A stretch of DNA of 64,000 nt from Bacteroides sp. (GTDB lineage Bacteria; Bacteroidota; Bacteroidia; Bacteroidales; Muribaculaceae): assembly GCA_014802325.1 (NCBI GenBank), contig JAAVCK010000002.1, forward strand, positions 62,001 to 126,000, in the 5' to 3' direction. Made by a program: the position numbers and the translations under genes. Position 1 is the stretch's first letter. Each line of letters starts with the position of its first letter. The notes beneath the pieces are model-generated. The model had not been told where the DNA came from, searched no databases, and saw only the letters and a list, made by a program, of their open reading frames with translations. This document shows, one piece after another, positions 1 through 64,000 of this stretch.

Positions 1-1
1 G

Positions 2-124
2 CGCCGAATCACTATGGGTATGTTCTTCGATCATCAGGTCAATACGCCTATCGTGTCGACCTCATCCTACCCCACCACCAATACATCATTCGGTATCACA
101 CTCAACCTCTCCCTCGCCCGATAA
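2..124 (+). CDS. C-terminal end of a probable outer-membrane beta-barrel protein (partial)
   Basis: An open frame runs from the window edge to TAA at 122-124. The last residues are alternating hydrophobic and polar, with the strand-like ending FGITLNLSLAR, as in the final strand of an outer-membrane barrel (TonB-dependent receptor or similar). It stops 15 bases before pncB. Only about 40 residues are visible, so the family cannot be named. Confidence 0.5.
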   Translation, partial: RRITMGMFFDHQVNTPIVSTSSYPTTNTSFGITLNLSLAR

Positions 125-139
125 TCACCTTTCACATCC

Positions 140-1342
140 ATGAACCGCATCATCAATCACATCACTGACGACGACCTCTACAAGTTTACCATGGGGTGTG
201 CCGTCATCGACAATTACCCCCGTGCGCAGGTAAAATACGAGTTTACCGACCGCTCCGATCGTGTGTATCCGGCCGGATTCGCCGACGAGCTCCGCCGCCA
301 GATCGACGAACTTTCGTCGCTGTCACTCACCGACGACGAGCACGACTTCTTCCGCCGCCGCTGTCCCTATATCCCGGACTGGTATCTCACATACCTCAAA
401 GGCTTCCGCTATGACAGTCATCGCGTGAAAGTGGAGCAGGACTGCGACGGACATCTCCACATCCATATCGAAGGCCCCTGGAGCGAAACCATCCTTCTTG
501 AAGTCAAGATTCTTGCCATTGTATCGGAGCTATATTTCATCATGACCGGCGAGCGCCGGAAGATGGACCTGGCCGATTTCACCCGCCGCAGCTATGACAA
601 AGGTCAGCGACTTATCGAGGCCGGATGCTATTTCAGCGACTTCGGCACACGTCGCCGAGCTTCGTTTGAAGCTCAGGATCTCCTCGTAGCCACTATGAAA
701 GAAGTGGCGTCGGCCGTAGGCGGACCGGGACATTTCACCGGAACGAGCAATGTATATCTGGCCATGAAATATGACCTCACTCCCATCGGCACTATGGCTC
801 ATGAACTGGTATGCGCCATAGCAGCCATGTTTGGTCCGCAGATGGCCAACCATCTTGCCATGCAGGCCTGGTCGACCACCTTCCGCGGTGCACTGGGCAC
901 ATTTCTCTACGACACCTACGGCTGGAACATATTCAGCATGAATTTCTCGGAAGATTATGCCAATATGTTCAAGGGGCTGCGAGTTGACAGCGGAGACAAT
1001 CTTGAGCAGCTTGACCTCATCACGGCCAAATACCGCTCACTTGGTATAGATCCGTCGACAAAGCAGGTGGTGTTCAGCAACGCGCTCGATGTCGACCGTG
1101 CCATTGAGATTCAGAAGCATGCCTCGTCGCGATGCATCCCGTCGTTCGGCATCGGCACCCACTTTACATGCGACTTCCCTGACGTGAAACCTCTAAATAT
1201 CGTGATCAAGCTCCTCGCGGCAAAAATCACCGAGAAATGGGATTTTTACAACGATACCTGCAAACTCAGCGAGGATCACGGTAAATACACGGGCGATCCC
1301 GACGTAGTGAAACGATTCCGCGAAATACTTCATTTGGACTGA
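140..1342 (+). CDS. pncB: Nicotinate phosphoribosyltransferase
   Basis: This cytoplasmic enzyme of the Preiss-Handler NAD salvage pathway joins nicotinate to PRPP to give nicotinate mononucleotide, with ATP hydrolysis. The 400-residue length is normal for bacterial PncB. The N-terminus DDLYKFTMG is a family hallmark. The GTMAHE motif (residues 217-222) carries His221, the histidine phosphorylated in the family, and RVDSGD near residue 280 belongs to the phosphoribosyl-binding barrel. The ATG at 140 is the first in frame and puts the family motif at the very start. The next gene begins 3 bases after the stop, so the two are probably cotranscribed, although no functional link is apparent. Confidence 0.95.
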   Translation: MNRIINHITDDDLYKFTMGCAVIDNYPRAQVKYEFTDRSDRVYPAGFADELRRQIDELSSLSLTDDEHDFFRRRCPYIPDWYLTYLKGFRYDSHRVKVEQDCDGHLHIHIEGPWSETILLEVKILAIVSELYFIMTGERRKMDLADFTRRSYDKGQRLIEAGCYFSDFGTRRRASFEAQDLLVATMKEVASAVGGPGHFTGTSNVYLAMKYDLTPIGTMAHELVCAIAAMFGPQMANHLAMQAWSTTFRGALGTFLYDTYGWNIFSMNFSEDYANMFKGLRVDSGDNLEQLDLITAKYRSLGIDPSTKQVVFSNALDVDRAIEIQKHASSRCIPSFGIGTHFTCDFPDVKPLNIVIKLLAAKITEKWDFYNDTCKLSEDHGKYTGDPDVVKRFREILHLD

Positions 1343-1345
1343 TTT

Positions 1346-4150
1346 ATGAAGAGATACATTCTAACGGCGATGGTAGTCCTGTCGATGGCTGCCACTGCCC
1401 GGACTGTGCCGGCCCCTGTAAAGGACATCAACGGCGTTATCGACAACACCCCTGACAGTATAGCCAAAGCATTGACATCCCGTCCGGTGGCCGGCTCCAC
1501 CCGTCACGGCGACAATCCGGTATTGTTTCTCGTAGGCAACTCCACCATGCGCACCGGCACTCTCGGCAACGGCAACAACGGTCAGTGGGGATGGGGATAT
1601 TTCATGCACGAGTATTTTGACCCGCAACGCATTTCGGTGGAAAACCATGCTCTCGGCGGCATGAGCACACGCACTTTCTACAACCGCCTGTGGCCCGACG
1701 TGCTCAAAGGAGTAAAGAAAGGTGACTATGTGATCATCGAACTCGGCCATAACGACAATGGACCCTACGACAGCGGACGCGCGCGTGCCACCATTCCGGG
1801 CACCGGTAAGGACTCGCTTGAAGTCACCATAGCCGAAACCGGCGAAAAAGAGACCGTATACAGCTACGGCGAATATCTCCGTCGCTATGTGGAGCAGGTG
1901 AAAGAGCGCGGCGCTCACCCCATCCTGTTTTCTCTTACCCCGCGCCTGGCCTACGACGACCGCGATAGCACACGGGTGACTCGCGTAGACTCCACTTACG
2001 GACTGTGGGCGCGCCGTATCGCCACGGAGACCGGTGTGCCGTTTGTTGACCTCAACGATATCACTGCCTCGAAGTACGAGCGATTCGGCAAGGAAAAGAC
2101 TAAGACAATGTTTTATCTCGACCGAATCCATACCTCGGCATTAGGCGCACGCGTCAATGCTGCAAGTGCCGCCGAAGGCATTTCCCTGCTCGATGACTGC
2201 GCCCTTGGCAGCTATCTCCTGCCGCAGACTGCTGATACCGTCACAGGCTCGTCGCGTAGCGGCAACAATCCGGTAGCGTTCATTATAGGCGATTCCACCG
2301 TGAAGATCGACTCCACCGGCACCGACACCATGTGGGGTTGGGGCGACCTTCTGGCTGATCATCTCGACACTTCGCGCATATCGGTGGAAAACCACGCAAA
2401 AGCCGGCAGAAGCGCACGCACGTTTTGGGAAGAAGGCCGCTGGGATAAGATATATGAAGCCCTGCGTCCGGGCGACTTCGTGTTGATACAGTTTGGCCAC
2501 AACGACGGCGGCGACATAGCTACCGGTAAAGCCCGCGGCGAACTGCCCGGCACAGGCGGCGAGAGCAAGGTATACCGTATGGAAAAGGGCGGTGACTACC
2601 GTGTGATATACACCTACGGATGGTATCTGCGCAAGTTTATCGACGATGCCCGCGAGAAAGGCGCCAATCCTGTGATAATCAGTCCCACGCCACGCAATCG
2701 CCGCACCGACGGCAAGATAGAGAGTCTGGAATCCACATACGCCGGCTGGGCACGCGACGTAGCGGCCAAGCGCAAAGTGGATTTCGTGGATCTCAACGCG
2801 ATCACAGGCGCTAAACTCGACAAAATCGGAACAGACTCGGCCGCTGTATATTTCAAAAAAGACCATACACACTCATCGCTTCGCGGCGCGCGCCTCAATG
2901 CCGCCGGAGTAGCCGAAGGCATCGAAGCAGGAGGCGGAAAACTCAGCCGATATCTTAAGCCGCATGTCATGGATTTTGATCTCATGACCGTAGGCGCCTA
3001 CACCGAGGAGCGAGGCTATGGATGGGACTTCGATACGAGTCCTGACAGCCGCAATCCTCGACCGTTTATGTTCTCAGCCAGAGTGCCGCGCGACGGTAAC
3101 TACCGTGTCACCGTGACACTCGGCGACAAAAAGAAAGCCGGTTCTACCACCGTCCGCGCCGAAAGCCGCCGCCTCATGGCCGAAAATGTCGTCACCCGCA
3201 AGGGCGAGAAGCGCGACATTACATTCAACGTAGCCAAGCGCAATCCTCAGATCACTACCAACTCACGCGTGAAAATCAATCCGCGCGAGCGCGGCACCAC
3301 TACGTGGGACGACAAGATCACACTCGAATTCACCGGCAAGACTCCCGTGGTGGAGCGTGTGGTTATCGAGCCGATCGAAGAAAAAGACTCAGTAGTCACC
3401 CTGTTTCTGTGCGGCAACTCCACGGTTGTCGACCAGACCTATGAGCCCTGGGCATCGTGGGGGCAGATCGTGCCCCGCTATCTCGACTCCACCATTGTAG
3501 TGGCCAATCACGCCGAGAGCGGCGAGAGCGCACAATCGTTTATCGACAAAAAACGCCTCGACAAAGTGCTGTCAATGGCCCACAAAGGCGACTACATGAT
3601 CATCGAGTTCGGCCACAATGACCAGAAACGCCGCAGCCCCGGCAGCGGTGCATGGTATAGTTTCTCCACCAATCTCAAGATATTTATAGACCGTGCACGC
3701 CGCGCCGGAGTGACACCCATATTCGTCACGCCCGCTTGCCGCCGCGCATTTGACGAAGACGGCCACGTACTCAACACCCATCTTGACTATCCCGATGCCA
3801 TGAAAGCCGTGGCCGAGCGCGAGGGTGTACCGGTAATTGACCTCAACACCATGACCAAATCGCTCTACGAGGCTCTCGGCACCGAAGGCTCGAAAAAAGC
3901 ATTCGTCCACTACCCCGCAGGCACATTCAAGGGTCAGACCACACCGCTCGAAGACAACACTCACTTCAATCCATACGGAGCTACGCAGATAGCCAAGTGT
4001 GTGCTTGAAGCCATCAAGACAGCCGTTCCCGCCATAGGCGACCACATCATAGATCTGCCTACCTATGATCCGGCACAGCCTGATGATCCCGAGACATTCT
4101 ATTGGCCTGAAGCCATTTTCCTCCAGCTCGACCGTCCTTACGGTTCCTGA
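1346..4150 (+). CDS. Secreted triple-domain SGNH esterase (CE12-like rhamnogalacturonan acetylesterase)
   Basis: A 934-residue protein with a signal peptide (residues 1 to about 19). Three SGNH/GDSL esterase units are visible, each with a complete set of catalytic blocks. Unit 1: GNS at 64-66, GHND at 134-137, DRIH at 259-262. Unit 2: GDS at 315-317, GHND at 384-387, DHTH at 506-509. Unit 3: GNS at 690-692, GHND at 756-759, DNTH at 870-873. The GHND and DxxH spacing matches rhamnogalacturonan acetylesterases (CE12), which remove acetyl groups from pectin. Residues about 545-680 form a beta-rich linker resembling a carbohydrate-binding domain. CE12 proteins usually have one or two catalytic units, so three intact ones are unusual. 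The exact ester substrate is inferred. A terminator follows. Confidence 0.85.
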   Translation: MKRYILTAMVVLSMAATARTVPAPVKDINGVIDNTPDSIAKALTSRPVAGSTRHGDNPVLFLVGNSTMRTGTLGNGNNGQWGWGYFMHEYFDPQRISVENHALGGMSTRTFYNRLWPDVLKGVKKGDYVIIELGHNDNGPYDSGRARATIPGTGKDSLEVTIAETGEKETVYSYGEYLRRYVEQVKERGAHPILFSLTPRLAYDDRDSTRVTRVDSTYGLWARRIATETGVPFVDLNDITASKYERFGKEKTKTMFYLDRIHTSALGARVNAASAAEGISLLDDCALGSYLLPQTADTVTGSSRSGNNPVAFIIGDSTVKIDSTGTDTMWGWGDLLADHLDTSRISVENHAKAGRSARTFWEEGRWDKIYEALRPGDFVLIQFGHNDGGDIATGKARGELPGTGGESKVYRMEKGGDYRVIYTYGWYLRKFIDDAREKGANPVIISPTPRNRRTDGKIESLESTYAGWARDVAAKRKVDFVDLNAITGAKLDKIGTDSAAVYFKKDHTHSSLRGARLNAAGVAEGIEAGGGKLSRYLKPHVMDFDLMTVGAYTEERGYGWDFDTSPDSRNPRPFMFSARVPRDGNYRVTVTLGDKKKAGSTTVRAESRRLMAENVVTRKGEKRDITFNVAKRNPQITTNSRVKINPRERGTTTWDDKITLEFTGKTPVVERVVIEPIEEKDSVVTLFLCGNSTVVDQTYEPWASWGQIVPRYLDSTIVVANHAESGESAQSFIDKKRLDKVLSMAHKGDYMIIEFGHNDQKRRSPGSGAWYSFSTNLKIFIDRARRAGVTPIFVTPACRRAFDEDGHVLNTHLDYPDAMKAVAEREGVPVIDLNTMTKSLYEALGTEGSKKAFVHYPAGTFKGQTTPLEDNTHFNPYGATQIAKCVLEAIKTAVPAIGDHIIDLPTYDPAQPDDPETFYWPEAIFLQLDRPYGS

Positions 4151-4174
4151 TACGAACCGTATAAACTAACTAAT

Positions 4175-4220
4175 TGCCCGCATCTCTGACTACCGCCAGT
4201 CATGCGGGCACTTTCATTTT
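4175..4220 (+). terminator. Rho-independent terminator after the triple esterase gene
   Basis: The perfect 9-bp arms TGCCCGCAT (4175-4183) and ATGCGGGCA (4202-4210) are followed by CTTTCATTTT. It lies 25 bases past the esterase stop and ends the pncB-esterase unit. Confidence 0.8.
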
Positions 4221-4352
4221 AAAACCGACAGCTCCACATGTGTCATTTTGCTACTAAATAAGCCCAAAAGCAACAAAAACTAATCAGCTAAGTTAAACTT
4301 CAAGCAAAAAGATAAAATAATTGTTAAATTCCGGAAAATATCTCTCAAAATA

Positions 4353-4384
4353 TTTGCACAATCGTATACTACGCCCTATATTTG
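4353..4384 (+). promoter_or_regulatory. Bacteroidetes-type promoter driving a short non-coding transcript
   Basis: TTTG at 4353-4356 and TATATTTG at 4377-4384 are separated by 20 bases, an excellent match to the primary sigma factor consensus of Bacteroidetes (TTTG-N19/20-TAnnTTTG). No reading frame follows. Transcription would start near 4390 and meet a terminator hairpin about 40 bases later. Confidence 0.7.
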
Positions 4385-4387
4385 CAA

Positions 4388-4460
4388 CGTGTTTTTCATG
4401 GTATTAGATTTAAGGTTAACAAAGATTGGTTGTCGGGAGACAATCAATTTCTTTTTTTAT
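4388..4460 (+). ncRNA. Candidate small RNA or attenuated leader ending in a GNRA-loop terminator
   Basis: Downstream of a near-consensus promoter lies a stretch of about 70 bases with no ORF. It ends in an 11-bp hairpin: arms 4424-4434 and 4439-4449 with two GU pairs, a GGGA tetraloop and the run CTTTTTTTAT. Promoter, short body and intrinsic terminator together form a complete unit. The body (4388-4423), containing TTTAAGGTTAACAAAG, resembles from memory a short element recurring in Bacteroidales genomes; I could not check this. It could be a standalone sRNA or an attenuator for the regulator gene at 4843, which is 380 bases further on. Confidence 0.5.
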
Positions 4461-4782
4461 ACGGCATGTGTTTCGCCGCTTAGTTAAATGATTATCTGAG
4501 CATTACACGCTTTGTCAAAAAACTGACATCCGAGGGATTACAGCAAATGTGTGAGCTACTTTTGTGTGCTTACATTAGGAGACGTATACGTGGAATTGGT
4601 TATAAATTCGGGGTTTCTTGTCAAAATTTACCTTTTTCTGAGTTACAATTATCATTTATTATTGTAACAACAATTCTTATCACATTACTATTCAATAGTT
4701 TCATCTATTTATAGCAAAATTTTAGCCGCTTACAATTATTGTTTTAACCAAAACTCGGCGCTACACAGAATCGCCGTTTCAT
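4461..4782. other. AT-rich non-coding stretch upstream of the putative locus regulator
   Basis: No convincing ORF on either strand. One further -7-like box, TACTTTTG (4557-4564), lacks a good upstream element. The rest is AT-rich without strong inverted repeats. With the flanking promoter and terminator the whole gene gap is 692 bases, long for this otherwise compact region. Confidence 0.4.
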
Positions 4783-4790
4783 TATCTTTG
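4783..4790 (+). promoter_or_regulatory. -7 box of the promoter for the putative regulator gene
   Basis: TATCTTTG fits TAnnTTTG and lies 52 bases before the ATG at 4843. No clear TTTG is seen about 20 bases upstream. Confidence 0.45.
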
Positions 4791-4842
4791 TATTTAGGAT
4801 CATACTTTCAATACCAACGGAAAACCAAACAAGCATCACTGT

Positions 4843-6369
4843 ATGAAACGAATAGATTCATTAATATCTCTCATACGTTCGATGACCAAGTCAGAACGAA
4901 AAGCCTTCTCTTTGCGGCATGGCGACGCGGGCGCTTCTTCTGACAGAAGATATATCACATTGTATCAGATAATAGCGAATGATAATGTAACGAGTCCGCT
5001 GATTGTAAAAGAGCGCTTCTTATCGCAATATCCGGGCGGGGCTTTTGACGTGGAGGTGAAATATCTCTACTCGCGCCTGACCGATATGCTGCTGCAACAA
5101 CGCTATGGCAAAGATGTGCACACCACGCTGCTTACCGATCTCACCAAGGCACGAATGCTTTTTGAGCGGTCGCTGTTTGAGGACAGTTTCGACTTAATTT
5201 CCTCCGTAATCAGGCAGGCAAATCGACTGGGGCTACACGAAATACTTCTGATAGCGCAAAAACTTGAACTGGAACTGCTGCAAAATCTCGATTTCAATGA
5301 CATCAGCGAGCAGGAACTGTTTGACAAACATATGTTGCAGCGTAAGGCCATCAAGTCAGTAAGCCTCATCACCGAGCATGCCTCTCTGTATGACTTGCTC
5401 CGTCAGCGTGTGCTCCACATGGGTGCCATACACACACCCGATGAAATGAAGATGATGTCAGACCTGGTGATGAGCGAATTTTACAGTTTCAGCTCCGAGC
5501 CTGAAAAGCCGTTTGAACTCGAAAGAAACCACCGTATCTTTCAGGCGAAATATCTCATGGAGACAGGCGATATATCAGGAGCGCTCAACGTATACAACTC
5601 TCTCGACCGACTGCTGGCCGAATATTCCGAGCAACCGGCCTCGTCGCCGTTTTACCGTCTGTCAGTGCTTGAGGGCATACTGAAAGCACTACGCTATGCA
5701 AGGCGCTATGATGAGATGGAACCGTATATCGAGCGTCTGCGTCAGTTATCCGACAACGCTCAGGCCGACATACGCACCACGGCTCTGTGTCTGGAATTTC
5801 AGTTTGAGTTGGTGCCTCATCTTGACCGTGGTGAGTTCAAGACATGCCGCGACATAGTAGAACGGTACCGCAAACAGCTATTTGAACACGAATCACATCC
5901 CAACCCTGTCAGAGAGTGTGAGTTGCAGATGTATCTCGCCATAGTGGAACTCGTGTCGGGCAACTGGCGCAAAGTGAGCCGAATCATCAATACGGCCATG
6001 GTCAACGAAAACATAAAATATCTTCCGATGATGCGTACCGTGCGTCTCATCAAACTCATGGCTTATTACGAACTTGACGAGCACGAACTTCTGCAATACG
6101 AGGCCCGCTCAATCACTCGCTCGCGACGCAACATCTCATTTGCCACCGAGTCGATGATGCTCCGGTTTTTAAGCAACTCCGGGTTGCCACCCATGCAGCG
6201 CCAGCGCTTGGCCATATGGAACAAAATGAAGCCAACCATCATCAATCTGTCGGAAGACAAACACGAACGTCAGATACTGCTGATATTCGATTTCACAGCA
6301 TGGATCGAAGCCAAACTCACCGGAGTAAGCCTTGACAGGATTCTGGCCGAACGTGTTAAAAAACGATGA
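4843..6369 (+). CDS. Helical-repeat cytoplasmic protein, probable regulator of the following sugar locus (RusR-like)
   Basis: A 508-residue protein with no signal peptide or membrane segment. It is almost entirely helical, with TPR-like amphipathic helices throughout. The N-terminal region MKRIDSLISLIRSMTKSERK resembles the start of a Bacteroidetes-only family of about 500-residue proteins, often encoded beside sugar-use genes. No classical DNA-binding domain is obvious. It lies directly upstream of two ribokinase genes and a SusCD pair in the same orientation. In the Bacteroides ribose (rus) loci the matching position is held by RusR, described as a regulator without a standard domain; equivalence is inferred from synteny and size only. 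The ATG is preceded by a -7 box at 4783. Confidence 0.6.
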   Translation: MKRIDSLISLIRSMTKSERKAFSLRHGDAGASSDRRYITLYQIIANDNVTSPLIVKERFLSQYPGGAFDVEVKYLYSRLTDMLLQQRYGKDVHTTLLTDLTKARMLFERSLFEDSFDLISSVIRQANRLGLHEILLIAQKLELELLQNLDFNDISEQELFDKHMLQRKAIKSVSLITEHASLYDLLRQRVLHMGAIHTPDEMKMMSDLVMSEFYSFSSEPEKPFELERNHRIFQAKYLMETGDISGALNVYNSLDRLLAEYSEQPASSPFYRLSVLEGILKALRYARRYDEMEPYIERLRQLSDNAQADIRTTALCLEFQFELVPHLDRGEFKTCRDIVERYRKQLFEHESHPNPVRECELQMYLAIVELVSGNWRKVSRIINTAMVNENIKYLPMMRTVRLIKLMAYYELDEHELLQYEARSITRSRRNISFATESMMLRFLSNSGLPPMQRQRLAIWNKMKPTIINLSEDKHERQILLIFDFTAWIEAKLTGVSLDRILAERVKKR

Positions 6370-6483
6370 CCGGAGTTCACATGCACCGATGCTTCAATTA
6401 TCATATCACGCATTACAGACAAATCCTAACATATTGTATTCAAAATGATTAATTGACTTAATAGCAAATTTGACATATATCAC

Positions 6484-6505
6484 AAATATCGCAAGTGCGA
6501 TATTT
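6484..6505. promoter_or_regulatory. 22-base palindrome upstream of the kinase operon, candidate operator
   Basis: The perfect 10-base arms AAATATCGCA (6484-6493) and TGCGATATTT (6496-6505) are separated by AG. It lies in the 197-base gap between the putative regulator and the first kinase, about 60-80 bases before the kinase ATG. A near-match -7 box, TTAATTTG (6534-6541), follows. Symmetry and position suggest a dimeric repressor or activator site, perhaps controlling the whole sugar operon. Confidence 0.45.
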
Positions 6506-6566
6506 TGGTAAGTTATTATTAGCCGATGATAATTTAATTTGCAATACCAAACAAAACAGATATACC

Positions 6567-7496
6567 ATGAATGCAAAAAATATTCCGCCCAAGATTGTAG
6601 TAGTGGGGAGCTGCAACACGGATCTGATCATCCGCACCGACCGCTTTCCCGCCCCGGGAGAGACAATACTCGGAGGCACGTCGATCATGGAACCGGGAGG
6701 CAAAGGAGCCAATCAGGCCATTACGGCAGCCCGACTCGGCGGCTCAGTGACTCTCGTCTCCAAAATCGGCTATGATCTGTTCGGGCTTCAGGCAATGGAA
6801 TTGTATCGCAACGAAAATATATGTACCAAACACGTAATTACCGATGTGAGCAATCCTACCGGTCTGGCCATGATATCAGTAAATTCGCTCGGCGAAAACT
6901 ATATCATAGTAGCGCCCGGCGCCAACTCCACTCTCAGCCCTGCCGATGTAGCGGCGGCCGAAGACTCGATAAAGGAAGCCGACATACTGATAGTACAACT
7001 CGAAATCCCGCTTGACACCGTGGAGGAAGCTATAAGAATAGCCATAAAACACAATGTAAGAGTGGTGATGAAACCTGCACCCGCACCGCTGTCACTCAGT
7101 GATGCCATCATCAGCCGCCTGTTTGCCATTCTGCCTAACCGCGTGGAAGCCGAGCAGCTGTCGGGTATAGAAATAACTGATAACCGCTCGGCCAAAGCTG
7201 CGGCAGAAGTTATCAGTCGTCGGGGTGTGGAAAATGTAATAATCACTCTGGGAGGTGGCGGAGTATATGTAAAGTCAGGCGACAACTATGCCTCCATCCC
7301 TGCGCGCGAAGTCGACGTGGTGGATACTACCGGAGCCGGCGACGTGTTCTGCGGAGCTTTCTGCATGCAGATCTCGCTCGGCTACACAATAATGGAAGCC
7401 GTAGTCTATGCCAACGCCGCAGCATCTTTATCAGTATCGCGTCTGGGAGCACAGCAATCCATCCCGCGGCGTCTGGAAGTGGACATGACCATGTAA
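6567..7496 (+). CDS. Ribokinase-family (PfkB) sugar kinase 1, RusK-like
   Basis: A 309-residue cytoplasmic kinase of the PfkB family, closest in pattern to ribokinase, which phosphorylates D-ribose at C5. The N-terminal substrate region has GGKGANQA (44-51). The NXXE motif is N191-R-V-E194, and the anion hole/catalytic motif DTTGAGD is at 253-259 with Asp259 as base. The frame stays open to 6495, but the ATG at 6567 is chosen because it puts the first beta strand (KIVVVGSCN) right after a short leader, as in the family. It is the first of two kinase genes in tandem, as in rus loci. Other PfkB substrates such as 2-keto-3-deoxygluconate cannot be excluded. Confidence 0.85.
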   Translation: MNAKNIPPKIVVVGSCNTDLIIRTDRFPAPGETILGGTSIMEPGGKGANQAITAARLGGSVTLVSKIGYDLFGLQAMELYRNENICTKHVITDVSNPTGLAMISVNSLGENYIIVAPGANSTLSPADVAAAEDSIKEADILIVQLEIPLDTVEEAIRIAIKHNVRVVMKPAPAPLSLSDAIISRLFAILPNRVEAEQLSGIEITDNRSAKAAAEVISRRGVENVIITLGGGGVYVKSGDNYASIPAREVDVVDTTGAGDVFCGAFCMQISLGYTIMEAVVYANAAASLSVSRLGAQQSIPRRLEVDMTM

Positions 7497-7556
7497 AACA
7501 CCTATAGAGATAATATAATACTCGCTTAATGAACCAAATCTAAAAACATACTTGTA

Positions 7557-8477
7557 ATGAATAAGATCGTAGTTGTCGGAAGCACCAATATTGACATGAT
7601 GGCCAAGGTGCACCGTCTGCCCGAATGCGGTGAGACCGTAGGCGGTGCGGAATTTTCACAGGCCATAGGAGGCAAAGGTATGAATCAGGCCATAGCCGCA
7701 GCCCGACTGGGCGGCGAAGTGACATTCGTCACCTCACTCGGCAATGACCATTATGCCGACATGCTGAAAGATCAGCTTAGAAAAGAAGGCATATCGACCG
7801 ATTATGTGCACGACGATGCCGATAATCCTACCGGCATGGCTCTCATATATGTGAGTCACGCCGGTGATAACTGCATAGCGGTAGCTCCCGGAGCCAACGG
7901 CACTCTGCACCCTGAACTTGTCAACACCTTTGAGCCGGCCATAGCCAATTCCGACGTAGTGGTGATGCAAGCCGAGATACCTATCGAGACTATACGCTCC
8001 ACCGCCCGGCGCGCCCATGATTTAGGTAAGAAAGTAATACTCAACCTTGCCCCGGCATTCGTGGCCGACAGCGATCTGCTCTCGACTGTGGATGTGCTCG
8101 TGGTCAACGAAGTGGAAGGCGGTGTATTGTCAGGACTTCCGTATGACAACTCCAACCTCGACTCCATAATCGAGCGTCTGCGCCGGACCGGCATACCCAA
8201 TATCATAGTCACCGTAGGAAAAGACGGCGCTCACCTTGTCACTCCTACCGATCATATACACGTATCATCTTACGATGTGGAAGCCATCGACACAGTGGCC
8301 GCGGGCGACACCTTCTGCGGTGCGCTTGCCGTATGCATCAAAGGTGATTACGTGACTCTCCACGACATGCAGTATGCAAGTGCGGCTTCAGCCATCGCCG
8401 TGACACGCCAAGGCGCCACCACTTCCATTCCACAGGCTGCCGAGGTGGAGGAATTTTTAGCCAATATTCCAGTATGA
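7557..8477 (+). CDS. Ribokinase-family (PfkB) sugar kinase 2, RusK-like
   Basis: A 306-residue PfkB kinase and a diverged paralogue of the preceding gene. It has GGKGMNQA (38-45), NEVE (184-187) and the catalytic loop DTVAAGD (245-251). The loop differs from the usual DTTGAGD at two positions; E. coli RbsK has a similar AAGD version, so activity is likely. The stop overlaps the first possible ATG of the SusC gene (ATGA at 8474), which suggests coupled translation. Two non-identical kinases next to SusCD is the pattern of ribose loci, where the pair may divide work between sugars. The true substrate is not determined by sequence alone. Confidence 0.85.
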   Translation: MNKIVVVGSTNIDMMAKVHRLPECGETVGGAEFSQAIGGKGMNQAIAAARLGGEVTFVTSLGNDHYADMLKDQLRKEGISTDYVHDDADNPTGMALIYVSHAGDNCIAVAPGANGTLHPELVNTFEPAIANSDVVVMQAEIPIETIRSTARRAHDLGKKVILNLAPAFVADSDLLSTVDVLVVNEVEGGVLSGLPYDNSNLDSIIERLRRTGIPNIIVTVGKDGAHLVTPTDHIHVSSYDVEAIDTVAAGDTFCGALAVCIKGDYVTLHDMQYASAASAIAVTRQGATTSIPQAAEVEEFLANIPV

Positions 8478-11400
8478 AGTGTACCACCATGAAAACCAAT
8501 TACCTTATGAAGCAATTACCCGTAACTTATGCCCGAAGGCTTTACCTGTCACTGATAGCACTCGCAGGCACTATACTCTGTGTAGAGGCCTATACGATAA
8601 CCGGCGTGGTGACCGATTCAAACGGCGATCCGCTCTACGGTGTGAACATCGGTGTCAAATCATCGCCTTCCACCATCGCTCTGACCAATATCGACGGCCA
8701 TTACTCGATAGAGGCCAACGGTAATTCCACTCTCACATTCAGCTACGTAGGCTGCAAGCATGAGGAAATCAACGTCAATAACCGCACGGTCATCGACGTT
8801 GCGATGCAGGACGACGACAAACTTCTCGACGAAGTAGTAGTGGTGGGTTACGGCTCTCAGCGTAAAGTCAATCTCACCGGTGCTGTGGCGTCAGTATCAA
8901 GCGACGTATTTGAAGACCGGCCCACCAACTCAGTCACCCAGATGCTTCAGGGAGCTATGCCTAACGTGAACATCTCGGTAAATACCGGATCGCCCGGAGC
9001 CGGCGGTTCACTTAATATCCGCGGCCAGGGTTCGATCAACTCCAACTCTCCGCTCGTGCTCATCGACGGTGTGCCCGGAAGTATAGATCAGGTCAACCCG
9101 AGCGACATCGAGTCAGTGTCGGCTCTTAAAGATGCCTCATCGGCCGCCATATATGGTGCCCGCGCGGCTTTCGGTGTGATACTCGTCACTACCAAAAAAG
9201 CATCTGAGGGCAAAACCCGTGTCACCTACTCAGGCTACGTATCGTGGTCAGAGCCTACGGTAAAGACCGACTTTGTGACAAGCGGCTACGAACATGCCAC
9301 CATCTACGATACATCCTACAAAAGCACCGGCAGCTCTGCCACCGGTTACACCGAGAACGACTATGCCGAACTTGAAGCCCGTCGCTATGACGTGACTGAA
9401 AATCCCGAAAGACCTTGGGTGGTGAAAGACGCCTCGGGTAAATATCACTATTACGGCAACTTCGACTGGTGGAACTGGATGTATGGCAAGAAAGCATTCT
9501 CACACTCCCACAATGTAGCCATTTCGGGCGGTGGTGACAAGGTGCAGTATTACATATCCGGAAGCTATTACACCAAGGAAGGATTCATCAAGATAGCCGA
9601 TGAGCAGTACTCGCAGTACACTCTTACCTCAAAGATCAATGCCCGGCTGACCGACCGCATCAGAATATCAAACAACACCATGTATTATGACCGAAATCAC
9701 ACCTATCCCGGTGAGAACGCCTCTAATGCAGCTTTTGCCCGCACTATGATCAACTGCGCTCCTTACTACGTGCCCATCGGCCCCGACGGCAACTATACGG
9801 GTGTGATGGCCAACGGCAAGATTCTCGGAGAGGCGCGCTTCGCCGACATACTGGGCGGCGTGTCGAAAGGTGCGGTAGGTATGCGCCGCTTCAAGAATAC
9901 ATTCTCAGCTGAGTTTGACTTGGTAAAGGGTCTCAAGCTCAATGCCGACTATACTTATATGTTCACCATGGACGACAACTGGAAACGTCAGGGCGTAGTA
10001 TACGTATCCTCGGGTTCGGAAGGTCGTACACAGCTCAGTTCCACCACTGCTCACAAGACTGATTATTATCAAAAGAGCATGTCATACAATCCATCGCATA
10101 TCTTCAACGCATTCGCCACCTACGACGCCCAATTTGATCGCCGCCATAACGTTTCAGCGGTAGTGGGTGTCAACTACGAGCATCAGTCATATCACGATCT
10201 AAGCGGCTATCGCTCCGACGTTCTCTCCGAGACCCTCAACGATCTCGACCTCGCCGTGGGAGATGAAATCAAGGCCAACGGTGGAGCAAGCGCCTATGAG
10301 CTGTTCGGCTTATTTTTCCGAGCTAACTACAACTACGACAACCGCTACCTCCTTGAATTCAACGGCCGCTACGACGGCTCGTCACGCTTCCTCCGCGGCA
10401 ACCGCTTCGGCTTCTTCCCTTCGGCATCGGTAGCGTGGCGCATGAGCGAGGAAAGTTTCATGCGCGACCTCGTGTGGCTCAACAATCTGAAACTCCGCGC
10501 TTCCTACGGTGTACTCGGCAACCAGCTCGGTGTAGCCACATATCCTTATAGCACTATCAGTCAGAAACTTTCGTCAAGCTATATAGTCAACAACGAACTT
10601 ATTTATTACCTCTCCGTCCCTAAGCCCATATCAGCTGACTACACTTGGGAGAAAGTCCACACGCTCAACTTCGGTTTAGACTTGGCCGTGCTCAACAATC
10701 GCCTTACTTTCTCGGGCGACTACTTCATCCGTCGCACCACCGACATGTATTCCGACGGTATCACCGTGCCCGACGTATTCGGCACCGATCCTCCCCGCCA
10801 GAATGCCGGCGAACTCCGCACCAACGGTTATGAGCTCACCATAGGATGGCGCGATCAGATATCGCTTCCCGCCGGCACGCTCAACTATGAGGTACGCGCC
10901 TCGCTCGGCGACGCCAAGTCAGTCATCACCAAATACAAAGGCAATGCCTCGGGAGTCCTGACAGATTATTACGAGGGTATGACTCTCGGCGAGATATGGG
11001 GCTACCGCACCGACGGACTGTTTCAGTCTGACGAGGAAGCTGCCGCATGGACCGTGGATCAGCGTCAGGTCAACCGCGACATATCGCTCTCGACCGGTGA
11101 GTGGGCTACGCTTCGAGGCGGCGACGTTAAATTCGTTGACTCCGACGGAAGCGGCCGAATTGACAACGGCGCCAATACCGTGTCAAACCACGGTGACCTC
11201 TGCGTGATAGGTAATTCCACTCCCCGCTGGAACTACGGATTCGGAGCTACGGTAAGATGGCTCGGTATCGACATTGACGTTAACTTTCAGGGTATCGGCC
11301 GTTACCAGATGTATCCCAACAAAGAGATGGAGAAATTCTGGGGCTCGTGGGGTCGCGTCAACAGTGCGTTCCTTCCGAAAGGACTCGCCGAACAGGCCTG

Positions 11401-11737
11401 GACACCCGACAACACCGATGCTTACTTCCCGCGTCTCGAACGAGGCAGCGCAGCCTATAAAGACAATGCACAGATGACCGTGGTCAACGACCGCTATCTG
11501 CAAAATCTCGCTTACATCCGCCTCAAGACCCTTTCGATCGGTTATACCCTGCCGCAGAATCTCACACGTCGGTTCTACGTTGACCGCCTGCGCGTATATC
11601 TCTCAGGTGAAAACCTCTGGTATCACTCACCGTTCCATACTGATTATATCGACCCAGAGCAGGCCATGTCATCTGACGATGCCCGCATCTATCCCTTCTC
11701 ACGCACATTCTCAGTTGGTCTCAACATAACTCTTTAA
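8474..11737 (+). CDS. SusC-family TonB-dependent outer-membrane transporter
   Basis: Up to 1087 residues, normal for SusC proteins. After the signal peptide (hydrophobic core LYLSLIALAGTI, cleavage near VEA, about residue 39) comes a carboxypeptidase-regulatory-like domain (TITGVVTDSNG onwards). Then follow the TonB-box-like stretch EVVVVGYG, a plug domain (LVLIDGVPG, LKDASSAAIYGARAA) and a 22-stranded barrel ending in FSVGLNITL. With the SusD protein it would import oligosaccharides or glycosides across the outer membrane. Starts at 8474 (overlapping the kinase stop as ATGA), 8489 or 8507 are possible; the last two give a more ordinary signal peptide. SusD follows after 10 bases. Confidence 0.95.
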   Translation: MKCTTMKTNYLMKQLPVTYARRLYLSLIALAGTILCVEAYTITGVVTDSNGDPLYGVNIGVKSSPSTIALTNIDGHYSIEANGNSTLTFSYVGCKHEEINVNNRTVIDVAMQDDDKLLDEVVVVGYGSQRKVNLTGAVASVSSDVFEDRPTNSVTQMLQGAMPNVNISVNTGSPGAGGSLNIRGQGSINSNSPLVLIDGVPGSIDQVNPSDIESVSALKDASSAAIYGARAAFGVILVTTKKASEGKTRVTYSGYVSWSEPTVKTDFVTSGYEHATIYDTSYKSTGSSATGYTENDYAELEARRYDVTENPERPWVVKDASGKYHYYGNFDWWNWMYGKKAFSHSHNVAISGGGDKVQYYISGSYYTKEGFIKIADEQYSQYTLTSKINARLTDRIRISNNTMYYDRNHTYPGENASNAAFARTMINCAPYYVPIGPDGNYTGVMANGKILGEARFADILGGVSKGAVGMRRFKNTFSAEFDLVKGLKLNADYTYMFTMDDNWKRQGVVYVSSGSEGRTQLSSTTAHKTDYYQKSMSYNPSHIFNAFATYDAQFDRRHNVSAVVGVNYEHQSYHDLSGYRSDVLSETLNDLDLAVGDEIKANGGASAYELFGLFFRANYNYDNRYLLEFNGRYDGSSRFLRGNRFGFFPSASVAWRMSEESFMRDLVWLNNLKLRASYGVLGNQLGVATYPYSTISQKLSSSYIVNNELIYYLSVPKPISADYTWEKVHTLNFGLDLAVLNNRLTFSGDYFIRRTTDMYSDGITVPDVFGTDPPRQNAGELRTNGYELTIGWRDQISLPAGTLNYEVRASLGDAKSVITKYKGNASGVLTDYYEGMTLGEIWGYRTDGLFQSDEEAAAWTVDQRQVNRDISLSTGEWATLRGGDVKFVDSDGSGRIDNGANTVSNHGDLCVIGNSTPRWNYGFGATVRWLGIDIDVNFQGIGRYQMYPNKEMEKFWGSWGRVNSAFLPKGLAEQAWTPDNTDAYFPRLERGSAAYKDNAQMTVVNDRYLQNLAYIRLKTLSIGYTLPQNLTRRFYVDRLRVYLSGENLWYHSPFHTDYIDPEQAMSSDDARIYPFSRTFSVGLNITL

Positions 11738-11747
11738 TCGAACTTCC

Positions 11748-13505
11748 ATGAAAGCAAAATACATATTTCCGTGCATCGGACTGATGGCTATGGCCCTGTC
11801 GTCGTGCGACCTCGACCAGATGCCGCAGTCGCAACTCAATCCGGAAAACTCTTTCCGCACCGAAAATGAGCTGAAACTATACATCAACGGTCTGCTGACA
11901 CAGATGAGCGGCTCAACGACCGAAACCGCCGACAACGGCATACGCCTCACCCTCCCTGACTATATGACCGGACTGCGCAGCTCCACCATCAGCGCCGGAA
12001 GCTGGAGCTGGAGCAATCTCCGCTCGGTCAATATATTTTTCAAGTATTCCGTAAACTGTCCCGACGAAACTACCCGACTCAAATACGAATCCATGGCCCG
12101 GTTTCTGCGTGCAAAATTCTATTATGAGAAACTGAAGACTTTCGGTGGAGTGCCCTGGTATGATATTGTGCTTGAAGACACCAGTCCGGAACTTTATAAT
12201 CCGCGCGATTCACGTGAGTTTATCGCCGACAAGATTCTTGAAGATCTTGACACTGCTCTTAAGTCACTGCCCGCCGACAAAAGCATCAACACTATCACCC
12301 GATGGAGCGCGCTGGCGCTTAAAAGCCGCTTCTGCCTCTTTGAAGGCACATTCCGTAAATATCACGGAATCGACGGAGCCGAGAGATTTCTCAACGAATG
12401 CGTCGAGGCGTCGGCCGAACTCATGACCTCAGGCAAGTTCGCTATCGACATGACCGGCGGTCCGCAATACGCCTATCGCGATCTCTTTGCCCAGCCCGTG
12501 ACCAACGACGCTTCGGATATCGAGGTGATCAATGCCGAAGCCTATAACTTCAGCCTCGGTGTGAAGCATGGATTCAACTATTCTCTGACCAATCCCGCCG
12601 GCAACCGCACGGGATTTGAGAAAACGTTTGTCAACTCATATCTCATGGCCGACGGTTCACGCTTCACCGATATTCCCGGCTACGCCACCATGACGTTCAG
12701 CGAAGAGTTTGCTAACCGCGACCCCCGCATGGCTCAGACCATCGCCGGCCCAGGCTTCACTCGTGTGGGCGAGACCGAGGCTGACTCCGAGACCTTGCGT
12801 GATGCCTTCACTCATGCAGTCACCGGTTATCTGCCCATCAAATATTATACCGCAGCCATATCCGATGCCCAGAATTCCAATGAAAACGACATCATCATAT
12901 ACCGTCTGGCCGAAGTGATGCTTAACTTCGCCGAGGCAAAAGCAGAACTGGGTACACTCACTCAGGATGATCTCGAAAAGTCAATATCGCTGATACGCAA
13001 CCGTGTGGGTATGCCCGCACTTGACATGCGCTACGCTAACTCCAACCCCGACCCGTATATGGCCGCCTTGTATCCGGCCGTCGGCGGTAGCAATCAAGGT
13101 GTGATACTTGAGATCAGACGCGAACGCCGCATAGAGTTGGCCATGGAAGGTCTGCGCTACGACGACATAATGCGATGGAAAGCCGGCGCTCTGTTTATCC
13201 CCCAGTTTTTGGGCGCATACATTCCCGGCGAGGGCGGATATGATCTTGACGGCGATGGCAAGAATGAAATATATGTCTACAAGGACAATCGTCCGCCTAC
13301 TCCTCTGCTGCGCGGTGCCAAGCCTCTGAAACTCGGCCTCGACATATTCCTGAGCGATGGTGATAAGGGTTACCGTGTTGTCAACACCGAAATATCCAAG
13401 TCATGGAATGAGGAGCGTGACTATCTCGCGCCCATCCCCTCGCGTTCGCTCGTGCTGAATCCGAATCTTGAGCAGAATCCCTATTGGGACTCTCCCTGGA
13501 ATTAA
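11748..13505 (+). CDS. SusD/RagB-family surface glycan-binding lipoprotein
   Basis: A 585-residue lipoprotein with signal peptide and lipobox (LSSC, Cys19 or nearby). SusD hallmarks include the N-terminal SFRTENELKLYINGLL, the helical TPR-like regions with MARFLRAKFYYEKLK, the strongly conserved NFAEAKAELG helix, and RRERRIELAMEG(L)RYDDIMRW near the C-terminus. It forms the lid over the SusC barrel and binds the substrate outside the cell. It starts 10 bases after the susC stop and is followed 33 bases later by the glycosidase-like gene, so all sit in one operon. The substrate cannot be read from the sequence. Confidence 0.95.
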   Translation: MKAKYIFPCIGLMAMALSSCDLDQMPQSQLNPENSFRTENELKLYINGLLTQMSGSTTETADNGIRLTLPDYMTGLRSSTISAGSWSWSNLRSVNIFFKYSVNCPDETTRLKYESMARFLRAKFYYEKLKTFGGVPWYDIVLEDTSPELYNPRDSREFIADKILEDLDTALKSLPADKSINTITRWSALALKSRFCLFEGTFRKYHGIDGAERFLNECVEASAELMTSGKFAIDMTGGPQYAYRDLFAQPVTNDASDIEVINAEAYNFSLGVKHGFNYSLTNPAGNRTGFEKTFVNSYLMADGSRFTDIPGYATMTFSEEFANRDPRMAQTIAGPGFTRVGETEADSETLRDAFTHAVTGYLPIKYYTAAISDAQNSNENDIIIYRLAEVMLNFAEAKAELGTLTQDDLEKSISLIRNRVGMPALDMRYANSNPDPYMAALYPAVGGSNQGVILEIRRERRIELAMEGLRYDDIMRWKAGALFIPQFLGAYIPGEGGYDLDGDGKNEIYVYKDNRPPTPLLRGAKPLKLGLDIFLSDGDKGYRVVNTEISKSWNEERDYLAPIPSRSLVLNPNLEQNPYWDSPWN

Positions 13506-13538
13506 TCTCTCTATCTGTCAAAAAAACTACTATTAGCG

Positions 13539-15230
13539 ATGAAATCAATCATATCGATCACCTGCTTGATGATAGGAGTCACGGCTGCTGCCGAAACTCT
13601 GTCAAACGGAGTGGTGCTCCCCGACGAATGGCCACCGCGCCCGCATCTCAACTATGACCCCATGCCTCTGCCATATCTCAACGAGTACAGGCCGCCAGTA
13701 ATACCTATCGACAACGGCCGCCAGTTGCTGGTCGACTCATTTCTTATAGAAAAAAGTTCGCTGCAACGGGTGGCTCACCAGCCCCGCAAGCTTTCAGAGA
13801 ATCCGGTGCTGAAGCCGGAGACTCCCCTTGAGATGGGCAACTACGGCACTCCCGGGGCCTCCGCCAAGGATGGCGGCATGTGGTGGGATCCCGCCGACGG
13901 TATTTTCAAAATGTGGTATGAAGCCGGCTGGCTGAATAAGATGGCTTATGCCACGAGTACCGACGGTATCCACTGGGAGCGTCCGGAGCTTGATGTAGTG
14001 CCGGGCACCAATGAGATTGTACCCGACATAGTGGCCGATGCATCGACCGTATGGCTCGACCACTTCACCGATAACCCTGATGAGCGCTTTAAAATGTTTC
14101 TGCGCTCCCCCAACAGTATCCCCGGCAGCAAGGAACGCTTCAACTATGGCAACTGCATGGTAAGTGCCGACGGCATTCACTGGAGCAAACCTGCACGCAC
14201 GGGCCGCTGCGGCGACCGCTCTACCGTGTTCTACAATCCATTCCGCAAAGTTTGGGTATACAGCCTGCGCAACGCCGGCAACGTAGCTCATAGTGCCATA
14301 GGCCGCTACAGATTATATCATGAAAGTCCTGACTTCATGGAAGGGGCCAAGTGGGACTATGACAGTCTGCGGTTCTGGTGCGGAGCCGATTATCTCGACC
14401 GCCCCGACGGATATGTCAACGAGAAAGCTCAGCTCTACAATCTCTCGGCCGCCCCCTACGAGAGTATCATGCTGGCACTACCTCAAGTGCATCTCGGACC
14501 TGACAATGCTGTATGCAAGGCCCGCGGAGTGCCCAAGATCACCGAACTGAAGGTGGCTTATTCACGCGACGGATTTAACTGGGACCGTACTGACCGCGAT
14601 GTATTCATCTGCGCAGAGCGTCATCCCGGCGCATGGGACAGAGGCTACGTGCAGTCCGTAGGAGGTATATGCGCCATTGTGGGCGATCAACTGTGGTTTT
14701 ACTATATAGGTTTTTCCGGCGACGAATCTAAGCGCAGCAATATATATGAGCGCAACGGTATGCACGACAACGGTAGCACAGGTATAGCCGTGATGCGTCG
14801 CGACGGATTTGTGTCACACAACGCCACCGATACCGTCGGTGAACTCATAACGCGCCCCGTAATGTTCTCAGGTTCGCACCTGTTCGTCAATGCAGCCTGC
14901 GCCGACGGTGGTGATCTGAAAGTGGAGATACTGGATGAGGACGGAAACGTGATACCGGGATACGAAACTGCTAAATGCGTACCCGTCACCGGCGACAGCA
15001 CCATAGCCAACGTGACGTGGAAAGGCAAGAAAAATCTTTCGGCTCTGGCCGGACGTCCTGTCAAATTCCGCTTTGTGCTCTCCGATGGCGAATTGTATTC
15101 TTTCTGGGTAAGTCCCTCGGAGGCCGGCGAAAGCGGAGGCTACAATGCCGCCGGTGGCCCCGGATTTACCGGAGGTGTCGATACCGAAGGTATCAAGGCC
15201 TACAATATTGCCCGCAAATATCATCTGTAA
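13539..15230 (+). CDS. Secreted beta-propeller glycoside hydrolase-like protein (GH43/GH32-like fold)
   Basis: A 563-residue protein with a signal peptide (cleavage near AAAE, residue 18). Repeated propeller blades are visible: GRQLLVDSF; KDGGMWWDPADGIFKMWYEAGW-type; ATSTDGIHWERP; GNCMVSADGIHW; CGDRSTVFYNPFRK; AYSRDGFNW; GGICAIVGDQLWFYYIGF. Blades with S/TxDGxxW turns and acidic residues at the hub are typical of five-bladed glycosidases of the GH43/GH32 superfamily. I cannot assign a GH family or activity. A small C-terminal beta-sandwich (about 455-563) follows. A second copy of this whole unit is fused inside the gene at 18095. In rus loci a glycosidase-like gene stands at this place after SusD. 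Confidence 0.75.
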   Translation: MKSIISITCLMIGVTAAAETLSNGVVLPDEWPPRPHLNYDPMPLPYLNEYRPPVIPIDNGRQLLVDSFLIEKSSLQRVAHQPRKLSENPVLKPETPLEMGNYGTPGASAKDGGMWWDPADGIFKMWYEAGWLNKMAYATSTDGIHWERPELDVVPGTNEIVPDIVADASTVWLDHFTDNPDERFKMFLRSPNSIPGSKERFNYGNCMVSADGIHWSKPARTGRCGDRSTVFYNPFRKVWVYSLRNAGNVAHSAIGRYRLYHESPDFMEGAKWDYDSLRFWCGADYLDRPDGYVNEKAQLYNLSAAPYESIMLALPQVHLGPDNAVCKARGVPKITELKVAYSRDGFNWDRTDRDVFICAERHPGAWDRGYVQSVGGICAIVGDQLWFYYIGFSGDESKRSNIYERNGMHDNGSTGIAVMRRDGFVSHNATDTVGELITRPVMFSGSHLFVNAACADGGDLKVEILDEDGNVIPGYETAKCVPVTGDSTIANVTWKGKKNLSALAGRPVKFRFVLSDGELYSFWVSPSEAGESGGYNAAGGPGFTGGVDTEGIKAYNIARKYHL

Positions 15231-15267
15231 TAACAATATCAACAACTGTATAAATATCTGCAAGAGA

Positions 15268-16197
15268 ATGAAAAATAATGAAGTATTTGAAGGCGTGGTT
15301 ACGCCCATGGTGACACCCTTCGACGATAAAGGAGCTATAGATCGCTGTGCTCTCCGTAAACTTATTGACCATCTGGTAAGCGGTGGTGTGAAAGGAATTT
15401 TCCTTATGGGTACTACCGGCGAAGGTGCATCTATGACTGTAGAAATGCAGCATGAACTTATCACACTTGCCGTGGAGTACACGGCCGGACGCACCGCCGT
15501 GCTGGTACACGTGGCCGACAGTTGCCTTGAGCGAAGCATAGATCTCGCCAACTTTGCAGCCGAGGCCGGAGTGAATTACGCCGTAAGCGCCCTCCCTTAT
15601 TATTTCTCGCTCACACAGGAGGAAATATTCGACTACTACACCCGTCTGGCCGATGCGATAAAACTGCCTCTCTTTCTCTACAACATTCCCGCCCAAACCA
15701 AAATGATGATGGCTCCCGAAACCGTGTGCCGCCTGGCCTCGCATCCCAACATCATAGGCATGAAGGACAGTTCGGGCAACGGCACATATTTCAACACTCT
15801 TCTTGCCACCGTCAAGCCCGCCCATCCCGATTTTTCCATCATGGTAGGTCCTGATGAAATGCTCGCTTCTACTATGGCCGTGGGAGGCAACGGTGGTGTA
15901 AACTCAGGCTCAAATCTGTTTCCCGAGCTATACGTAGCTCTCTACGAGGCTTGCCGTAAGGCCGACAAGGATAGAATCATGGCTCTGCAGGCGCTTGTGA
16001 TGAAAGTTTCTACCGACATATATTCGCCCGACGGCACTCCGGTAAGTTTCATGAAGGGCCTGAAAGCGGCCTTGACATCGCTCGGTATCATCAGCAACTG
16101 TGTGCTCCCTCCTCTTCACCCCGCCGGGGCTGAGGTTTCGGCCGAAATTGCGGTGAAAACTAAAGAAATTCAGACTGAACTCGCCGGACTGCTATGA
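15268..16197 (+). CDS. DapA/NanA-family aldolase (N-acetylneuraminate lyase or 2-keto-3-deoxy sugar aldolase type)
   Basis: A 309-residue cytoplasmic class I aldolase of the dihydrodipicolinate synthase/N-acetylneuraminate lyase superfamily. GTTGE (48-52) binds the keto-acid carboxylate, Tyr138 lies in LYNIP, and Lys166 (IIGMKDSSG) is the Schiff-base lysine. The later GPDEMLAS...GGNGG stretch looks more like the lyase branch than DapA. The frame is open from 15145, but the ATG at 15268, preceded by AAGAG, gives the normal N-terminus. It lies between a glycosidase and a YhcH-type protein, so a catabolic role on a 2-keto-3-deoxy acid is likely rather than lysine synthesis. Its stop overlaps the next start by 4 bases. 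Substrate unknown. Confidence 0.8.
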   Translation: MKNNEVFEGVVTPMVTPFDDKGAIDRCALRKLIDHLVSGGVKGIFLMGTTGEGASMTVEMQHELITLAVEYTAGRTAVLVHVADSCLERSIDLANFAAEAGVNYAVSALPYYFSLTQEEIFDYYTRLADAIKLPLFLYNIPAQTKMMMAPETVCRLASHPNIIGMKDSSGNGTYFNTLLATVKPAHPDFSIMVGPDEMLASTMAVGGNGGVNSGSNLFPELYVALYEACRKADKDRIMALQALVMKVSTDIYSPDGTPVSFMKGLKAALTSLGIISNCVLPPLHPAGAEVSAEIAVKTKEIQTELAGLL

Positions 16198-16793
16198 AAA
16201 AAATATCTCTGTTACTCTATATAGCCATGTCTTCAGCCATCACATCATGCACGTGTTCGGGAGGCGACGCAGCCAAGACTGAAAATCATGTCGCCGAAGC
16301 TGAGATACTGTCGCCTGCGCCTCTGGCCGAAATATGCGACAGTGCCAAATTTTCCGCTCATATGGCTGCACATCCCGACAGATGGAATGCGGCGTTCAGA
16401 TTCATCAATCAGAGTATAGCCGAAGGTGTAGCTCCCGGCACATACCCAATACTTCCTGACGACGAAGCCTACGCTATAGTAAGCGAATATGAGCCCAGAC
16501 CGGCTGATTCATGCAGATTTGAGGCTCACAGAAAGTATATCGACCTCCAGTATATCGTAGAGGGCAAAGAACTTATGGGTGTCACCACTCCTGAGGGTCT
16601 TGCCATAGAGGTACCCTACACCGACGACATTGAGTTTTACAATCCCGACGGTGTAGAGGCCAGATATGCCGAAGCCGATTCGGGCGCTTTTTTCACTTTC
16701 TTTCCCGACGATCCTCATCGGCCGAGCATGCGTATTTCCGATTCCGGAAATCAGCCTGTCGTGAAGAAGATCGTAGTTAAAATCAAATACTGA
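16194..16793 (+). CDS. YhcH/YjgK/YiaL-family lipoprotein, probable periplasmic sugar anomerase
   Basis: A 199-residue protein with a lipoprotein signal (lipobox ITSC, Cys19) ahead of a DUF386/YhcH beta-barrel domain. Family metal-site residues are present: His112 in AHRKYIDLQ, acidic residues in VEGKE, and His175 in FFPDDPHRP. E. coli YhcH (NanQ) speeds up anomer exchange of sialic acid; other members act on other sugars. Most members are cytoplasmic, so a membrane-anchored periplasmic form would sit where anomers could be matched to the next gene's transporter. The ATG overlaps the aldolase stop (ATGA), so translation is probably coupled. Confidence 0.8.
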   Translation: MKKISLLLYIAMSSAITSCTCSGGDAAKTENHVAEAEILSPAPLAEICDSAKFSAHMAAHPDRWNAAFRFINQSIAEGVAPGTYPILPDDEAYAIVSEYEPRPADSCRFEAHRKYIDLQYIVEGKELMGVTTPEGLAIEVPYTDDIEFYNPDGVEARYAEADSGAFFTFFPDDPHRPSMRISDSGNQPVVKKIVVKIKY

Positions 16794-16801
16794 TCCCTAA
16801 G

Positions 16802-18073
16802 ATGAACATTCGCGATAAGAAATTCTATCCATGGCTCGTGGTGGCGTTGCTGGCGGTGGTGTCACTGCTAAATTATCTTGACCGCCAGATGCTCGCCACC
16901 ATGCGCCCTTACATGATGGAAGACATCGAAGCGCTTCGCGACATAGCTAATTTCGGCAGACTTATGGCAATATTCCTTTGGGTATATGCTTTCATGAGTC
17001 CGCTGTCGGGTGTGATAGCCGATCGCATCAACCGCAAGTGGCTCATTATATTCAGCCTAATGATATGGTCGGGGGTGACGCTGCTGATGGGATGCACCTA
17101 CGATATCCATCACATGTATATACTGCGTGGCATAATGGGTGTAAGCGAAGCGTTCTACATACCGGCCGCACTCTCGCTGGTGGCCGACTATCACAACGGT
17201 CATACCCGGTCAATAGCCGTGGGCGCCCTCACTTCAGGCATATATCTTGGTCAGGCCATAGGTGGATTCGGAGCCACTCTTTCGGCTTTCGCTTCATGGC
17301 AGTTTACCTTTCAGTCATTCGGACTGCTGGGGCTGGTCTATGCCGTGATCCTCGCCGTGTTGCTGCACGAAAAGAAAGGTCACTCCGCCGCAGCTCCGGC
17401 CGCTGCGGGAAAATCAAAGTCCGGCAAATCCGCTATATGGATGCTTCTGCGCCACACGGCTCTGTGGGTCATGCTGTTTTATTTCGCGGCACTTAATCTT
17501 CCGGGATGGGTCACCAAAAACTGGATGCCTACCATGATTTCCGATAATCTCGGCATGAAAATGGATATAGTCGGTCCGATGTGGACCGTGACGTTGGCCA
17601 TGTCATCGTTTGCCGGAGTGTTTTTAGGCGGCTGGATATCCGACCGCTGGGTGAAGAAGACAGTCCGCGGGCGCATATTCACCTCGGCCGCAGGTCTGGG
17701 TATGATCATACCGGCTCTTGTATTACTGCTGTTTTCCGGTCAGTTGTGGATGATACTGGCGGGCGGCATAGTGTTCGGTATAGGATTCGGCATGTACGAC
17801 ACCAACAATATGCCCATCATCTGTCAGTTTTTCCCGTCGCGCAGCCGTGCCACATGCTACGGCATAATGAATTTCGTGGGTATAGCCGCCGGAGCCCTCA
17901 TCACCGAAGTGCTCGGCTATGCGATGGAAGGGGGCTATCAGACCTCGGTATTCGTGGCGATGATAGCGGCAGTGGCCGTATCGGCTATTCTCGAACTTCG
18001 GTTCATGCGACCCCACACTCTCGACATGACCGACGAATATCTCAACGATCTTGCTATCGAAGAGCAAGCATAA
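16802..18073 (+). CDS. MFS transporter, ACS (anion:cation symporter)-like
   Basis: A 423-residue inner-membrane protein with about 12 hydrophobic helices. The motif LNYLDRQ in the first helix and the loop-2 motif GVIADRINRKW are typical of the ACS family, whose members import hexuronates, sialic acid and other organic acids. A short basic loop (about residues 195-210, KSKSGKS) separates the two halves, and a second GGWISDRWVKK motif opens the C-terminal half. It starts 8 bases after the YhcH gene and probably carries the released sugar or sugar acid into the cytoplasm for the aldolase and kinases. rus loci carry a different-looking permease at the equivalent step. Confidence 0.85.
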   Translation: MNIRDKKFYPWLVVALLAVVSLLNYLDRQMLATMRPYMMEDIEALRDIANFGRLMAIFLWVYAFMSPLSGVIADRINRKWLIIFSLMIWSGVTLLMGCTYDIHHMYILRGIMGVSEAFYIPAALSLVADYHNGHTRSIAVGALTSGIYLGQAIGGFGATLSAFASWQFTFQSFGLLGLVYAVILAVLLHEKKGHSAAAPAAAGKSKSGKSAIWMLLRHTALWVMLFYFAALNLPGWVTKNWMPTMISDNLGMKMDIVGPMWTVTLAMSSFAGVFLGGWISDRWVKKTVRGRIFTSAAGLGMIIPALVLLLFSGQLWMILAGGIVFGIGFGMYDTNNMPIICQFFPSRSRATCYGIMNFVGIAAGALITEVLGYAMEGGYQTSVFVAMIAAVAVSAILELRFMRPHTLDMTDEYLNDLAIEEQA

Positions 18074-18094
18074 CTTACGAACAATCAAACTATC

Positions 18095-20509
18095 ATGAAT
18101 AAAACCCTGAAATTTCTCACTCTGCTCCTGACGCTGGCAACCACCTTTGCGGCTTCGGCCTCCAAATGGTTTGTCAAGGTCGACGGCAGCGCTTCCACTG
18201 CCGGAACCACATGGGCAGGAGCATGGGACTTCAATACCTTTAAAAAGCACCTGTCAGACGGCACAGTGGCTGATGGCGACGAAGTGTATTTTGCCGGAGG
18301 TGTATACCGCATATCCGACCTCACCGCGCTGACCATAAGCCATTCGCGCCTGAGTCTGCGAGGCGGCTATCCGTCAAGTCTGAGAGTAAACCAGACTCCC
18401 GAACTTGACTATCCTACATTCACTCCAAGCATATTTGTCGGCGACACCAACGGCAGCGGCAAGCCTGATGACTATGATGCCCGCAATATATTTTACATTG
18501 ACGGAAGCAAGTCGCCCGACACCGAACGCAACATACTGATCGAAGGCTTCACACTTACTGGATGTTACTACGAGGGCACTGATCCGGCAGAGTCGGGAGC
18601 AGTGTGTGTCAATCTGGCGCGCGGCGTAGAACTCCGCCACTGTATCATCGAAGATAATGGCGCTCTCTACGGAGGAGCCGGAATATCGGTGTGCGGCTCA
18701 CGGATCAAGATCACCGACTGCATCATCACCGACAACAGCGCCGGTCAATGCGGACCGGCCATATTGGCCGATGCCGCCACAGCCGGACAGGAGATATACC
18801 AGCCCGAAGTGATAATAGAGCGCTCGCTCATCAACGGCAATATGATCACCGCCACCGAGCAATATCCCGACGGCAACGCACCTGAAGTGCTCTACAACGG
18901 CATAGTACTCCCCGCGGTGTGGCCGCCTAAAAATATGTCGCCGCAGTCGCGCGAGCCGATGCCCGTGCCCTATCTCGAACCCGAAAACATCCCTGCGGTA
19001 ATACCTGTCAACGTAGGCCGTCAGCTCTTTGTGGACGACTTTCTCGTTGAGAACACCACCGGAATAGAGCGCCGATGGTACCGTCCCGTAAAATACTCGG
19101 GCAATCCGATACTTAAAGTTGAGACCGAGCTCGAAAAAAATGCGAGTGGCAATCCCGGAGCAGCCCCAAAGGACGGCGGCGTGTATTGGGACGAAAACGA
19201 ACATATCTTCAAGATGTGGTATGAAGCCGGATGGCTCAACACCCAGGCCTATGCCACAAGTACCGACGGAATCACGTGGGAGCGCCCCACATTGGGTGTG
19301 GGAGTGCTCAACCAGATTATTCCCGGATATGCCCCCAACTCGTCGGGCGTGGTGGTAGACTATGATGCTCCGGCATATGAGCGATACAAGATATATTTCC
19401 GTCCGCCCAACGCCGAGGCCGTCAACGGCATATACGGCTACGCAGCCATATCGGCCGACGGTATTCACTGGAACAACGTGATACAGTCAGGCGCATCAGG
19501 CGACCGCTCTACATTTTTCTACAATCCTTTCCGCAAGAAATACGTATTCAGTCTGCGCAATGGCGGAGGACTCAGCCCGGCACCCAACGGCCGCAACCGC
19601 TGGTATCGCGAATCGTCCAACTTCCTTTCGGGCGCAAGCTGGAGCCCGCGCAACGTGGTGTACTGGTGCGGGGCCGACAATCTCGACGAGCCCGATCCGG
19701 AAGTTGGCATCACACCCGAGCTCTACAACGTCAACGCCATAGCCTACGAAAGCGTAATGCTGGGCATGCTCCAGATATTTCTCGGGCCGCAAAACGAGCA
19801 GTGCAAAGCCCTCGGTATACCCAAGCGCACCGACCTGAAAGTAGGCTTCAGCCGCGACGGCTTCCACTGGTCGCGCCCCGACGACCGCACATCGTTCATC
19901 CCCTCGGCGGGTGGTTCGGCATGGGACAAGGGCTACGTCCAGTCAGTGGGGGGCATATGCTCCGTAGTGGGCGATCAGCTCAGATTTTACTACATAGGCT
20001 TCCGAGGCGACGAGACCCGTCCCGGCACCGGCTACGGCATGCACGCCAACAGCGGCACGGGTATAGCCGTGTTGCGCCGCGACGGCTTCTGCTCGCTCTC
20101 AGCCGATGTATACGGCACTGTCACCACCCGCCCCATACAATATGACGGCAAATATCTATATGTCAACGCATGCTGCACGGGCGGTTCGCTGAAAGCCGAG
20201 ATACTCGACGCCGACGGCAACGTGATACCCGGCTTCAGCCTGGCCGAAAGCATCCCCATGACCGACGATTCCACCATCAGCCGACTCACCTGGAGCTCGG
20301 GCGAATCGCTCGGCGACCTGGCCGGACAGCCCGTGAAAATCCGCTTCACTCTCCGCAACGCCCACCTCTACTCCTTCTGGCTCACTCCGTTTGAGTCAGG
20401 CGCCAGCCGTGGCTACGTGGCAGGAGGCGGTCCCGGCTACCACACCGACATCGACATGGAAGGCACCGATGCCTACCGCGCTGCCGAGTCATACCCCAAT
20501 CTGAAATAA
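18095..20509 (+). CDS. Fusion of a truncated beta-helix domain to a beta-propeller glycosidase-like domain
   Basis: An 804-residue secreted protein with a signal peptide (about 1-23). Residues 24 to about 255 form a right-handed beta-helix of the choice-of-anchor Q type (KWFVKVDGS, DEVYFAGGVY, then short rungs). From about 264 (EVLYNGIVLP) to the end it matches the complete mature protein encoded at 13539: GRQLFVDDF, KDGGVYWDE, HIFKMWYEAGW, GDRSTFFYNPFRKK, CGADNLDEPD. The beta-helix part corresponds to the first half of the next protein (20546). The join falls just after the signal cleavage point of the glycosidase unit, so the gene looks like a fusion of duplicates of two neighbouring genes. 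Activity unknown. Confidence 0.75.
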   Translation: MNKTLKFLTLLLTLATTFAASASKWFVKVDGSASTAGTTWAGAWDFNTFKKHLSDGTVADGDEVYFAGGVYRISDLTALTISHSRLSLRGGYPSSLRVNQTPELDYPTFTPSIFVGDTNGSGKPDDYDARNIFYIDGSKSPDTERNILIEGFTLTGCYYEGTDPAESGAVCVNLARGVELRHCIIEDNGALYGGAGISVCGSRIKITDCIITDNSAGQCGPAILADAATAGQEIYQPEVIIERSLINGNMITATEQYPDGNAPEVLYNGIVLPAVWPPKNMSPQSREPMPVPYLEPENIPAVIPVNVGRQLFVDDFLVENTTGIERRWYRPVKYSGNPILKVETELEKNASGNPGAAPKDGGVYWDENEHIFKMWYEAGWLNTQAYATSTDGITWERPTLGVGVLNQIIPGYAPNSSGVVVDYDAPAYERYKIYFRPPNAEAVNGIYGYAAISADGIHWNNVIQSGASGDRSTFFYNPFRKKYVFSLRNGGGLSPAPNGRNRWYRESSNFLSGASWSPRNVVYWCGADNLDEPDPEVGITPELYNVNAIAYESVMLGMLQIFLGPQNEQCKALGIPKRTDLKVGFSRDGFHWSRPDDRTSFIPSAGGSAWDKGYVQSVGGICSVVGDQLRFYYIGFRGDETRPGTGYGMHANSGTGIAVLRRDGFCSLSADVYGTVTTRPIQYDGKYLYVNACCTGGSLKAEILDADGNVIPGFSLAESIPMTDDSTISRLTWSSGESLGDLAGQPVKIRFTLRNAHLYSFWLTPFESGASRGYVAGGGPGYHTDIDMEGTDAYRAAESYPNLK

Positions 20510-20545
20510 TTCCATTTTATTCATACCTCTAATTATTATCTCATC

Positions 20546-22213
20546 ATGAAAACAAAATCTCTATTCGCGGCGGCTCTCTGCCTCGTAGGCTGGAGCTCGG
20601 CTTCAGCAGCTTCCTGGTTTGTAAAAGCCGATGCACCTGACGGTAACGACGGCACTACTTGGGAGACGGCTCTCAATCTTGCCGACTGCATCACAAAAAT
20701 GTCGGATATGAACGCGGGCGACAACGTATACTTCGCCGGTGGCACATATACCTATCCCGAACTCCAGGCAAGCGGCAAAGCGCTCGTGACCGGTCTGAAA
20801 ATGCAGAACAAGCCTGTGAATCTCCACGGCGGCTATCCGGCCGACCTCACCGGCACCGATGTGCCCGCACTGGTCTACCCCACCGCCACTCCTACCATAC
20901 TCGACGGCGACCGTAACGGCAACGGCATAGCCGACGAAGGCGACGTAAGAAACCTCATCTTCATTCAGACCACCAAGGATCAGACTGCCCTGCTGCAAAA
21001 TCCTCAGCAGGTACTGATAGAAGGATTCGTGCTTCAGGGCGCTTACTACAACGGCACGAAGGGCACCGAACTGGGCGCGCTCAACGTCGACATGACCCAC
21101 ACCGTGACCGTGCGCAACTGCATATTCCGCGGCAACAAGTGTGAGAAAGCTGGCGCGGCATTCTCCAACAGCGGCTCCCAGACCCACTTCATCGACTGCA
21201 TATTTGAAGACAACGAAGGCGAATCGGCCGGAATAGCCATCAACCAGTCGAAGCGCGGCGACGCCGACAAGTATTTCAAACCCGTCGCTACCGTAGAGCG
21301 ATGCCTCATCACAGGCAACCGCGCCGTGGTGGAGGGAAAAGTGGCCGGCGGAAGCGCCATTCGCCTCAATGCCGGATCGGTCTACATCATCAACTCTACC
21401 ATCACCGCCAACTCGGGCTACAAGCAGGCCGCAATTCACATGAACGACGCCACGCAGCTCTACATAGCCTCGTCGACCATAGCCGACAACACCGTGACAC
21501 TCACCGAGACCGGTAGCGCCATCTACTCCACAGGCACTCCCGCCATACGCATCATCAACTCCTACATCCTCGGCATGGAAAACGAAGAGACCATTCCCGC
21601 CATCAGCCTCTGCGAGATGACCACCAAGGTTTCCGACGTGCTCGTATCAGACGGTGGCAACATCTTCGGCATGTGTGACTTCACCGCCGCCGAAGAAGGC
21701 GGCTCAGCCTTCGACAACAACTTTGAGGCCGACGTGATCATACCCGGTTACGATGACTACAATGTGGCCAACACTCCCTTCGCCCTCTTCGGACGCACCG
21801 GTCTTGAAGACAAAGGCGGTTTCTCGAAAGTGCTCGTGCCGAAAACCCTCACCGGCTACTACCGCAAAGCCGACTTCGCCGGCCTCTTCAAGTCAGAATA
21901 CAAGTGCCCCGTCGATGTAGACGACATGGTGGATCAGCGCAACGTGGAGCGCCCCGCCAACATCAGCGTGGGAGCTTACGATGCCGGTCAGGACAGCTCG
22001 ATCGACACCGTAGAGTCTCGTCAGGCATTCACAGTGACCTCTCTCGGCAACGGTGTGTACGCGCTGGCCGAGCAGGCTGACGACATCTGCGTCTACGACC
22101 TCGCCGGTCGCCTGGTGATCCGCACCTCGGGCTCTACAGTCGACCTCTCAGCCAAAGCCTCAGGACTTTACATCCTATGCGCCGACGGCCACTCAGCCAA
22201 AATCATTCGATAA
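20546..22213 (+). CDS. Secreted right-handed beta-helix protein with a sorting-domain-like C-terminus
   Basis: A 555-residue protein with a signal peptide (cleavage near ASAAS, about 21). It begins with SWFVKADAPDGNDGTTW and DNVYFAGGTY, typical of pectin-lyase-like choice-of-anchor Q proteins, followed by many short beta-helix rungs (NCIFRGNKC, CIFEDNEG, CLITGNRA, STIADNTV). The last 75 residues (VYDLAGRLVIR ... GLYILCADGHSAKIIR) resemble a type IX secretion (Por) sorting domain. It is the last gene of the sugar operon, before a strong terminator. A surface role in binding or cleaving a polysaccharide is inferred; no catalytic site was identified. Confidence 0.7.
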   Translation: MKTKSLFAAALCLVGWSSASAASWFVKADAPDGNDGTTWETALNLADCITKMSDMNAGDNVYFAGGTYTYPELQASGKALVTGLKMQNKPVNLHGGYPADLTGTDVPALVYPTATPTILDGDRNGNGIADEGDVRNLIFIQTTKDQTALLQNPQQVLIEGFVLQGAYYNGTKGTELGALNVDMTHTVTVRNCIFRGNKCEKAGAAFSNSGSQTHFIDCIFEDNEGESAGIAINQSKRGDADKYFKPVATVERCLITGNRAVVEGKVAGGSAIRLNAGSVYIINSTITANSGYKQAAIHMNDATQLYIASSTIADNTVTLTETGSAIYSTGTPAIRIINSYILGMENEETIPAISLCEMTTKVSDVLVSDGGNIFGMCDFTAAEEGGSAFDNNFEADVIIPGYDDYNVANTPFALFGRTGLEDKGGFSKVLVPKTLTGYYRKADFAGLFKSEYKCPVDVDDMVDQRNVERPANISVGAYDAGQDSSIDTVESRQAFTVTSLGNGVYALAEQADDICVYDLAGRLVIRTSGSTVDLSAKASGLYILCADGHSAKIIR

Positions 22214-22253
22214 GTGACTATATAAGGCTAAAAAAGATTGTTTTATTAACTTC

Positions 22254-22292
22254 AAGGGTGCGAGGCCATATCTGAGGCTCCGCACCCTTTTT
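22254..22292 (+). terminator. Rho-independent terminator of the sugar-utilisation operon
   Basis: Arms AAGGGTGCG (22254-22262) and CGCACCCTT (22281-22289) are extended inward by GGCC/GGCT, with one mismatch, and followed by a T run. It lies 41 bases after the last gene of the locus. Confidence 0.85.
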
Positions 22293-22316
22293 CCGTGTGT
22301 ATGTGTATGCTTGTCG

Positions 22317-22535
22317 CTATTGCTTGGCCTTATCTTCATCAATCATGCGCCATACGCCCTTATATTCCATATCGGCTATACGGGCCGGCAGAAGACTCCA
22401 CGGCCGGGTGTGCCAACTGTCACACTGCGGGCACTGAAGCGGCGCGCTTAATATCGACGCACACCACTCCACATCCATACCCATAAACCGCTTGCCGCAC
22501 TTGCTGCAATAAAACAATTTCATTCCACGTATCAT
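22317..22535 (-). CDS. Small zinc-ribbon protein of unknown function
   Basis: A 72-residue protein with two cysteine pairs, CSKCG near the N-terminus and CPQC about 22 residues later, which should form one zinc ribbon. The C-terminal half is rich in aromatic and charged residues. An alternative start is the Met at residue 5 (22523), giving MKLFYCSKCG. It runs convergently towards the sugar operon and lies 27 bases downstream of the next gene, in the same direction. No function can be assigned. Confidence 0.6.
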   Translation of the reverse strand: MIRGMKLFYCSKCGKRFMGMDVEWCASILSAPLQCPQCDSWHTRPWSLLPARIADMEYKGVWRMIDEDKAKQ

Positions 22536-22562
22536 AGCATCAAAAAAAATTGCTTTACGGTG

Positions 22563-22976
22563 TCACTTTAGCGAAGCTTCTATGCTGACGCCCTCGCCGG
22601 TCACCCACACATCTTTGAGCGCAAGCATCTCAAGCGCCTTCTGCGCCTGCTTCACCTCGCTCAGCTCCACGCGTATGCGGTGGCCATCTTCGGGTATCAC
22701 CATAGCCGACAGTTCAGAAAAGGCAGACTTAAAGACCATCAGAGCGCCGGATATGAGTGTATCCACCCCTAAGCCGCCATCATATTTGATGGTCACACCG
22801 TCGGGCCGCACATCCTCAATCGCGATATTGACCGAAACATTGAAAGTCTTGATTACGATCTTCTGCTGATAAGTCACACACAGTTCCTTATCACCCACTC
22901 GCGAGAGCACCACACTCTTACCATAATGCTCCTTAACATACTCGCCCACCTCAGCGAAAGAAAAATTCAGTTTCAT
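22563..22976 (-). CDS. Hypothetical protein, 137 residues
   Basis: A soluble protein without signal peptide or obvious motif; I do not recognise the family. It is predicted to be mixed alpha/beta, beginning MKLNFSFAEVGEYVKEHYGK and ending in a helix-strand-strand arrangement (KQAQKALEMLAL, VWVTGEGVSIEASL). It lies downstream of the dynamin cluster in the same orientation, but a hairpin at 22998-23042 lies between. Its base composition is closer to the general genome than to the AT-rich dynamin genes, so it may not belong with them. Confidence 0.6.
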   Translation of the reverse strand: MKLNFSFAEVGEYVKEHYGKSVVLSRVGDKELCVTYQQKIVIKTFNVSVNIAIEDVRPDGVTIKYDGGLGVDTLISGALMVFKSAFSELSAMVIPEDGHRIRVELSEVKQAQKALEMLALKDVWVTGEGVSIEASLK

Positions 22977-22989
22977 ATTTGCAGGAAGT

Positions 22990-23042
22990 TTTTAAAATAT
23001 TGCACCGGCACAATACAGCTAATATATCATACCGATGCAATA
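22990..23042 (-). terminator. Probable terminator of the dynamin operon
   Basis: On the minus strand, arms 23042-23030 (TATTGCATCGGTA) and 23010-22998 (TGCCGGTGCAATA) pair over 13 positions with two GU pairs and a loop of 19 bases. TTTTAAAAACTT follows. The T run is imperfect, so termination may be partial. Confidence 0.5.
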
Positions 23043-23071
23043 AATTAATGTTTATTCTTTGGAAGTATCGA

Positions 23072-23725
23072 TCAAATCTTGATTGACTGATATTTCTCTA
23101 TTTGCTTCTGAGCCACCTCGTCAATAGCTGTCAGAAGTTTCATTTTAAATTCTTCCACGACAGTTTTCAGTTCATCCAATGAAGCCATAGTCATCACTTT
23201 TGATGAGAATTCAGATATTCTGATATCTATCACCTCATATACGAGAACTTTTGACATCATCGCGTCTTTATCTAAAGCTGACAAGTCTGAATCATTAATA
23301 AGAGTATGTACCTTTCTTTGATTCAACTCCATGGCTGAATCCCAAGAATTTGAAACATGCTTCACAATTTCAATTATCTTGTTAGTTACAGCATTTTTTA
23401 CCTCATTAATATCTACCGGTGTAGTAATATCTGCTGCACCGGCTTTAGATTTTGATGATAATTTATATGCTCCATATCCGGCTGCTCCTGCAAGACTGAG
23501 AAAAGCCAGCTTAGCACTTGATAATACCGCAGTAACCAAAGAAATACCAGAAACACAACCTAATATTTTAGACCAGTTTTGCTCTTGAGTCTTCTGTGAA
23601 TTATTATTATCAATTGAGGGTTGACGAGGTATTACTACCAAAGAAAAGTGATGGTTAACATAACTTTTCAGGTCTACACACTTCGCCCCAATCGACTGTA
23701 TTATTGTCTTTATATCTTCGTTCAT
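23072..23725 (-). CDS. Small membrane-hairpin protein of the dynamin operon
   Basis: 217 residues; family not recognised. The N-terminal 50 residues are polar. Residues about 54-88 form a Gly/Ala-rich hydrophobic stretch long enough for two tight membrane passes (ILGCVSGISLVTAVL, LAFLSLAGAAGYGAY). The rest is helical and charged, ending in IEKYQSIKI. The ATG shares one base with the stop of the upstream dynamin gene (TAATG), so translation is probably coupled and the two proteins made in fixed proportion. The position suggests a membrane partner or anchor for the GTPases. No homologue with known function comes to mind. Confidence 0.7.
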   Translation of the reverse strand: MNEDIKTIIQSIGAKCVDLKSYVNHHFSLVVIPRQPSIDNNNSQKTQEQNWSKILGCVSGISLVTAVLSSAKLAFLSLAGAAGYGAYKLSSKSKAGAADITTPVDINEVKNAVTNKIIEIVKHVSNSWDSAMELNQRKVHTLINDSDLSALDKDAMMSKVLVYEVIDIRISEFSSKVMTMASLDELKTVVEEFKMKLLTAIDEVAQKQIEKYQSIKI

Positions 23726-25953
23726 TATTTATAGAGGTTTTGAATTTGATTTAAAATATTAATCGCACTATCCAATTTTTCAAGAGCAACCGCCTTATCC
23801 TTTGCATCTTCTTCTAATTGTTTCAGATATTTGTCGCCCTCATCTTTCAGACGGCTTGCAAATGAAGTCTTAAGTGATTGCAGAATTTCGGTAGACGATT
23901 TCAGGTGTTTTTCCACTTCATTCTTTACATCACTTTTCAAGGCCTCTGCAAGGTTAGAGTATCCATTAACAAGCTGTTCTTTAAATTTTCTCAAAGATGA
24001 AGTTATATAGCTTCTTGCATCACTTTCACTACGATTACTTGTATCACTCGGCTCAAAGATTTGTGCTTGCTGATGACCTAAATCTACGTACCTCGTTCTA
24101 ATTGAACCAATCGACAGTTCACCGCTCTTACTAAGTTCAGTAAGTGCATTGTCTATAAGGTTGCGATAATACTCTTCGTTGAACAACGAACTCATCAACT
24201 TTTTCTGAAACGAGCTTATTGACTCGGTCAATTGATCTGCTAATTCAATCTGAATGTCACTGAATAGCTTTTTCCAGTTTTCATTCCAATCGTTCAGGTA
24301 CTTTTTAACCTCATTTTCGAAAGAAACGGCAAGTTCATAAGTATTTACTTGATCTATGGAAATTTCTTCTGTATTAGTCCAGAACATTCCTTTACAAGTA
24401 AAGTCCACTATTGCCGGCTCTGTGGGAATTGAGCGAATCTTACTAAATTCTATATTGTTTGACAGCTTTTTGATTTTATTCTGAAGTTCCGCAAGGAATT
24501 TATTGAAAACCAAAGCAAACTTTTCTTTCAAGTTCTCAAAGAGTATGCTCTGAAGTTTCTTCTGCTCCTCAATAGCGTCAACAGTAGCTTTTTTTACAGT
24601 ATCGTGGCGTAAATGCAAGTTTTTAAGCACTTCAGCTACATCTGATTCAATATCTGCCTGAGTACGCACAAAAAATTCATTTATGCGCTTTGAAATTATT
24701 TCATTCTTATGCTCCAGGAATTCGCCGAGAAGATACTTAGAGCGTATGCCTTTAAAATCTTCTACATCATCGATATTAGCAAGCCAATTGAAAGATTCTT
24801 TTATATGGTCGTAACTATCAAAATAATCCGCATAGAATTTCTTCATCTGGCTCACTACTGCACTTTCTATGTCATCCCACTCCGACTCGCTTTTCCTTGC
24901 TATAGAATAACCAATTCCAGCAGTGGTATCAATTTTGATTTTCCCTTGTAAATTTTCAACGATTGAAGACTGTAGCTCGTTTAATCTCCTGCGAAATTTC
25001 TTTGTCTGATCTTTGGCCGCGTCTTGTAAGTCTTCAGATGATTCCTCTTTCATTATTCTTTCAGCACCTCTATCCTGAAGCACCGAATCAAATTTACTTG
25101 CGAGGATTACTACAGCACCTATTCCGGAACCACCAATACGGGAGTTCAGAAAACCTATGTCACCCGAACCCATAAAGTCAGTGGAGGCACTGAGTAAGAA
25201 AACGCCATGACAAGACTGTAAGAATTGACGGGTACGATTCTCGCGCGAAACCACCGGGTCATTAACTCCCGGAGTGTCTACAATTCTTATACCTTTGAGT
25301 CTCTCATCATTCAGCTTGATATATAAGCTCTTAACAACCGATGTATACTCACCGCTTGCTCCTACATATTTTTCAAGTACATCCTGAAGTTCACTAATGG
25401 TTGAGAATGATTTTACATCCTTTTCACTTCCAATCTTTGATTTCGCTGCATTGCTGCACATTGAAACCATTTCATGGGCAGACCGCATCTTCTCGGAAGT
25501 TCGGCTCTCTATTTCTCGATTTATTACAGACTGAGGAGCTCCCGGTTCATTTTTCCTGACTTCACTTTCAATCTTGCTATATTCATCATTCTGACGAACG
25601 AATATCTCCCATTCCTCACGGCTGAAATACTCTATTTCAAATGTATTTGTTTCCGCATATTCTATAACTGTCAATCCTGCAGTCATAGGAGTAGACGCAC
25701 GTGGTAATATGTTCTTACCATCAAAAAACAACGAGTTAAGGAAAGAAGATTTTCCGGCCTTTACCTGACCTACTATACCGATCTGAAGTATTTCACCGGA
25801 TTTCAATAATTCCTCTCCGCTACTCTTGAATTCGCGAAAAGCACTTTCCAAGTCTACGATGTGGGTTCCGAGATCAAGCCCTTCGATTACTTTCAGTGAA
25901 GAAAGTAATTTATCAGTTTCGGAGATCTTATTTTCTAGTTCTTTTGAGTTCAT
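23725..25953 (-). CDS. Dynamin-like GTPase 3 of the operon (742 residues, coiled-coil rich)
   Basis: The GTPase domain has P-loop GQVKAGKSS (62-70), a switch I Thr in TPMTAG (89-94), switch II DTPG (226-229) and G4 ASKFD (285-289). The G1 form GxxxxGKSS followed by helical stalk regions is that of bacterial dynamin-like proteins. After residue about 420 the protein is almost all amphipathic helix and coiled coil, with no strong membrane segment, so any paddle would be amphipathic. The long insert between G2 and G3 (about 115-200) is helical. It starts 1 base after the stop of the upstream dynamin gene. Compare the LeoABC dynamin cluster of enterotoxigenic E. coli. Base composition is AT-rich. 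Confidence 0.85.
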   Translation of the reverse strand: MNSKELENKISETDKLLSSLKVIEGLDLGTHIVDLESAFREFKSSGEELLKSGEILQIGIVGQVKAGKSSFLNSLFFDGKNILPRASTPMTAGLTVIEYAETNTFEIEYFSREEWEIFVRQNDEYSKIESEVRKNEPGAPQSVINREIESRTSEKMRSAHEMVSMCSNAAKSKIGSEKDVKSFSTISELQDVLEKYVGASGEYTSVVKSLYIKLNDERLKGIRIVDTPGVNDPVVSRENRTRQFLQSCHGVFLLSASTDFMGSGDIGFLNSRIGGSGIGAVVILASKFDSVLQDRGAERIMKEESSEDLQDAAKDQTKKFRRRLNELQSSIVENLQGKIKIDTTAGIGYSIARKSESEWDDIESAVVSQMKKFYADYFDSYDHIKESFNWLANIDDVEDFKGIRSKYLLGEFLEHKNEIISKRINEFFVRTQADIESDVAEVLKNLHLRHDTVKKATVDAIEEQKKLQSILFENLKEKFALVFNKFLAELQNKIKKLSNNIEFSKIRSIPTEPAIVDFTCKGMFWTNTEEISIDQVNTYELAVSFENEVKKYLNDWNENWKKLFSDIQIELADQLTESISSFQKKLMSSLFNEEYYRNLIDNALTELSKSGELSIGSIRTRYVDLGHQQAQIFEPSDTSNRSESDARSYITSSLRKFKEQLVNGYSNLAEALKSDVKNEVEKHLKSSTEILQSLKTSFASRLKDEGDKYLKQLEEDAKDKAVALEKLDSAINILNQIQNLYK

Positions 25954-25954
25954 A

Positions 25955-28006
25955 TTACAATTTCTTTGATAACCAATTCATAAATGTATGTTTATTTGCC
26001 AAGTCTTCAACTGTCTCGCCCTTATCGGTGGTCATATCTATCAAGTCAGGATCGTTAGCTAACAGCATCTCGGCTAAATCGCGATACTCGTTTTCAACAG
26101 CTGTGTGAAATGCGTTATAACCGCGGGCATCCTTTATTGAGGGATCTGCTCCATGATCAAGGAGGAACTTGACCATATCATTGTATCCGTAATTCACAGC
26201 ATAGGTAAAAGGATTGAAACCCTTTGAATTAGAGACCGATATATCTACTCCATTCTCAAAACTACGTATGAATGCGTTAAAATCCGCTTTCTCAATAGAT
26301 TCGAATACGTCAGGAATTTCTGCGGTTTCAGATTTATAATTTACTCCACTTAATCTCTTTTTATATTCATGGATTGCAAGGTCGAGAGCAGCCATGAAAA
26401 GCTGCTTATACTCCTTGAACGACTGAATCATATTCTCTTCTAAATTCTTTCGTTCCATTAAATTATTGCAATCATTGACGTAGAAATCTTGATTTCGTTC
26501 ATATGAAGCAACAATTTCTTCGTTTATTCCTTTCCATAACTCTTTACGATACTCTTCTTTATAATAATTCATATTACAATTATCAAGTAACTTCATACTT
26601 TTATTATAAGAGTTAGCACCTCTTGTAAGGATGGGCGTTAGAGTATTTGTCCAACTGGCGTGATCCGTTTCATCCCATCTCTGAACTTCATCATAGAATT
26701 TGGAAAAAGCGTTCAAACAATCATAGCCGGCCTTATTAAGACTTTCCCATTCATTACAGATATGGCTATAACTACTAATTAAGATCTCTTTTAAATTATA
26801 AGAAAAAGTACCCTCCTTTGCAATCTTTTCAGCTCTTACATAACCACTCCACTCATCTCTTTCATCAGATGATTTTTTATATTGCTCCCTAATATCTTTA
26901 ATAGTATTCTCACTTGCTTGAATCTCATTGTCAAAAAGTTCAGAGACTCTATTCTTGAGGAAATTCAGTTCACTTAATCCGGTTCCTACCGAGCGGACAT
27001 GATCAATAATATTTTGTGATCTATTATTATATGAATAGTAAACCTTACCGTCAAGTGCTGAGTATGCAATTATGTCAAGAATTTCTTCTTTCGGGAATAC
27101 TTGGTAAAGCTGTGCGGCAGCAGTGTCTACTATTCGTTTTACTTCATTGAGTTTACCATGTGAAACTAATTTATCAGCCTTGTTAAAAAATATTAATTTG
27201 GGACCCTTAAAGGGTTTCATCATCTCAATGTCTTCCTTTACGATAGTTCCACGATCAATATTTACGAACCAAAACAGAACGTTACCCTCATCCATAGCCT
27301 CCTTAGCCGTTTCTCTATCGGTCTTACCGTTAGAGTCGTTGGCTACATCTTTATTATTGTATCCGGGGGTATCAATAAAGACAACTCCATTCAGTCTATC
27401 GGCATTTACCTCAACATAGAGCTTACTTAAGACTGATGCAAGGTGGATATTCGAGGCACTTGCGTGCTGTATGGCTTGCAGAAGCCAAGGCGTCAAATGA
27501 ACCACAACGTCTTTATGATTTACACCTTTTACTGTTACTCCATTGCAGGAATTTGAGCAGTACAAATAAGTCTTTACTACTGAAACCGGCTCGGTTCCAG
27601 TAGGCAATAGGTTTACACTGTTTGTTATTCGATTCAGAAACGAAGATTTTCCTGAAGAGAATCCACCTGCTACTACCACCTGAGTATGTTCGGTATTCTT
27701 GCTGTCTGATATAGTATAAAGAATATTACTGCACAACTGGATGAGCTGATGCTCGAAATCAAAGTTAGACAGGTTACGACGATTCTCCTCTAAATAATCT
27801 TCCAGGCATTTGTCCTTTACCTTCTTTGTATAAGCATCATTCAGTATTTGCCAATAGATCGAAGTATCTGTGGATGCTTTAGCCGAGCTAATCCTTGCCA
27901 TCAAATCCAACACATTTTGCGGATTTTCATAGGGATTAACTTTTATAACTTGCTTTTTCGGAGCTTTAGGTTTAGTTTCCTCTTTTTTCTTACTGAAAAG
28001 GCCCAT
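25955..28006 (-). CDS. Dynamin-like GTPase 2 of the operon, with C-terminal ankyrin repeats
   Basis: 683 residues. A basic Lys/Pro-rich N-terminus (MGLFSKKKEETKPKAPKK) is followed by a GTPase domain with P-loop GGFSSGKSS (114-122), DTPG (212-215) and NKAD (275-278), then a helical stalk. From about residue 570 to 675 come ankyrin repeats (GFNPFTYAVNYGYNDMVKFLLDHGADPSIKD, then GYNAFHTAVENEYRDLAEMLL). Ankyrin repeats normally bind other proteins. Their fusion to a bacterial dynamin is unusual and suggests recruitment of a partner or sensing of a ligand. No transmembrane segment is seen. It is flanked by two other dynamin genes, with an 18-bp imperfect hairpin just upstream. Confidence 0.85.
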   Translation of the reverse strand: MGLFSKKKEETKPKAPKKQVIKVNPYENPQNVLDLMARISSAKASTDTSIYWQILNDAYTKKVKDKCLEDYLEENRRNLSNFDFEHQLIQLCSNILYTISDSKNTEHTQVVVAGGFSSGKSSFLNRITNSVNLLPTGTEPVSVVKTYLYCSNSCNGVTVKGVNHKDVVVHLTPWLLQAIQHASASNIHLASVLSKLYVEVNADRLNGVVFIDTPGYNNKDVANDSNGKTDRETAKEAMDEGNVLFWFVNIDRGTIVKEDIEMMKPFKGPKLIFFNKADKLVSHGKLNEVKRIVDTAAAQLYQVFPKEEILDIIAYSALDGKVYYSYNNRSQNIIDHVRSVGTGLSELNFLKNRVSELFDNEIQASENTIKDIREQYKKSSDERDEWSGYVRAEKIAKEGTFSYNLKEILISSYSHICNEWESLNKAGYDCLNAFSKFYDEVQRWDETDHASWTNTLTPILTRGANSYNKSMKLLDNCNMNYYKEEYRKELWKGINEEIVASYERNQDFYVNDCNNLMERKNLEENMIQSFKEYKQLFMAALDLAIHEYKKRLSGVNYKSETAEIPDVFESIEKADFNAFIRSFENGVDISVSNSKGFNPFTYAVNYGYNDMVKFLLDHGADPSIKDARGYNAFHTAVENEYRDLAEMLLANDPDLIDMTTDKGETVEDLANKHTFMNWLSKKL

Positions 28007-28022
28007 ATTTGATAAAATATAA

Positions 28023-28075
28023 GTAAATTGACGGCATAAATTTTTCCTAAAGTCAGATTTATCCCGTCAATTTAC
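28023..28075 (-). repeat. Long inverted repeat between dynamin genes 1 and 2
   Basis: GTAAATTGACGG (28023-28034) pairs perfectly with 28064-28075. After one mismatch the stem continues with ATAAAT (28036-28041) and ATTTAT (28057-28062), leaving a 15-base loop. This makes an 18-bp stem in the 100-base gap between the two genes. There is no following T run in either direction, so it is more likely an mRNA processing or stability element, or a protein site, than a terminator. Confidence 0.5.
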
Positions 28076-28106
28076 ATCATGATGGTATTTTTAAATAATT
28101 AAATTG

Positions 28107-29738
28107 TCAGCCGGGAAATTGTGCCGAAATCACCTTCAGGCGATCAATATTCGCATTAAGGATTGTGATCTCTTTCTCAACCTCTTCTTTGGTTTTCTTA
28201 GAATCCTCAATCTTAGCGCGAAGTCCTTCTTTTACACTCTCCATTTTCGCAACAAGTTCTTCCACAAGTTTCTTCTGAATTCGCTTCTGATTTTCCACAG
28301 TTAACTTATAGAGAGTAGGACGGAGGCCTTCAATGACACCTTTCTCACACGCTGTCAATAATTTCTCGCGAGCTTCCTCGGCCATTTCCTCATTAGATTT
28401 TCCGAAGAATTTCTTTATTATATCAGGAAGTAAAGGAAGAATGACGGCGACTATTTGCCCCCATACTCCTCCAAATGACAAAAAGTTCTGTATGTAATCT
28501 TTAAATGTATCAATCAAGTCTGAGAAATCATCCATAAAATTAGTATCAATCTCTATTACAGAAAGATCTCCGATTGATTCCTGAATTACCGAACTGATAG
28601 CAGTAGAATACTGTTCGCTTTCCTCTTTCAACGACATAATAATTTCAGTGCGCACTGTACTTACGATCACTGATTTGATTGCATCTTTATCTTCGCGATT
28701 AACAATCATTTCAGCAATATCATAGGACTTTGCATGCAATGCCTGACGAACATTGTCAAGAATGTCCTGAGTTGATTTCTCCGGAGTATCAGCTCCGCTA
28801 TTCTCATGATTTACTTCTACTTTTACATTCTTGATCTCTTCCTCCACAGCCTTGATTTTTTCTTCAGCATTAACTACGTCAGAAGTTCTCAGTTTTACTT
28901 TAACTTTTATCTGATCTATGAAAGAGTTGATTATCAGCTGAAGAGATTTATTTAGCTTGGCTGCAAGAATCTTGTCTGCATCAAGAGAGGCAATATATTC
29001 ATTTAGGCCATCAAGATTGTGATTTACAGAGCATACCGTACCAACATAAGGTGCTACGTTACCCATCTTAGTGAGTTGATACTGGATATACTCCACTACA
29101 TTCCTTACCTCCTGCTCCGGTTTCTTATCAATCTTCGAGACCAAAACAGCGGGGTGCATATTGTACTTGGAAAGCTCCTGCATAAATGCTAAAGAGCTTG
29201 CGCGCAGCGATCCTTGCTCAACATCCACGATAAGCACGAATGCTGTTCCAGAATTAACATAATTAGCTATCGCTGCATCGTGTTTTTCGATACCTGAACC
29301 GATTCCTGGCATATCCACAAGGATTACACCACGCTCCTGAAGGCCCTTAATCGGCTGACTGTTGCAATAGACTTTAGCCACATCACCAGGCTTAGTCGCC
29401 AGACTCTTAATTTCGCTTAATGGCTTTGAATCTACCAAAGCGCCTTCTCGATACAATTCCACCTGCTCAGTAGTACTGTAATATAACTCGTAAGCCACGG
29501 CTGTTTCAGGCTCGGTGTCAACAGGAAGCATTCCGGGCTTTTCAGTAAACATATTAAGAAGTGAGCTCTTGCCTGCGCTGAAAACTCCAACTAAAGGAAC
29601 TTTAATGTATTCCGATTTAGCGAGTAGTTCATTAAAATCTTGCAGTTTATTATTCATGTCTTCCAAGAGTACTCCGTCAAGGATAGAAGACATTTCGGTA
29701 ATCTGATCTACAGCTTTTTGATAATTCAGTTTATTCAT
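28107..29738 (-). CDS. Dynamin-like GTPase 1 of the operon, with hydrophobic paddle segment
   Basis: 543 residues. P-loop GVFSAGKSS (51-59), switch I Thr in VDTEPETA, switch II DMPG (142-145) and G4 SKID (201-204) define a dynamin-family GTPase. A helical stalk follows, and residues about 419-440 (FLSFGGVWGQIVAVILPLLPDI) form a hydrophobic segment, as in the membrane-inserting paddle of bacterial dynamin-like proteins. The end (about 480-540) is a charged coiled coil. The frame is open to a TTG at 29771, but the ATG at 29738 is preferred because it avoids overlap with the upstream small gene. It is the first dynamin of three and the only one with a clear membrane segment. Confidence 0.85.
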   Translation of the reverse strand: MNKLNYQKAVDQITEMSSILDGVLLEDMNNKLQDFNELLAKSEYIKVPLVGVFSAGKSSLLNMFTEKPGMLPVDTEPETAVAYELYYSTTEQVELYREGALVDSKPLSEIKSLATKPGDVAKVYCNSQPIKGLQERGVILVDMPGIGSGIEKHDAAIANYVNSGTAFVLIVDVEQGSLRASSLAFMQELSKYNMHPAVLVSKIDKKPEQEVRNVVEYIQYQLTKMGNVAPYVGTVCSVNHNLDGLNEYIASLDADKILAAKLNKSLQLIINSFIDQIKVKVKLRTSDVVNAEEKIKAVEEEIKNVKVEVNHENSGADTPEKSTQDILDNVRQALHAKSYDIAEMIVNREDKDAIKSVIVSTVRTEIIMSLKEESEQYSTAISSVIQESIGDLSVIEIDTNFMDDFSDLIDTFKDYIQNFLSFGGVWGQIVAVILPLLPDIIKKFFGKSNEEMAEEAREKLLTACEKGVIEGLRPTLYKLTVENQKRIQKKLVEELVAKMESVKEGLRAKIEDSKKTKEEVEKEITILNANIDRLKVISAQFPG

Positions 29739-29763
29739 AATATTGTGATCTAAAATATATATT

Positions 29764-29985
29764 TTATCCAATTCTCTGTACGTCGAGGTAGACTGTGGAG
29801 AGGGCGCCGGCGCGCTTGATGTCGATGCCGTAGACGCGCATGAAAGCGTCTACCACGAGCTGGCCGCCGTTGGTTATCACGAGATTACTGAATGTGTTGG
29901 TCACTACATCCACGGTCATTCCCGGCTCTATGCGGATGCCATTGGAATACTTTGTAGTCTTTGTGGTGATGCGGAATAAAGGCAT
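29764..29985 (-). CDS. Small conserved protein, DUF6140-like
   Basis: 73 residues from the ATG at 29985 (MPLFRITTKTTKYSNG...). The sequence KYSNGIRIEPGMTVDVV...NGGQLVVDAFMRVYGIDIKRAG...YLDVQRIG resembles small Bacteroidetes proteins I recall as DUF6140; this could not be checked. The frame could start 12 codons earlier, but the chosen Met gives the family-like beginning. The GC content is higher than that of the dynamin genes beside it. It lies 25 bases ahead of dynamin gene 1 and probably shares its promoter. Function unknown. Confidence 0.65.
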   Translation of the reverse strand: MPLFRITTKTTKYSNGIRIEPGMTVDVVTNTFSNLVITNGGQLVVDAFMRVYGIDIKRAGALSTVYLDVQRIG

Positions 29986-30367
29986 ATGGAGTATTATAAA
30001 GGTTGCTCCCCGATGCCTCACTGAGCGGGGTTGGGATGGGGATATAATACGCCAAAGACGTGAGGCTTCTTTGCTCCACGTCCTTGTATATCAGGTATCG
30101 CCAAACACCTTTTCCGCTTGAAAGTGAAGAATACGTCACCCCACGTCCGGTGCGGATATAGATACGACGCACTGCGCGCGTCGACATAAGAAGCGCTACC
30201 GGAGATGGGCATCCTTCGCCGTCAGGTTCAGCGGAAATATCAATGATTTTGGCGATTTTTGATATACCGAACATCTGGCAAATTGCCTTTGGCGTGGCTT
30301 GCGGGATACTGCGCCGGACCGCTGTCCTGACGCTGCCTTGCGGGCAAAAGTGCCCCGTAACCATTGG
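29986..30367 (-). other. Long GC-rich leader upstream of the small gene and dynamin operon
   Basis: About 380 bases between the best minus-strand promoter and the first small gene hold no ORF I trust. A 178-codon frame (30421-29885) crosses the promoter and runs into the small gene in another frame. The stretch is GC-rich with several short inverted repeats, for example CCCCG/CGGGG around 30010-30030, so a structured leader RNA is possible. Confidence 0.35.
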
Positions 30368-30375
30368 CAAATATA
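30368..30375 (-). promoter_or_regulatory. -7 box of a minus-strand promoter for the dynamin operon
   Basis: On the minus strand this reads TATATTTG, a full match to TAnnTTTG. No good TTTG is present about 20 bases upstream. A start near 30361 would give a leader of about 375 bases. Confidence 0.45.
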
Positions 30376-30440
30376 TTAATAATTTTTGAAGTAAGCACCA
30401 TCGCCGGTAACTTTTCTTCACTTTTTTAGCTGATTTTTGT

Positions 30441-30448
30441 TATTTTTG
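30441..30448 (+). promoter_or_regulatory. -7 box of the promoter for the 558-residue unknown gene
   Basis: TATTTTTG matches TAnnTTTG and lies 119 bases before the ATG at 30567. It is divergent from the dynamin operon promoter about 65 bases away. Confidence 0.4.
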
Positions 30449-30566
30449 TACGGCGAATTTAAGCGTAGATTTCCGCCTGAAGAAATATTTTTCGGGCGTG
30501 GCTGCAGATATTTTTCAAAACTTCGCCCGAGCAGGGATTTTTTCTTCATTTGCCGTAAGTTTATCT

Positions 30567-32243
30567 ATGAATCTGAGTGTATATGACGTGATCAGATCGG
30601 CCTACAGGTCGCGACTGTTGTTTCGCACCGAGGCTGAATATCGCGAGATGGTAGGAGTGTCGTTTGAGACCATCCGCGACCGCAGCGCCGACGAGAGCGC
30701 GCTGTCGGGCTACTATGACGTGCTCGACCGTGAGTGTCGCCGGCAGTGCGGCGAGAGCCTTTATGAGATGATCGAAGCCTACATCCGGGCCTCGGCGGCA
30801 GTGGCCGGCGAGGGGTTTGACTGGATGGAGCGGCGGCAACTTGCCTCGCGCAAGAAGTTTTGCCGGTGGCTGTTTCGCCGCGTTTCGGCTCCGGGGCGCA
30901 AGATGAGCGTCGACGAAGAGTCGAAGTTCAGTCCCCGCGGGTGTGACCAGGCGCTTTTCGGAGAGTTTTATCCCGAGGGCTACGAGTCCGGGCGGGTGTA
31001 TGATCTAGTGTTTGTGATGCTCATCACGTTTGGGGTCATCAGGCCGTTTGACCTCAAGTCAGGACGCGGGCGCGACATCACTCCGGCTGAGGTGGACCGG
31101 TCGCTCAACGCGCTTGAAGCGCTTGTCACCACACTGCGCGACGACACTCCGCAGATGGGCGTATTGCCGAAGCCTATAGTGTTTGACGTCACGCTGTCGC
31201 TACTGGGCAAGGACCGCCACTTGGCCGAGGAGGACTATTCGGTGGCGCGGATATGGGAAGTGGTGAGCCGCATCGAGGATGCGTGTATAGCAGTGTCGTC
31301 GCCTCAGAAGACGGCCGAGACCGAGGTGGCACCCTCGGGCTACACTATGCCGGGCATATGGGTGGACGATGCCGACGAGGGGCGCTCGCGATTCTGGATA
31401 TTTCCTGAAAACAAGCTGATGGCTTTCTGCTACACGCTCTCCGACGGGGGCTGGGTGCTATCGCCCTATGAGTTTGTGTTTTACCGCCACGGCGGCCGGA
31501 GCGGATTTGAAAACTACTGCATATTTGTCACCGCGCGGGGCAACCGGCAGATCATCAACAATGGCGGCATGATGGAGCCTACCGAGATAGTGTCGGCCGG
31601 ATATACGTGCGGCGACAAAGACGAGTATGGCCTGTTTGGTGAGATAGAATTTGAGATCGAGTCGGGCGAAGCGCCCCGTTGGTTTGACTGGCGCGCATTT
31701 CGCCGCCTGCCGTCGGCCCACCCGCTTCACGAGCGCTTCATGCAGGTGATCTCGGATGTGTATGATCCGGCCTCGCCTCACTCATGCCTGTTCAGTAACG
31801 CGGGGGCATTTCTTACCGACGAGCTCGACGCGCTGACGGCCATCGACAACGATTATATATATGTGTCAGACCTGCCCGCGCCCGACCGATACGTGATGCG
31901 GTGTGACCGGGATGACTCCGAGCGATTCTGGTATGAACCCGTGTTTCGCACCGTGAAAGCGGCCGGAAGCCTGCGCGACATAGAGATCTCGCCCCGCCAT
32001 CCGCTCTACATCCTGCCGCGCCGGTGCAGCCATCCCGTATCGGAGCGTCACCGACGCTTTGCCGAGGCGTGTCAGAACATCAATATCGACAGTCAGATCA
32101 CCATCTACCACACCGCGGCTCATCCGGCGGGAGTGCTTTGCTTCAATAATTTCAGCATAGTGTTTCCGCTCGACGATGACTGCGCCGAGCTTAAGAGATA
32201 TGGCGTGGTATGCATCACTGACCGCTCGGAGCTGTTTGTCTGA
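30567..32243 (+). CDS. Hypothetical protein, 558 residues
   Basis: I do not recognise the family. The frame is open from a GTG at 30498, but the ATG at 30567 (MNLSVYDVIRSAYRSRLLFR) is the first ATG and begins a clear helix. The N-terminal third is helical, rich in Arg, Glu and aromatics. The middle (about 250-420) is beta-rich with many Tyr, Phe and Trp residues. The protein is acidic overall and has no signal peptide or membrane segment. It is divergent from the dynamin operon and 57 bases upstream of a pseudouridine synthase gene that has its own promoter. The GC content is normal for the genome, and frame conservation over 558 codons supports a real gene. Confidence 0.7.
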   Translation: MNLSVYDVIRSAYRSRLLFRTEAEYREMVGVSFETIRDRSADESALSGYYDVLDRECRRQCGESLYEMIEAYIRASAAVAGEGFDWMERRQLASRKKFCRWLFRRVSAPGRKMSVDEESKFSPRGCDQALFGEFYPEGYESGRVYDLVFVMLITFGVIRPFDLKSGRGRDITPAEVDRSLNALEALVTTLRDDTPQMGVLPKPIVFDVTLSLLGKDRHLAEEDYSVARIWEVVSRIEDACIAVSSPQKTAETEVAPSGYTMPGIWVDDADEGRSRFWIFPENKLMAFCYTLSDGGWVLSPYEFVFYRHGGRSGFENYCIFVTARGNRQIINNGGMMEPTEIVSAGYTCGDKDEYGLFGEIEFEIESGEAPRWFDWRAFRRLPSAHPLHERFMQVISDVYDPASPHSCLFSNAGAFLTDELDALTAIDNDYIYVSDLPAPDRYVMRCDRDDSERFWYEPVFRTVKAAGSLRDIEISPRHPLYILPRRCSHPVSERHRRFAEACQNINIDSQITIYHTAAHPAGVLCFNNFSIVFPLDDDCAELKRYGVVCITDRSELFV

Positions 32244-32287
32244 ACGAATCATATACCTGAGTGTATCCACCATGCAAATATTTTTCG

Positions 32288-32295
32288 TAACTTTG
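32288..32295 (+). promoter_or_regulatory. -7 box directly before the pseudouridine synthase start
   Basis: TAACTTTG matches TAnnTTTG and ends 5 bases before the ATG at 32301. A transcript from this box would have almost no 5' leader. Confidence 0.45.
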
Positions 32296-32300
32296 CCGCC

Positions 32301-32987
32301 ATGGAAGTAGTCTACGAAGATAATCACATCATAATCGTCAACAAAGCTCCGGGTGAGATAGTGCAGGGCGACAAGACGGGCGACGAGCCTCTGTCGGAGA
32401 CCGTCAAACAATGGATCAAGGAGAAGCACGGTAAGCCGGGCAACGTGTTTCTCGGCGTAGTGCACCGTCTTGACCGACCGGTAGGCGGTCTGGTGGTATT
32501 CGCCAAGACCTCCAAGGCGCTTACCCGCATGAACGAGATGTTTCGTCTGGGCAAAGTGAAGAAAACCTACTGGGCCATCACGCGCAACTGTCCGCCCCAC
32601 GACCACGACCGGCTGGTGCACTACATCACCTCGACCGAGCGCAACAATAAGTCGTATGCCTCGGCCTCTCCCCGTCCCGACGCTAAAGAGGCCGCTCTAT
32701 CCTACACCCTGCTGGCGTCGAGCGACCGCTATCATCTGCTCGAAGTCAATCTTGAGACGGGACGCAAGCATCAGATACGGGTGCAGCTCGCCGCAATTGG
32801 CTGTCCGCTGCGTGGCGACCTGAAATATGGCGACCGCCGCTCCAACCCCGACGGCTCGATATCGCTCATGGCGCGCCGCATCACATTTGTCCACCCCGTG
32901 TCGGGTCAGACCATCGACGTCACCGCCCCCCTGCCCTCCGACCCTCTGTGGCAAGCCTTCGGCCAACTGACCGGGAGTCAGGAATAA
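32301..32987 (+). CDS. RluA-family RNA pseudouridine synthase
   Basis: A 228-residue cytoplasmic enzyme converting selected uridines of rRNA or tRNA to pseudouridine. The family motif HRLDRP contains the catalytic Asp58. Other hallmarks are KTYWAI, the C-terminal GRKHQIRVQLAAIGCPLRGDLKYG, and the VNKAPGEIVQG start. There is no S4 RNA-binding domain, unlike RluC and RluD, so it belongs to the short RluA/TruC-like branch. Its target nucleotide cannot be told from sequence. The ATG is just 5 bases after a -7 promoter box, so the mRNA may be nearly leaderless. Confidence 0.9.
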   Translation: MEVVYEDNHIIIVNKAPGEIVQGDKTGDEPLSETVKQWIKEKHGKPGNVFLGVVHRLDRPVGGLVVFAKTSKALTRMNEMFRLGKVKKTYWAITRNCPPHDHDRLVHYITSTERNNKSYASASPRPDAKEAALSYTLLASSDRYHLLEVNLETGRKHQIRVQLAAIGCPLRGDLKYGDRRSNPDGSISLMARRITFVHPVSGQTIDVTAPLPSDPLWQAFGQLTGSQE

Positions 32988-33083
32988 GACCCGGGCCACC
33001 GGGCCATAAAGCATCCTCCCCCGGATTATTCAAATCTCGGGAGTAGATATTACTTAATTATACTCGTTTTGACACCATTTCAG

Positions 33084-33134
33084 AAATTATGTGTTTTCAA
33101 TTATCCGTTTCACATAATTGTAAACACATAATTT
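33084..33134. repeat. Near-perfect long inverted repeat (about 20 bp stem, 9-base loop)
   Basis: Outer arms AATTATGTGTTT (33085-33096) and AAACACATAATT (33122-33133), plus A/T at 33084/33134, continue after one T/T mismatch into CAATTAT (33098-33104) and ATAATTG (33114-33120), around the loop CCGTTTCAC. It lies in the gap before tdk. There is no proper T run, so this is not a standard terminator; a protein-binding palindrome or structured RNA is more likely. Confidence 0.6.
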
Positions 33135-33263
33135 TCGCTCACAGGTCCTATCGGAGCCGGCGAGGAAACAGGAAGGACTTTTAATAATTTTCTCCGCTTA
33201 AACCATCGCGTGGCAACAGGTGTTAATATTTCAAAGAAATGGTTGAAATTGACAAAATGTTTC

Positions 33264-33271
33264 TACCTTTG
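33264..33271 (+). promoter_or_regulatory. -7 box of the thymidine kinase promoter
   Basis: TACCTTTG fits TAnnTTTG, with TTG at 33243-33245, 18 bases upstream. It lies 33 bases before the ATG at 33305, which supports that start over the longer open frame from 33239. Confidence 0.5.
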
Positions 33272-33304
33272 CCATACATTTCATCATATTATCAAAAACG
33301 GATT

Positions 33305-33937
33305 ATGTACCGCAAAGGAAAGTTATATTTCAGATATGGAACCATGGGCTCGGCAAAGACTGCTCTGCTGCTCACTCAGGCCTATAACTTCGAGGAGCGC
33401 AATATGAAATATCAGTGCCTCAAGCCCGTAATAGACACCCGCGAGAGCGCTAATGTGATACGATCGCGCCTCGGCATCGAGCGAGAATGCCAGTGGATCT
33501 ATCACGAGACGGATCTTTACAGCCACTTCCGAGAGCGGTTTAAGGCTGACGGTGACGTGATAGACTGGATACTTGTCGACGAGGCACAGTTTCTCACAGC
33601 CGAGCAGGTGGATCAGCTGGCGCACGTGGTAGACGATTTCGGCGTAAACGTGATATGCTACGGACTTCGCACTGACTTTCAGAGCAATCTTTTTGAGGGT
33701 TCGCGCCGCCTCTTTGAAGTGGCCGATACCATCGATGAGATAAAGTCGACCTGCACCTGCGGCCGGAAGACGATAATCAACGCCCGAATAGACTCGGCCG
33801 GTGATTTCGTGCAGGAGGGCGCTCAGGTGGAGATAGGCGGCGATGACCGCTACATAGCCGTGTGCCGTAAGTGCTGGCGCAACAAGCGCATAAGCCAGGC
33901 CGCCCGCGCCACTCTGCCGTTTGACGACATGGACTGA
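33305..33937 (+). CDS. tdk: Thymidine kinase
   Basis: A 210-residue type II thymidine kinase of the salvage pathway, making dTMP from thymidine and ATP. The P-loop GTMGSAKT (12-19) has the family's GxMxSxKT form. DEAQF (92-96) holds the catalytic Glu93, and the Cys pairs CTCG and CRKC in the last 70 residues bind structural zinc. The lasso region lies between them. The frame is open from 33239, but the ATG at 33305 gives the standard start (MYRKGKLYFRYG) and lies downstream of the promoter box. It is preceded by the large inverted repeat at 33084-33134, which may be involved in its control. Confidence 0.93.
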   Translation: MYRKGKLYFRYGTMGSAKTALLLTQAYNFEERNMKYQCLKPVIDTRESANVIRSRLGIERECQWIYHETDLYSHFRERFKADGDVIDWILVDEAQFLTAEQVDQLAHVVDDFGVNVICYGLRTDFQSNLFEGSRRLFEVADTIDEIKSTCTCGRKTIINARIDSAGDFVQEGAQVEIGGDDRYIAVCRKCWRNKRISQAARATLPFDDMD

Positions 33938-34043
33938 ACGCCACTTCGTTGACTCATCAGGCGGAAGGACTCGGAAGTAATTATTAAAACTATATAAAGA
34001 ATCAACAATATCGTTATACAACTATTCCTAAACACCTGATTTT

Positions 34044-34832
34044 ATGAGAAGATCGGCTTTAATACTCGCAGCGCTTTGCGCTATGGTGGCTTCGCTTTCT
34101 TCCACCGCCCAGACACCCGGACTTGTGTCGCTCGTCGATGAGTCGCTCAACTATGATGTATACTACAAATGGGGCTTTATCAATAAGCTCGCCGGACATG
34201 CCACTATGAGCCTGGTCAACGACGGCGATCTATACATGGCCTCGGTGACTGCACGCAATGCAGAGTGGGCCAACAGCATTTTCCTCGTGCGCGACACTCT
34301 CTACTCCACCATGAACCGCAACAACCTCTCACCCGTGCTCTATACGTTCCTGTCACACGAAAACAAGCGGTATAAGAAAGATGTGGTGAAATTCTCACAG
34401 GTAGGCGACACTTTCTACGGCGAGTGCTTCCGCGAGTCGCGCAAGAAACCAGGTCAGCCGCTCCAGACCTCCACCATGCAACTTGAGGCCGAAGGTCCTA
34501 CGGTCGACATGTTGAGCTCGTTTTATTACATCCGCTCTATCGACTTCGGATCGATGAATCCGGGTCAGGAAGTGGTGCTCAATATATTCTCAGCCACTAA
34601 AAAAGAGCGCCTTACGATCACATATCTCGGCACCGGCTCGGTCAACGCCAACGGGTCGGACCAGAATACTTATAATATCTCATTCACCTTTACTCGCAAC
34701 GGCGTGGAGAGCTCTTCCCCCATTTACGCATGGCTCTCGCTCGACGACAGGCGCATACCGCTCAAGATCGAGGGTTCGCTGCCGGTGGGTAAAGTGCGTG
34801 CTTTCTTCACGGGCGAAAACGCCACTTGGTGA
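34044..34832 (+). CDS. Exported DUF3108-family protein
   Basis: 262 residues with a signal peptide ending near STAQ (residue 23). The rest is a beta-rich domain typical of DUF3108 proteins: NYDVYYKWGFINKLAGHATMS near the start, then KKDVVKF, SSFYYIRSIDF, and SLDDRRIPLKIEGSLPVGKVRAFF near the end. Such proteins occur in many Gram-negative envelopes without a firm biochemical role. It lies 34 bases before the 5'-nucleotidase gene and is probably cotranscribed with it. Confidence 0.8.
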   Translation: MRRSALILAALCAMVASLSSTAQTPGLVSLVDESLNYDVYYKWGFINKLAGHATMSLVNDGDLYMASVTARNAEWANSIFLVRDTLYSTMNRNNLSPVLYTFLSHENKRYKKDVVKFSQVGDTFYGECFRESRKKPGQPLQTSTMQLEAEGPTVDMLSSFYYIRSIDFGSMNPGQEVVLNIFSATKKERLTITYLGTGSVNANGSDQNTYNISFTFTRNGVESSSPIYAWLSLDDRRIPLKIEGSLPVGKVRAFFTGENATW

Positions 34833-34865
34833 TAACGCAACCATACAACTATCAACACTCCATTC

Positions 34866-36587
34866 ATGCTTTTTCGCAACATCCTATCTCTGACACTCAT
34901 GGCTCTGAGCCTTAACAATATTGCCGCGCGCGAGGTGAACGTCACCATACTGGAGACCACCGACATGCACGGCAATTTCTTTCCACGCGACTTCATCAAC
35001 GCGCGCAGTGCCGACGGGTCGCTCGCCCGCGTGGCCACACTGGTCGACTCGCTCCGCTCCCGACACAGCAATATAGTGTTGCTTGACAACGGTGACATAC
35101 TTCAGGGTCAGCCCACGGCGTATTACTACAACTTCGTCGATACAGCCACCACTCATCCGGTGGCACGGATGCTCAACTTCCTCGGTTACGACGCCGCGTC
35201 GATAGGCAATCATGATGTAGAGACCGGCCATGATGTCTACGACCGCTACCGCACGGCACTCGGCACCACGCCTCTGCTGGGCGCCAATGTGATCGACACC
35301 GCCACCGGACAGCCGTATCTCACCCCTTATACCGTGGTAGAACGCGACGGACTGCGCATAGCCATACTCGGCATGCTCACTCCCTCTATTCCGGCATGGC
35401 TGCCTGAAAATCTGTGGAGCGGTCTGCGATTCGACGACATGGTGGCCACAGCATCGCACTGGATACCAATTATACGCGAGAAGGAACAACCCCACATCAT
35501 AGTCGGACTGTTTCATTCTGGAAAGGATTCGTCAGTGATTACAGGCGGCATGATGGAAAACGCTTCTCTCGAAGTGGCATCAAAAGTGCCGGGCTTCGAC
35601 GTGATATTTTTCGGACACGACCATAAGCCACACGCCGACTATACCGACGGCGTGGCAGTAATCAACCCCGGCGCACACGCTGCCGCCGTAGGGGCGGCTG
35701 ACATTACCGTGACTCTCGATGCCGACGGAAATGTTACAGCCAAATCGGTCAGTCCCCGTGTAATCCCTGTCACGCAGCTCGAACCTGACGAGCGGTTTAT
35801 GAACGAATTTTCCACGGAGATGAAGACCATCAGTGATTTCGTTGACCGCCGCGTGGCCGAATCAACCGATACGCTCTCGCTTCGCGACGCTTACTTCGGG
35901 CCATCGTCGTTTATGACACTCATCCATGATCTGCAACTTGCCATCAGCGGCGCCGACATATCATTTGCCGCACCGCTCACTATGGATGCCACCATAGCCA
36001 CCGGCCCGGTGAGAATAAACGACATGTTCAAGCTCTACAAATACGAAAATCTGCTCTACACCATCAGGCTCAGCGGGCGCGAGATAAAAGACTATCTCGA
36101 AGAGAGCTACGACAAGTGGATACAGACCATGACGTCGCCCGACGACCACCTGCTGCGATTCGCATCATCCGGCGATGCCGCCAAGGGCGATTATGCACGA
36201 CTGAAAAATCCGAGCTACAATTTCGACTCCGCAGCCGGAATTGTCTACACCGTCGACGTCACCCGTCCACGCGGCGAACGAATTACTATCATATCCATGG
36301 CCGACGGCACTCCTTTCGATGCCGACAAGGACTATAAAGTGGCAGTCAACTCCTATCGTGCCAACGGAGGAGGCGATCTTCTGACGCGAGGCGCCGGCAT
36401 ACCGCTCAATCAGCTCAAGAGCCGCATACTCACCGCTACCGACAAAGATCTGCGTTACTATCTGATGAAAGAGATCGAGCGTCGCGGAGTGATCGAACCT
36501 CGCGTCGACTCTTGCTGGAAATTCATACCCGAGCAGATAGCCGCTCCCGCCGCTCTCCGCGACCGCGCCATACTTTTCGGCCGTTAA
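34866..36587 (+). CDS. Exported 5'-nucleotidase / metallophosphatase (UshA type)
   Basis: 573 residues with an N-terminal signal peptide (about 1-21). The metallophosphatase domain shows the five-block signature: TTDMHGN, LDNGDILQG, IGNHDVETG, and GHDHKPH for the two-metal site. The C-terminal 5_nucleotid_C domain (about 330-530) contains the substrate-specificity stretch (LYKYENLLYTIRLSG, NSYRANGGGD). Such periplasmic enzymes hydrolyse extracellular nucleotides or UDP-sugars to nucleosides. Only 35 bases separate it from recO on the opposite strand. A short GC inverted repeat (AGACCCCG/CGGGGTCT at 36587-36594 and 36616-36623) spans the two stop codons and may end both transcripts. Confidence 0.9.
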   Translation: MLFRNILSLTLMALSLNNIAAREVNVTILETTDMHGNFFPRDFINARSADGSLARVATLVDSLRSRHSNIVLLDNGDILQGQPTAYYYNFVDTATTHPVARMLNFLGYDAASIGNHDVETGHDVYDRYRTALGTTPLLGANVIDTATGQPYLTPYTVVERDGLRIAILGMLTPSIPAWLPENLWSGLRFDDMVATASHWIPIIREKEQPHIIVGLFHSGKDSSVITGGMMENASLEVASKVPGFDVIFFGHDHKPHADYTDGVAVINPGAHAAAVGAADITVTLDADGNVTAKSVSPRVIPVTQLEPDERFMNEFSTEMKTISDFVDRRVAESTDTLSLRDAYFGPSSFMTLIHDLQLAISGADISFAAPLTMDATIATGPVRINDMFKLYKYENLLYTIRLSGREIKDYLEESYDKWIQTMTSPDDHLLRFASSGDAAKGDYARLKNPSYNFDSAAGIVYTVDVTRPRGERITIISMADGTPFDADKDYKVAVNSYRANGGGDLLTRGAGIPLNQLKSRILTATDKDLRYYLMKEIERRGVIEPRVDSCWKFIPEQIAAPAALRDRAILFGR

Positions 36588-36621
36588 GACCCCGGCGTTA
36601 ACAAATATTGGGGAACGGGGT

Positions 36622-37353
36622 CTAAAGCATCATCCTGAGCACATCGAGCGACTTAATCCGCTGAAGGCTTACGAGGTGAGATGAGTAATACTGTATGAGC
36701 CCGTCGAGTACACGGTTGCGCTCGGCGCGCGAGAAGCGATAAAGGTGCATATTGCCTACCGTCATACGCGACAGCATCCACACGGCCCTCGACTCGTCTT
36801 TGTCGAGCCACTCGCCGTGAAGCGCCGGCGACCGTCGCCACAGGCCGTCGCACAGATCCAGGAGCGCCCCGTCAGTGTAAGTCGACACATCGGGTTCCAC
36901 ACCCATCAGCGCTCCGAGGCGATAGAGAAACCACAGGTGAAAATTGGCCGTAGCTTTTCCGTCGACAAGACTGTCAAGCACCTTTACGGCACTCTCAATG
37001 AAGCTCCACACCACGGCATCGCCCTCGTTGTCGCGGAGCACAGCCGCAAGCACTTCGGCAAGAAACATACCTGACATCTGCTTGACCGGATGAGAGTGTA
37101 GCGAGTGAAGCGGCTCGGCAAGCTGAAGCCCCTTCACATTCACAATCTCACGCCCGGGTCGCATATCCACCACTCCCTGCAGCAGACTCAGCGGCATGGT
37201 GAGAGCTTGCATGCGCGACGCATTTTTGCCTCCGCCCGCAGGTATGGCTATGGACAGTCGCCCCGCCTCGCGGGAATAGGCCGTGAGTATCGACTGGCGG
37301 TCGCTGTGCCTGGTGAGGCGCAGCGCTATCATGTTGACATTAAGCTGGGGCAT
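36622..37353 (-). CDS. recO: DNA repair protein RecO
   Basis: A 243-residue protein of the RecFOR pathway, which helps load RecA onto SSB-coated single-stranded DNA. The N-terminal OB-fold region (VNMIALRLTRHSDRQSILTAYSREAGRL) and the helical C-terminal domain match Bacteroidetes RecO, which is about this length. The expected zinc-binding cysteines of some RecO proteins are absent, as is common in this phylum. The gene starts 2 bases after the ligA stop, so ligA and recO form one operon. Confidence 0.9.
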   Translation of the reverse strand: MPQLNVNMIALRLTRHSDRQSILTAYSREAGRLSIAIPAGGGKNASRMQALTMPLSLLQGVVDMRPGREIVNVKGLQLAEPLHSLHSHPVKQMSGMFLAEVLAAVLRDNEGDAVVWSFIESAVKVLDSLVDGKATANFHLWFLYRLGALMGVEPDVSTYTDGALLDLCDGLWRRSPALHGEWLDKDESRAVWMLSRMTVGNMHLYRFSRAERNRVLDGLIQYYSSHLVSLQRIKSLDVLRMML

Positions 37354-37355
37354 TA

Positions 37356-39362
37356 TCAGTCACCGATCATCTTCAGGAACTCATCCTCGCCAATCACCGG
37401 TACACCCAGCGCCTTAGCTTTTTCGAGTTTGGCCGGACCCATATTCTCGCCTGCGAGCACGAATGAGGTCTTTTTACTTATCGACCCTGAATTTTTGCCG
37501 CCCATACGCTCTATCATAGCCTTGTATTCATCGCGCGAATGGTGGGCAAACACACCCGATATTACTATAACCTTGCCGGCAAGCTCATCGCTCCCGGCCT
37601 GATCCTGGCCTTCAGGCATCGCCATCTGCAACCCGGCATTACGCAGGCGCTCTACGGTGGTGCGGTTAATGTCGAGCGCGAAAAATTCCACTACGGCAGC
37701 CGCGATGCGCGGACCCACATCCTCAATGGCAGTAAACTCGATTTCGCTCATATTCATGAGTCGGTCAATATTGCCTGTGCTACGGGCAAGTTTGCGCGAC
37801 ACGGTCTCGCCGCAATATGGTATGGACAGCGAATAAACCACTCGGTCGAATGTCACCGTTCTCGACTGCTCCACACCCTCCATTATACGCTCGGCCGTGC
37901 GCGGCCCAAGCGCGCCTTCAAGCATGAGCCGATCTACGGTAAGGTCATAGAAATCAGCGATATTTCTCACAAGACCTGTGGCAAACAAAGTGGCTGAAAT
38001 CTCCTCACCTACGCCGTCGATATCCATAGCGTGGCGTCCCACGAAGTGACGTATGCGGCCAATGATCTGCTGAGGACATCCGTAGCGGTTGGGACAGAAC
38101 CATGCAGCCTCGCCCGGCACACGCTCAAGCCGCGTGCCACAGTCGGGACAAAACTTCACGAATTCCACCTCAGCAGCTCCCGGCTCACGAGCCGACGTAT
38201 CCACTCCGGTGATTTTCGGAATGATCTCGCCGCCCTTTTCCACATAGAGCATATCGTGTTGGTGAATATCGAGCTGGCGCACTATATCTTCGTTATGTAG
38301 CGACGCGCGCTTCACTATCGTTCCTGACAGGAGCACCGGCTCAAGGTTGGCCACCGGAGTGATGATACCCATTCGCCCAACCTCAAAGGATACATATTTC
38401 AGTCGCGTCAACGCTCGCTCGGCCTTGAACTTATATGCTATGGCCCAGCGGGGCGACTTGGCCGTGCTGCCAAGATTGAGCTGTTGCTTGAGCGAATTGA
38501 TCTTGAACACGAGTCCGTCCGTAGCCACCGGAAGTTCCTTGCGGGCAGTATCCCAGTGATTTATATAGTCGTCCACCTCCTTAAGCGAACTAAGGAGAGT
38601 CATGGCGTCGCTCACCTTGAAGCCCCAGCGGCGCGCCACCATCATATTGTCGTAATGATTATCGGCCGGGAGATTATCGCCGAGCATATAGTAGATGTAG
38701 GCATCGAGGCCGCGACGGGCCACCTCGGCGGAATTCTGAAGTTTGAGCGTGCCGGCGGCTGCATTTCGCGGATTGGCAAAGAGGGGCTCTTCATTAAAGG
38801 CACGCTGCTCGTTCAGACGGTCAAACGCTTTCCACGGCAACACGATTTCGCCTCGCATCTCAAGATCTGAAGGCACATCGTCGCCCGTAAGTTGCAGAGG
38901 GATACTTTTGATCGTCATCACATTGGCCGTCACATCGTCGCCTTTCTCGCCGTCGCCTCGTGTTACGGCTCTTACCAGACGTCCGTCCTTGTAGATAAGC
39001 GAAATACTCGTACCGTCAAATTTCATTTCACCCACCACGGCGTGAAATTCGCTTCCGCCGAGAGTGTCGTTGCACCGGCGCGCCCAGTCGTCCACTTCAT
39101 CAATATTGTATGTATTGGCAAGTGAAAGCATGGGGCGCTCATGAGCTACCTGAGCAAACGACTTATTAATATCGCTGCCCACTCTGTGGGTGGGCGACAG
39201 CGGATCGTCGAGTTCGGGATGCTCCTTTTCAAGCGCTTCGAGGCGCTTGAGCATCATGTCATAGTCCATATCGGAAATTTCGGGGGCCGCCTCAACGTAA
39301 TACAGACGGTTGTGACGGTTGAGTTCGTCACGGAGATATTTTATTTCTTCTGAAGGTGTCAT
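37356..39362 (-). CDS. ligA: NAD-dependent DNA ligase
   Basis: 668 residues, the standard size for LigA, which seals nicks in replication and repair using NAD. The order is: Ia NAD-binding domain (YYVEAAPEISDMDYD), adenylation domain with KFDG (Lys114 is the adenylated residue), OB fold, four-Cys zinc finger (CPDC ... CPNRYGC), helix-hairpin-helix domain (about 455-575) and a C-terminal BRCT domain (GKVIVISGVF). The frame is open to a TTG at 39398, but the ATG at 39362 gives the normal N-terminus. A -7 box (minus-strand TATTTTTG, 39393-39386) lies just upstream. Confidence 0.96.
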   Translation of the reverse strand: MTPSEEIKYLRDELNRHNRLYYVEAAPEISDMDYDMMLKRLEALEKEHPELDDPLSPTHRVGSDINKSFAQVAHERPMLSLANTYNIDEVDDWARRCNDTLGGSEFHAVVGEMKFDGTSISLIYKDGRLVRAVTRGDGEKGDDVTANVMTIKSIPLQLTGDDVPSDLEMRGEIVLPWKAFDRLNEQRAFNEEPLFANPRNAAAGTLKLQNSAEVARRGLDAYIYYMLGDNLPADNHYDNMMVARRWGFKVSDAMTLLSSLKEVDDYINHWDTARKELPVATDGLVFKINSLKQQLNLGSTAKSPRWAIAYKFKAERALTRLKYVSFEVGRMGIITPVANLEPVLLSGTIVKRASLHNEDIVRQLDIHQHDMLYVEKGGEIIPKITGVDTSAREPGAAEVEFVKFCPDCGTRLERVPGEAAWFCPNRYGCPQQIIGRIRHFVGRHAMDIDGVGEEISATLFATGLVRNIADFYDLTVDRLMLEGALGPRTAERIMEGVEQSRTVTFDRVVYSLSIPYCGETVSRKLARSTGNIDRLMNMSEIEFTAIEDVGPRIAAAVVEFFALDINRTTVERLRNAGLQMAMPEGQDQAGSDELAGKVIVISGVFAHHSRDEYKAMIERMGGKNSGSISKKTSFVLAGENMGPAKLEKAKALGVPVIGEDEFLKMIGD

Positions 39363-39385
39363 TTCGGATGATTCACTATTTTCCG

Positions 39386-39393
39386 CAAAAATA
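39386..39393 (-). promoter_or_regulatory. -7 box of the ligA-recO promoter
   Basis: On the minus strand this is TATTTTTG, matching TAnnTTTG, 23 bases before the ligA ATG. No clear upstream TTTG. Confidence 0.4.
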
Positions 39394-39410
39394 ATCAAAT
39401 TTCCGCTGAC

Positions 39411-39453
39411 TGATGTAAATAACCTGTGAAGAATTTCGAGGTTATTTACATCA
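39411..39453. repeat. 15-bp perfect inverted repeat between ligA and parA
   Basis: TGATGTAAATAACCT (39411-39425) and AGGTTATTTACATCA (39439-39453) are separated by 13 bases. Each arm contains the 9-mer TTATTTACA (one strand or the other). A further TTATCTACA lies at 39462-39470. The repeat lies in the divergent gap between ligA and parA. Confidence 0.65.
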
Positions 39454-39546
39454 CGGGCGATTTATCTACATTTTCACACGTTTTAGGCTTTTACACATAA
39501 ATTTTCACAAAAATAATAAGTTACTTTGCGTCATCAAACTGATATT

Positions 39547-40311
39547 ATGGGTAAAATCATAGCTATAGCCAATCAGAAAGGCGGAGTGGGCAAAACCACC
39601 ACCACAATAAATTTAGCAGCCTCTCTCGCCGCCGAAGGTAAAAAGACTCTCATCATCGATGCTGATCCACAGGCCAACTCCACGTCGGGCTACGGTATCG
39701 ACCCCAAGTCGATGACTTCATCGATCTACGAATGTCTGGTGGATGATTATCCCGTCGACGGCTCTGAAGTCCCCACCTCATGTGAAAATCTTTTTCTCGT
39801 GGGCAGCCGCATTGACCTTGCCGGTGCGGAAATAGAACTCATCAACAAGCCCTCGCGCGAAAACGTGTTGAAAAACGCTCTCGCATCGGTAGTGGATAAA
39901 TATGACTACATACTCATCGACTGCTCTCCGTCGCTGGGACTCATCACCGTCAACGCCCTTACAGCCGCTGACTCGGTGATAATACCCGTTCAGGCCGAGT
40001 ATTTCGCCCTCGAAGGTATCACCAAACTGCTCAACACCATCCGTATCATCAAGTCAAAGCTCAACCGCTCGCTGGAAATCGAAGGTTTTCTGCTGACGAT
40101 GTATGACGCGCGCCTGCGTCTGGCCAATCAGATATATGAAGAACTCAAAGGCCACTTCGGCGCTATGGTGTTTGACACCGTGATACCGCGCAACATACGC
40201 CTGAGCGAAGCACCTTCACACGGTTTACCCGCACTGCTCTACGATCCGGTGAGCCGCGGCGCCACCTCTCACATAGCGCTCGCACGCGAAATCATAGCCA
40301 AGAATATCTAA
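39547..40311 (+). CDS. parA: Chromosome-partitioning ATPase ParA (Soj type)
   Basis: 254 residues. The deviant Walker A motif KGGVGKTT (11-18), the adjacent DADPQAN box and the later LIDCSPSLG are diagnostic of ParA. With ParB it positions replicated origins; it binds DNA non-specifically when ATP-bound. The ATG at 39547 is chosen over a longer frame from 39526 because it starts MGKIIAIANQKGG, as in the family. parB follows after 22 bases. The short length without an N-terminal extension marks the chromosomal Soj type rather than plasmid type Ia. Confidence 0.95.
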   Translation: MGKIIAIANQKGGVGKTTTTINLAASLAAEGKKTLIIDADPQANSTSGYGIDPKSMTSSIYECLVDDYPVDGSEVPTSCENLFLVGSRIDLAGAEIELINKPSRENVLKNALASVVDKYDYILIDCSPSLGLITVNALTAADSVIIPVQAEYFALEGITKLLNTIRIIKSKLNRSLEIEGFLLTMYDARLRLANQIYEELKGHFGAMVFDTVIPRNIRLSEAPSHGLPALLYDPVSRGATSHIALAREIIAKNI

Positions 40312-40333
40312 AACCACTCTCTTCACTTATATT

Positions 40334-41242
40334 ATGGCAGCTCCCAAACGACCCGCCTTAGGACGCGGACTTGACTCACTTATCTCGATGGACGATACGC
40401 CCGCACGCGGCACATCGGCCATCAACGAGATTCCTATAGACCACATACATCCCAACCCCGATCAACCCCGCCGCGATTTCGACAACGACAGCCTGGCCGA
40501 ACTCGCCAAGTCTGTGGCCGAGGTGGGCATCATACAGCCTGTCTCGCTCCGCGCCACAGGCCATGATTCATACCAGATCATCGCCGGCGAGCGCCGCTAC
40601 CGCGCAGCCCGTATGGCAGGCCTCACCTCCATACCGGCATATATACGCGAAGCCACCGACACCGAGCTGACCGAGATGGCTCTCATCGAGAACATACAGC
40701 GCGAAGACCTCAACGCTATAGAAATCGCACTTACGTTTAAGAAACTCATCGAGCAATATAGTCTTACTCAGGAGCGACTGTCGGAACGAATCGGTAAAAA
40801 CCGCGCCACGATAGCCAACTTCCTCCGCCTGCTCCGTCTGCCGGCCGAAGTGCAGCTCGGACTCCGCGACCGAGTGATAGACATGGGTCACGCCCGCGCG
40901 CTCCTGTCGGTCGACGATCCCGCCCTGCAACTTCAGGTATATAATCTCGCCGTGAAGGAAGGTCTGTCGGTAAGAAAGGTTGAGGAACTGGTAAAAAAAT
41001 ATCGCGAGAATCCCACCGACGTTCCCGCCGAAAAGCCTGCTCCCGACAATCGCCCCGGAGCATTTTCGGCTAAGGACTTCGATATACTCAAAAACCACCT
41101 CTCGCAGCGGTTCGGCACTCGTGTAGGCTTCTCGTGTGACCGTGCCGGAAAAGGAAAAATCACATTTCAGTTCAAAAATGAGGCGGAACTTGAGAGATTA
41201 ATTACTATCTTTGACACTGCAAACTCATCGCCCGAGACCTGA
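40334..41242 (+). CDS. parB: Chromosome-partitioning protein ParB
   Basis: 302 residues. The N-terminal arm (RPALGRGLDSL) stimulates ParA. The ParB/Srx domain has the CTP-binding motif GERRYRA and ENIQREDLN, and a helix-turn-helix region (LTQERLSERIGKNRATIANFLRLLRLP) binds parS. The C-terminal about 60 residues, after a Pro-rich linker, form the dimerisation part. I found no good parS (consensus TGTTTCACGTGAAACA) in the window. It is cotranscribed with parA, and the gene order parA-parB-DUF5683-lytic transglycosylase is familiar in Bacteroidales. Confidence 0.95.
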   Translation: MAAPKRPALGRGLDSLISMDDTPARGTSAINEIPIDHIHPNPDQPRRDFDNDSLAELAKSVAEVGIIQPVSLRATGHDSYQIIAGERRYRAARMAGLTSIPAYIREATDTELTEMALIENIQREDLNAIEIALTFKKLIEQYSLTQERLSERIGKNRATIANFLRLLRLPAEVQLGLRDRVIDMGHARALLSVDDPALQLQVYNLAVKEGLSVRKVEELVKKYRENPTDVPAEKPAPDNRPGAFSAKDFDILKNHLSQRFGTRVGFSCDRAGKGKITFQFKNEAELERLITIFDTANSSPET

Positions 41243-41325
41243 CAGTACGGGCTTTTGAGTACGCAATAGACCTAACCACCATTATTTCACCTACTTAGCC
41301 GCATCTACCGACGCAGATATAAAAA

Positions 41326-42126
41326 ATGTTCAACATATCAGGAAAAGTAATTTCTGCTATTGCAGGCGTGATTCTCATCACGCTCCTGTGTCCTTTTAAC
41401 ATTTTTTCAGACACCCCCGTCAAGCCCGTCCGCCCCGAGCGGCGCACCACTTCGCCCATAGCCGAGTTTCCTGACTCGATAGCGCTATCTGAGGCCGCCG
41501 GCGCGCGCGATGTAGTGGTGCTCGACTCGATAATGCAGCGCGGCGACTCTCTGGCCATACTGCCGGTCGACTCTCTGGCTATAGTACCGGTGGACGGACT
41601 GGAAAGCAGCGAAAAATTTTCACGCCGCTTCGCCTTCAACCCCGACCCTACCCGCGCCGTGTGGCTTTCGGCGCTATGTCCCGGCTTGGGTCAAATCTAC
41701 AACCGCAAGTACTGGAAACTCCCCATAGTGGTGGGCGGATTCATGGGACTCGGCTATGCCACGCAGTGGAACAATATGATGCTACGCGACTATACCGTAG
41801 CCTATGCCGACATACTCGACAACGACCCGTCGACCAACTCCTACATGGATTTCTTCCCTCCCACCGTCAGCGAGAGCAGTCTTGACCGCACATGGCTGCG
41901 CAATATACTGAAATCGCGCAAAGACTTCTACCGCCGCAACCGCGACCTGTGCATCATATCAATGGTCGGGCTGTACGTAGTAGCTATGATCGACGCATAT
42001 GTCGACGCCCAGCTCGCTCACTTCGATATATCACCTAATCTGACCGTAGACATGGGGCCCGCCCTGATACCCGACAACCGATCGCGGCTGCCGGGATTAG
42101 GACTTCAGTGGGCGCTAAACTTCTGA
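41326..42126 (+). CDS. DUF5683-family membrane protein
   Basis: 266 residues. After a hydrophobic N-terminus (about 8-28) and a Pro/Ser-rich stretch come features of DUF5683: AVWLSALCPGLGQIYNRKYWKLPIVVGGF, a hydrophobic pair around 125-150, DRTWLRNILKSRKDFYRRNRDL, and a second membrane helix followed by DAYVDAQLAHFD. Function is unknown. It is regularly found between parB and a lytic transglycosylase in this order, which hints at a role in linking segregation and the cell envelope; this is inference from gene order only. Confidence 0.85.
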   Translation: MFNISGKVISAIAGVILITLLCPFNIFSDTPVKPVRPERRTTSPIAEFPDSIALSEAAGARDVVVLDSIMQRGDSLAILPVDSLAIVPVDGLESSEKFSRRFAFNPDPTRAVWLSALCPGLGQIYNRKYWKLPIVVGGFMGLGYATQWNNMMLRDYTVAYADILDNDPSTNSYMDFFPPTVSESSLDRTWLRNILKSRKDFYRRNRDLCIISMVGLYVVAMIDAYVDAQLAHFDISPNLTVDMGPALIPDNRSRLPGLGLQWALNF

Positions 42127-42156
42127 ATTTCTTCCTCATTCACACCATAAAGCAAA

Positions 42157-43881
42157 ATGAAACACCATCTCATAGCTCTCTGCACATCGATATGCATCTC
42201 AGCACTGGCCTCGGCCGGAGCTTGGGCTGCGCCGTCGATTCTCGATATCAAGCACTCCATTACTGACGATAATGTGGTGCCTCCCGAAAGTTTCGAGACC
42301 CGCACTCGCGAACTTGCCGAAAACTTCTATCTGAAAAACTACGTGGTTCCCGATCAGAGTTCGTCGGTGTCAAACGTAGGTACTCCCGCTGAATACGAGG
42401 AGCGACTCAAGCGCCTTCCCACCGAGATAGAAATGCCCTACAATTCGATAGTGGGCAAGTTTATCGACATGTATCTGACCCGCAACCGCTCGCTTGTAGC
42501 CGACATGCTTGCCCTGCACAACTACTACGGACGCATATTCCTCGAAGAACTTGAGCGTCAGGGCATGCCGACAGAGCTTCAGTATCTGCCCGTGATAGAG
42601 AGCGCGCTCAATCCCAATGCCGTGTCAAAAGCCGGAGCCGCCGGCCTGTGGCAGTTTATGCCCACCACGGCCGTAGGACTGGGCATGGAGGTAAACTCGC
42701 TTGTCGACGAGCGCCGCGACCCCCGCATGTCGTCGCGCAACGCTGTGCTCTACCTCAAGCAACTCTACGAAATATATCATGACTGGTCGCTCGCCATCGC
42801 CGCCTATAACTGCGGCCCGGGCAACGTAAATAAAGCTCTCCGACGCGCCGGTGGCGACAATCCCGCATCGAAAATGGATTTCTGGGAAATCTACTCGTTT
42901 CTTCCCACCGAGACCCGTGGCTATGTACCTGCATTCATCGCCGCCAACTACGTGATGAACTATTACCCGGCTCACGGTATTCGTCCCACTATCGTGAAGC
43001 GACAGCTCGTCACTGACACCATATCGGTCAATAAATATGTGCATTTCAATCAGATAGCATCGATACTCAATATCCCGGTCGATGAAATCCGAATGCTCAA
43101 TCCTCAATTCCGTAAGGATATAGTGCCCGGCGACTACCGTCCCTATACCCTCACCCTCCCCTATCAGCAGTGTCTGAGCTACCTGCTCAGCGAGCAGCGC
43201 ATTCTCGACTTCGACTCCGAACTGTATGCACGCCGCAGCAGTGTGGAGCCGGGCGAATCGTCATCGCGTCCGGCTGTGGTCAACGACAACGGCGATGCCA
43301 ACCTGACCATGAGCAGCAAGCAGAGCGTCAATGCCGACAAAAATGTCGATGTCAACATACCGTCGCCCGAGCTTAGCGTGGTGACCCACACCGTGCAGCG
43401 CGGCGAAAGCATACGCGACATAGCGCAGCACTACGGTGTGAGCGCCACCGACATCAAGCGATGGAACGACCTGCGCCGCGGCAAAGTGAAGGAAGGCGAC
43501 ACGCTTCGCATCGAAGTGGCAAGCAATACCGACATAAGCGCGGCTACCGTAACGCCCTCGCGTGAGGTGGCACAGCCGGCCGCTCCCGCCCGAAGCGAAG
43601 AGAAGCCCGCTCCGGTAACCAAGCCGAAACCTGCTCCCGAAAAAGAAAAGCCCGCAGCCAAGGCTAAAACCACCACTGCATCATCGCGCAGCCACACCGT
43701 GCAGCAGGGTGAAAACCTCATGCGTATAGCCCAGAAATACGGCACGACCATCGAGGAGATTCAGAAACTCAACGGCATGAAGAACTCCACATTTCTCCGT
43801 GCCGGCCAGACTCTGAAAATTCCCGCCGCTTCTTCGTCGAAGTCATCGGGCAAGAAATCCACCAAAAAGAAAAGAAGATAA
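42157..43881 (+). CDS. Membrane-bound lytic transglycosylase with two LysM domains (MltD type)
   Basis: 574 residues with a signal peptide (about 1-24). The SLT domain carries the catalytic Glu148 in PVIESALNP, followed by GAAGLWQFMP, AVLYLKQLY and AIAAYNCGPGNV, which identify family 1D transglycosylases that cleave peptidoglycan with 1,6-anhydro product formation. Two LysM domains (about 410-455 and 515-560; HTVQRGES, HTVQQGEN) bind glycan chains, linked by a Pro/Ala/Lys-rich spacer. The C-terminus is very basic (KKSTKKKRR). It lies 30 bases after the DUF5683 gene in the par operon. Confidence 0.92.
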   Translation: MKHHLIALCTSICISALASAGAWAAPSILDIKHSITDDNVVPPESFETRTRELAENFYLKNYVVPDQSSSVSNVGTPAEYEERLKRLPTEIEMPYNSIVGKFIDMYLTRNRSLVADMLALHNYYGRIFLEELERQGMPTELQYLPVIESALNPNAVSKAGAAGLWQFMPTTAVGLGMEVNSLVDERRDPRMSSRNAVLYLKQLYEIYHDWSLAIAAYNCGPGNVNKALRRAGGDNPASKMDFWEIYSFLPTETRGYVPAFIAANYVMNYYPAHGIRPTIVKRQLVTDTISVNKYVHFNQIASILNIPVDEIRMLNPQFRKDIVPGDYRPYTLTLPYQQCLSYLLSEQRILDFDSELYARRSSVEPGESSSRPAVVNDNGDANLTMSSKQSVNADKNVDVNIPSPELSVVTHTVQRGESIRDIAQHYGVSATDIKRWNDLRRGKVKEGDTLRIEVASNTDISAATVTPSREVAQPAAPARSEEKPAPVTKPKPAPEKEKPAAKAKTTTASSRSHTVQQGENLMRIAQKYGTTIEEIQKLNGMKNSTFLRAGQTLKIPAASSSKSSGKKSTKKKRR

Positions 43882-43958
43882 TCTCTCCGCCATCTTCACT
43901 GTCAATACATTAACATCAGAAATTTAATTCCCATTCAACCCACCACTCTTACTGCATA

Positions 43959-45860
43959 ATGAGAAAATGGCGTATTGAAGACAGCGCTGAGCTGTATAAC
44001 ATCCCCGGTTGGGGTCGAAAATATTTCTCGATCAACGACAAAGGCCACGTCATCGTGACTCCGCGCGAAGACTGTGCGCCCGTGGATCTTCGTGAAGTCA
44101 TGGACGAACTTCAGGTGCGCGACGTCACATCGCCCGTCCTACTGCGTTTCCCCGACATTCTCGACAATCGTATCCGCAAGATCTCGCAATGCTTCTCAAA
44201 GGCTTCGCAGCAATATGACTACAAGGGCCGAAACTATATAATATACCCCATCAAGGCCAATCAGATGCGCCCGGTAGTGGAGGAAATCGTAAGCCACGGT
44301 GACAAATACGACATAGGTCTTGAAGCCGGCTCAAAGCCCGAGCTGCATGCCGTGCTGGCTACCAACATTAAGGAAAACGCCCTAATCATATGCAACGGCT
44401 ACAAGGATCAAAACTATATTGAGCTGGCCCTGCTGGCTCAGAAGATGGGTCGCCGAATATTTCTCGTAGTGGAGAAAATCAACGAGCTTAAAGTAATAGC
44501 CGACATTGCCAAGCGTCTGGGTATAGAGCCTAACATCGGTATCCGCATCAAACTCGCTTCATCGGGTTCAGGCAAATGGGAGATGAGCGGAGGTGACCAG
44601 TCAAAGTTCGGCCTCAACTCAAGCGAACTGCTTGAAGCCGTGGATTTCCTCGAAAAATACGGTCTTAAAAACAGCCTCAAACTGATCCACTTCCACATCG
44701 GAAGTCAGATCACCAAGATACGCCGCATTAAAAATGCCATCCGTGAAGCTACACAATTTTTCGTTCAGCTGTCAAAAATGGGATTTGGCATCGACTTCAT
44801 CGATATAGGCGGCGGCCTGGGTGTGGACTACGACGGCACACGCTCGTCGGCATCGGAAAGTTCGATGAACTATACCATTCAGGAGTATGCCAACGATGCC
44901 GTATCGGCCATAGTGGACGTATGTGTGAAAAACGGTCTGAAACAGCCCAATATCATCAACGAAAGCGGTCGCTCGCTCACCGCTCATCACTCCGTACTCA
45001 TACTCGAAGTGCTCGGCACCACGTCGCTCCCCGAGTGGAAAGAATCAAAGGAGGTGATAGCCGAAGACCATGAGCTCGCTCGCGAACTCTACGAGATATG
45101 GGACAATCTCAATCCCAACGGAGTGCTCGAATCGTGGCACGACGCTCTGATGATACGCGAAGAAGCCCTTGACCGCTTCTCGCTCGGCATGCTCGACCTG
45201 CGTACCCGCGCCCAGATCGAAGAACTGTTCTGGTCAATTGCCCGCGAGGTGGGCGAGATAGCCGCCTCAATGAAGCATGCCCCCGAAGAGCTCCGCAAGG
45301 TATCGAAGATGATTCCCGACAAGTATTTCTGTAACTTCTCGCTCTTCCAGTCGCTCCCCGACAGTTGGTCGATCGACCAGGTATTCCCCATCATTCCCCT
45401 GTCACGCCTCGACGAGAAGCCTACACGCACCTGCACTATTCAGGACATCACCTGCGACAGCGACGGTAAGATAGCCAACTTCATCTCCGTTGCCGGAGGC
45501 ACAGCCAACTCCCTTCCCGTCCATGCCGTGAAGCCGGGCGAGCCATATTATCTCGGAGTATTTCTCGTAGGTGCATATCAGGAAATTCTCGGCGATATGC
45601 ACAATCTTTTCGGCGATACCAATGCCGTGCATATATCCGTGTATAAGGACCATTACGAGATTGACCGTGTGATCGATGGTGAGACCGTGGCCGATGTGCT
45701 CGACTACGTGCAGTTTAATCCTCGCCGCCTCGTGCGCACTGTCGAAGCATGGGTTACCGCATCGATGAAAGCCGGCAAAATCACACCCGAGGAAGGACGC
45801 GAATTTCTCAGCAACTACCGCTCGGGACTCTACGGATACACTTATATCGAAAAAGACTGA
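43959..45860 (+). CDS. speA: Biosynthetic arginine decarboxylase
   Basis: 633 residues, the usual length for SpeA, which converts arginine to agmatine, the first step of one route to putrescine and spermidine. PLP-binding Lys99 is in YPIKANQ. HFHIGSQ, DIGGGLGVDYDG and NESGRSLTAHH are fold III decarboxylase motifs around the cofactor and substrate. The C-terminal helical insert and domain (WSIDQVFPI) match the bacterial form. It follows the transglycosylase after 77 bases and may be transcribed with truA, which starts 12 bases after its stop. Confidence 0.95.
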   Translation: MRKWRIEDSAELYNIPGWGRKYFSINDKGHVIVTPREDCAPVDLREVMDELQVRDVTSPVLLRFPDILDNRIRKISQCFSKASQQYDYKGRNYIIYPIKANQMRPVVEEIVSHGDKYDIGLEAGSKPELHAVLATNIKENALIICNGYKDQNYIELALLAQKMGRRIFLVVEKINELKVIADIAKRLGIEPNIGIRIKLASSGSGKWEMSGGDQSKFGLNSSELLEAVDFLEKYGLKNSLKLIHFHIGSQITKIRRIKNAIREATQFFVQLSKMGFGIDFIDIGGGLGVDYDGTRSSASESSMNYTIQEYANDAVSAIVDVCVKNGLKQPNIINESGRSLTAHHSVLILEVLGTTSLPEWKESKEVIAEDHELARELYEIWDNLNPNGVLESWHDALMIREEALDRFSLGMLDLRTRAQIEELFWSIAREVGEIAASMKHAPEELRKVSKMIPDKYFCNFSLFQSLPDSWSIDQVFPIIPLSRLDEKPTRTCTIQDITCDSDGKIANFISVAGGTANSLPVHAVKPGEPYYLGVFLVGAYQEILGDMHNLFGDTNAVHISVYKDHYEIDRVIDGETVADVLDYVQFNPRRLVRTVEAWVTASMKAGKITPEEGREFLSNYRSGLYGYTYIEKD

Positions 45861-45872
45861 TAAGCGCAAACC

Positions 45873-46628
45873 GTGCCACGCTATTTCGTCACACTCGCTT
45901 ATCGCGGAACGCCCTATCACGGCTGGCAGATACAGCCGGGGGTGATTACTGTGCAAGAGGAACTGGAGAAAGCTTTCTCCACCATACTGCGCACACCCGT
46001 GGCCGTGACCGGCGCCGGACGCACAGATACCGGCGTCAACGCTCGGCAGATGATAGCCCACGTGGATCTGCCCGAAGCTCCGGCTTCGGCTGAGAAACTG
46101 GTGAGAGCTCTCAATTCGCTGCTTGGTCCCGACATAGCCGTGTACAGTCTGCGCGAGGTCAGACCTGACGCGCACGCAAGATTTGACGCCACCTCGCGTA
46201 CCTATCACTACTACGCGGCCGACGTCAAGACCCCGTTTCTCTACCCGCTGTCGTGGAAAGCTCCAGCCGGACTCGACTACGAAGCCATGAACCGAGCCGC
46301 CCGGCTGCTACTCCACACCGAGGATTTCACCTCGTTTGCCAAGCTGCACTCCGACGCCCGCACCAACATATGCCACGTGTCGCGCGCCGAGTGGTTACCG
46401 GTGGCCGACGGTAGCGGTCACGTATTTGTCATCACCGCCGACCGCTTCCTGCGCAACATGGTGCGCGCCGTAGTAGGCACGCTCGTCGATGTAGGACGAC
46501 ACAAACTCACCGTTGACGACTTTCAGGCCATCATCGACCGCCGCGACCGGTGCGCTGCGGGGACGTCCATGCCACCGCAGGCTCTGTTTCTTTGGGATGT
46601 GACCTATCCCGAAGATATTTATATCTGA
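45873..46628 (+). CDS. truA: tRNA pseudouridine synthase A
   Basis: 251 residues. It modifies uridines 38-40 in the anticodon arm of tRNAs. The catalytic Asp52 lies in GAGRTDTGV, and the N-terminal LAYRGTPYHGWQIQ and the later RFLRNMVRAVVGTL are typical. The start is GTG at 45873, only 12 bases after the speA stop; it gives the normal MPRYFVTLAYRG beginning and no ATG fits better. The 3' end lies 4 bases from the convergent PepSY-like gene. Confidence 0.93.
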   Translation: MPRYFVTLAYRGTPYHGWQIQPGVITVQEELEKAFSTILRTPVAVTGAGRTDTGVNARQMIAHVDLPEAPASAEKLVRALNSLLGPDIAVYSLREVRPDAHARFDATSRTYHYYAADVKTPFLYPLSWKAPAGLDYEAMNRAARLLLHTEDFTSFAKLHSDARTNICHVSRAEWLPVADGSGHVFVITADRFLRNMVRAVVGTLVDVGRHKLTVDDFQAIIDRRDRCAAGTSMPPQALFLWDVTYPEDIYI

Positions 46629-46632
46629 TTCG

Positions 46633-47136
46633 TCAGTCTTCCAGCGCTATAAACAGTCCGTTGACGTCGAAGATATATGTGTCGGGATTGCGCTTGTCGA
46701 TGCTCACTTCCACCACTCGGCCTCGCTTAATCTCTATCGACTCCACGCGATCCACATATCCGTCGGCTACCAAACGGGCGAAAGCTGTGTCGTGAAGCAG
46801 TCGCTTCACTACGTCGCGCGAGAGTGTGGCGTGGTCAGGAGCTTCAACTTCTATCGGGTTGCCATTTGTATCGAAGTCTATATCCACACCGCTATTAAGC
46901 TCAACCGAGATCTTGCCCTTGGCAAAGTATTGCTCACACTTGGTGACAGTAGTGCCGGGAAAATACTTTGTGATAAATTCCTGCGCCTCTTTCGGGAGCT
47001 TGGTCTTATCATAACTTCCGGCCAGCACTATGCCCGGCGAAGTAATCTCTACGGGCTTTGAAGGCACTTGCGCCGAAACTGCCGACGCCATCACTGCGGC
47101 TGCCGCCGCTAACATGAGTTTCTTTGTCGTTTTCAT
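46633..47136 (-). CDS. Exported PepSY-like (PF11396-type) protein
   Basis: 167 residues with a signal peptide ending near VSAQ (22). The domain starting LPKEAQEFITKYFPGTTVTKCE and the later repeat-like KRGRVVEVSIDKRNPDTYIFD resemble the putative beta-lactamase-inhibitor-like PepSY-like family (DUF2874), common in Bacteroidales as small periplasmic or surface proteins. Two PepSY-like units are expected and both seem present (about 45-100 and 110-167). Function not known. It is convergent with truA and downstream of an outer-membrane protein gene on the same strand, with a 93-base gap. Confidence 0.75.
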   Translation of the reverse strand: MKTTKKLMLAAAAAVMASAVSAQVPSKPVEITSPGIVLAGSYDKTKLPKEAQEFITKYFPGTTVTKCEQYFAKGKISVELNSGVDIDFDTNGNPIEVEAPDHATLSRDVVKRLLHDTAFARLVADGYVDRVESIEIKRGRVVEVSIDKRNPDTYIFDVNGLFIALED

Positions 47137-47229
47137 TTTTAGAGAGAATTATTCATTGATATTTAATTAATAACGACAGCCGCGCTGCGAATGTTCAGCA
47201 CCAAAAGCTATACCCGATATTAATTGTAT

Positions 47230-47828
47230 TCAGAAATAGTATTTGGCTGCGACGGTCACCTGCGCAGTTATCGGCGCCTGGCGGTAGATTACGTCAGGTG
47301 CTCCTTTATAATAAGGCACTACTCCGATATGTGCCTGCGTAGTTGCTGCCCAATGGCCCATATTTATCTCAAAACCGACCGTGAAAGCAAAATTAACGGG
47401 ACGCCACAGACTCGACGACGAGTAGTGAACTGTCGAGGGCAGTCCGACGGTACCGGATTTCAAATTACATATCAACTCCACTCCGGCCACAGGCCCTATG
47501 CCGACGTCATCATTGATATTGAAGATGTACCCACCGGTCACGGGAACCGCTACGCGCCAGCGCCCGAACCCTACGCGAGGATTACCGATTTCAGCAGGGT
47601 CGAAACTCGTGTAGTCATACCCGACGTTGACACCCGGCTCTACAAACCATCCTCGCGGCCACGAAAACCGCAACACGGCTCCCGCTGCTCCACCATACTC
47701 TATCGGGACATCACAGTAATCAAAATCCTCACGCGATGAATCAGTGGTGGGAATATTGATGTCAAACGCAGCGGTGACACCCCAATTCATCACACATCCC
47801 TCAGGCACAGGCTGAAGATCCTGCGCCG
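47230..47828 (-). repeat. 599-bp direct repeat, copy 1
   Basis: It matches 51267-51865 in the same orientation, about 97.5% identical, with no gaps counted by eye. It begins exactly at the stop codon and ends just inside the signal-peptide cleavage region. Confidence 0.85.
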
Positions 47829-47880
47829 AAAGGGTTATATAACTAAATAACGAAATTATCAATGATAGTGTCAACCTCAT
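47230..47880 (-). CDS. Outer-membrane beta-barrel protein (PorT-like), copy 1 of a near-identical pair
   Basis: 216 residues with a signal peptide (cleavage at LSAQ, about residue 19) and a small beta-barrel: alternating strands, GWFVEPGVNVGYDY, VAVPVTGGYIFN, and the final strand TVAAKYYF ending in Phe, as outer-membrane proteins do. The mature part is almost identical to the gene at 51267 (7 differing residues by my count). At DNA level 47230-47828 and 51267-51865 align without gaps with about 15 differences, while signal peptides and flanks differ. The two copies frame an AT-rich three-gene module. Function unknown beyond an outer-membrane location. Confidence 0.8.
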   Translation of the reverse strand: MRLTLSLIISLFSYITLSAQDLQPVPEGCVMNWGVTAAFDINIPTTDSSREDFDYCDVPIEYGGAAGAVLRFSWPRGWFVEPGVNVGYDYTSFDPAEIGNPRVGFGRWRVAVPVTGGYIFNINDDVGIGPVAGVELICNLKSGTVGLPSTVHYSSSSLWRPVNFAFTVGFEINMGHWAATTQAHIGVVPYYKGAPDVIYRQAPITAQVTVAAKYYF

Positions 47881-47909
47881 ATCAAAGAATTATTTAATTG
47901 AAACTTCTA

Positions 47910-48869
47910 TTATTCATTATTCCGCGAATGCTTCTGATACCAATAATTAGAACTAAAAGCAGCTGTAGACAGTGCCGAATATACTGCTGACTTTTCTTCA
48001 TCGGTGATATTAGTATCCTTCTCTATTATGGATATATAATTATTAATTAAGTCATTTACGTCGTCAAGATTGTCAACGTAATCTTTATATGCATCCAAAA
48101 ATAACTGTATCACCTTATCTTCTTTTGATGGATTTTCAACTTCATAGCTTAATGAGAATACCTCAGGATTAGTATATGCGGTCTTATATGAATTCATATA
48201 CTCCCTTGAATGTAGCGTTTGGAGTTCAGTGTAAGAAAGAGCATCTTCTAAATTATAATTATATAAATCCCCTTCATTTAGTATTAGACGCAACGTAATA
48301 TTATGATGGATTCCGGCTTCATAATCCTTACAATTTTTTTGCGGTATATTAATTTTTACTTTCGAGCATCTTTCTAATTCATTACTAACCAAGTCTTGTC
48401 TCAGCACGGAATTTACATATGCCAATTCAACTCGTTCCTGGTCAAAATTAATATTCACCTGCTCCATATTTGACGAACTATTCGTGATGGCAGCCATAGC
48501 AGAATACATAGCCGACATTACTGCTGCAAAAACCGCACTTCCTGCGAGGGATGACAAAAGCCCATGGCCTTTACCCCATTTAAAGCCTAATTTAGCGCCT
48601 TCTATTGCCCCCTTTATATCGGCATATATTACAGCTAATTGCTTAAGATTTTTGAAAAATCCTGATATACTCCTGCTCTCATCAATTGAGTCTTTGGATT
48701 GAAGCAAACTGTCATTGAGATTTTTTAAATTTGCGATCAAAGGATCACTATCTAAACTTACACTTGAATATTCCAGGTTGAGGGTATTTTGCAAATCTTC
48801 ATCATTTTGGCATGAATAAAAACTAATTGCAATGAGTAATAATGATAATACGAATAAAAATTTCTTCAT
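47910..48869 (-). CDS. Hypothetical lipoprotein with Gly/Ala-rich hydrophobic centre
   Basis: 319 residues with lipobox FYSC (Cys20). Residues about 60-85 are helical, and 87-128 form a Gly/Ala-rich stretch (GAIEGAKLGFKWGKG, then LAGSAVFAAVMSAMYSAMAA) that could insert in a membrane. The C-terminal half is acidic and helical, rich in Asn, Asp and Tyr. I do not recognise the family. AT-rich (about 30% GC in sampled lines) against about 52% for the genome, so probably acquired. It lies in the AT-rich module between the two repeat copies. Secreted lipoproteins with such a stretch can be antimicrobial or adhesive, but nothing here proves either. Confidence 0.65.
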   Translation of the reverse strand: MKKFLFVLSLLLIAISFYSCQNDEDLQNTLNLEYSSVSLDSDPLIANLKNLNDSLLQSKDSIDESRSISGFFKNLKQLAVIYADIKGAIEGAKLGFKWGKGHGLLSSLAGSAVFAAVMSAMYSAMAAITNSSSNMEQVNINFDQERVELAYVNSVLRQDLVSNELERCSKVKINIPQKNCKDYEAGIHHNITLRLILNEGDLYNYNLEDALSYTELQTLHSREYMNSYKTAYTNPEVFSLSYEVENPSKEDKVIQLFLDAYKDYVDNLDDVNDLINNYISIIEKDTNITDEEKSAVYSALSTAAFSSNYWYQKHSRNNE

Positions 48870-48943
48870 TTTCTTAATGGTTTATTTTACGTTGATTATT
48901 ATTTCTGAAATAGTAGCACGGACCAAATAACTTAATCTTTTTA

Positions 48944-49312
48944 TCAGAACTCAATAATGCCGACAAATGTATGACCATTATCTGCAACACATTCGATTTC
49001 GTACTCGCCTGAAAAATGAGGAGTTTCAAGCACAGGTTCATCGGTAGTGGCTACGCCGGACCATTCCTCAATTTCGTTACTGATATTTATAGAAATCAGA
49101 TTGATTCCTGTGGGAAATACAAAGCCAATATAGCCATCGCCATAGTAGCAACCTATTGTAAACTTTGACGGAACACCCGGACGCCCTGAAGTATTCTTCT
49201 TACTTATAAGTATGGTACTTTTTTCTCCAGAAGACGTCGAACTAATTCCAGCATCTACCGACACCGGAATTAGCCCAAATGTGATAAAAAACAAAAGTAA
49301 AATCTTCTTCAT
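48944..49312 (-). CDS. Small secreted DUF3244-like protein
   Basis: 122 residues with a signal peptide (cleavage near DAG, about residue 22). The remainder is a short beta-sandwich pattern: INLISINISNEIEEW, then FSGEYEIECV and HTFVGIIEF. The W-S-G and FxGxYxI patterns resemble DUF3244, small exported proteins common in gut Bacteroidales with unknown role. AT-rich like its neighbours. A -7 box (minus-strand TAATTTTG, 49352-49345) lies 33 bases upstream, so it probably starts a transcript that also covers the lipoprotein gene 75 bases downstream. Confidence 0.6.
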   Translation of the reverse strand: MKKILLLFFITFGLIPVSVDAGISSTSSGEKSTILISKKNTSGRPGVPSKFTIGCYYGDGYIGFVFPTGINLISINISNEIEEWSGVATTDEPVLETPHFSGEYEIECVADNGHTFVGIIEF

Positions 49313-49344
49313 AATAGAGTAAATTTAGGTTAAATATTACACCA

Positions 49345-49352
49345 CAAAATTA
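49345..49352 (-). promoter_or_regulatory. -7 box upstream of the DUF3244-like gene
   Basis: On the minus strand it reads TAATTTTG, fitting TAnnTTTG, 33 bases before the ATG at 49312. The surrounding 236-base gap (49313-49548) is AT-rich and holds no ORF. Confidence 0.4.
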
Positions 49353-49548
49353 CTCTATAAGCATCCTATATCCGAAAAACAGCCCTTAATTCACTTGTTT
49401 TTTACAAATTCTACTTTATTATTAATCAGATATTTACGCCGCAAGATTGGAAAATAATTTGTTCCATATTCCTAATGTCCTGATTTTCAATTATATATCA
49501 TTAGAGTTGCGATTTTAAGCTCTAACAAGCTATAAATCAAACACTTTA

Positions 49549-51201
49549 CTAAAGAAATTTCAAATATCGCTCTTTCTTAGTTTCGTCCAGGTCACTAATC
49601 TTATTTTTAAGGCGGCGACGGCGATTATAAATGGCTTCAATCTTATCTTCTTTAAGAAATAATGAGATTACTGAATTGGACAAACCAAGCACGGAAAATA
49701 AAAATAACCTATAATCGGCCTCTTTCAGGTTTGGCAAATCATTCTTGAAATCGTCAAAGAGACCGTCGTAATTTCTATTAACTTCATCTTCAAATTGAGC
49801 AATTTTTCCACTACCTATTGTAAGATCATTAATAATTCCGGTCACAGCATCAGCAATCTTTCGACGGGCGGCACGTGTGTCGGAAGTATATAATACTATA
49901 GTGCCTATATTATCGAGCAGTTCATATTTTTCCGACATTACTTTTCTGATTATATCCAGAGATGCGGAATTACTTTCCCTACTTTTGTTCAAATCTTCCT
50001 GTAGTTGTTCGGCCAACAATACTTTTTCCTCCACACTAATCTTTTGTCGTCTGACTATGTAGAGGGCAGAGATAATTATAATCGATATAACCACCACACA
50101 TATAATCAGCACGAAATACATTTTTAATTCTGCGATCTCAAGTTCTGCTTCCGAGTGTTTTGCCTTCAGATCATAATAAGCGGAAATAGAAGTAGTCAAT
50201 GTGTGACTCATACACTCTCTAAATTCAGAAACAAGAGAATTATATACATCTTCACTTCCCTCAACAACACCATTAACATCGCGACAAGCCTCTGCGATCT
50301 TATATTTTAAATATTTCTTATATATGATATCACCATCAGATAAATTTTCTACCATCATAACTACCGAATCGTTTAAACAACCCGATTCTATCATAACATG
50401 ACAATAAAGACACGTATCACCCGCTTCTGAAAAACGCCCATCCATAATGCACGATAGCATAATAGGACTTACGTCAGAAAATCTTTTTGTAAGAATCAAA
50501 TTATGAATAGTATTTTGCATCGAGCAGTAACGAAGATAATAATCCTGATATAGCTCAGCAGAATCCAATACCTGCTTCAGTAAATCATTAGATTCATCCC
50601 ATTTACACATATTACCTAAAGATTGTGCATAATCTAATAGTGAGTAATTTAAATATGGCTGTACACCACTCTTGGTCATATGCTCAAGTTCTTCTCCAGA
50701 AAATATAAGTTCCTCGGCTGCATTATAAGTAGAATTATAAATATCAGCGATACCCCTACACGACATCCCTGCCCAAAAATCCAAATGATTTTCTTTAGCT
50801 ATATCTCTTGCTCTAAAAAAATACACTATAGCTATTGGAAAATTTTTGGTATTATACTGCACTATACCTCTATAATAATGTGATATAGCCTGGCGCTCTG
50901 CGTCGTCGTGGCAGTCATAATAGTCAGTGGCAATAGCTATAAGGGAGTCATCGGTAGGTTTGAGATGCAGCTTTTCGAGCGCCTGAGTGACGAGCATAGC
51001 ATACAGCGCGCGATCGCTCTCGCGGTGAAGATCGGATAGCGATAAAGAGTCAAGTATGGCCAGTGACGAGTCTGGTCTGTCAATAATTATGCTCTCGGCT
51101 ATGAGCAGTCGTGAATCATAGCCTCGATGTCCACACGACCAAAAGGCACTCAGTGCCACAAGCATAATAAGAGGCAATATCAACGATCGCATAACCGGCA
51201 T
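49549..51201 (-). CDS. Membrane-anchored TPR protein with C-terminal HTH-like region, probable regulator
   Basis: 550 residues. A signal or lipoprotein-like N-terminus (about 1-23) is followed by TPR-type helical repeats (about 30-340), a single membrane helix (361-383) and a cytoplasmic coiled coil (about 390-425). The C-terminal region is helix-rich, with EADYRLFLFSVLGLSNSVISLFLKEDKIEAIYNRRRRLKNKI, as in the DNA-binding ends of Bacteroidetes TPR regulators. This layout suggests that a periplasmic signal read by the TPRs controls transcription inside. Its likely targets are the exported-protein genes downstream (48944, 47910, 47230). The base composition is AT-rich except for the 5' end. An alternative start is Met4. 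Confidence 0.75.
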   Translation of the reverse strand: MPVMRSLILPLIMLVALSAFWSCGHRGYDSRLLIAESIIIDRPDSSLAILDSLSLSDLHRESDRALYAMLVTQALEKLHLKPTDDSLIAIATDYYDCHDDAERQAISHYYRGIVQYNTKNFPIAIVYFFRARDIAKENHLDFWAGMSCRGIADIYNSTYNAAEELIFSGEELEHMTKSGVQPYLNYSLLDYAQSLGNMCKWDESNDLLKQVLDSAELYQDYYLRYCSMQNTIHNLILTKRFSDVSPIMLSCIMDGRFSEAGDTCLYCHVMIESGCLNDSVVMMVENLSDGDIIYKKYLKYKIAEACRDVNGVVEGSEDVYNSLVSEFRECMSHTLTTSISAYYDLKAKHSEAELEIAELKMYFVLIICVVVISIIIISALYIVRRQKISVEEKVLLAEQLQEDLNKSRESNSASLDIIRKVMSEKYELLDNIGTIVLYTSDTRAARRKIADAVTGIINDLTIGSGKIAQFEDEVNRNYDGLFDDFKNDLPNLKEADYRLFLFSVLGLSNSVISLFLKEDKIEAIYNRRRRLKNKISDLDETKKERYLKFL

Positions 51202-51266
51202 TTATTTTATTCTATCATGTATCTTATAGCAATAGACGCAAGGGATATCTAAGGTACTCTTACGTA

Positions 51267-51865
51267 TCAGAAATAGTATTTGGCTTCGACGGACACCTGC
51301 GCAGTTATCGGCGCCTGGCGGTAGATTACGTCAGGTGCTCCTTTATAATAAGGCACTACTCCGATATGTGCCTGGGTAGTTGCTGCCCAATGGCCCATAT
51401 TTATCTCAAAACCGACCATGAACGCAAAATTAACGGGACGCCACAGACTCGACGACGAGTAGTGAATCGTCGAGGGCTGTCCGACGGTACCGGATTTCAA
51501 ATTACATATCAACTCCACTCCGGCCACAGGCCCTATGCCGAAGTCATCGTTGATATTGAAGATGTACCCACCGGTCACGGGGACCGCTACGCGCCAGCGC
51601 CCGAACCCTACGCGAGGATTACCGATTTCAGCAGGGTCGAAACTCGTGTAGTCATACCCGACATTGACACCCGGCTCTACAAACCATCCTCGCGGCCACG
51701 AAAACCGCAACACGGCACCCGCTGCTCCACCATACTCTATCGGGACATCACAGTAATCAAAATCCTCACGCGATGAATCAGTGGTAGGAATATTGATGTC
51801 AAACGCAGCGGTGACACCCCAATTCATCACACATCTCTCAGGCACAGGCTGAAGATCCTGCGCCG
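51267..51865 (-). repeat. 599-bp direct repeat, copy 2
   Basis: Matches 47230-47828 in the same direction with about 15 differences by my count. The two copies flank an AT-rich stretch of about 3.4 kb. Confidence 0.85.
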
Positions 51866-51920
51866 CAAAGCTCGCAAAGCTCATCAGCGATAGTATTATC
51901 AATGACAGTGTAGGCTTCAT
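51267..51920 (-). CDS. Outer-membrane beta-barrel protein (PorT-like), copy 2 of a near-identical pair
   Basis: 217 residues, signal peptide ending SFAAQ (about 20). The mature sequence equals that of the gene at 47230 except for about 7 residues, while the signal peptides differ. Same strand, 4.0 kb apart. The sharp change from near identity to difference at the signal-peptide junction and at the stop codon points to gene conversion or a recent tandem duplication followed by promoter divergence. A -7 box (minus-strand TATATTTG, 51970-51963) lies 43 bases upstream. It may belong with the downstream regulator gene, 65 bases away. Confidence 0.8.
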   Translation of the reverse strand: MKPTLSLIILSLMSFASFAAQDLQPVPERCVMNWGVTAAFDINIPTTDSSREDFDYCDVPIEYGGAAGAVLRFSWPRGWFVEPGVNVGYDYTSFDPAEIGNPRVGFGRWRVAVPVTGGYIFNINDDFGIGPVAGVELICNLKSGTVGQPSTIHYSSSSLWRPVNFAFMVGFEINMGHWAATTQAHIGVVPYYKGAPDVIYRQAPITAQVSVEAKYYF

Positions 51921-51962
51921 ATCGAACTCTTATATTATAACACTTTATCATATATCACATCG

Positions 51963-51970
51963 CAAATATA
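51963..51970 (-). promoter_or_regulatory. -7 box upstream of OMP copy 2
   Basis: Minus strand reads TATATTTG, a full match to TAnnTTTG, 43 bases before the ATG at 51920. Confidence 0.45.
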
Positions 51971-52045
51971 GTAATTTATTTCCAAAATCACACTAATATA
52001 TTACATTTTATACCAATTCATACCACATCGCTGCACGAAAAGCAT

Positions 52046-52089
52046 AAAAAAGGCCGGCGATTGGCAGCATGAATGCACAATCGCCGACC
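52046..52089 (-). terminator. Rho-independent terminator after the secreted nuclease gene
   Basis: On the minus strand, GGTCGGCGATTG (52089-52078) pairs with CAATCGCCGGCC (52063-52052), with one GU pair, followed by TTTTTT. It lies 34 bases after the nuclease stop. Confidence 0.85.
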
Positions 52090-52122
52090 CTGATAAGGTC
52101 ACTTATAAGATGATATGCAGGA

Positions 52123-54513
52123 TTATCTAACCACTACGCGGCGGGCATAGTCGTCGATCACCACAATGTAGAGGCCGGCAGGGAGAGCTATGGACAGTTC
52201 ACCGTTGACCGAGCCGTTATAGTATACCACACCGTCAGTACCCACCACGGCAGCGTCGAGGGTAAGACCGGAGTAGGTCTCGATGACTAACTCATGATTT
52301 CGGCCGAAAGCATCCCAGCGGTGATAATCGAGGTCAGCTATCGACACTGTGCCGGTGTAGTTGGCTATCGAAATATCGTCGAGGCATACGCGGCCGCCCG
52401 AAGTGCGGTCAAATTTCAGGCGAACGTTGCCTGATACGTTGACAGCTGCTCGATATTCCTGATAAGAAGGCGACGTGATATTAAACTTCTTGACTTCGGT
52501 CCAATAGAGACCGCCATCGGTAGTGTAGCTGAGTGTGATTTCGCCGGGCTCGGTGTTGCTCCAGGCCTTGGCATAGAACGATACTTCGCCTGCGCCGTGC
52601 ATCTTGTCGGCAGCCATCACAAGATAGCTGTCAGAGCCGCTCTTATTAAAGCGGATGCTCTTCTCACCACTATGAGCTTCACCGGCATTGGCATTGAAAT
52701 AGATCTTCTCCAAAGTCCAGGGTGAGGCCACACCTGCTATATTGCCTGTATAATAGCTTTTGGCTTGATCATTGTCACACTCGAAAGTCTCGACAAATTC
52801 GGGAGTAGAGGCGGCAATACCGTTGATTTCGGTGTCGTCGTTACTATAATTTCCGGCCACGGCCTTGATCACAGAGTGATATTCGCCGCTCTCGGCTGCA
52901 TTCATGCGCAGGTAGAATCGGTCTTCATCTGGCAGGAGCGTGATGGTCGAGGTCCACGCAGCCTTATCGGTCGACAACTCGAATGGCTCCGATACGGTAA
53001 GCGTGATGTCGCCGTCGATATTTTCGGTTTCGATCATAAGCTCGGCGGCATCGGAGGGCACACCCGGCTCGGTAGAGAAATACAAGTCACCGTCGTAGAG
53101 GAATCCGATCCAGGGCACGAGAGCTCCGGTGGTGACGGTCATAGTGCGGCTGTCCATCGTCGACGAGCTGATGCGGTAGCTGTAAGTGGTCTCAGGCAGA
53201 AGGTCGGCCACGGTATAGCGTTCGAGCGAAGCATTTACAGTGGTGGGATATCCGAGTACCGAGCCGCCGTTTTCGGTCACGTCGATGATATATTTAGCTG
53301 AAGCCTCGTCGATATTCACCCATGTGAATGTGAATGACTCGCTGGTGATCTGAGTAGGTTCGCTCACCGGTATACCATCAACGCCTTCGCCGCTGAGAGT
53401 GACAGTGGCGGTGGCTGTGCCCGACTTAATGGTGAGTGTGCCGGTGGCCTTCGAGACCGAAACCGGCGAGAAGCTGACGGTAAGCGACACTCCGGAGTTG
53501 ACGTCAGAGGCCGAGAGAGAGCTTACTGCACAAGAGAAACCTGCGCCGTTAACGCTTACCGAAGCCGGCGACGACAGGTTGGCACCCTTGACTGTGATAT
53601 ATCGGCTCACAGGGTGACCTATAGCCGCATAGCCGAAGTCGATCACGGTACCGTTGACGGGTTGCGATAGCGTGGCTTCAGCCGAACCGCTTGTTGACCA
53701 TGCCACGGTCTTTTTGTCGCCCCAGATATGCTCGGCCAGGTCGGGATAGTCGATAAAAGGATTTCGGTTGTGCTGATTATTATACACTACTTCGTTGCGC
53801 GCTATCTCTTTTTCGCTCACCGGATCCTGACGGTGCCACTTCAGAAGCAGATTGACAGCCCAGGTGGTAAACGCCGGGTAGCTGTTGCCGGCAAGCATGT
53901 CGCTGCTCCACGACGAAATGCGGTCGTTGTAGCAGGCGGCCATGTAGAAATACGAGCGTGCGAAGTCGCCTTTATATTCATCATCCGGTTCAAACACGGT
54001 GCCGCTGTATCCTGCGAAAGTGCTCTTACCGAGCTTACCGAGCGCCTGCACGCCGCCATGTGAGGGAAGCGTGGTGCCCGAGGCGCATTCGCCGTAGGGA
54101 TTATTGCCGCGCTGGCCGTTGACCTTACCGTCGGTGGGATAAAGATGGAAAGCGTCGCTATACATAGGCGAAGCATCGTTAAACCAGCTTTTCGGCATGG
54201 AATGTTCACGATTGTAGCAGTCGCCCACATACGAGTAGTTGCCGCAAGTCTCGCCGGTGTTCCACTCTTTGGTGGAATACATATCCCAGATCTTGCCATT
54301 GGCCTTCACGTCCGACGTCTTGTAAAGATCGAGCAGCCCCTTGTAGCTGATAGTGGTGTGCGATGAGATTTTCTGGTTGAGCGCCGTAAGCAGAGCGGCG
54401 CCCGATTTGTTTTCACATGAACTGTAGTAACCGCTCGGCACTGCTGCCTCGGCGGTGGTGGCCGACCCGCACCAAAGTGCGCAGACAGCCATGGTAAGAG
54501 ATCGTATTTTCAT
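52123..54513 (-). CDS. Secreted endonuclease I-family nuclease with C-terminal beta-sandwich domains
   Basis: 796 residues with a signal peptide ending near AEA (23). The endonuclease I (NucM/EndA) domain covers about 25-270: NREHSMPKSWF (from residue 101, His104 catalytic), DAFHLYPTDGKVNGQRGN, then NPFIDYPDLAEHIWG. Later parts: an Ig-like domain (about 285-385), a fibronectin III-like domain (ESFTFTWVNIDEASAKYIIDV), a third beta domain (to about 540), a jelly-roll-like CBM region (GEVSFYAKAW), and a C-terminal ALPAGLYIVVIDDYARRVVVR-like sorting domain. It probably degrades extracellular DNA or RNA for nutrients. A minus-strand -7 box TAACTTTG is at 54563-54556. Confidence 0.85.
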   Translation of the reverse strand: MKIRSLTMAVCALWCGSATTAEAAVPSGYYSSCENKSGAALLTALNQKISSHTTISYKGLLDLYKTSDVKANGKIWDMYSTKEWNTGETCGNYSYVGDCYNREHSMPKSWFNDASPMYSDAFHLYPTDGKVNGQRGNNPYGECASGTTLPSHGGVQALGKLGKSTFAGYSGTVFEPDDEYKGDFARSYFYMAACYNDRISSWSSDMLAGNSYPAFTTWAVNLLLKWHRQDPVSEKEIARNEVVYNNQHNRNPFIDYPDLAEHIWGDKKTVAWSTSGSAEATLSQPVNGTVIDFGYAAIGHPVSRYITVKGANLSSPASVSVNGAGFSCAVSSLSASDVNSGVSLTVSFSPVSVSKATGTLTIKSGTATATVTLSGEGVDGIPVSEPTQITSESFTFTWVNIDEASAKYIIDVTENGGSVLGYPTTVNASLERYTVADLLPETTYSYRISSSTMDSRTMTVTTGALVPWIGFLYDGDLYFSTEPGVPSDAAELMIETENIDGDITLTVSEPFELSTDKAAWTSTITLLPDEDRFYLRMNAAESGEYHSVIKAVAGNYSNDDTEINGIAASTPEFVETFECDNDQAKSYYTGNIAGVASPWTLEKIYFNANAGEAHSGEKSIRFNKSGSDSYLVMAADKMHGAGEVSFYAKAWSNTEPGEITLSYTTDGGLYWTEVKKFNITSPSYQEYRAAVNVSGNVRLKFDRTSGGRVCLDDISIANYTGTVSIADLDYHRWDAFGRNHELVIETYSGLTLDAAVVGTDGVVYYNGSVNGELSIALPAGLYIVVIDDYARRVVVR

Positions 54514-54555
54514 TGCTTATGATTGATTCGTATATGGTATTTTCACTCGGAAAGG

Positions 54556-54563
54556 CAAAGTTA
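54556..54563 (-). promoter_or_regulatory. -7 box of the nuclease promoter
   Basis: Minus strand TAACTTTG fits TAnnTTTG, 43 bases before the ATG at 54513. It diverges from the glucokinase promoter. Confidence 0.45.
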
Positions 54564-54649
54564 GCAATTTTTTTACCTCACGGGGATAGATTTTTAGATT
54601 TTTTAATTGCTTTTTTAAATCTCGCGAGGACAATGTCATGTTAAATTAC

Positions 54650-54657
54650 TAACTTTG
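54650..54657 (+). promoter_or_regulatory. -7 box of the glucokinase promoter
   Basis: TAACTTTG fits TAnnTTTG, 37 bases before the ATG at 54694. Confidence 0.45.
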
Positions 54658-54693
54658 TAAATCTTCTTATCGGAAATCATATCAACTTAAATT

Positions 54694-55719
54694 ATGACAG
54701 TCATGAATAAACCCTACGTAGTGGGTATCGACATAGGCGGTACCAACACTGTATTCGGCATCGTGGACGCCCGCGGTGTCGTAATAGCCAGCTCCTCGAT
54801 CAAGACCCAGCAGTATGCCGACGTCAATGACTATATCGACGAGCTCTACAAAGCCATAATGCGTCTGCTCGAAGCCCACAACGCAGTCGACAAGATCCAC
54901 GGTATAGGTATTGGCGCTCCTAATGCCAACTACTATACAGGCATGATAGAGCGACTGGTCAATATCCCCTGGCCCACTCCCCTGCCCCTGGCCAAGATGG
55001 TGAGCGACAAGTTCGGTATCCCGGTAGCCATCACCAACGACGCCAATGCCGCCGCCATAGGCGAGATGACCTACGGCGCTGCCCGCGGATTGAAAAACTT
55101 TATCATGATCACCCTCGGTACCGGCGTAGGTTCGGGTATAGTGATCAACGGTCAGGTGGTATATGGTCACGACGGCTTCGCCGGTGAGCTTGGCCACGTA
55201 ATCATGAAGCGCAACAACGGTCGACTCTGCGGCTGCGGACGCACCGGCTGCCTCGAAGCCTACTGCTCGGCATCGGGTGTGGCACGCACCGCCCGCGAGT
55301 TTCTTGAGATTCGCAACGACGACTCCAAGCTCCGCGACATACCTCTGGACCAGATCACCTCAAAGGACGTATACGATGCCGCTATAGCGGGCGATCCGCT
55401 TGCCAAAGAGATATTCCAGTTTACCGGTAATATGCTCGGCGAGGCTTTTGCTGACTTCACCGTATTCTCATCGCCCGAGGCTATAATACTTTTCGGAGGT
55501 CTCGCCAAGAGCGGCGAACTGCTCATGAAGCCTATCCGCGAGTCGATGGAGCGCAACATGTTCCCGGCATTCAAAGGCAAGGTTAAAATCCTGCCTTCGG
55601 AACTCAAGGAAGCCGACGCCGCCATACTCGGCGCAAGCGCTCTCGGTTGGGAAGCAAAATTTCCCGCCGCACCTGCCACTCAGGCTGCCGTAGCAGCGCC
55701 TGAAGTCAAGGCTGAATAA
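54694..55719 (+). CDS. ROK-family glucokinase
   Basis: 341 residues. The N-terminal ATP-binding motif GIDIGGTNT and the ROK signature with zinc ligands (GELGHVIM, then CGCGRTGCLEAYCS) identify a ROK sugar kinase. NDANAAAIGE contains the catalytic Asp. The sequence is very close to the general glucokinase of Bacteroides, which feeds glucose into glycolysis. An alternative start is Met4 (54703). The C-terminal about 20 residues are an Ala/Pro-rich tail. It is a single gene between a divergent nuclease gene and a strong hairpin. Confidence 0.88.
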   Translation: MTVMNKPYVVGIDIGGTNTVFGIVDARGVVIASSSIKTQQYADVNDYIDELYKAIMRLLEAHNAVDKIHGIGIGAPNANYYTGMIERLVNIPWPTPLPLAKMVSDKFGIPVAITNDANAAAIGEMTYGAARGLKNFIMITLGTGVGSGIVINGQVVYGHDGFAGELGHVIMKRNNGRLCGCGRTGCLEAYCSASGVARTAREFLEIRNDDSKLRDIPLDQITSKDVYDAAIAGDPLAKEIFQFTGNMLGEAFADFTVFSSPEAIILFGGLAKSGELLMKPIRESMERNMFPAFKGKVKILPSELKEADAAILGASALGWEAKFPAAPATQAAVAAPEVKAE

Positions 55720-55742
55720 TATATTCCACACCACTACAGTAT

Positions 55743-55781
55743 TGAGGCTGTGTCGTAAACTGCTGTTACGCCACAGCCTCA
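55743..55781 (+). terminator. Hairpin terminator after the glucokinase gene
   Basis: Arms TGAGGCTGTG (55743-55752) and CACAGCCTCA (55772-55781) continue inward after one mismatch with CGTAA/TTACG, leaving a 7-base loop. The T run (GATTTTTTG) comes about 17 bases later, so termination may be less sharp. The stem is symmetrical and could work for both strands. Confidence 0.6.
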
Positions 55782-55956
55782 GCTATGTAAAAGAGTGATT
55801 TTTTGATTCATAATTTATGATTCATGATTCATGTTTTTTTGATGGACCTGTAGTGACGCTCACCGGTGAGCGGCCGGCGGTAGATGGTGCGCGACTGCTA
55901 CGATAAAGTTACATATCTACTGACCCTATACTTCCCGGCCTACAGCTGCTATAACC
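55782..55956. other. Intergenic stretch with short direct repeats and a 14-base palindrome
   Basis: TGATTCA occurs three times between 55804 and 55831, and GCTCACCGGTGAGC (55858-55871) is a perfect palindrome. No gene is seen. It lies between the glucokinase hairpin and the terminator of the pilus operon. Confidence 0.5.
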
Positions 55957-55986
55957 AAAAGCCGGCCAGCATCACTGCTGACCGGC
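55957..55986 (-). terminator. Terminator of the fimbrial operon
   Basis: On the minus strand, AGCCGGTCAGCA (55986-55975) pairs with TGCTGGCCGGCT (55971-55960), with one mismatch or GU pair, a GTGA loop and a following TTT. It lies 30 bases after the stop of the last pilus gene. Confidence 0.75.
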
Positions 55987-56015
55987 TCGAATAGAGGATA
56001 TAGAGTGTGTTTTTC

Positions 56016-58676
56016 TTAGTCAACACGATAGAACGCACGGATGCGGAGGGCGCGCCCCGTACGGGGCACGTAACCGGCCTCACCCGACGAACTCGGCACA
56101 TAATCAACGGTATTTCCGCTGATTACCACTCCTGTGGCTCGCGCATTGTAATTACTACTCTGTGCAGCCGCAGCCGACCAATAAAGATTGTCGTGAAAAT
56201 CATCAAACAAATCGTAGTATGTGGTCATTCCAAGCTCAAGCTCTCGTATACCCGGCATATACCAGCCAGTCGCTGTCTGCACACCTGTCACTATGCCTAA
56301 GAAAGTATTCTCAACATAAGTCACGTGAGCAGATCCGTCGGCATTACGCTTATTCTTTCCATAACAATAATGAAATGCCGAAGCAGGAGCCTGATCATTG
56401 AATAATTTTACAGTCGTGATATCAGATCCGCTGTTATCAATAGCCCATCTTGTCATTCTGAACGCAGCGTCGCGCGTATATATCTGATATGAGCTTCCTC
56501 CTGAAGCATTGTTGGGGACGTTAGTTCCGTTAAGACCCCAATACAGTCCTTCGTAGAATTCACCCGGCTGCTCGTGGCGGTCAAGAGGGTCATTGTGTTC
56601 GAGATACTCTTCGTAATACTCCATCCAAGTGTCTTCAACCGTGCCGCTGCGATGTTGTCCCGACACCTTGAGCAGAGCGGCCTGATCGATGTCGAGTGTA
56701 CGGCTGTGATGCTCGATAGTGCCGTCGGATCGGCGCACATCGTAGGCGATATTGACGGTGGCGGTGCGGGTGCCGTAGTTTGCGTCGTCATTTGACTGCG
56801 GCACATTCTCGTCGATATAGAAGTAGATGCGCGAGCGGTTGCCCGTGGCGGCAGGTACGTGCATCACGTAATTATCGCTGAGTTCGTCAAGGAGATCATA
56901 CGTAAAGTAAGTTCTTGCCCCGGTACCGGGCGCATAAGCCACACCGCTGATACCGGCCTTCATATCATCAGCCGACACGAGTTCCATTCTTATCCAGCTG
57001 TCGTTGATATGGTCGGCTATTTCAAACGATATATCGCCCTCTATCGTGGCATCGTCGGTATTGCTGATCCATATATCCATAGGCAGGGCTGTGGCGTGGG
57101 CGTCGACAAGGCGCTCGTTGACTATCGAGAGATAGAGGGGGTTGTCGCTCACCACATTCACGCGTCCGTCAAAAGTATACACGCGGTCAGACGAGTTGCG
57201 CACGTAGTCAAGTCCACGTATCACGATATTGTTGTTGTACTGATGGTTGCGCTTCACCTTGAAGTTGCGGTAGTTGGCCTCGGGGTCAGAAGTGATACCA
57301 GCCATGTCGCCCGAAGTATCACCGCCGATATAGATGGTAAACTGAGCCTTATACGTGATATTCTGGTCAGTGGTATATTCGCCTTTCAGTATGAGAGCCG
57401 AGGCGCAGTTTTCGTAGGCTATGGTGGGTTTCCAGCGTTGCAGATTGTCTGATTCGCTGATACCGCTCGGGCGGTTGAACACAAACGAGTCGCCCGACTG
57501 AGTGAATGCGTCTGTATCATCAAGCTCACCGTTAGGGCGCTTGGCATCGTAGTTGGGAAGATTGATATTCTCGAATGTGTAGTAAGAGAATACCACCGGC
57601 TCCGAGTCCTTATTGATGGTGACGGGCAGACCGGAAGTGGTGGTGTACTCGTGCACGCCCTGATTGAAATCTTTGTCGGCAGGGTTAAATTCGCGATCCT
57701 CGGGGCATGTCGTATCGTCGTTGTGATACATCGGTGCGTCGGTTACATTGTAAGTGGCGGCATAGTCGGCAAACGATTCCGGCTTGTGGGCCGACTGACC
57801 TTCTTTCAGCTCTCCGTCGGGCATAAAGAAAGGCACGGCCACCGGCATGTTTCTCACACCGTATTCCGTAATCCTGAGTATGGGGAAATCGCCGGCTACC
57901 TGCGTGGGTTCGAGCTTTACCGAAACATTGACTTTAGCCATCAGTGCACGCAGATTCACTATGTATTGCTCATCGGCAGGCTTGGCGGAAAGGTCCACGT
58001 TTTTCAGTTCACCTATCATGGGCATACCTGACGAGGGAAGGCGCGAAATATCATTGGCCGCGCCGCGATCCATGCGCACGTGGGGAAAGTAGACCCAGTC
58101 ATAGAGATCCTGTACATTGGTGATCATGTAGCGTTCACCGGTAGCCTCGCGTCCCTTGCGGCGAATCTCGCCATTGGGGCTGTAGGTGGTGCAGAACATG
58201 TTAGCATCATCTTCAGCCGACTCGGCTGCGTCGGTAGCATGAATGTTGGCTATCGCCACGATGTGAACTTTGCGGTCCTGCTCGGTGCTTCCGAATATAT
58301 TGTCGATACCCTCGCCGGTAGGCACCTTAAGAAGCGACATGCTCGTCACCTTCTGATAAGCGGGGAAGTTGGCGTAGGAATTGGATGTAAGCAGATCGCC
58401 CGACTCCTGATCGAAGAAAAACACATGGAGCGTCTTTATCTCCTTTTCCTCCGAAGTCTTTGACAGATCGGCACGCGAGGCATAGTTATTGACACCCTTA
58501 TACACCTCCACCATCTCCGTGCATCGAAACGCTATGCTGCCTGGTTCGCCGTCGATGACGGGATCGGTAATCAGTGCTTCGTCGGCACACGACACGGCCA
58601 CAGCCGCCATCATGCAGCTTGCGGCCATCGAGAGCAGTCGGCCCACGCGGGTGAAATTGATATATTTCATAGTCAT
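56016..58676 (-). CDS. Large fimbrial subunit, probable tip or shaft-end lipoprotein (DUF4906-like)
   Basis: 886 residues with lipobox AVSC (Cys30). A fimbrillin-like N-terminal part (EIKTLHVFFFDQESGDLL, VHIVAIANIHA, NLRALMAKVNVSVKL) is followed by several beta domains. The C-terminal region ends GWYMPGIRELELGMTTYY ... DNLYWSAA ... RALRIRAFYRVD. Large, late genes of type V pilus operons in Bacteroidales usually encode tip adhesins or accessory subunits and often carry DUF4906. It is the last gene of a six-gene minus-strand operon, with a terminator after it. Ligand unknown. Confidence 0.75.
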   Translation of the reverse strand: MTMKYINFTRVGRLLSMAASCMMAAVAVSCADEALITDPVIDGEPGSIAFRCTEMVEVYKGVNNYASRADLSKTSEEKEIKTLHVFFFDQESGDLLTSNSYANFPAYQKVTSMSLLKVPTGEGIDNIFGSTEQDRKVHIVAIANIHATDAAESAEDDANMFCTTYSPNGEIRRKGREATGERYMITNVQDLYDWVYFPHVRMDRGAANDISRLPSSGMPMIGELKNVDLSAKPADEQYIVNLRALMAKVNVSVKLEPTQVAGDFPILRITEYGVRNMPVAVPFFMPDGELKEGQSAHKPESFADYAATYNVTDAPMYHNDDTTCPEDREFNPADKDFNQGVHEYTTTSGLPVTINKDSEPVVFSYYTFENINLPNYDAKRPNGELDDTDAFTQSGDSFVFNRPSGISESDNLQRWKPTIAYENCASALILKGEYTTDQNITYKAQFTIYIGGDTSGDMAGITSDPEANYRNFKVKRNHQYNNNIVIRGLDYVRNSSDRVYTFDGRVNVVSDNPLYLSIVNERLVDAHATALPMDIWISNTDDATIEGDISFEIADHINDSWIRMELVSADDMKAGISGVAYAPGTGARTYFTYDLLDELSDNYVMHVPAATGNRSRIYFYIDENVPQSNDDANYGTRTATVNIAYDVRRSDGTIEHHSRTLDIDQAALLKVSGQHRSGTVEDTWMEYYEEYLEHNDPLDRHEQPGEFYEGLYWGLNGTNVPNNASGGSSYQIYTRDAAFRMTRWAIDNSGSDITTVKLFNDQAPASAFHYCYGKNKRNADGSAHVTYVENTFLGIVTGVQTATGWYMPGIRELELGMTTYYDLFDDFHDNLYWSAAAAQSSNYNARATGVVISGNTVDYVPSSSGEAGYVPRTGRALRIRAFYRVD

Positions 58677-58688
58677 AGTGCAGTATTA

Positions 58689-59849
58689 TTATTTTATATC
58701 GACTTCAGTGTCGGAGCCGTTGCCCCACTGAGTATCATTGTTGGCCTGGAACATTACCACAAACTGGTCGCCCACGAAATTGAAGTGAGCCGTGTGGAGA
58801 GAGTTTTCCTGCGGTATATAGTTGAGCTCGAAGTTGTTGAGCGTATAAGTCTGTTCGTTACCGCCTATCGAGTATTCGATGGTAATGGTCTTTCTGTTAC
58901 CAAGCACGAGTTCCTTGTCGTGAGCATCATCGGTGCTCAATACAGGGTGACGGTTGGGTAGCAGGAGCAGCGTGACGGGATGCGTAGTTGTGCCCATCAG
59001 ATCGGCTGCGCCGGCTATAATGGTCTGAGGTGAATCAAGCAGAGTAAACACGCCTGAATATGTCCCGTCTGTCACCGTGAAGTCGGGATCGTCAGATGAA
59101 AAGTCCACCACGGTCTGCTTGTAGAATTCACCCGAGAAAGTCACGCGTTTCACTATCAAATCCTTATCATCGGTGTGGTTATGAAACTTAAAGCGGAGAC
59201 CTATCATCATGTGGGCAAACGACATGGGTACTCGGCCATCGGCTTTCTGATGGTCAAAGCGTGCGGCTATCAGAGCATCAGGTTGAGCTGTGTAGTCGAG
59301 CGGAGTGGTGAGCGACGAGCCTTCGGCGGGGAGGGTGAAAGTGAGGCGCGGGCCGTGGGCGTCGCCCGACGTTGCGCTTGAATAGCTCATCGAGAACAGA
59401 TCGGCATCATGCACCGAAGTAGCTATGAACGTATATCGTGCCTCATCGTTTGCATTCCACTGGCGAAGCTGTATCGAAGCAGTCTTGTAGTTGGTGAAAT
59501 CACCGCTGTTGGTCACGCGCACTTTATCAAACACGTCGGGAGTGCCGGTGAAGAAGTTACACTTACGGTTCCATTCGAGCGGTGCACCCGACTGATTGAG
59601 CTGGTTGGCATTTGACACCGAACGGGGCACACAATAACCCCACACGTCAAATTCCTGCACCTCGGTAGCCAGAGTGGCACGCGAAGCGAAGTCGCCCACC
59701 GTGGCATCAGGATTGATCCACGGACGGCCAAACAGAATATACTCGTCGGCCGAAGCAGCTCCGGCGGGTTCGTCGGCCTCGGAGCATGATGTGCAGCCCA
59801 AGGCGAGTATCGCTGTGGCAGATATGTAAAAGATGCGTTGTATTTTCAT
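58689..59849 (-). CDS. Fimbrillin-family (Mfa-like) pilus subunit 3
   Basis: 386 residues with lipoprotein signal (ALGC, Cys19, or CTSC, Cys22). Typical fimbrillin features: the SRAT cut site-like stretch near residue 55 (DFASRATL), followed by a first strand EVQEFDVWGYCV, then a middle MSFAHMMIGLRFKFH and the C-terminal strand LHTAHFNFVGDQFVVMFQANNDTQWGNG. In type V pili, protease processing after such Arg residues releases a donor strand for polymerisation. It starts 12 bases upstream of the tip-like gene and 17 bases after fimbrillin 2. Confidence 0.8.
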   Translation of the reverse strand: MKIQRIFYISATAILALGCTSCSEADEPAGAASADEYILFGRPWINPDATVGDFASRATLATEVQEFDVWGYCVPRSVSNANQLNQSGAPLEWNRKCNFFTGTPDVFDKVRVTNSGDFTNYKTASIQLRQWNANDEARYTFIATSVHDADLFSMSYSSATSGDAHGPRLTFTLPAEGSSLTTPLDYTAQPDALIAARFDHQKADGRVPMSFAHMMIGLRFKFHNHTDDKDLIVKRVTFSGEFYKQTVVDFSSDDPDFTVTDGTYSGVFTLLDSPQTIIAGAADLMGTTTHPVTLLLLPNRHPVLSTDDAHDKELVLGNRKTITIEYSIGGNEQTYTLNNFELNYIPQENSLHTAHFNFVGDQFVVMFQANNDTQWGNGSDTEVDIK

Positions 59850-59866
59850 GCCTGGTCTAAGATATT

Positions 59867-60898
59867 TTATTTGTCGGTTATCACATAGTTACCGCCTTCG
59901 GCATCTTTCCAGTCCTCCACCGAGGGCACTGAGTAGATTACGAAAGCATTGGCGCCGAGCGAGAAGTTGTAGGTATAGGAGCGCGCCGCGTCCCACTTTC
60001 CGCCGTGATTGGCAATAGCTATAGAGTAGAGGCTTGCCGATGAGGTGATGATATTATCGGGATCAGAAGCATAATGATAAGAAATCTCTACACTCAAGTC
60101 GCTCGTCACCGACTGCGGAATGACTATGAGCGGATCGGTATCGGTAGGAAATAGTTCGAGTTTTTCGCCGGGCTGCAGCAGTATGCTCTCCACACGTTCA
60201 AAAATCGTACCCGTATTCTGGTCGTCGGTAGTCCACGTGCCCAGGATATAGTCGTCGGTCTCGGTGGCCGAGCCGAGCTGGGCAGGTTCGATCTGATATG
60301 TGGCGCGGGTCACGCCATTGACAAGAGCGAGCCTCTGTATCATCACTCCGTCTTCGGCCGCAGGGTCAACCTGGGCCACGAAGTTAAGACGCGACATGAT
60401 GTGGCTGAACTTGAATGCCACCGGCGCGGTGGTGCCCTGCGAGTAGCTGCGGCGATGGGTGGCGGTGAGCACGTCGGCGGCCTGAGTGTAGTCGGCGGGC
60501 TGAGTATATGTTAACGCTAAGCGATTGTTTTCGTAATTAAGATCGGAAAGAGTGGCCGGACACACGGCAACAAACGAGTAAGTGTAGCCCGGAAACCAAT
60601 ACTGGAGTGTCCCGTAGCTCCACGCCCCGTCGGTATACGACACCACGGTGCCGTCAAATACGCTTAATGCATTACCGAAACCGGAGGTCTTTGTCATGTC
60701 GGCATATACGACAAAGGGATTGGCGGTGAGAGAGGTGTTGGTGATAACCGAAGCACGCGACGCCTCGCGGGCCTCGAACTTCACGGCACATCCGTCGGCG
60801 GGACCGTCACCGTCGGTGGTCCCTGATGTGCAGGCGGCAAGCAGTCCGGAAGCGGCTGCGGCCATAAACATATATTTTACAGTATCAAACATCGTCAA
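59867..60898 (-). CDS. Fimbrillin-family pilus subunit 2
   Basis: 343 residues with lipobox LAAC (Cys23). CAVKFEAREASRASVITNTSL contains the expected Arg processing region (ASRAS). The core has TANPFVVYADM, AFKFSHIMSRLNFVAQV and the C-terminal YTYNFSLGANAFVIYSVPSVEDWKD, as in other Mfa-like fimbrillins. It shares the layout of the neighbouring subunits but is diverged from them. The 117-base gap before it (from fimbrillin 1) is the largest in the operon. Confidence 0.8.
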   Translation of the reverse strand: MTMFDTVKYMFMAAAASGLLAACTSGTTDGDGPADGCAVKFEAREASRASVITNTSLTANPFVVYADMTKTSGFGNALSVFDGTVVSYTDGAWSYGTLQYWFPGYTYSFVAVCPATLSDLNYENNRLALTYTQPADYTQAADVLTATHRRSYSQGTTAPVAFKFSHIMSRLNFVAQVDPAAEDGVMIQRLALVNGVTRATYQIEPAQLGSATETDDYILGTWTTDDQNTGTIFERVESILLQPGEKLELFPTDTDPLIVIPQSVTSDLSVEISYHYASDPDNIITSSASLYSIAIANHGGKWDAARSYTYNFSLGANAFVIYSVPSVEDWKDAEGGNYVITDK

Positions 60899-61015
60899 TA
60901 GAGTCTGCGAGGAGAAAGAGTGTTTGGGAGTGTGAAAGTGAAATAGAAAGACGGCGGCGCCACAAGTGCGCCCAGCGACGCCGCTGTCAGAAAAATTTGT
61001 TCCTTGAGGACGGGA

Positions 61016-62050
61016 TTAGTTAGCCGAGAAGTCCATCTTGACTTCCGAGGTATCACCTTCACCCCATCCGTCGATGCTCTGCGAAGTCTCGAATACGATG
61101 GGTTCGAGATCGGCGGCAGTACCTGAGATAGTCACATTGTAAGTGTAAGCCTTGCCAAGACCCCAGTTGGGCTTCCAAGAACCGGTGAGTGTGCGCGAGA
61201 ACATGGTGTCGTCGCCCTGCTTAACGTCGATGTCAAATACCAGACGGACGAGTGATTCGCCATATTCGTGAGGAATCACGTAGCCCGATACGGTCTCAGC
61301 CTTAAGCTCTACCGAGCCTTCCACATTGGCGTCGGCAGCTGAAGCCACGTCCTTACCGCTTACGAGAGCAAGCTCTACCTTGGTAGGATTGTTTTCGTTG
61401 GTGCTTGTGCGAGATTCGGAGGTCCACTCATCATAGGGATCATAATTACCCTTGTCGTAGATATTCTCGAAGCGCACGTTGCTGATCACTACATCGTAGC
61501 CGGGTGCAAATTCGCTGTCGAATACTACATTGATCTTACTGAGGATGTGCTTGAAAGTAAAGGCCACCTTGGCATTGCCGGTTTCTTTACCTATGATACC
61601 GTTATCGTTGGTAGCGAAGATGAGATCGTGGTGATCATGAAGGGTGTAGCCGGTGAGGCTGAGAGCGCGCTGCTCAATGGTGGTACCGGTGAGGTCAAGA
61701 CCGGCCTCGCAAGTGGATGTACCGTTTTCGCAGCTGTAGGCATAGAAGCGATAGGTAGCATCGGGTACCCAGTAACGGGTATTGGTGTAACCCCATGCAC
61801 CGTCGGCCAGAGTCACTGTTTCGCCGTCAAACACGTTGACAGGATTGTTGGTGGCATTAGCCTTGGTGTAATAACCGTACACGAAAAACTTCGTAAGGTC
61901 GTTGACGCTTGTAAACGCACGCGATTCCTTGTTTACTGCGTTTTCAAAACCGATGGCGCTCGACTGAACACCTTCCTCGATTACATCGGTCTGCGTACAG
62001 GATGCGAGTGCTACTGCGCAACCTGCCATGAAAAAGATCGATTTTTTCAT
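61016..62050 (-). CDS. Fimbrillin-family pilus subunit 1
   Basis: 344 residues with lipobox LASC (Cys18). AVNKESRAFTSVNDLTKFFVYGYY carries the likely Arg cleavage region (ESRAF). Middle motif KVAFTFKHILSKINVVFD and end GWGEGDTSEVKMDFSAN are typical for fimbrillins. It is the first and probably the major structural subunit, since it directly follows the DUF5119 gene, and its base composition and codon use look well adapted. The protein carries the usual donor strand C-terminus. Confidence 0.82.
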   Translation of the reverse strand: MKKSIFFMAGCAVALASCTQTDVIEEGVQSSAIGFENAVNKESRAFTSVNDLTKFFVYGYYTKANATNNPVNVFDGETVTLADGAWGYTNTRYWVPDATYRFYAYSCENGTSTCEAGLDLTGTTIEQRALSLTGYTLHDHHDLIFATNDNGIIGKETGNAKVAFTFKHILSKINVVFDSEFAPGYDVVISNVRFENIYDKGNYDPYDEWTSESRTSTNENNPTKVELALVSGKDVASAADANVEGSVELKAETVSGYVIPHEYGESLVRLVFDIDVKQGDDTMFSRTLTGSWKPNWGLGKAYTYNVTISGTAADLEPIVFETSQSIDGWGEGDTSEVKMDFSAN

Positions 62051-62105
62051 TGTGTGTGTTAATAAATAATTTGATGGTTAAAAAGTAGATTAATTGTTTT
62101 TCATA

Positions 62106-63137
62106 TTAAAATACACCTACGGGGAGGTCTATATCTTCATGTTCGCCCCAGTCATCCACCTCAACGTCAAATCCGGAGTTGAAGAGGTTTTCCTCGTCTT
62201 CGATACGTATACCCGACACTCGAATCACTCCGCCACGTGGCTGGGCGAGAATCTGGTCGGCTATATCGTAGTTGAACTCTACGGTCTTGCCGTTGGTGAG
62301 TCGGAGTTCGAGATTGAGCGTATAAGGCTCGTCGGCGCGCGATGTTGCGGCGCGGCCATAATACTCGTCAGGGAAGGCCGGAATGCCGAACGAACGCACG
62401 TGTGCTTCACAGCCGTAGCTCTTCACGTCGCAGTCGAAAAGTATGATCGACGACTCAGCCGAGGTGGCACCCGAACGCAGATACACTGATTCGGCCATAC
62501 CTCCGAGAGCACCGCGGGCTATAGCCACGTGGTGTATGCCATATTCAAACTCATAGCGGATGATATATGTATACACCAGCGGCTGCATGGTCACGGGTAG
62601 ATGACGCGACTCGTGAAGGTCGATGAAGGGAACCTCCTCGACAAACGATGCATAGAGTACGTCGGGCGGATTGGTGGATCGCACTCCGGGATGAATCTGC
62701 GTAAGATACTCGATGGTCGATCGCGAGCGCGAGGTGGAAGTGGCGCGTGCCTCGGCCAGCGAAGCCATGTCGGCAAGCACAATATACTCGGTATCGTTGT
62801 TGTAAAGCAGAAACGAAGTGCCGCTCAGACCGTCGACACCCACATCGTCGCCCTCGACGGGTAGGAATGTCTCGCGGGGAGAAGCCTCGTCGGAATACGT
62901 CACGAGAGTCACAAGTTCAGGCAATTCGGGGCGCATGTCGTCGTAGGTCAGGCCATGAAGAGCCTCGTCCCAGTTGGCGGCGTGAGCCATACCGTAATCA
63001 CGCTCCCACTCCTGCTCCCACGACAGTGACACGGCAGCCGTGCGGAAGTGATTGTAGCATAAATCTTTTCGGCAGGATGACATAGCCATGAGCATCAGGC
63101 CCGCTACTGCCATACTTAATATCTTGGTACTTTTCAT
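62106..63137 (-). CDS. DUF5119-family fimbrial accessory lipoprotein
   Basis: 343 residues with lipobox MSSC (Cys22). The start of the mature protein, CRKDLCYNHF followed by VSLSWEQEWERDYG, is the hallmark of DUF5119, which occurs with Mfa2/FimB-type anchors and fimbrillins in Bacteroidales pilus operons. It has two beta-sandwich halves separated near residue 200. A role as anchor or length-controlling subunit is inferred from its place before the first fimbrillin. The start overlaps the stop of the upstream gene by 4 bases (ATGA). Confidence 0.8.
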   Translation of the reverse strand: MKSTKILSMAVAGLMLMAMSSCRKDLCYNHFRTAAVSLSWEQEWERDYGMAHAANWDEALHGLTYDDMRPELPELVTLVTYSDEASPRETFLPVEGDDVGVDGLSGTSFLLYNNDTEYIVLADMASLAEARATSTSRSRSTIEYLTQIHPGVRSTNPPDVLYASFVEEVPFIDLHESRHLPVTMQPLVYTYIIRYEFEYGIHHVAIARGALGGMAESVYLRSGATSAESSIILFDCDVKSYGCEAHVRSFGIPAFPDEYYGRAATSRADEPYTLNLELRLTNGKTVEFNYDIADQILAQPRGGVIRVSGIRIEDEENLFNSGFDVEVDDWGEHEDIDLPVGVF

Positions 63138-64000
63138 AGAGTCGGTGTGACTTTCTTAGGTTTGTTGATGTCGTTGAATCGCCATGCTATGGCAAATTTC
63201 ACTTTAAGCGGACCTACATAGTTGAGCGACTTGGTTCGCTGATACAGATAATGGTCATCGTGGGGGATATACTCCTTATAGCGTGAGTACATGTAGCCTA
63301 ATCCGAGTCCTGCTTCGAGTGACCAGTTGCGGGCTATAGGCCACTGATAGCCTACCGACAGACCGGCCAGTCCGGCTTCACCCTGATAGCCGGTCCCACC
63401 GTTTTCGAGATCATACCAACCGCCTCCGGCAAACGCGCCAACATACAGCCCGTGCCACGGCCCCTTGACGAGGGGATGGAATCGCGCTTCAGGCGATATC
63501 ATGGCTATCTGATAATACTTATGACGGTGAGAGTTTTTCCACCATGCCACGTTGCCTTCCAAAGCCAGCGACCAGCGCGGATTGATACGCCACTCAAGCT
63601 CGATGTTAGGCATCAGAGCCACCCAGTAGAGCAGATTGGTTTTCAGCGCGAAGCGGTGGATGGGATCAGTGGCAACGATGTCGTCAGAGCCATCAGCGAG
63701 TCCGGCGATTTCAGAATCGACGGTGCTTTCGGCCACTTCCTCGGTCACCTCGGCTGCAAGTGTATCCTCCACTGGAATAGGAGCCGATTCTGCAGACACC
63801 GCTTCAGCAGCCGGAGTGGGAGCGATCACATCATTTTTTACATAGAGCGTCACTGCCACAGCATTGCGTAGCTCGGGAAACAGGTGCTCATACATCCAGC
63901 GGTATGGATTACCGTGGTCGAGTTTCATCAACTCGTTTTTGCGTCCGGTGACGAGCACATTGTTTTCATCGAAAACCCACACAGGTATTTTGTCGAGAAT
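63134..64000 (-). CDS. DUF3575-family outer-membrane protein, 5' end beyond the window
   Basis: The open frame reaches the window edge (the first visible codons read ILDKIPVWVFDENN), so the N-terminus is missing. The visible part has a Pro/Ala/Val-rich spacer (about 50 residues), then a DUF3575 barrel: RFALKTNLLYWVALMPNIELEWRINPRWSLALEG, NWSLEAGLGLGYMYSRY and FAIAWRFN at the end. DUF3575 proteins are small outer-membrane barrels that commonly head type V pilus operons. Its stop overlaps the DUF5119 start, so they are in one operon. Confidence 0.8.
   Translation of the reverse strand: MLDKIPVWVFDENNVLVTGRKNELMKLDHGNPYRWMYEHLFPELRNAVAVTLYVKNDVIAPTPAAEAVSAESAPIPVEDTLAAEVTEEVAESTVDSEIAGLADGSDDIVATDPIHRFALKTNLLYWVALMPNIELEWRINPRWSLALEGNVAWWKNSHRHKYYQIAMISPEARFHPLVKGPWHGLYVGAFAGGGWYDLENGGTGYQGEAGLAGLSVGYQWPIARNWSLEAGLGLGYMYSRYKEYIPHDDHYLYQRTKSLNYVGPLKVKFAIAWRFNDINKPKKVTPTL

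Follow-up and report, generated by a model that had tools for sequence, protein, structure and literature searches.

Three distinct dynamin-like GTPases (hereafter A, B and C) and a small protein with a hydrophobic segment (D) are encoded by one tightly packed operon in a 64,000-nt stretch of Bacteroides sp. DNA, which we call the window, and the trio recurs elsewhere as a rare, accessory and horizontally moved gene set. The operon is preceded by a structured leader RNA with covarying helices. As regards function, we give about an even chance to a reading in which A and C would form a membrane-tethering machine joined by B as a soluble third component, and in which the whole would most probably protect the membrane from phage or other invaders.

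Gene set of the window copy

The features of the window copy are the following.

30005-30112, minus: structured RNA leader, with a UUUGGCGA-loop hairpin and then a proposed H-type pseudoknot (covariation, model R1)
29985-29764, minus: DUF6140 (PF19637), 73 aa, operon head (Pfam E 6.8e-33)
29738-28107, minus: protein A, 543 aa from ATG, dynamin-like GTPase with a hydrophobic tip, Campylobacter DLP2-like by profile
28023-28075, minus: strong RNA hairpin between A and B, with 12-bp arms
28006-25955, minus: protein B, 683 aa, dynamin-like GTPase with C-terminal ankyrin repeats and without a hydrophobic peak
25953-23725, minus: protein C, 742 aa, dynamin-like GTPase with a long helical tail, Campylobacter DLP1/BDLP1-like by profile
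23725-23072, minus: protein D, 217 aa, hydrophobic segment starting at residue 61

We considered A, B and C as bacterial dynamin-like proteins, since each scored above the curated Pfam cut-off for Dynamin_N (55, 46 and 72 bits, respectively; cut-off 27) and carried G1, G3 and G4-like motifs. Precisely, these were GVFSAGKS, DMPG and SKID in A, GGFSSGKS, DTPG and NKAD in B, and GQVKAGKS, DTPG and SKFD in C. The first-pass annotation had reported three intact, distinct dynamin-like GTPases, and coordinates, lengths, domains and motifs all agree with it. It had also given each protein a different tail. This stands for A, the only one of the three whose peak hydropathy exceeds 1.6 (19-residue window starting at residue 419), and for B, in which Pfam places ankyrin repeats at the C-terminus, while the coiled coil of C is a prediction based on matches to helix-rich (apolipoprotein) profiles. 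The top hydropathy window fell within residues 409-446 in all the 13 A-type proteins examined, and was weak (1.39) in the one from locus L005. The structure of B predicted from two sequences was unreliable (pLDDT 42). D, whose peak from residue 61 also exceeds 1.6, was assigned to no known family, and the membrane hairpin that the first-pass annotation gave it is putative.

The packing of the genes as one set was likewise confirmed, with 1 bp between B and C, an overlap of 1 base between C and D, and 100 bp between A and B; the hairpin in this last gap had a fold z-score of -4.9 (28010-28106). The foreign composition claimed before is also seen: GC content was 37.8% across the four genes and 52.1% in the rest of the window, and GC3 was 0.31-0.38 in the operon, whereas the 36 other ORFs of the window averaged 0.61 (sd 0.09). 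The right edge formerly given to the operon, 29985, is the start codon of the DUF6140 gene, which had not been named; the predicted structure of DUF6140 (two sequences, pLDDT 83) matched no known fold significantly (best E 0.69).

We considered and rejected the downstream 137-aa gene (22563-22976) as an extra operon member, for its GC3 is host-like (0.62) and it is present in three genomes of the same genus (G005, G017 and G023), all without a C match. The stretches compared at the two edges of the insert had no word of 11 nt or more in common on either strand. A clean empty site was not found either, because in G005 the two flanks lie on separate contigs.

Lineages and recurrence of the trio

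In the tree, A and A2 formed a clade (98/97), as did C and C2 (100/100); 10 of 11 B rows were grouped (97/93), and B and B2 together formed no single supported clade. The A and C lineages are thus each one clade, with B less resolved.

The three types occur together in other Bacteroidota and on plasmids of Escherichia, Pseudomonas, Photobacterium and Calditerrivibrio. The recurrence of the trio with D, which the first-pass annotation had proposed to look for, is observed in L005 (identity to the window of 61% for A, 48% for B, 54% for C and 33% for D) and in G296/L019, both with the gene order A-B-C-D, and partially in L020; relatives of D follow C in L005, L019 and L021. Every one of the 15 plasmid records in which B was found has C too, and of the 15 A records 14 belong to this same set; because 10 of the records are from Escherichia, they do not count as 15 independent cases. 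Among 397 genomes of the family, B was found in 13, all included in the 14 with C; the extra C genome, G320, has a short match at a contig edge. Exceptions are L021 and L023, with B and C and no recognised A, and five Ruegeria plasmids with a C match and neither A nor B.

The distribution is patchy, as had been expected of a set other than a fixed housekeeping one: at the thresholds used, and counting the window's own genome, C was found in 14 of 397 genomes of the family, 4 of 393 of the order and 2 of 395 of the phylum. DNA similar to the Escherichia coli trio was present in 5 of 5426 E. coli genomes, every time on a plasmid. The trio of G257 (L024) has a host-like GC content (0.60-0.63), hence not all the copies are recent arrivals. 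A phage origin was rejected, given that C had no match in 50,697 phage records and none in viral contigs (pattern scan).

The leader RNA and its cargo

The leader is about 105 nt long, and 19 nt separate its end from the start codon of DUF6140. It had no Rfam match up to E 1 and matched our model R1 with E 7.5e-21, the window leader being a training sequence of R1. As a covarying, conserved structure in a 5′ leader, it is a candidate cis-regulatory RNA. Small H-type pseudoknots with such a role are known from the SAM-II and preQ1 classes, which likewise place a pseudoknot right before the start codon; the window leader differs from them in its additional conserved UUUGGCGA hairpin, its unrelated cargo genes and its lack of an Rfam match.

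The covariation score was reached by none of 500 shuffles of a sequence-only MAFFT alignment and by none of 500 with 22 rows. When the helices were slid, it fell from 0.338 to at most 0.181 and from 0.371 to at most 0.148, and helices P2 and P3 stood in the same order in all the 11 chosen loci. These results argue against a mere conserved promoter or 5′ region in which pairing is a by-product of sequence conservation, a reading that we consider highly improbable. In its favour, long stretches are identical between the loci, the structure was used in fitting alignment A13, the helices seen in the 11 chosen loci were picked by eye, and P3 has 3-5 bp that the tool does not count. With alignment A12, moreover, two of five measures were unremarkable: 100 of 500 shuffles reached the value for pairs changed on both sides, and 237 of 500 that for further pair types. 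R1 also missed 4 of the 11 pseudoknot loci (L025, L026, L039 and L071). A free search for P2 and P3 in the 11 leaders gave p values of 0.005-0.24 (combined 6e-6, from sequences that are not independent) and recovered the full pseudoknot in 5, part of it in L026, and not in L025, L027, L065, L068 and L071. Because the free search often gave other solutions, the case for the pseudoknot is based on covariation.

Of the 15 loci listed, 12 (all but L061, L094 and L098) have an ORF that opens 11-35 nt past the RNA, and in several loci the leader is followed by DUF6140. In 9 of the 15 trio loci of Bacteroidota, DUF6140 is found no more than 3 kb upstream of A, and in 6 no more than 70 bp. It was found in one phage record, at the edge of the unannotated MT836227 with other genes downstream, and neither in viral contigs (pattern scan) nor in plasmids.

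Within the genus the leader also precedes other cassettes. In G005, from another species, the matching site beside the orthologue of a 581-aa gene carries an RNA whose initial 76 nt are identical; one pseudoknot arm differs there yet can pair, and a different sequence follows. The leader may thus mark an RNA-anchored hotspot, in which the RNA is kept and low-GC cassettes for membrane proteins or GTPases are swapped behind it, a reading that we hold tentatively, at somewhat under an even chance.

Proposed function and alternatives

The best profile match of the C family was 5owv_A (E 6.2e-27) and that of the A family 5owv_C (E 4.6e-16), so that C resembles DLP1 and A resembles DLP2 of Campylobacter jejuni (PDB 5owv), a pair that forms a 2:2 tetramer through the N-terminal helix of DLP2. 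As in that heterotypic pair, a DLP1-like and a DLP2-like gene share one operon, with B between them in the window; unlike it, the window set adds the B lineage, D, DUF6140 and the leader RNA, and is patchy and accessory. DynA of Bacillus subtilis is one fused, two-headed chain and, to our knowledge, has no B lineage, ankyrin repeats or D. It shares a heteromeric dynamin logic and membrane guarding with the machine proposed for the window set, and is reported to be anti-phage, delaying phage lysis (PMC8844932).

By analogy, A with its hydrophobic tip and C with its long DLP1/BDLP1-type arm would assemble into the membrane-bridging hetero-oligomer known from Campylobacter DLP2/DLP1. B would be a soluble third GTPase that uses its G domain and ankyrin adaptor to gate or target A/C, and D may anchor the set at the inner membrane. 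The leader RNA and DUF6140 could control the timing of operon translation. Once assembled, the set would bind membrane that is damaged or under invasion and stabilise it. It would most likely be a defence that acts late against phage or other invading DNA, with an effect similar to that of DynA.

Defence-gene surroundings, which the first-pass annotation had also proposed to look for, are found near several relatives and not at the window copy: none of its 13 flanking proteins (13539-39398) matched any PADLOC model at 1e-10, therefore it is not in a recognisable defence island. Clear defence neighbours are present in four loci, namely the Pseudomonas plasmid (ZorC and ZorD of Zorya, with a WYL regulator nearby), G187 (type III Mod and Res, PDC-S01 and PDC-S27), G476 (AbiEii and PDC-S27, the AbiEi match being, by sequence, the ORF preceding AbiEii) and G744 (FRG PDC-S15 and WYL); beyond these four, no known system was attributed to a trio neighbourhood. 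G579 has PDC-S27 near the trio; the PADLOC names PDC-S01, PDC-S27 and Cas12f/TnpB are weak defence evidence. At 1e-30, 115 neighbour proteins gave 45 PADLOC families and 95 control proteins gave 10, where families are not proteins, one ZorD alone yielding many. The control set also matched IetA, mad3, mad6, PD-T4-6 and GlgB, which we judged generic.

The Zorya, type III restriction, AbiE, FRG and WYL neighbours of several relatives are unexpected for plain repair genes, which bears on the idea that the trio serves to tether and reseal the inner membrane when antibiotics, bile or peptides have damaged it, being useful in the gut and hence mobile. Such an envelope repair or stress system is a reading that we regard as rather unlikely. 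In its favour, a role in membrane repair is discussed for Campylobacter DLP1/2 and DynA (PMC6162298, PMC6104087), and the leader RNA and DUF6140 are also found at the front of operons for Zn-ribbon and other membrane proteins. A part in the conjugation or entry exclusion of a carrier element would fit the trios on Escherichia, Pseudomonas and Calditerrivibrio plasmids and the Photobacterium copy between conjugation genes, but by-eye inspection recognised no transfer genes in the Bacteroidota loci, and we deem this role very improbable.

LeoABC of enterotoxigenic E. coli, also adjacent bacterial dynamin genes on an island, had been cited beforehand as a known multi-dynamin cluster. It is not a true trio, since LeoC and LeoB together make up a single split dynamin and there are two dynamins in all (PMC4159319). 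The split LeoC and LeoB lie upstream of LeoA there, as against three complete, unsplit GTPases in the window, and the PADLOC Leo models matched partial stretches (A: LeoBC 40 and LeoA 37 bits; B: LeoA 19; C: LeoBC 47). Membership in LeoABC was rejected because the layout differs and the profile scores are weak. A vesicle or secretion factor of this type, with dynamins driving the release of membrane vesicles, would draw on these weak matches and on the halved vesicle cargo of leo deletions (PMC4159319); among solved structures, it is instead Campylobacter DLP2 and DLP1 that come closest to A and C, LeoA being absent among their PDB profile matches, and we find this reading quite improbable. 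IniA and IniC of mycobacteria are neighbouring dynamins tied to envelope stress. Membership there was discarded as well, the profile similarity of A to IniA being weak (E 4.4e-6); that cluster has two genes.

Most descriptions of bacterial dynamins concern singles, fusions or pairs. A set of three lineages moving between phyla would imply a third dynamin with its own job, and offers a tractable system in which to learn that job. The trio also widens the candidates for defences acting on the membrane itself. If the hotspot is real, the three-dynamin set would be one of the payloads at a swappable, RNA-controlled locus for cell-envelope defence, where the pseudoknot would serve as a regulatory switch and perhaps as the exchange point. 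The leader, as a covarying, multi-copy RNA before variable low-GC cassettes, may be used to find further envelope and defence systems.

The operon, its relatives and its accessory spread

The four minus-strand genes proposed in the first-pass annotation, coding for three dynamin-like GTPases (A, B and C, together the trio) and the hydrophobic protein D, were recovered with exactly the same positions and lengths. Its description of intact motifs holds too: A, B and C all pass the Pfam cut-off for Dynamin_N and each carries a G1, a G3 and a G4-like motif. Ankyrin repeats occur in B alone and, among the three, a hydropathy peak >1.6 in A alone (D also has one); the low GC content is likewise confirmed (37.8% in the four genes versus 52.1% outside). 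By its relatives the source organism falls within Bacteroidales. Upstream of A we found DUF6140 (PF19637), a 73-aa operon head whose end lies 25 bp before A; its GC3 is host-like (0.69) and that of A to D is 0.31-0.38. The GC3 of DUF6140 exceeded that of the genes behind it in 18 of the 19 loci compared (the exception being L064), a difference that codon bias in a small conserved gene could explain. A very stable hairpin (28023-28075, minus strand, z -4.9) lies between A and B and may act as an attenuator within the operon or as a processing site. A second AT-rich stretch (48001-51000, 33-36% GC) holds short ORFs resembling lipoproteins or exported proteins.

The best named relative is JAFZBE010000063.1 (locus L005), a MAG from Bacteroidales with the label water buffalo omasum and the same order: DUF6140, an FGE-like gene, A (61%), B (48%), C (54%) and D (33%). 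There, the gene between DUF6140 and A (L005:4815-6032) encodes an FGE-sulfatase (SUMF1-like) domain. In genome G296 (L019) the order DUF6140-A-B-C-D is followed by a protein that combines Sel1 repeats with an acyl-carrier domain. The trio locus of G344 (L020) is interrupted by contig ends. Acyl-carrier (phosphopantetheine) domains are encoded beside the trios at L019:7896-9698 (with the Sel1 repeats) and L022:3553-4764; a connection with the dynamins through lipids is possible. Among the loci read, eleven more (L022, L024, L025, L026, L027, L028, L039, L040, L048, L049 and L050) hold a sister type, A2, B2 and C2. Between A2 and B2 a protein of 123-137 aa was called in 9 of these 11; none was called in L024, and in L028 the sole frame called in the interval is antisense. 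An N-terminal hydrophobic peak was present in 5 of the 6 B2 proteins examined. No A was recognised in L021 and L023, which hold B and C. In G1083, of the same phylum and outside Bacteroidales (L051), A-B is followed by two further proteins and then C:

L051:9273-12373: TerB-domain protein and unassigned 525-aa protein, inside the G1083 trio operon, between B and C

Among plasmid records, tblastn matched A in 15, B in 15 and C in 20. All 15 B records also had C, as did 14 of the 15 A records (the other being from Anabaena), and five Ruegeria records had C alone; ten of the records shared by the trio are from Escherichia, and in a Moraxella record the A-like frame is at the record end. Plasmids read from Pseudomonas, Calditerrivibrio and E. 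coli have the order A-C-B, and in Photobacterium it is A-B-x-C; despite the differing order, A was the first gene wherever it was seen whole. On E. coli plasmids, the gene after the trio encodes an 829-aa protein with the annotation CFI-box-CTERM (L032:12225-14714).

C-type proteins occurred in 14 of 397 family genomes (E 1e-10) and B-type proteins in 13 of 397 (E 1e-15), all 13 being among the C-positive ones. Within the genus, C was found only in the window's own genome and in G020, of 27 genomes, and the trio types of the two differ. Counting the own genome, C-type proteins were present in 4/393 genomes of the order and 2/395 of the phylum, and DNA close to the E. coli trio form was present in 5/5426 genomes, every one on plasmids. 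These sparse counts go against fixed vertical inheritance, which would have refuted the first reading, and form an accessory pattern.

DUF6140 and a covarying leader RNA

DUF6140 was found in 29/247 family genomes versus 0/14 controls (1e-6). It lies ≤3 kb upstream of A in 9 of the 15 Bacteroidota trio loci with A, and ≤70 bp upstream in 6 of them; no DUF6140 was found within 3 kb upstream of A in L024, L040, L048, L049, L050 and L051.

Window, L005, L019, L022, L025, L026, L027, L028, L039: trio loci with DUF6140 within 3 kb upstream of A

In L070 (G118), the frame behind DUF6140 has a G1 motif like that of A2 and is interrupted by a contig end. DUF6140 also heads small-GTPase pairs (for example L055:6999-8468 and L066:2080-3505) and Zn-ribbon or AAA operons. 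The family scan of this cargo, covering 40 of the 51 listed proteins and two from the phage record L084, has Dynamin_N, AIG1 and IIGP among its matches; AIG1 and IIGP are known from eukaryotic immune GTPases. A literature search, mostly of papers outside subscription, found none that names DUF6140 and returned no recognised paper on a three-dynamin operon, DUF6140 or the RNA that precedes it:

30005-30112, minus strand: structured RNA leader whose helices covary, present in multiple copies in the genus, unmatched in Rfam, ahead of diverse low-GC cassettes

The starting point was complementary segments noticed before DUF6140. In 11 of the 19 loci compared, helix P2 of 5-8 bp and helix P3 of 3-5 bp, which crosses it, occur in the same order, with all pairs Watson-Crick and 13-35 nt before the start codon; both were chosen by eye. 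A script counted 8 P2 and 10 P3 helices, strings of different length being counted apart; by eye the shared core amounts to five P2 types. We scored the hairpin and P2 (P3 being outside the tool's count) against 500 shuffles, using a plain MAFFT alignment that covers 7 of these 11 loci and, separately, 22 model-fitted rows.

Covariation measures and shuffles reaching them
MAFFT alignment, covariation score: 0/500 (0.338, falling to 0.181 or less when slid)
MAFFT alignment, cells paired: 1/500
MAFFT alignment, cells changed on both sides: 3/500
MAFFT alignment, pairs changed on both sides: 100/500
MAFFT alignment, further pair types: 237/500
Model-fitted rows, four measures: 0/500 (score 0.371, falling to 0.148 or less when slid)
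Model-fitted rows, further pair types: 12/500

An Rfam search of positions 29700-30520 returned nothing with E as high as 1, and no hit reached gathering level on the leaders of 19 further loci. R1, a search model of the leader, matched 9/57 sources with E no higher than 1e-8; seven of the nine are training rows. It missed L025, L026, L039 and L071, where the pseudoknot is seen by eye. Across the genus, R1 matches (E 0.01) were found in 19/27 genomes, many with more than one and including DUF6140-free genomes such as G005; chance may account for the weaker matches. An ORF starts 11-35 nt past the RNA in 12 of the 15 loci read (exceptions L061, L094 and L098), the cargo genes behind it vary by locus, and the first of them have GC 0.32-0.46, below most flanking genes.

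The window's 581-aa gene has orthologues in G005 (63% identical) and G010 (36%). Beside the G005 orthologue the RNA is present and, over its first 76 nt, does not differ from that of the window; P3 is CCTGCA/TGCAGG there versus CCCCG/CGGGG in the window and, by eye, can still pair, and the sequence behind the RNA (237 nt up to the contig end) is unrelated to the window's. The same site in G010 holds a diverged RNA copy and three other small genes.

Defence neighbourhoods

On the Pseudomonas plasmid NZ_CP133095, a WYL regulator precedes A, C and B, and ZorC and ZorD of Zorya adjoin. Trio neighbours were type III Mod and Res, PDC-S01 and PDC-S27 in G187, PDC-S27 in G579 and PDC-S01 in L005; the G476 trio has PDC-S27 on one side and AbiEii on the other, the ORF before AbiEii matching AbiEi by sequence, and in G744 an FRG-domain PDC-S15 lies about 280 bp past C2 and a WYL regulator is a further neighbour. 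We scanned with the PADLOC defence-gene models 113 of the 134 listed neighbour ORFs (≥150 aa and no more than 8 kb away) and two from the G1083 operon itself; many of the 21 dropped were overlapping or antisense-looking. At 1e-30, the neighbours matched 45 families (25 of them shown without members) and 95 of the 103 listed control ORFs matched 10, a rough comparison, since families are not proteins and the controls come from the same genomes, mostly 10-40 kb away. The control matches (GlgB, IetA, mad3, mad6 and PD-T4-6 models) were judged generic. In the window, 0/13 flanking proteins matched any PADLOC model at 1e-10.

Lineages and a proposed mechanism

In a tree built from 47 G domains over 357 columns, with several long branches, A groups with A2 (98/97), C with C2 (100/100) and 10 of the 11 B rows with each other (97/93), while B2 and L023_B stand apart in an unresolved fork. 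These groupings argue for A and C as old paralogues that have been passed on jointly with a B-type partner; that B and B2 are one lineage is unproven. B tails vary, with ankyrin repeats in the four closest copies and in none of the plasmid copies aligned. Profile searches of solved structures gave as best matches DLP2 of Campylobacter (5owv_C) for A and DLP1 (5owv_A), then BDLP1, for C. In Campylobacter, DLP1 and DLP2 assemble into a membrane-tethering 2:2 tetramer (PMC6162298; PMC6104087).

By analogy with this pair, A and C would be expected to form a membrane-bridging assembly. B, which lacks a hydrophobic peak here and whose tails are changeable, may gate or direct that assembly, D may anchor it, and the pseudoknot may control translation. 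DynA is reported to be useful late in phage infection (PMC8844932); by analogy, the output of the operon would be membrane stabilisation, useful late in infection.
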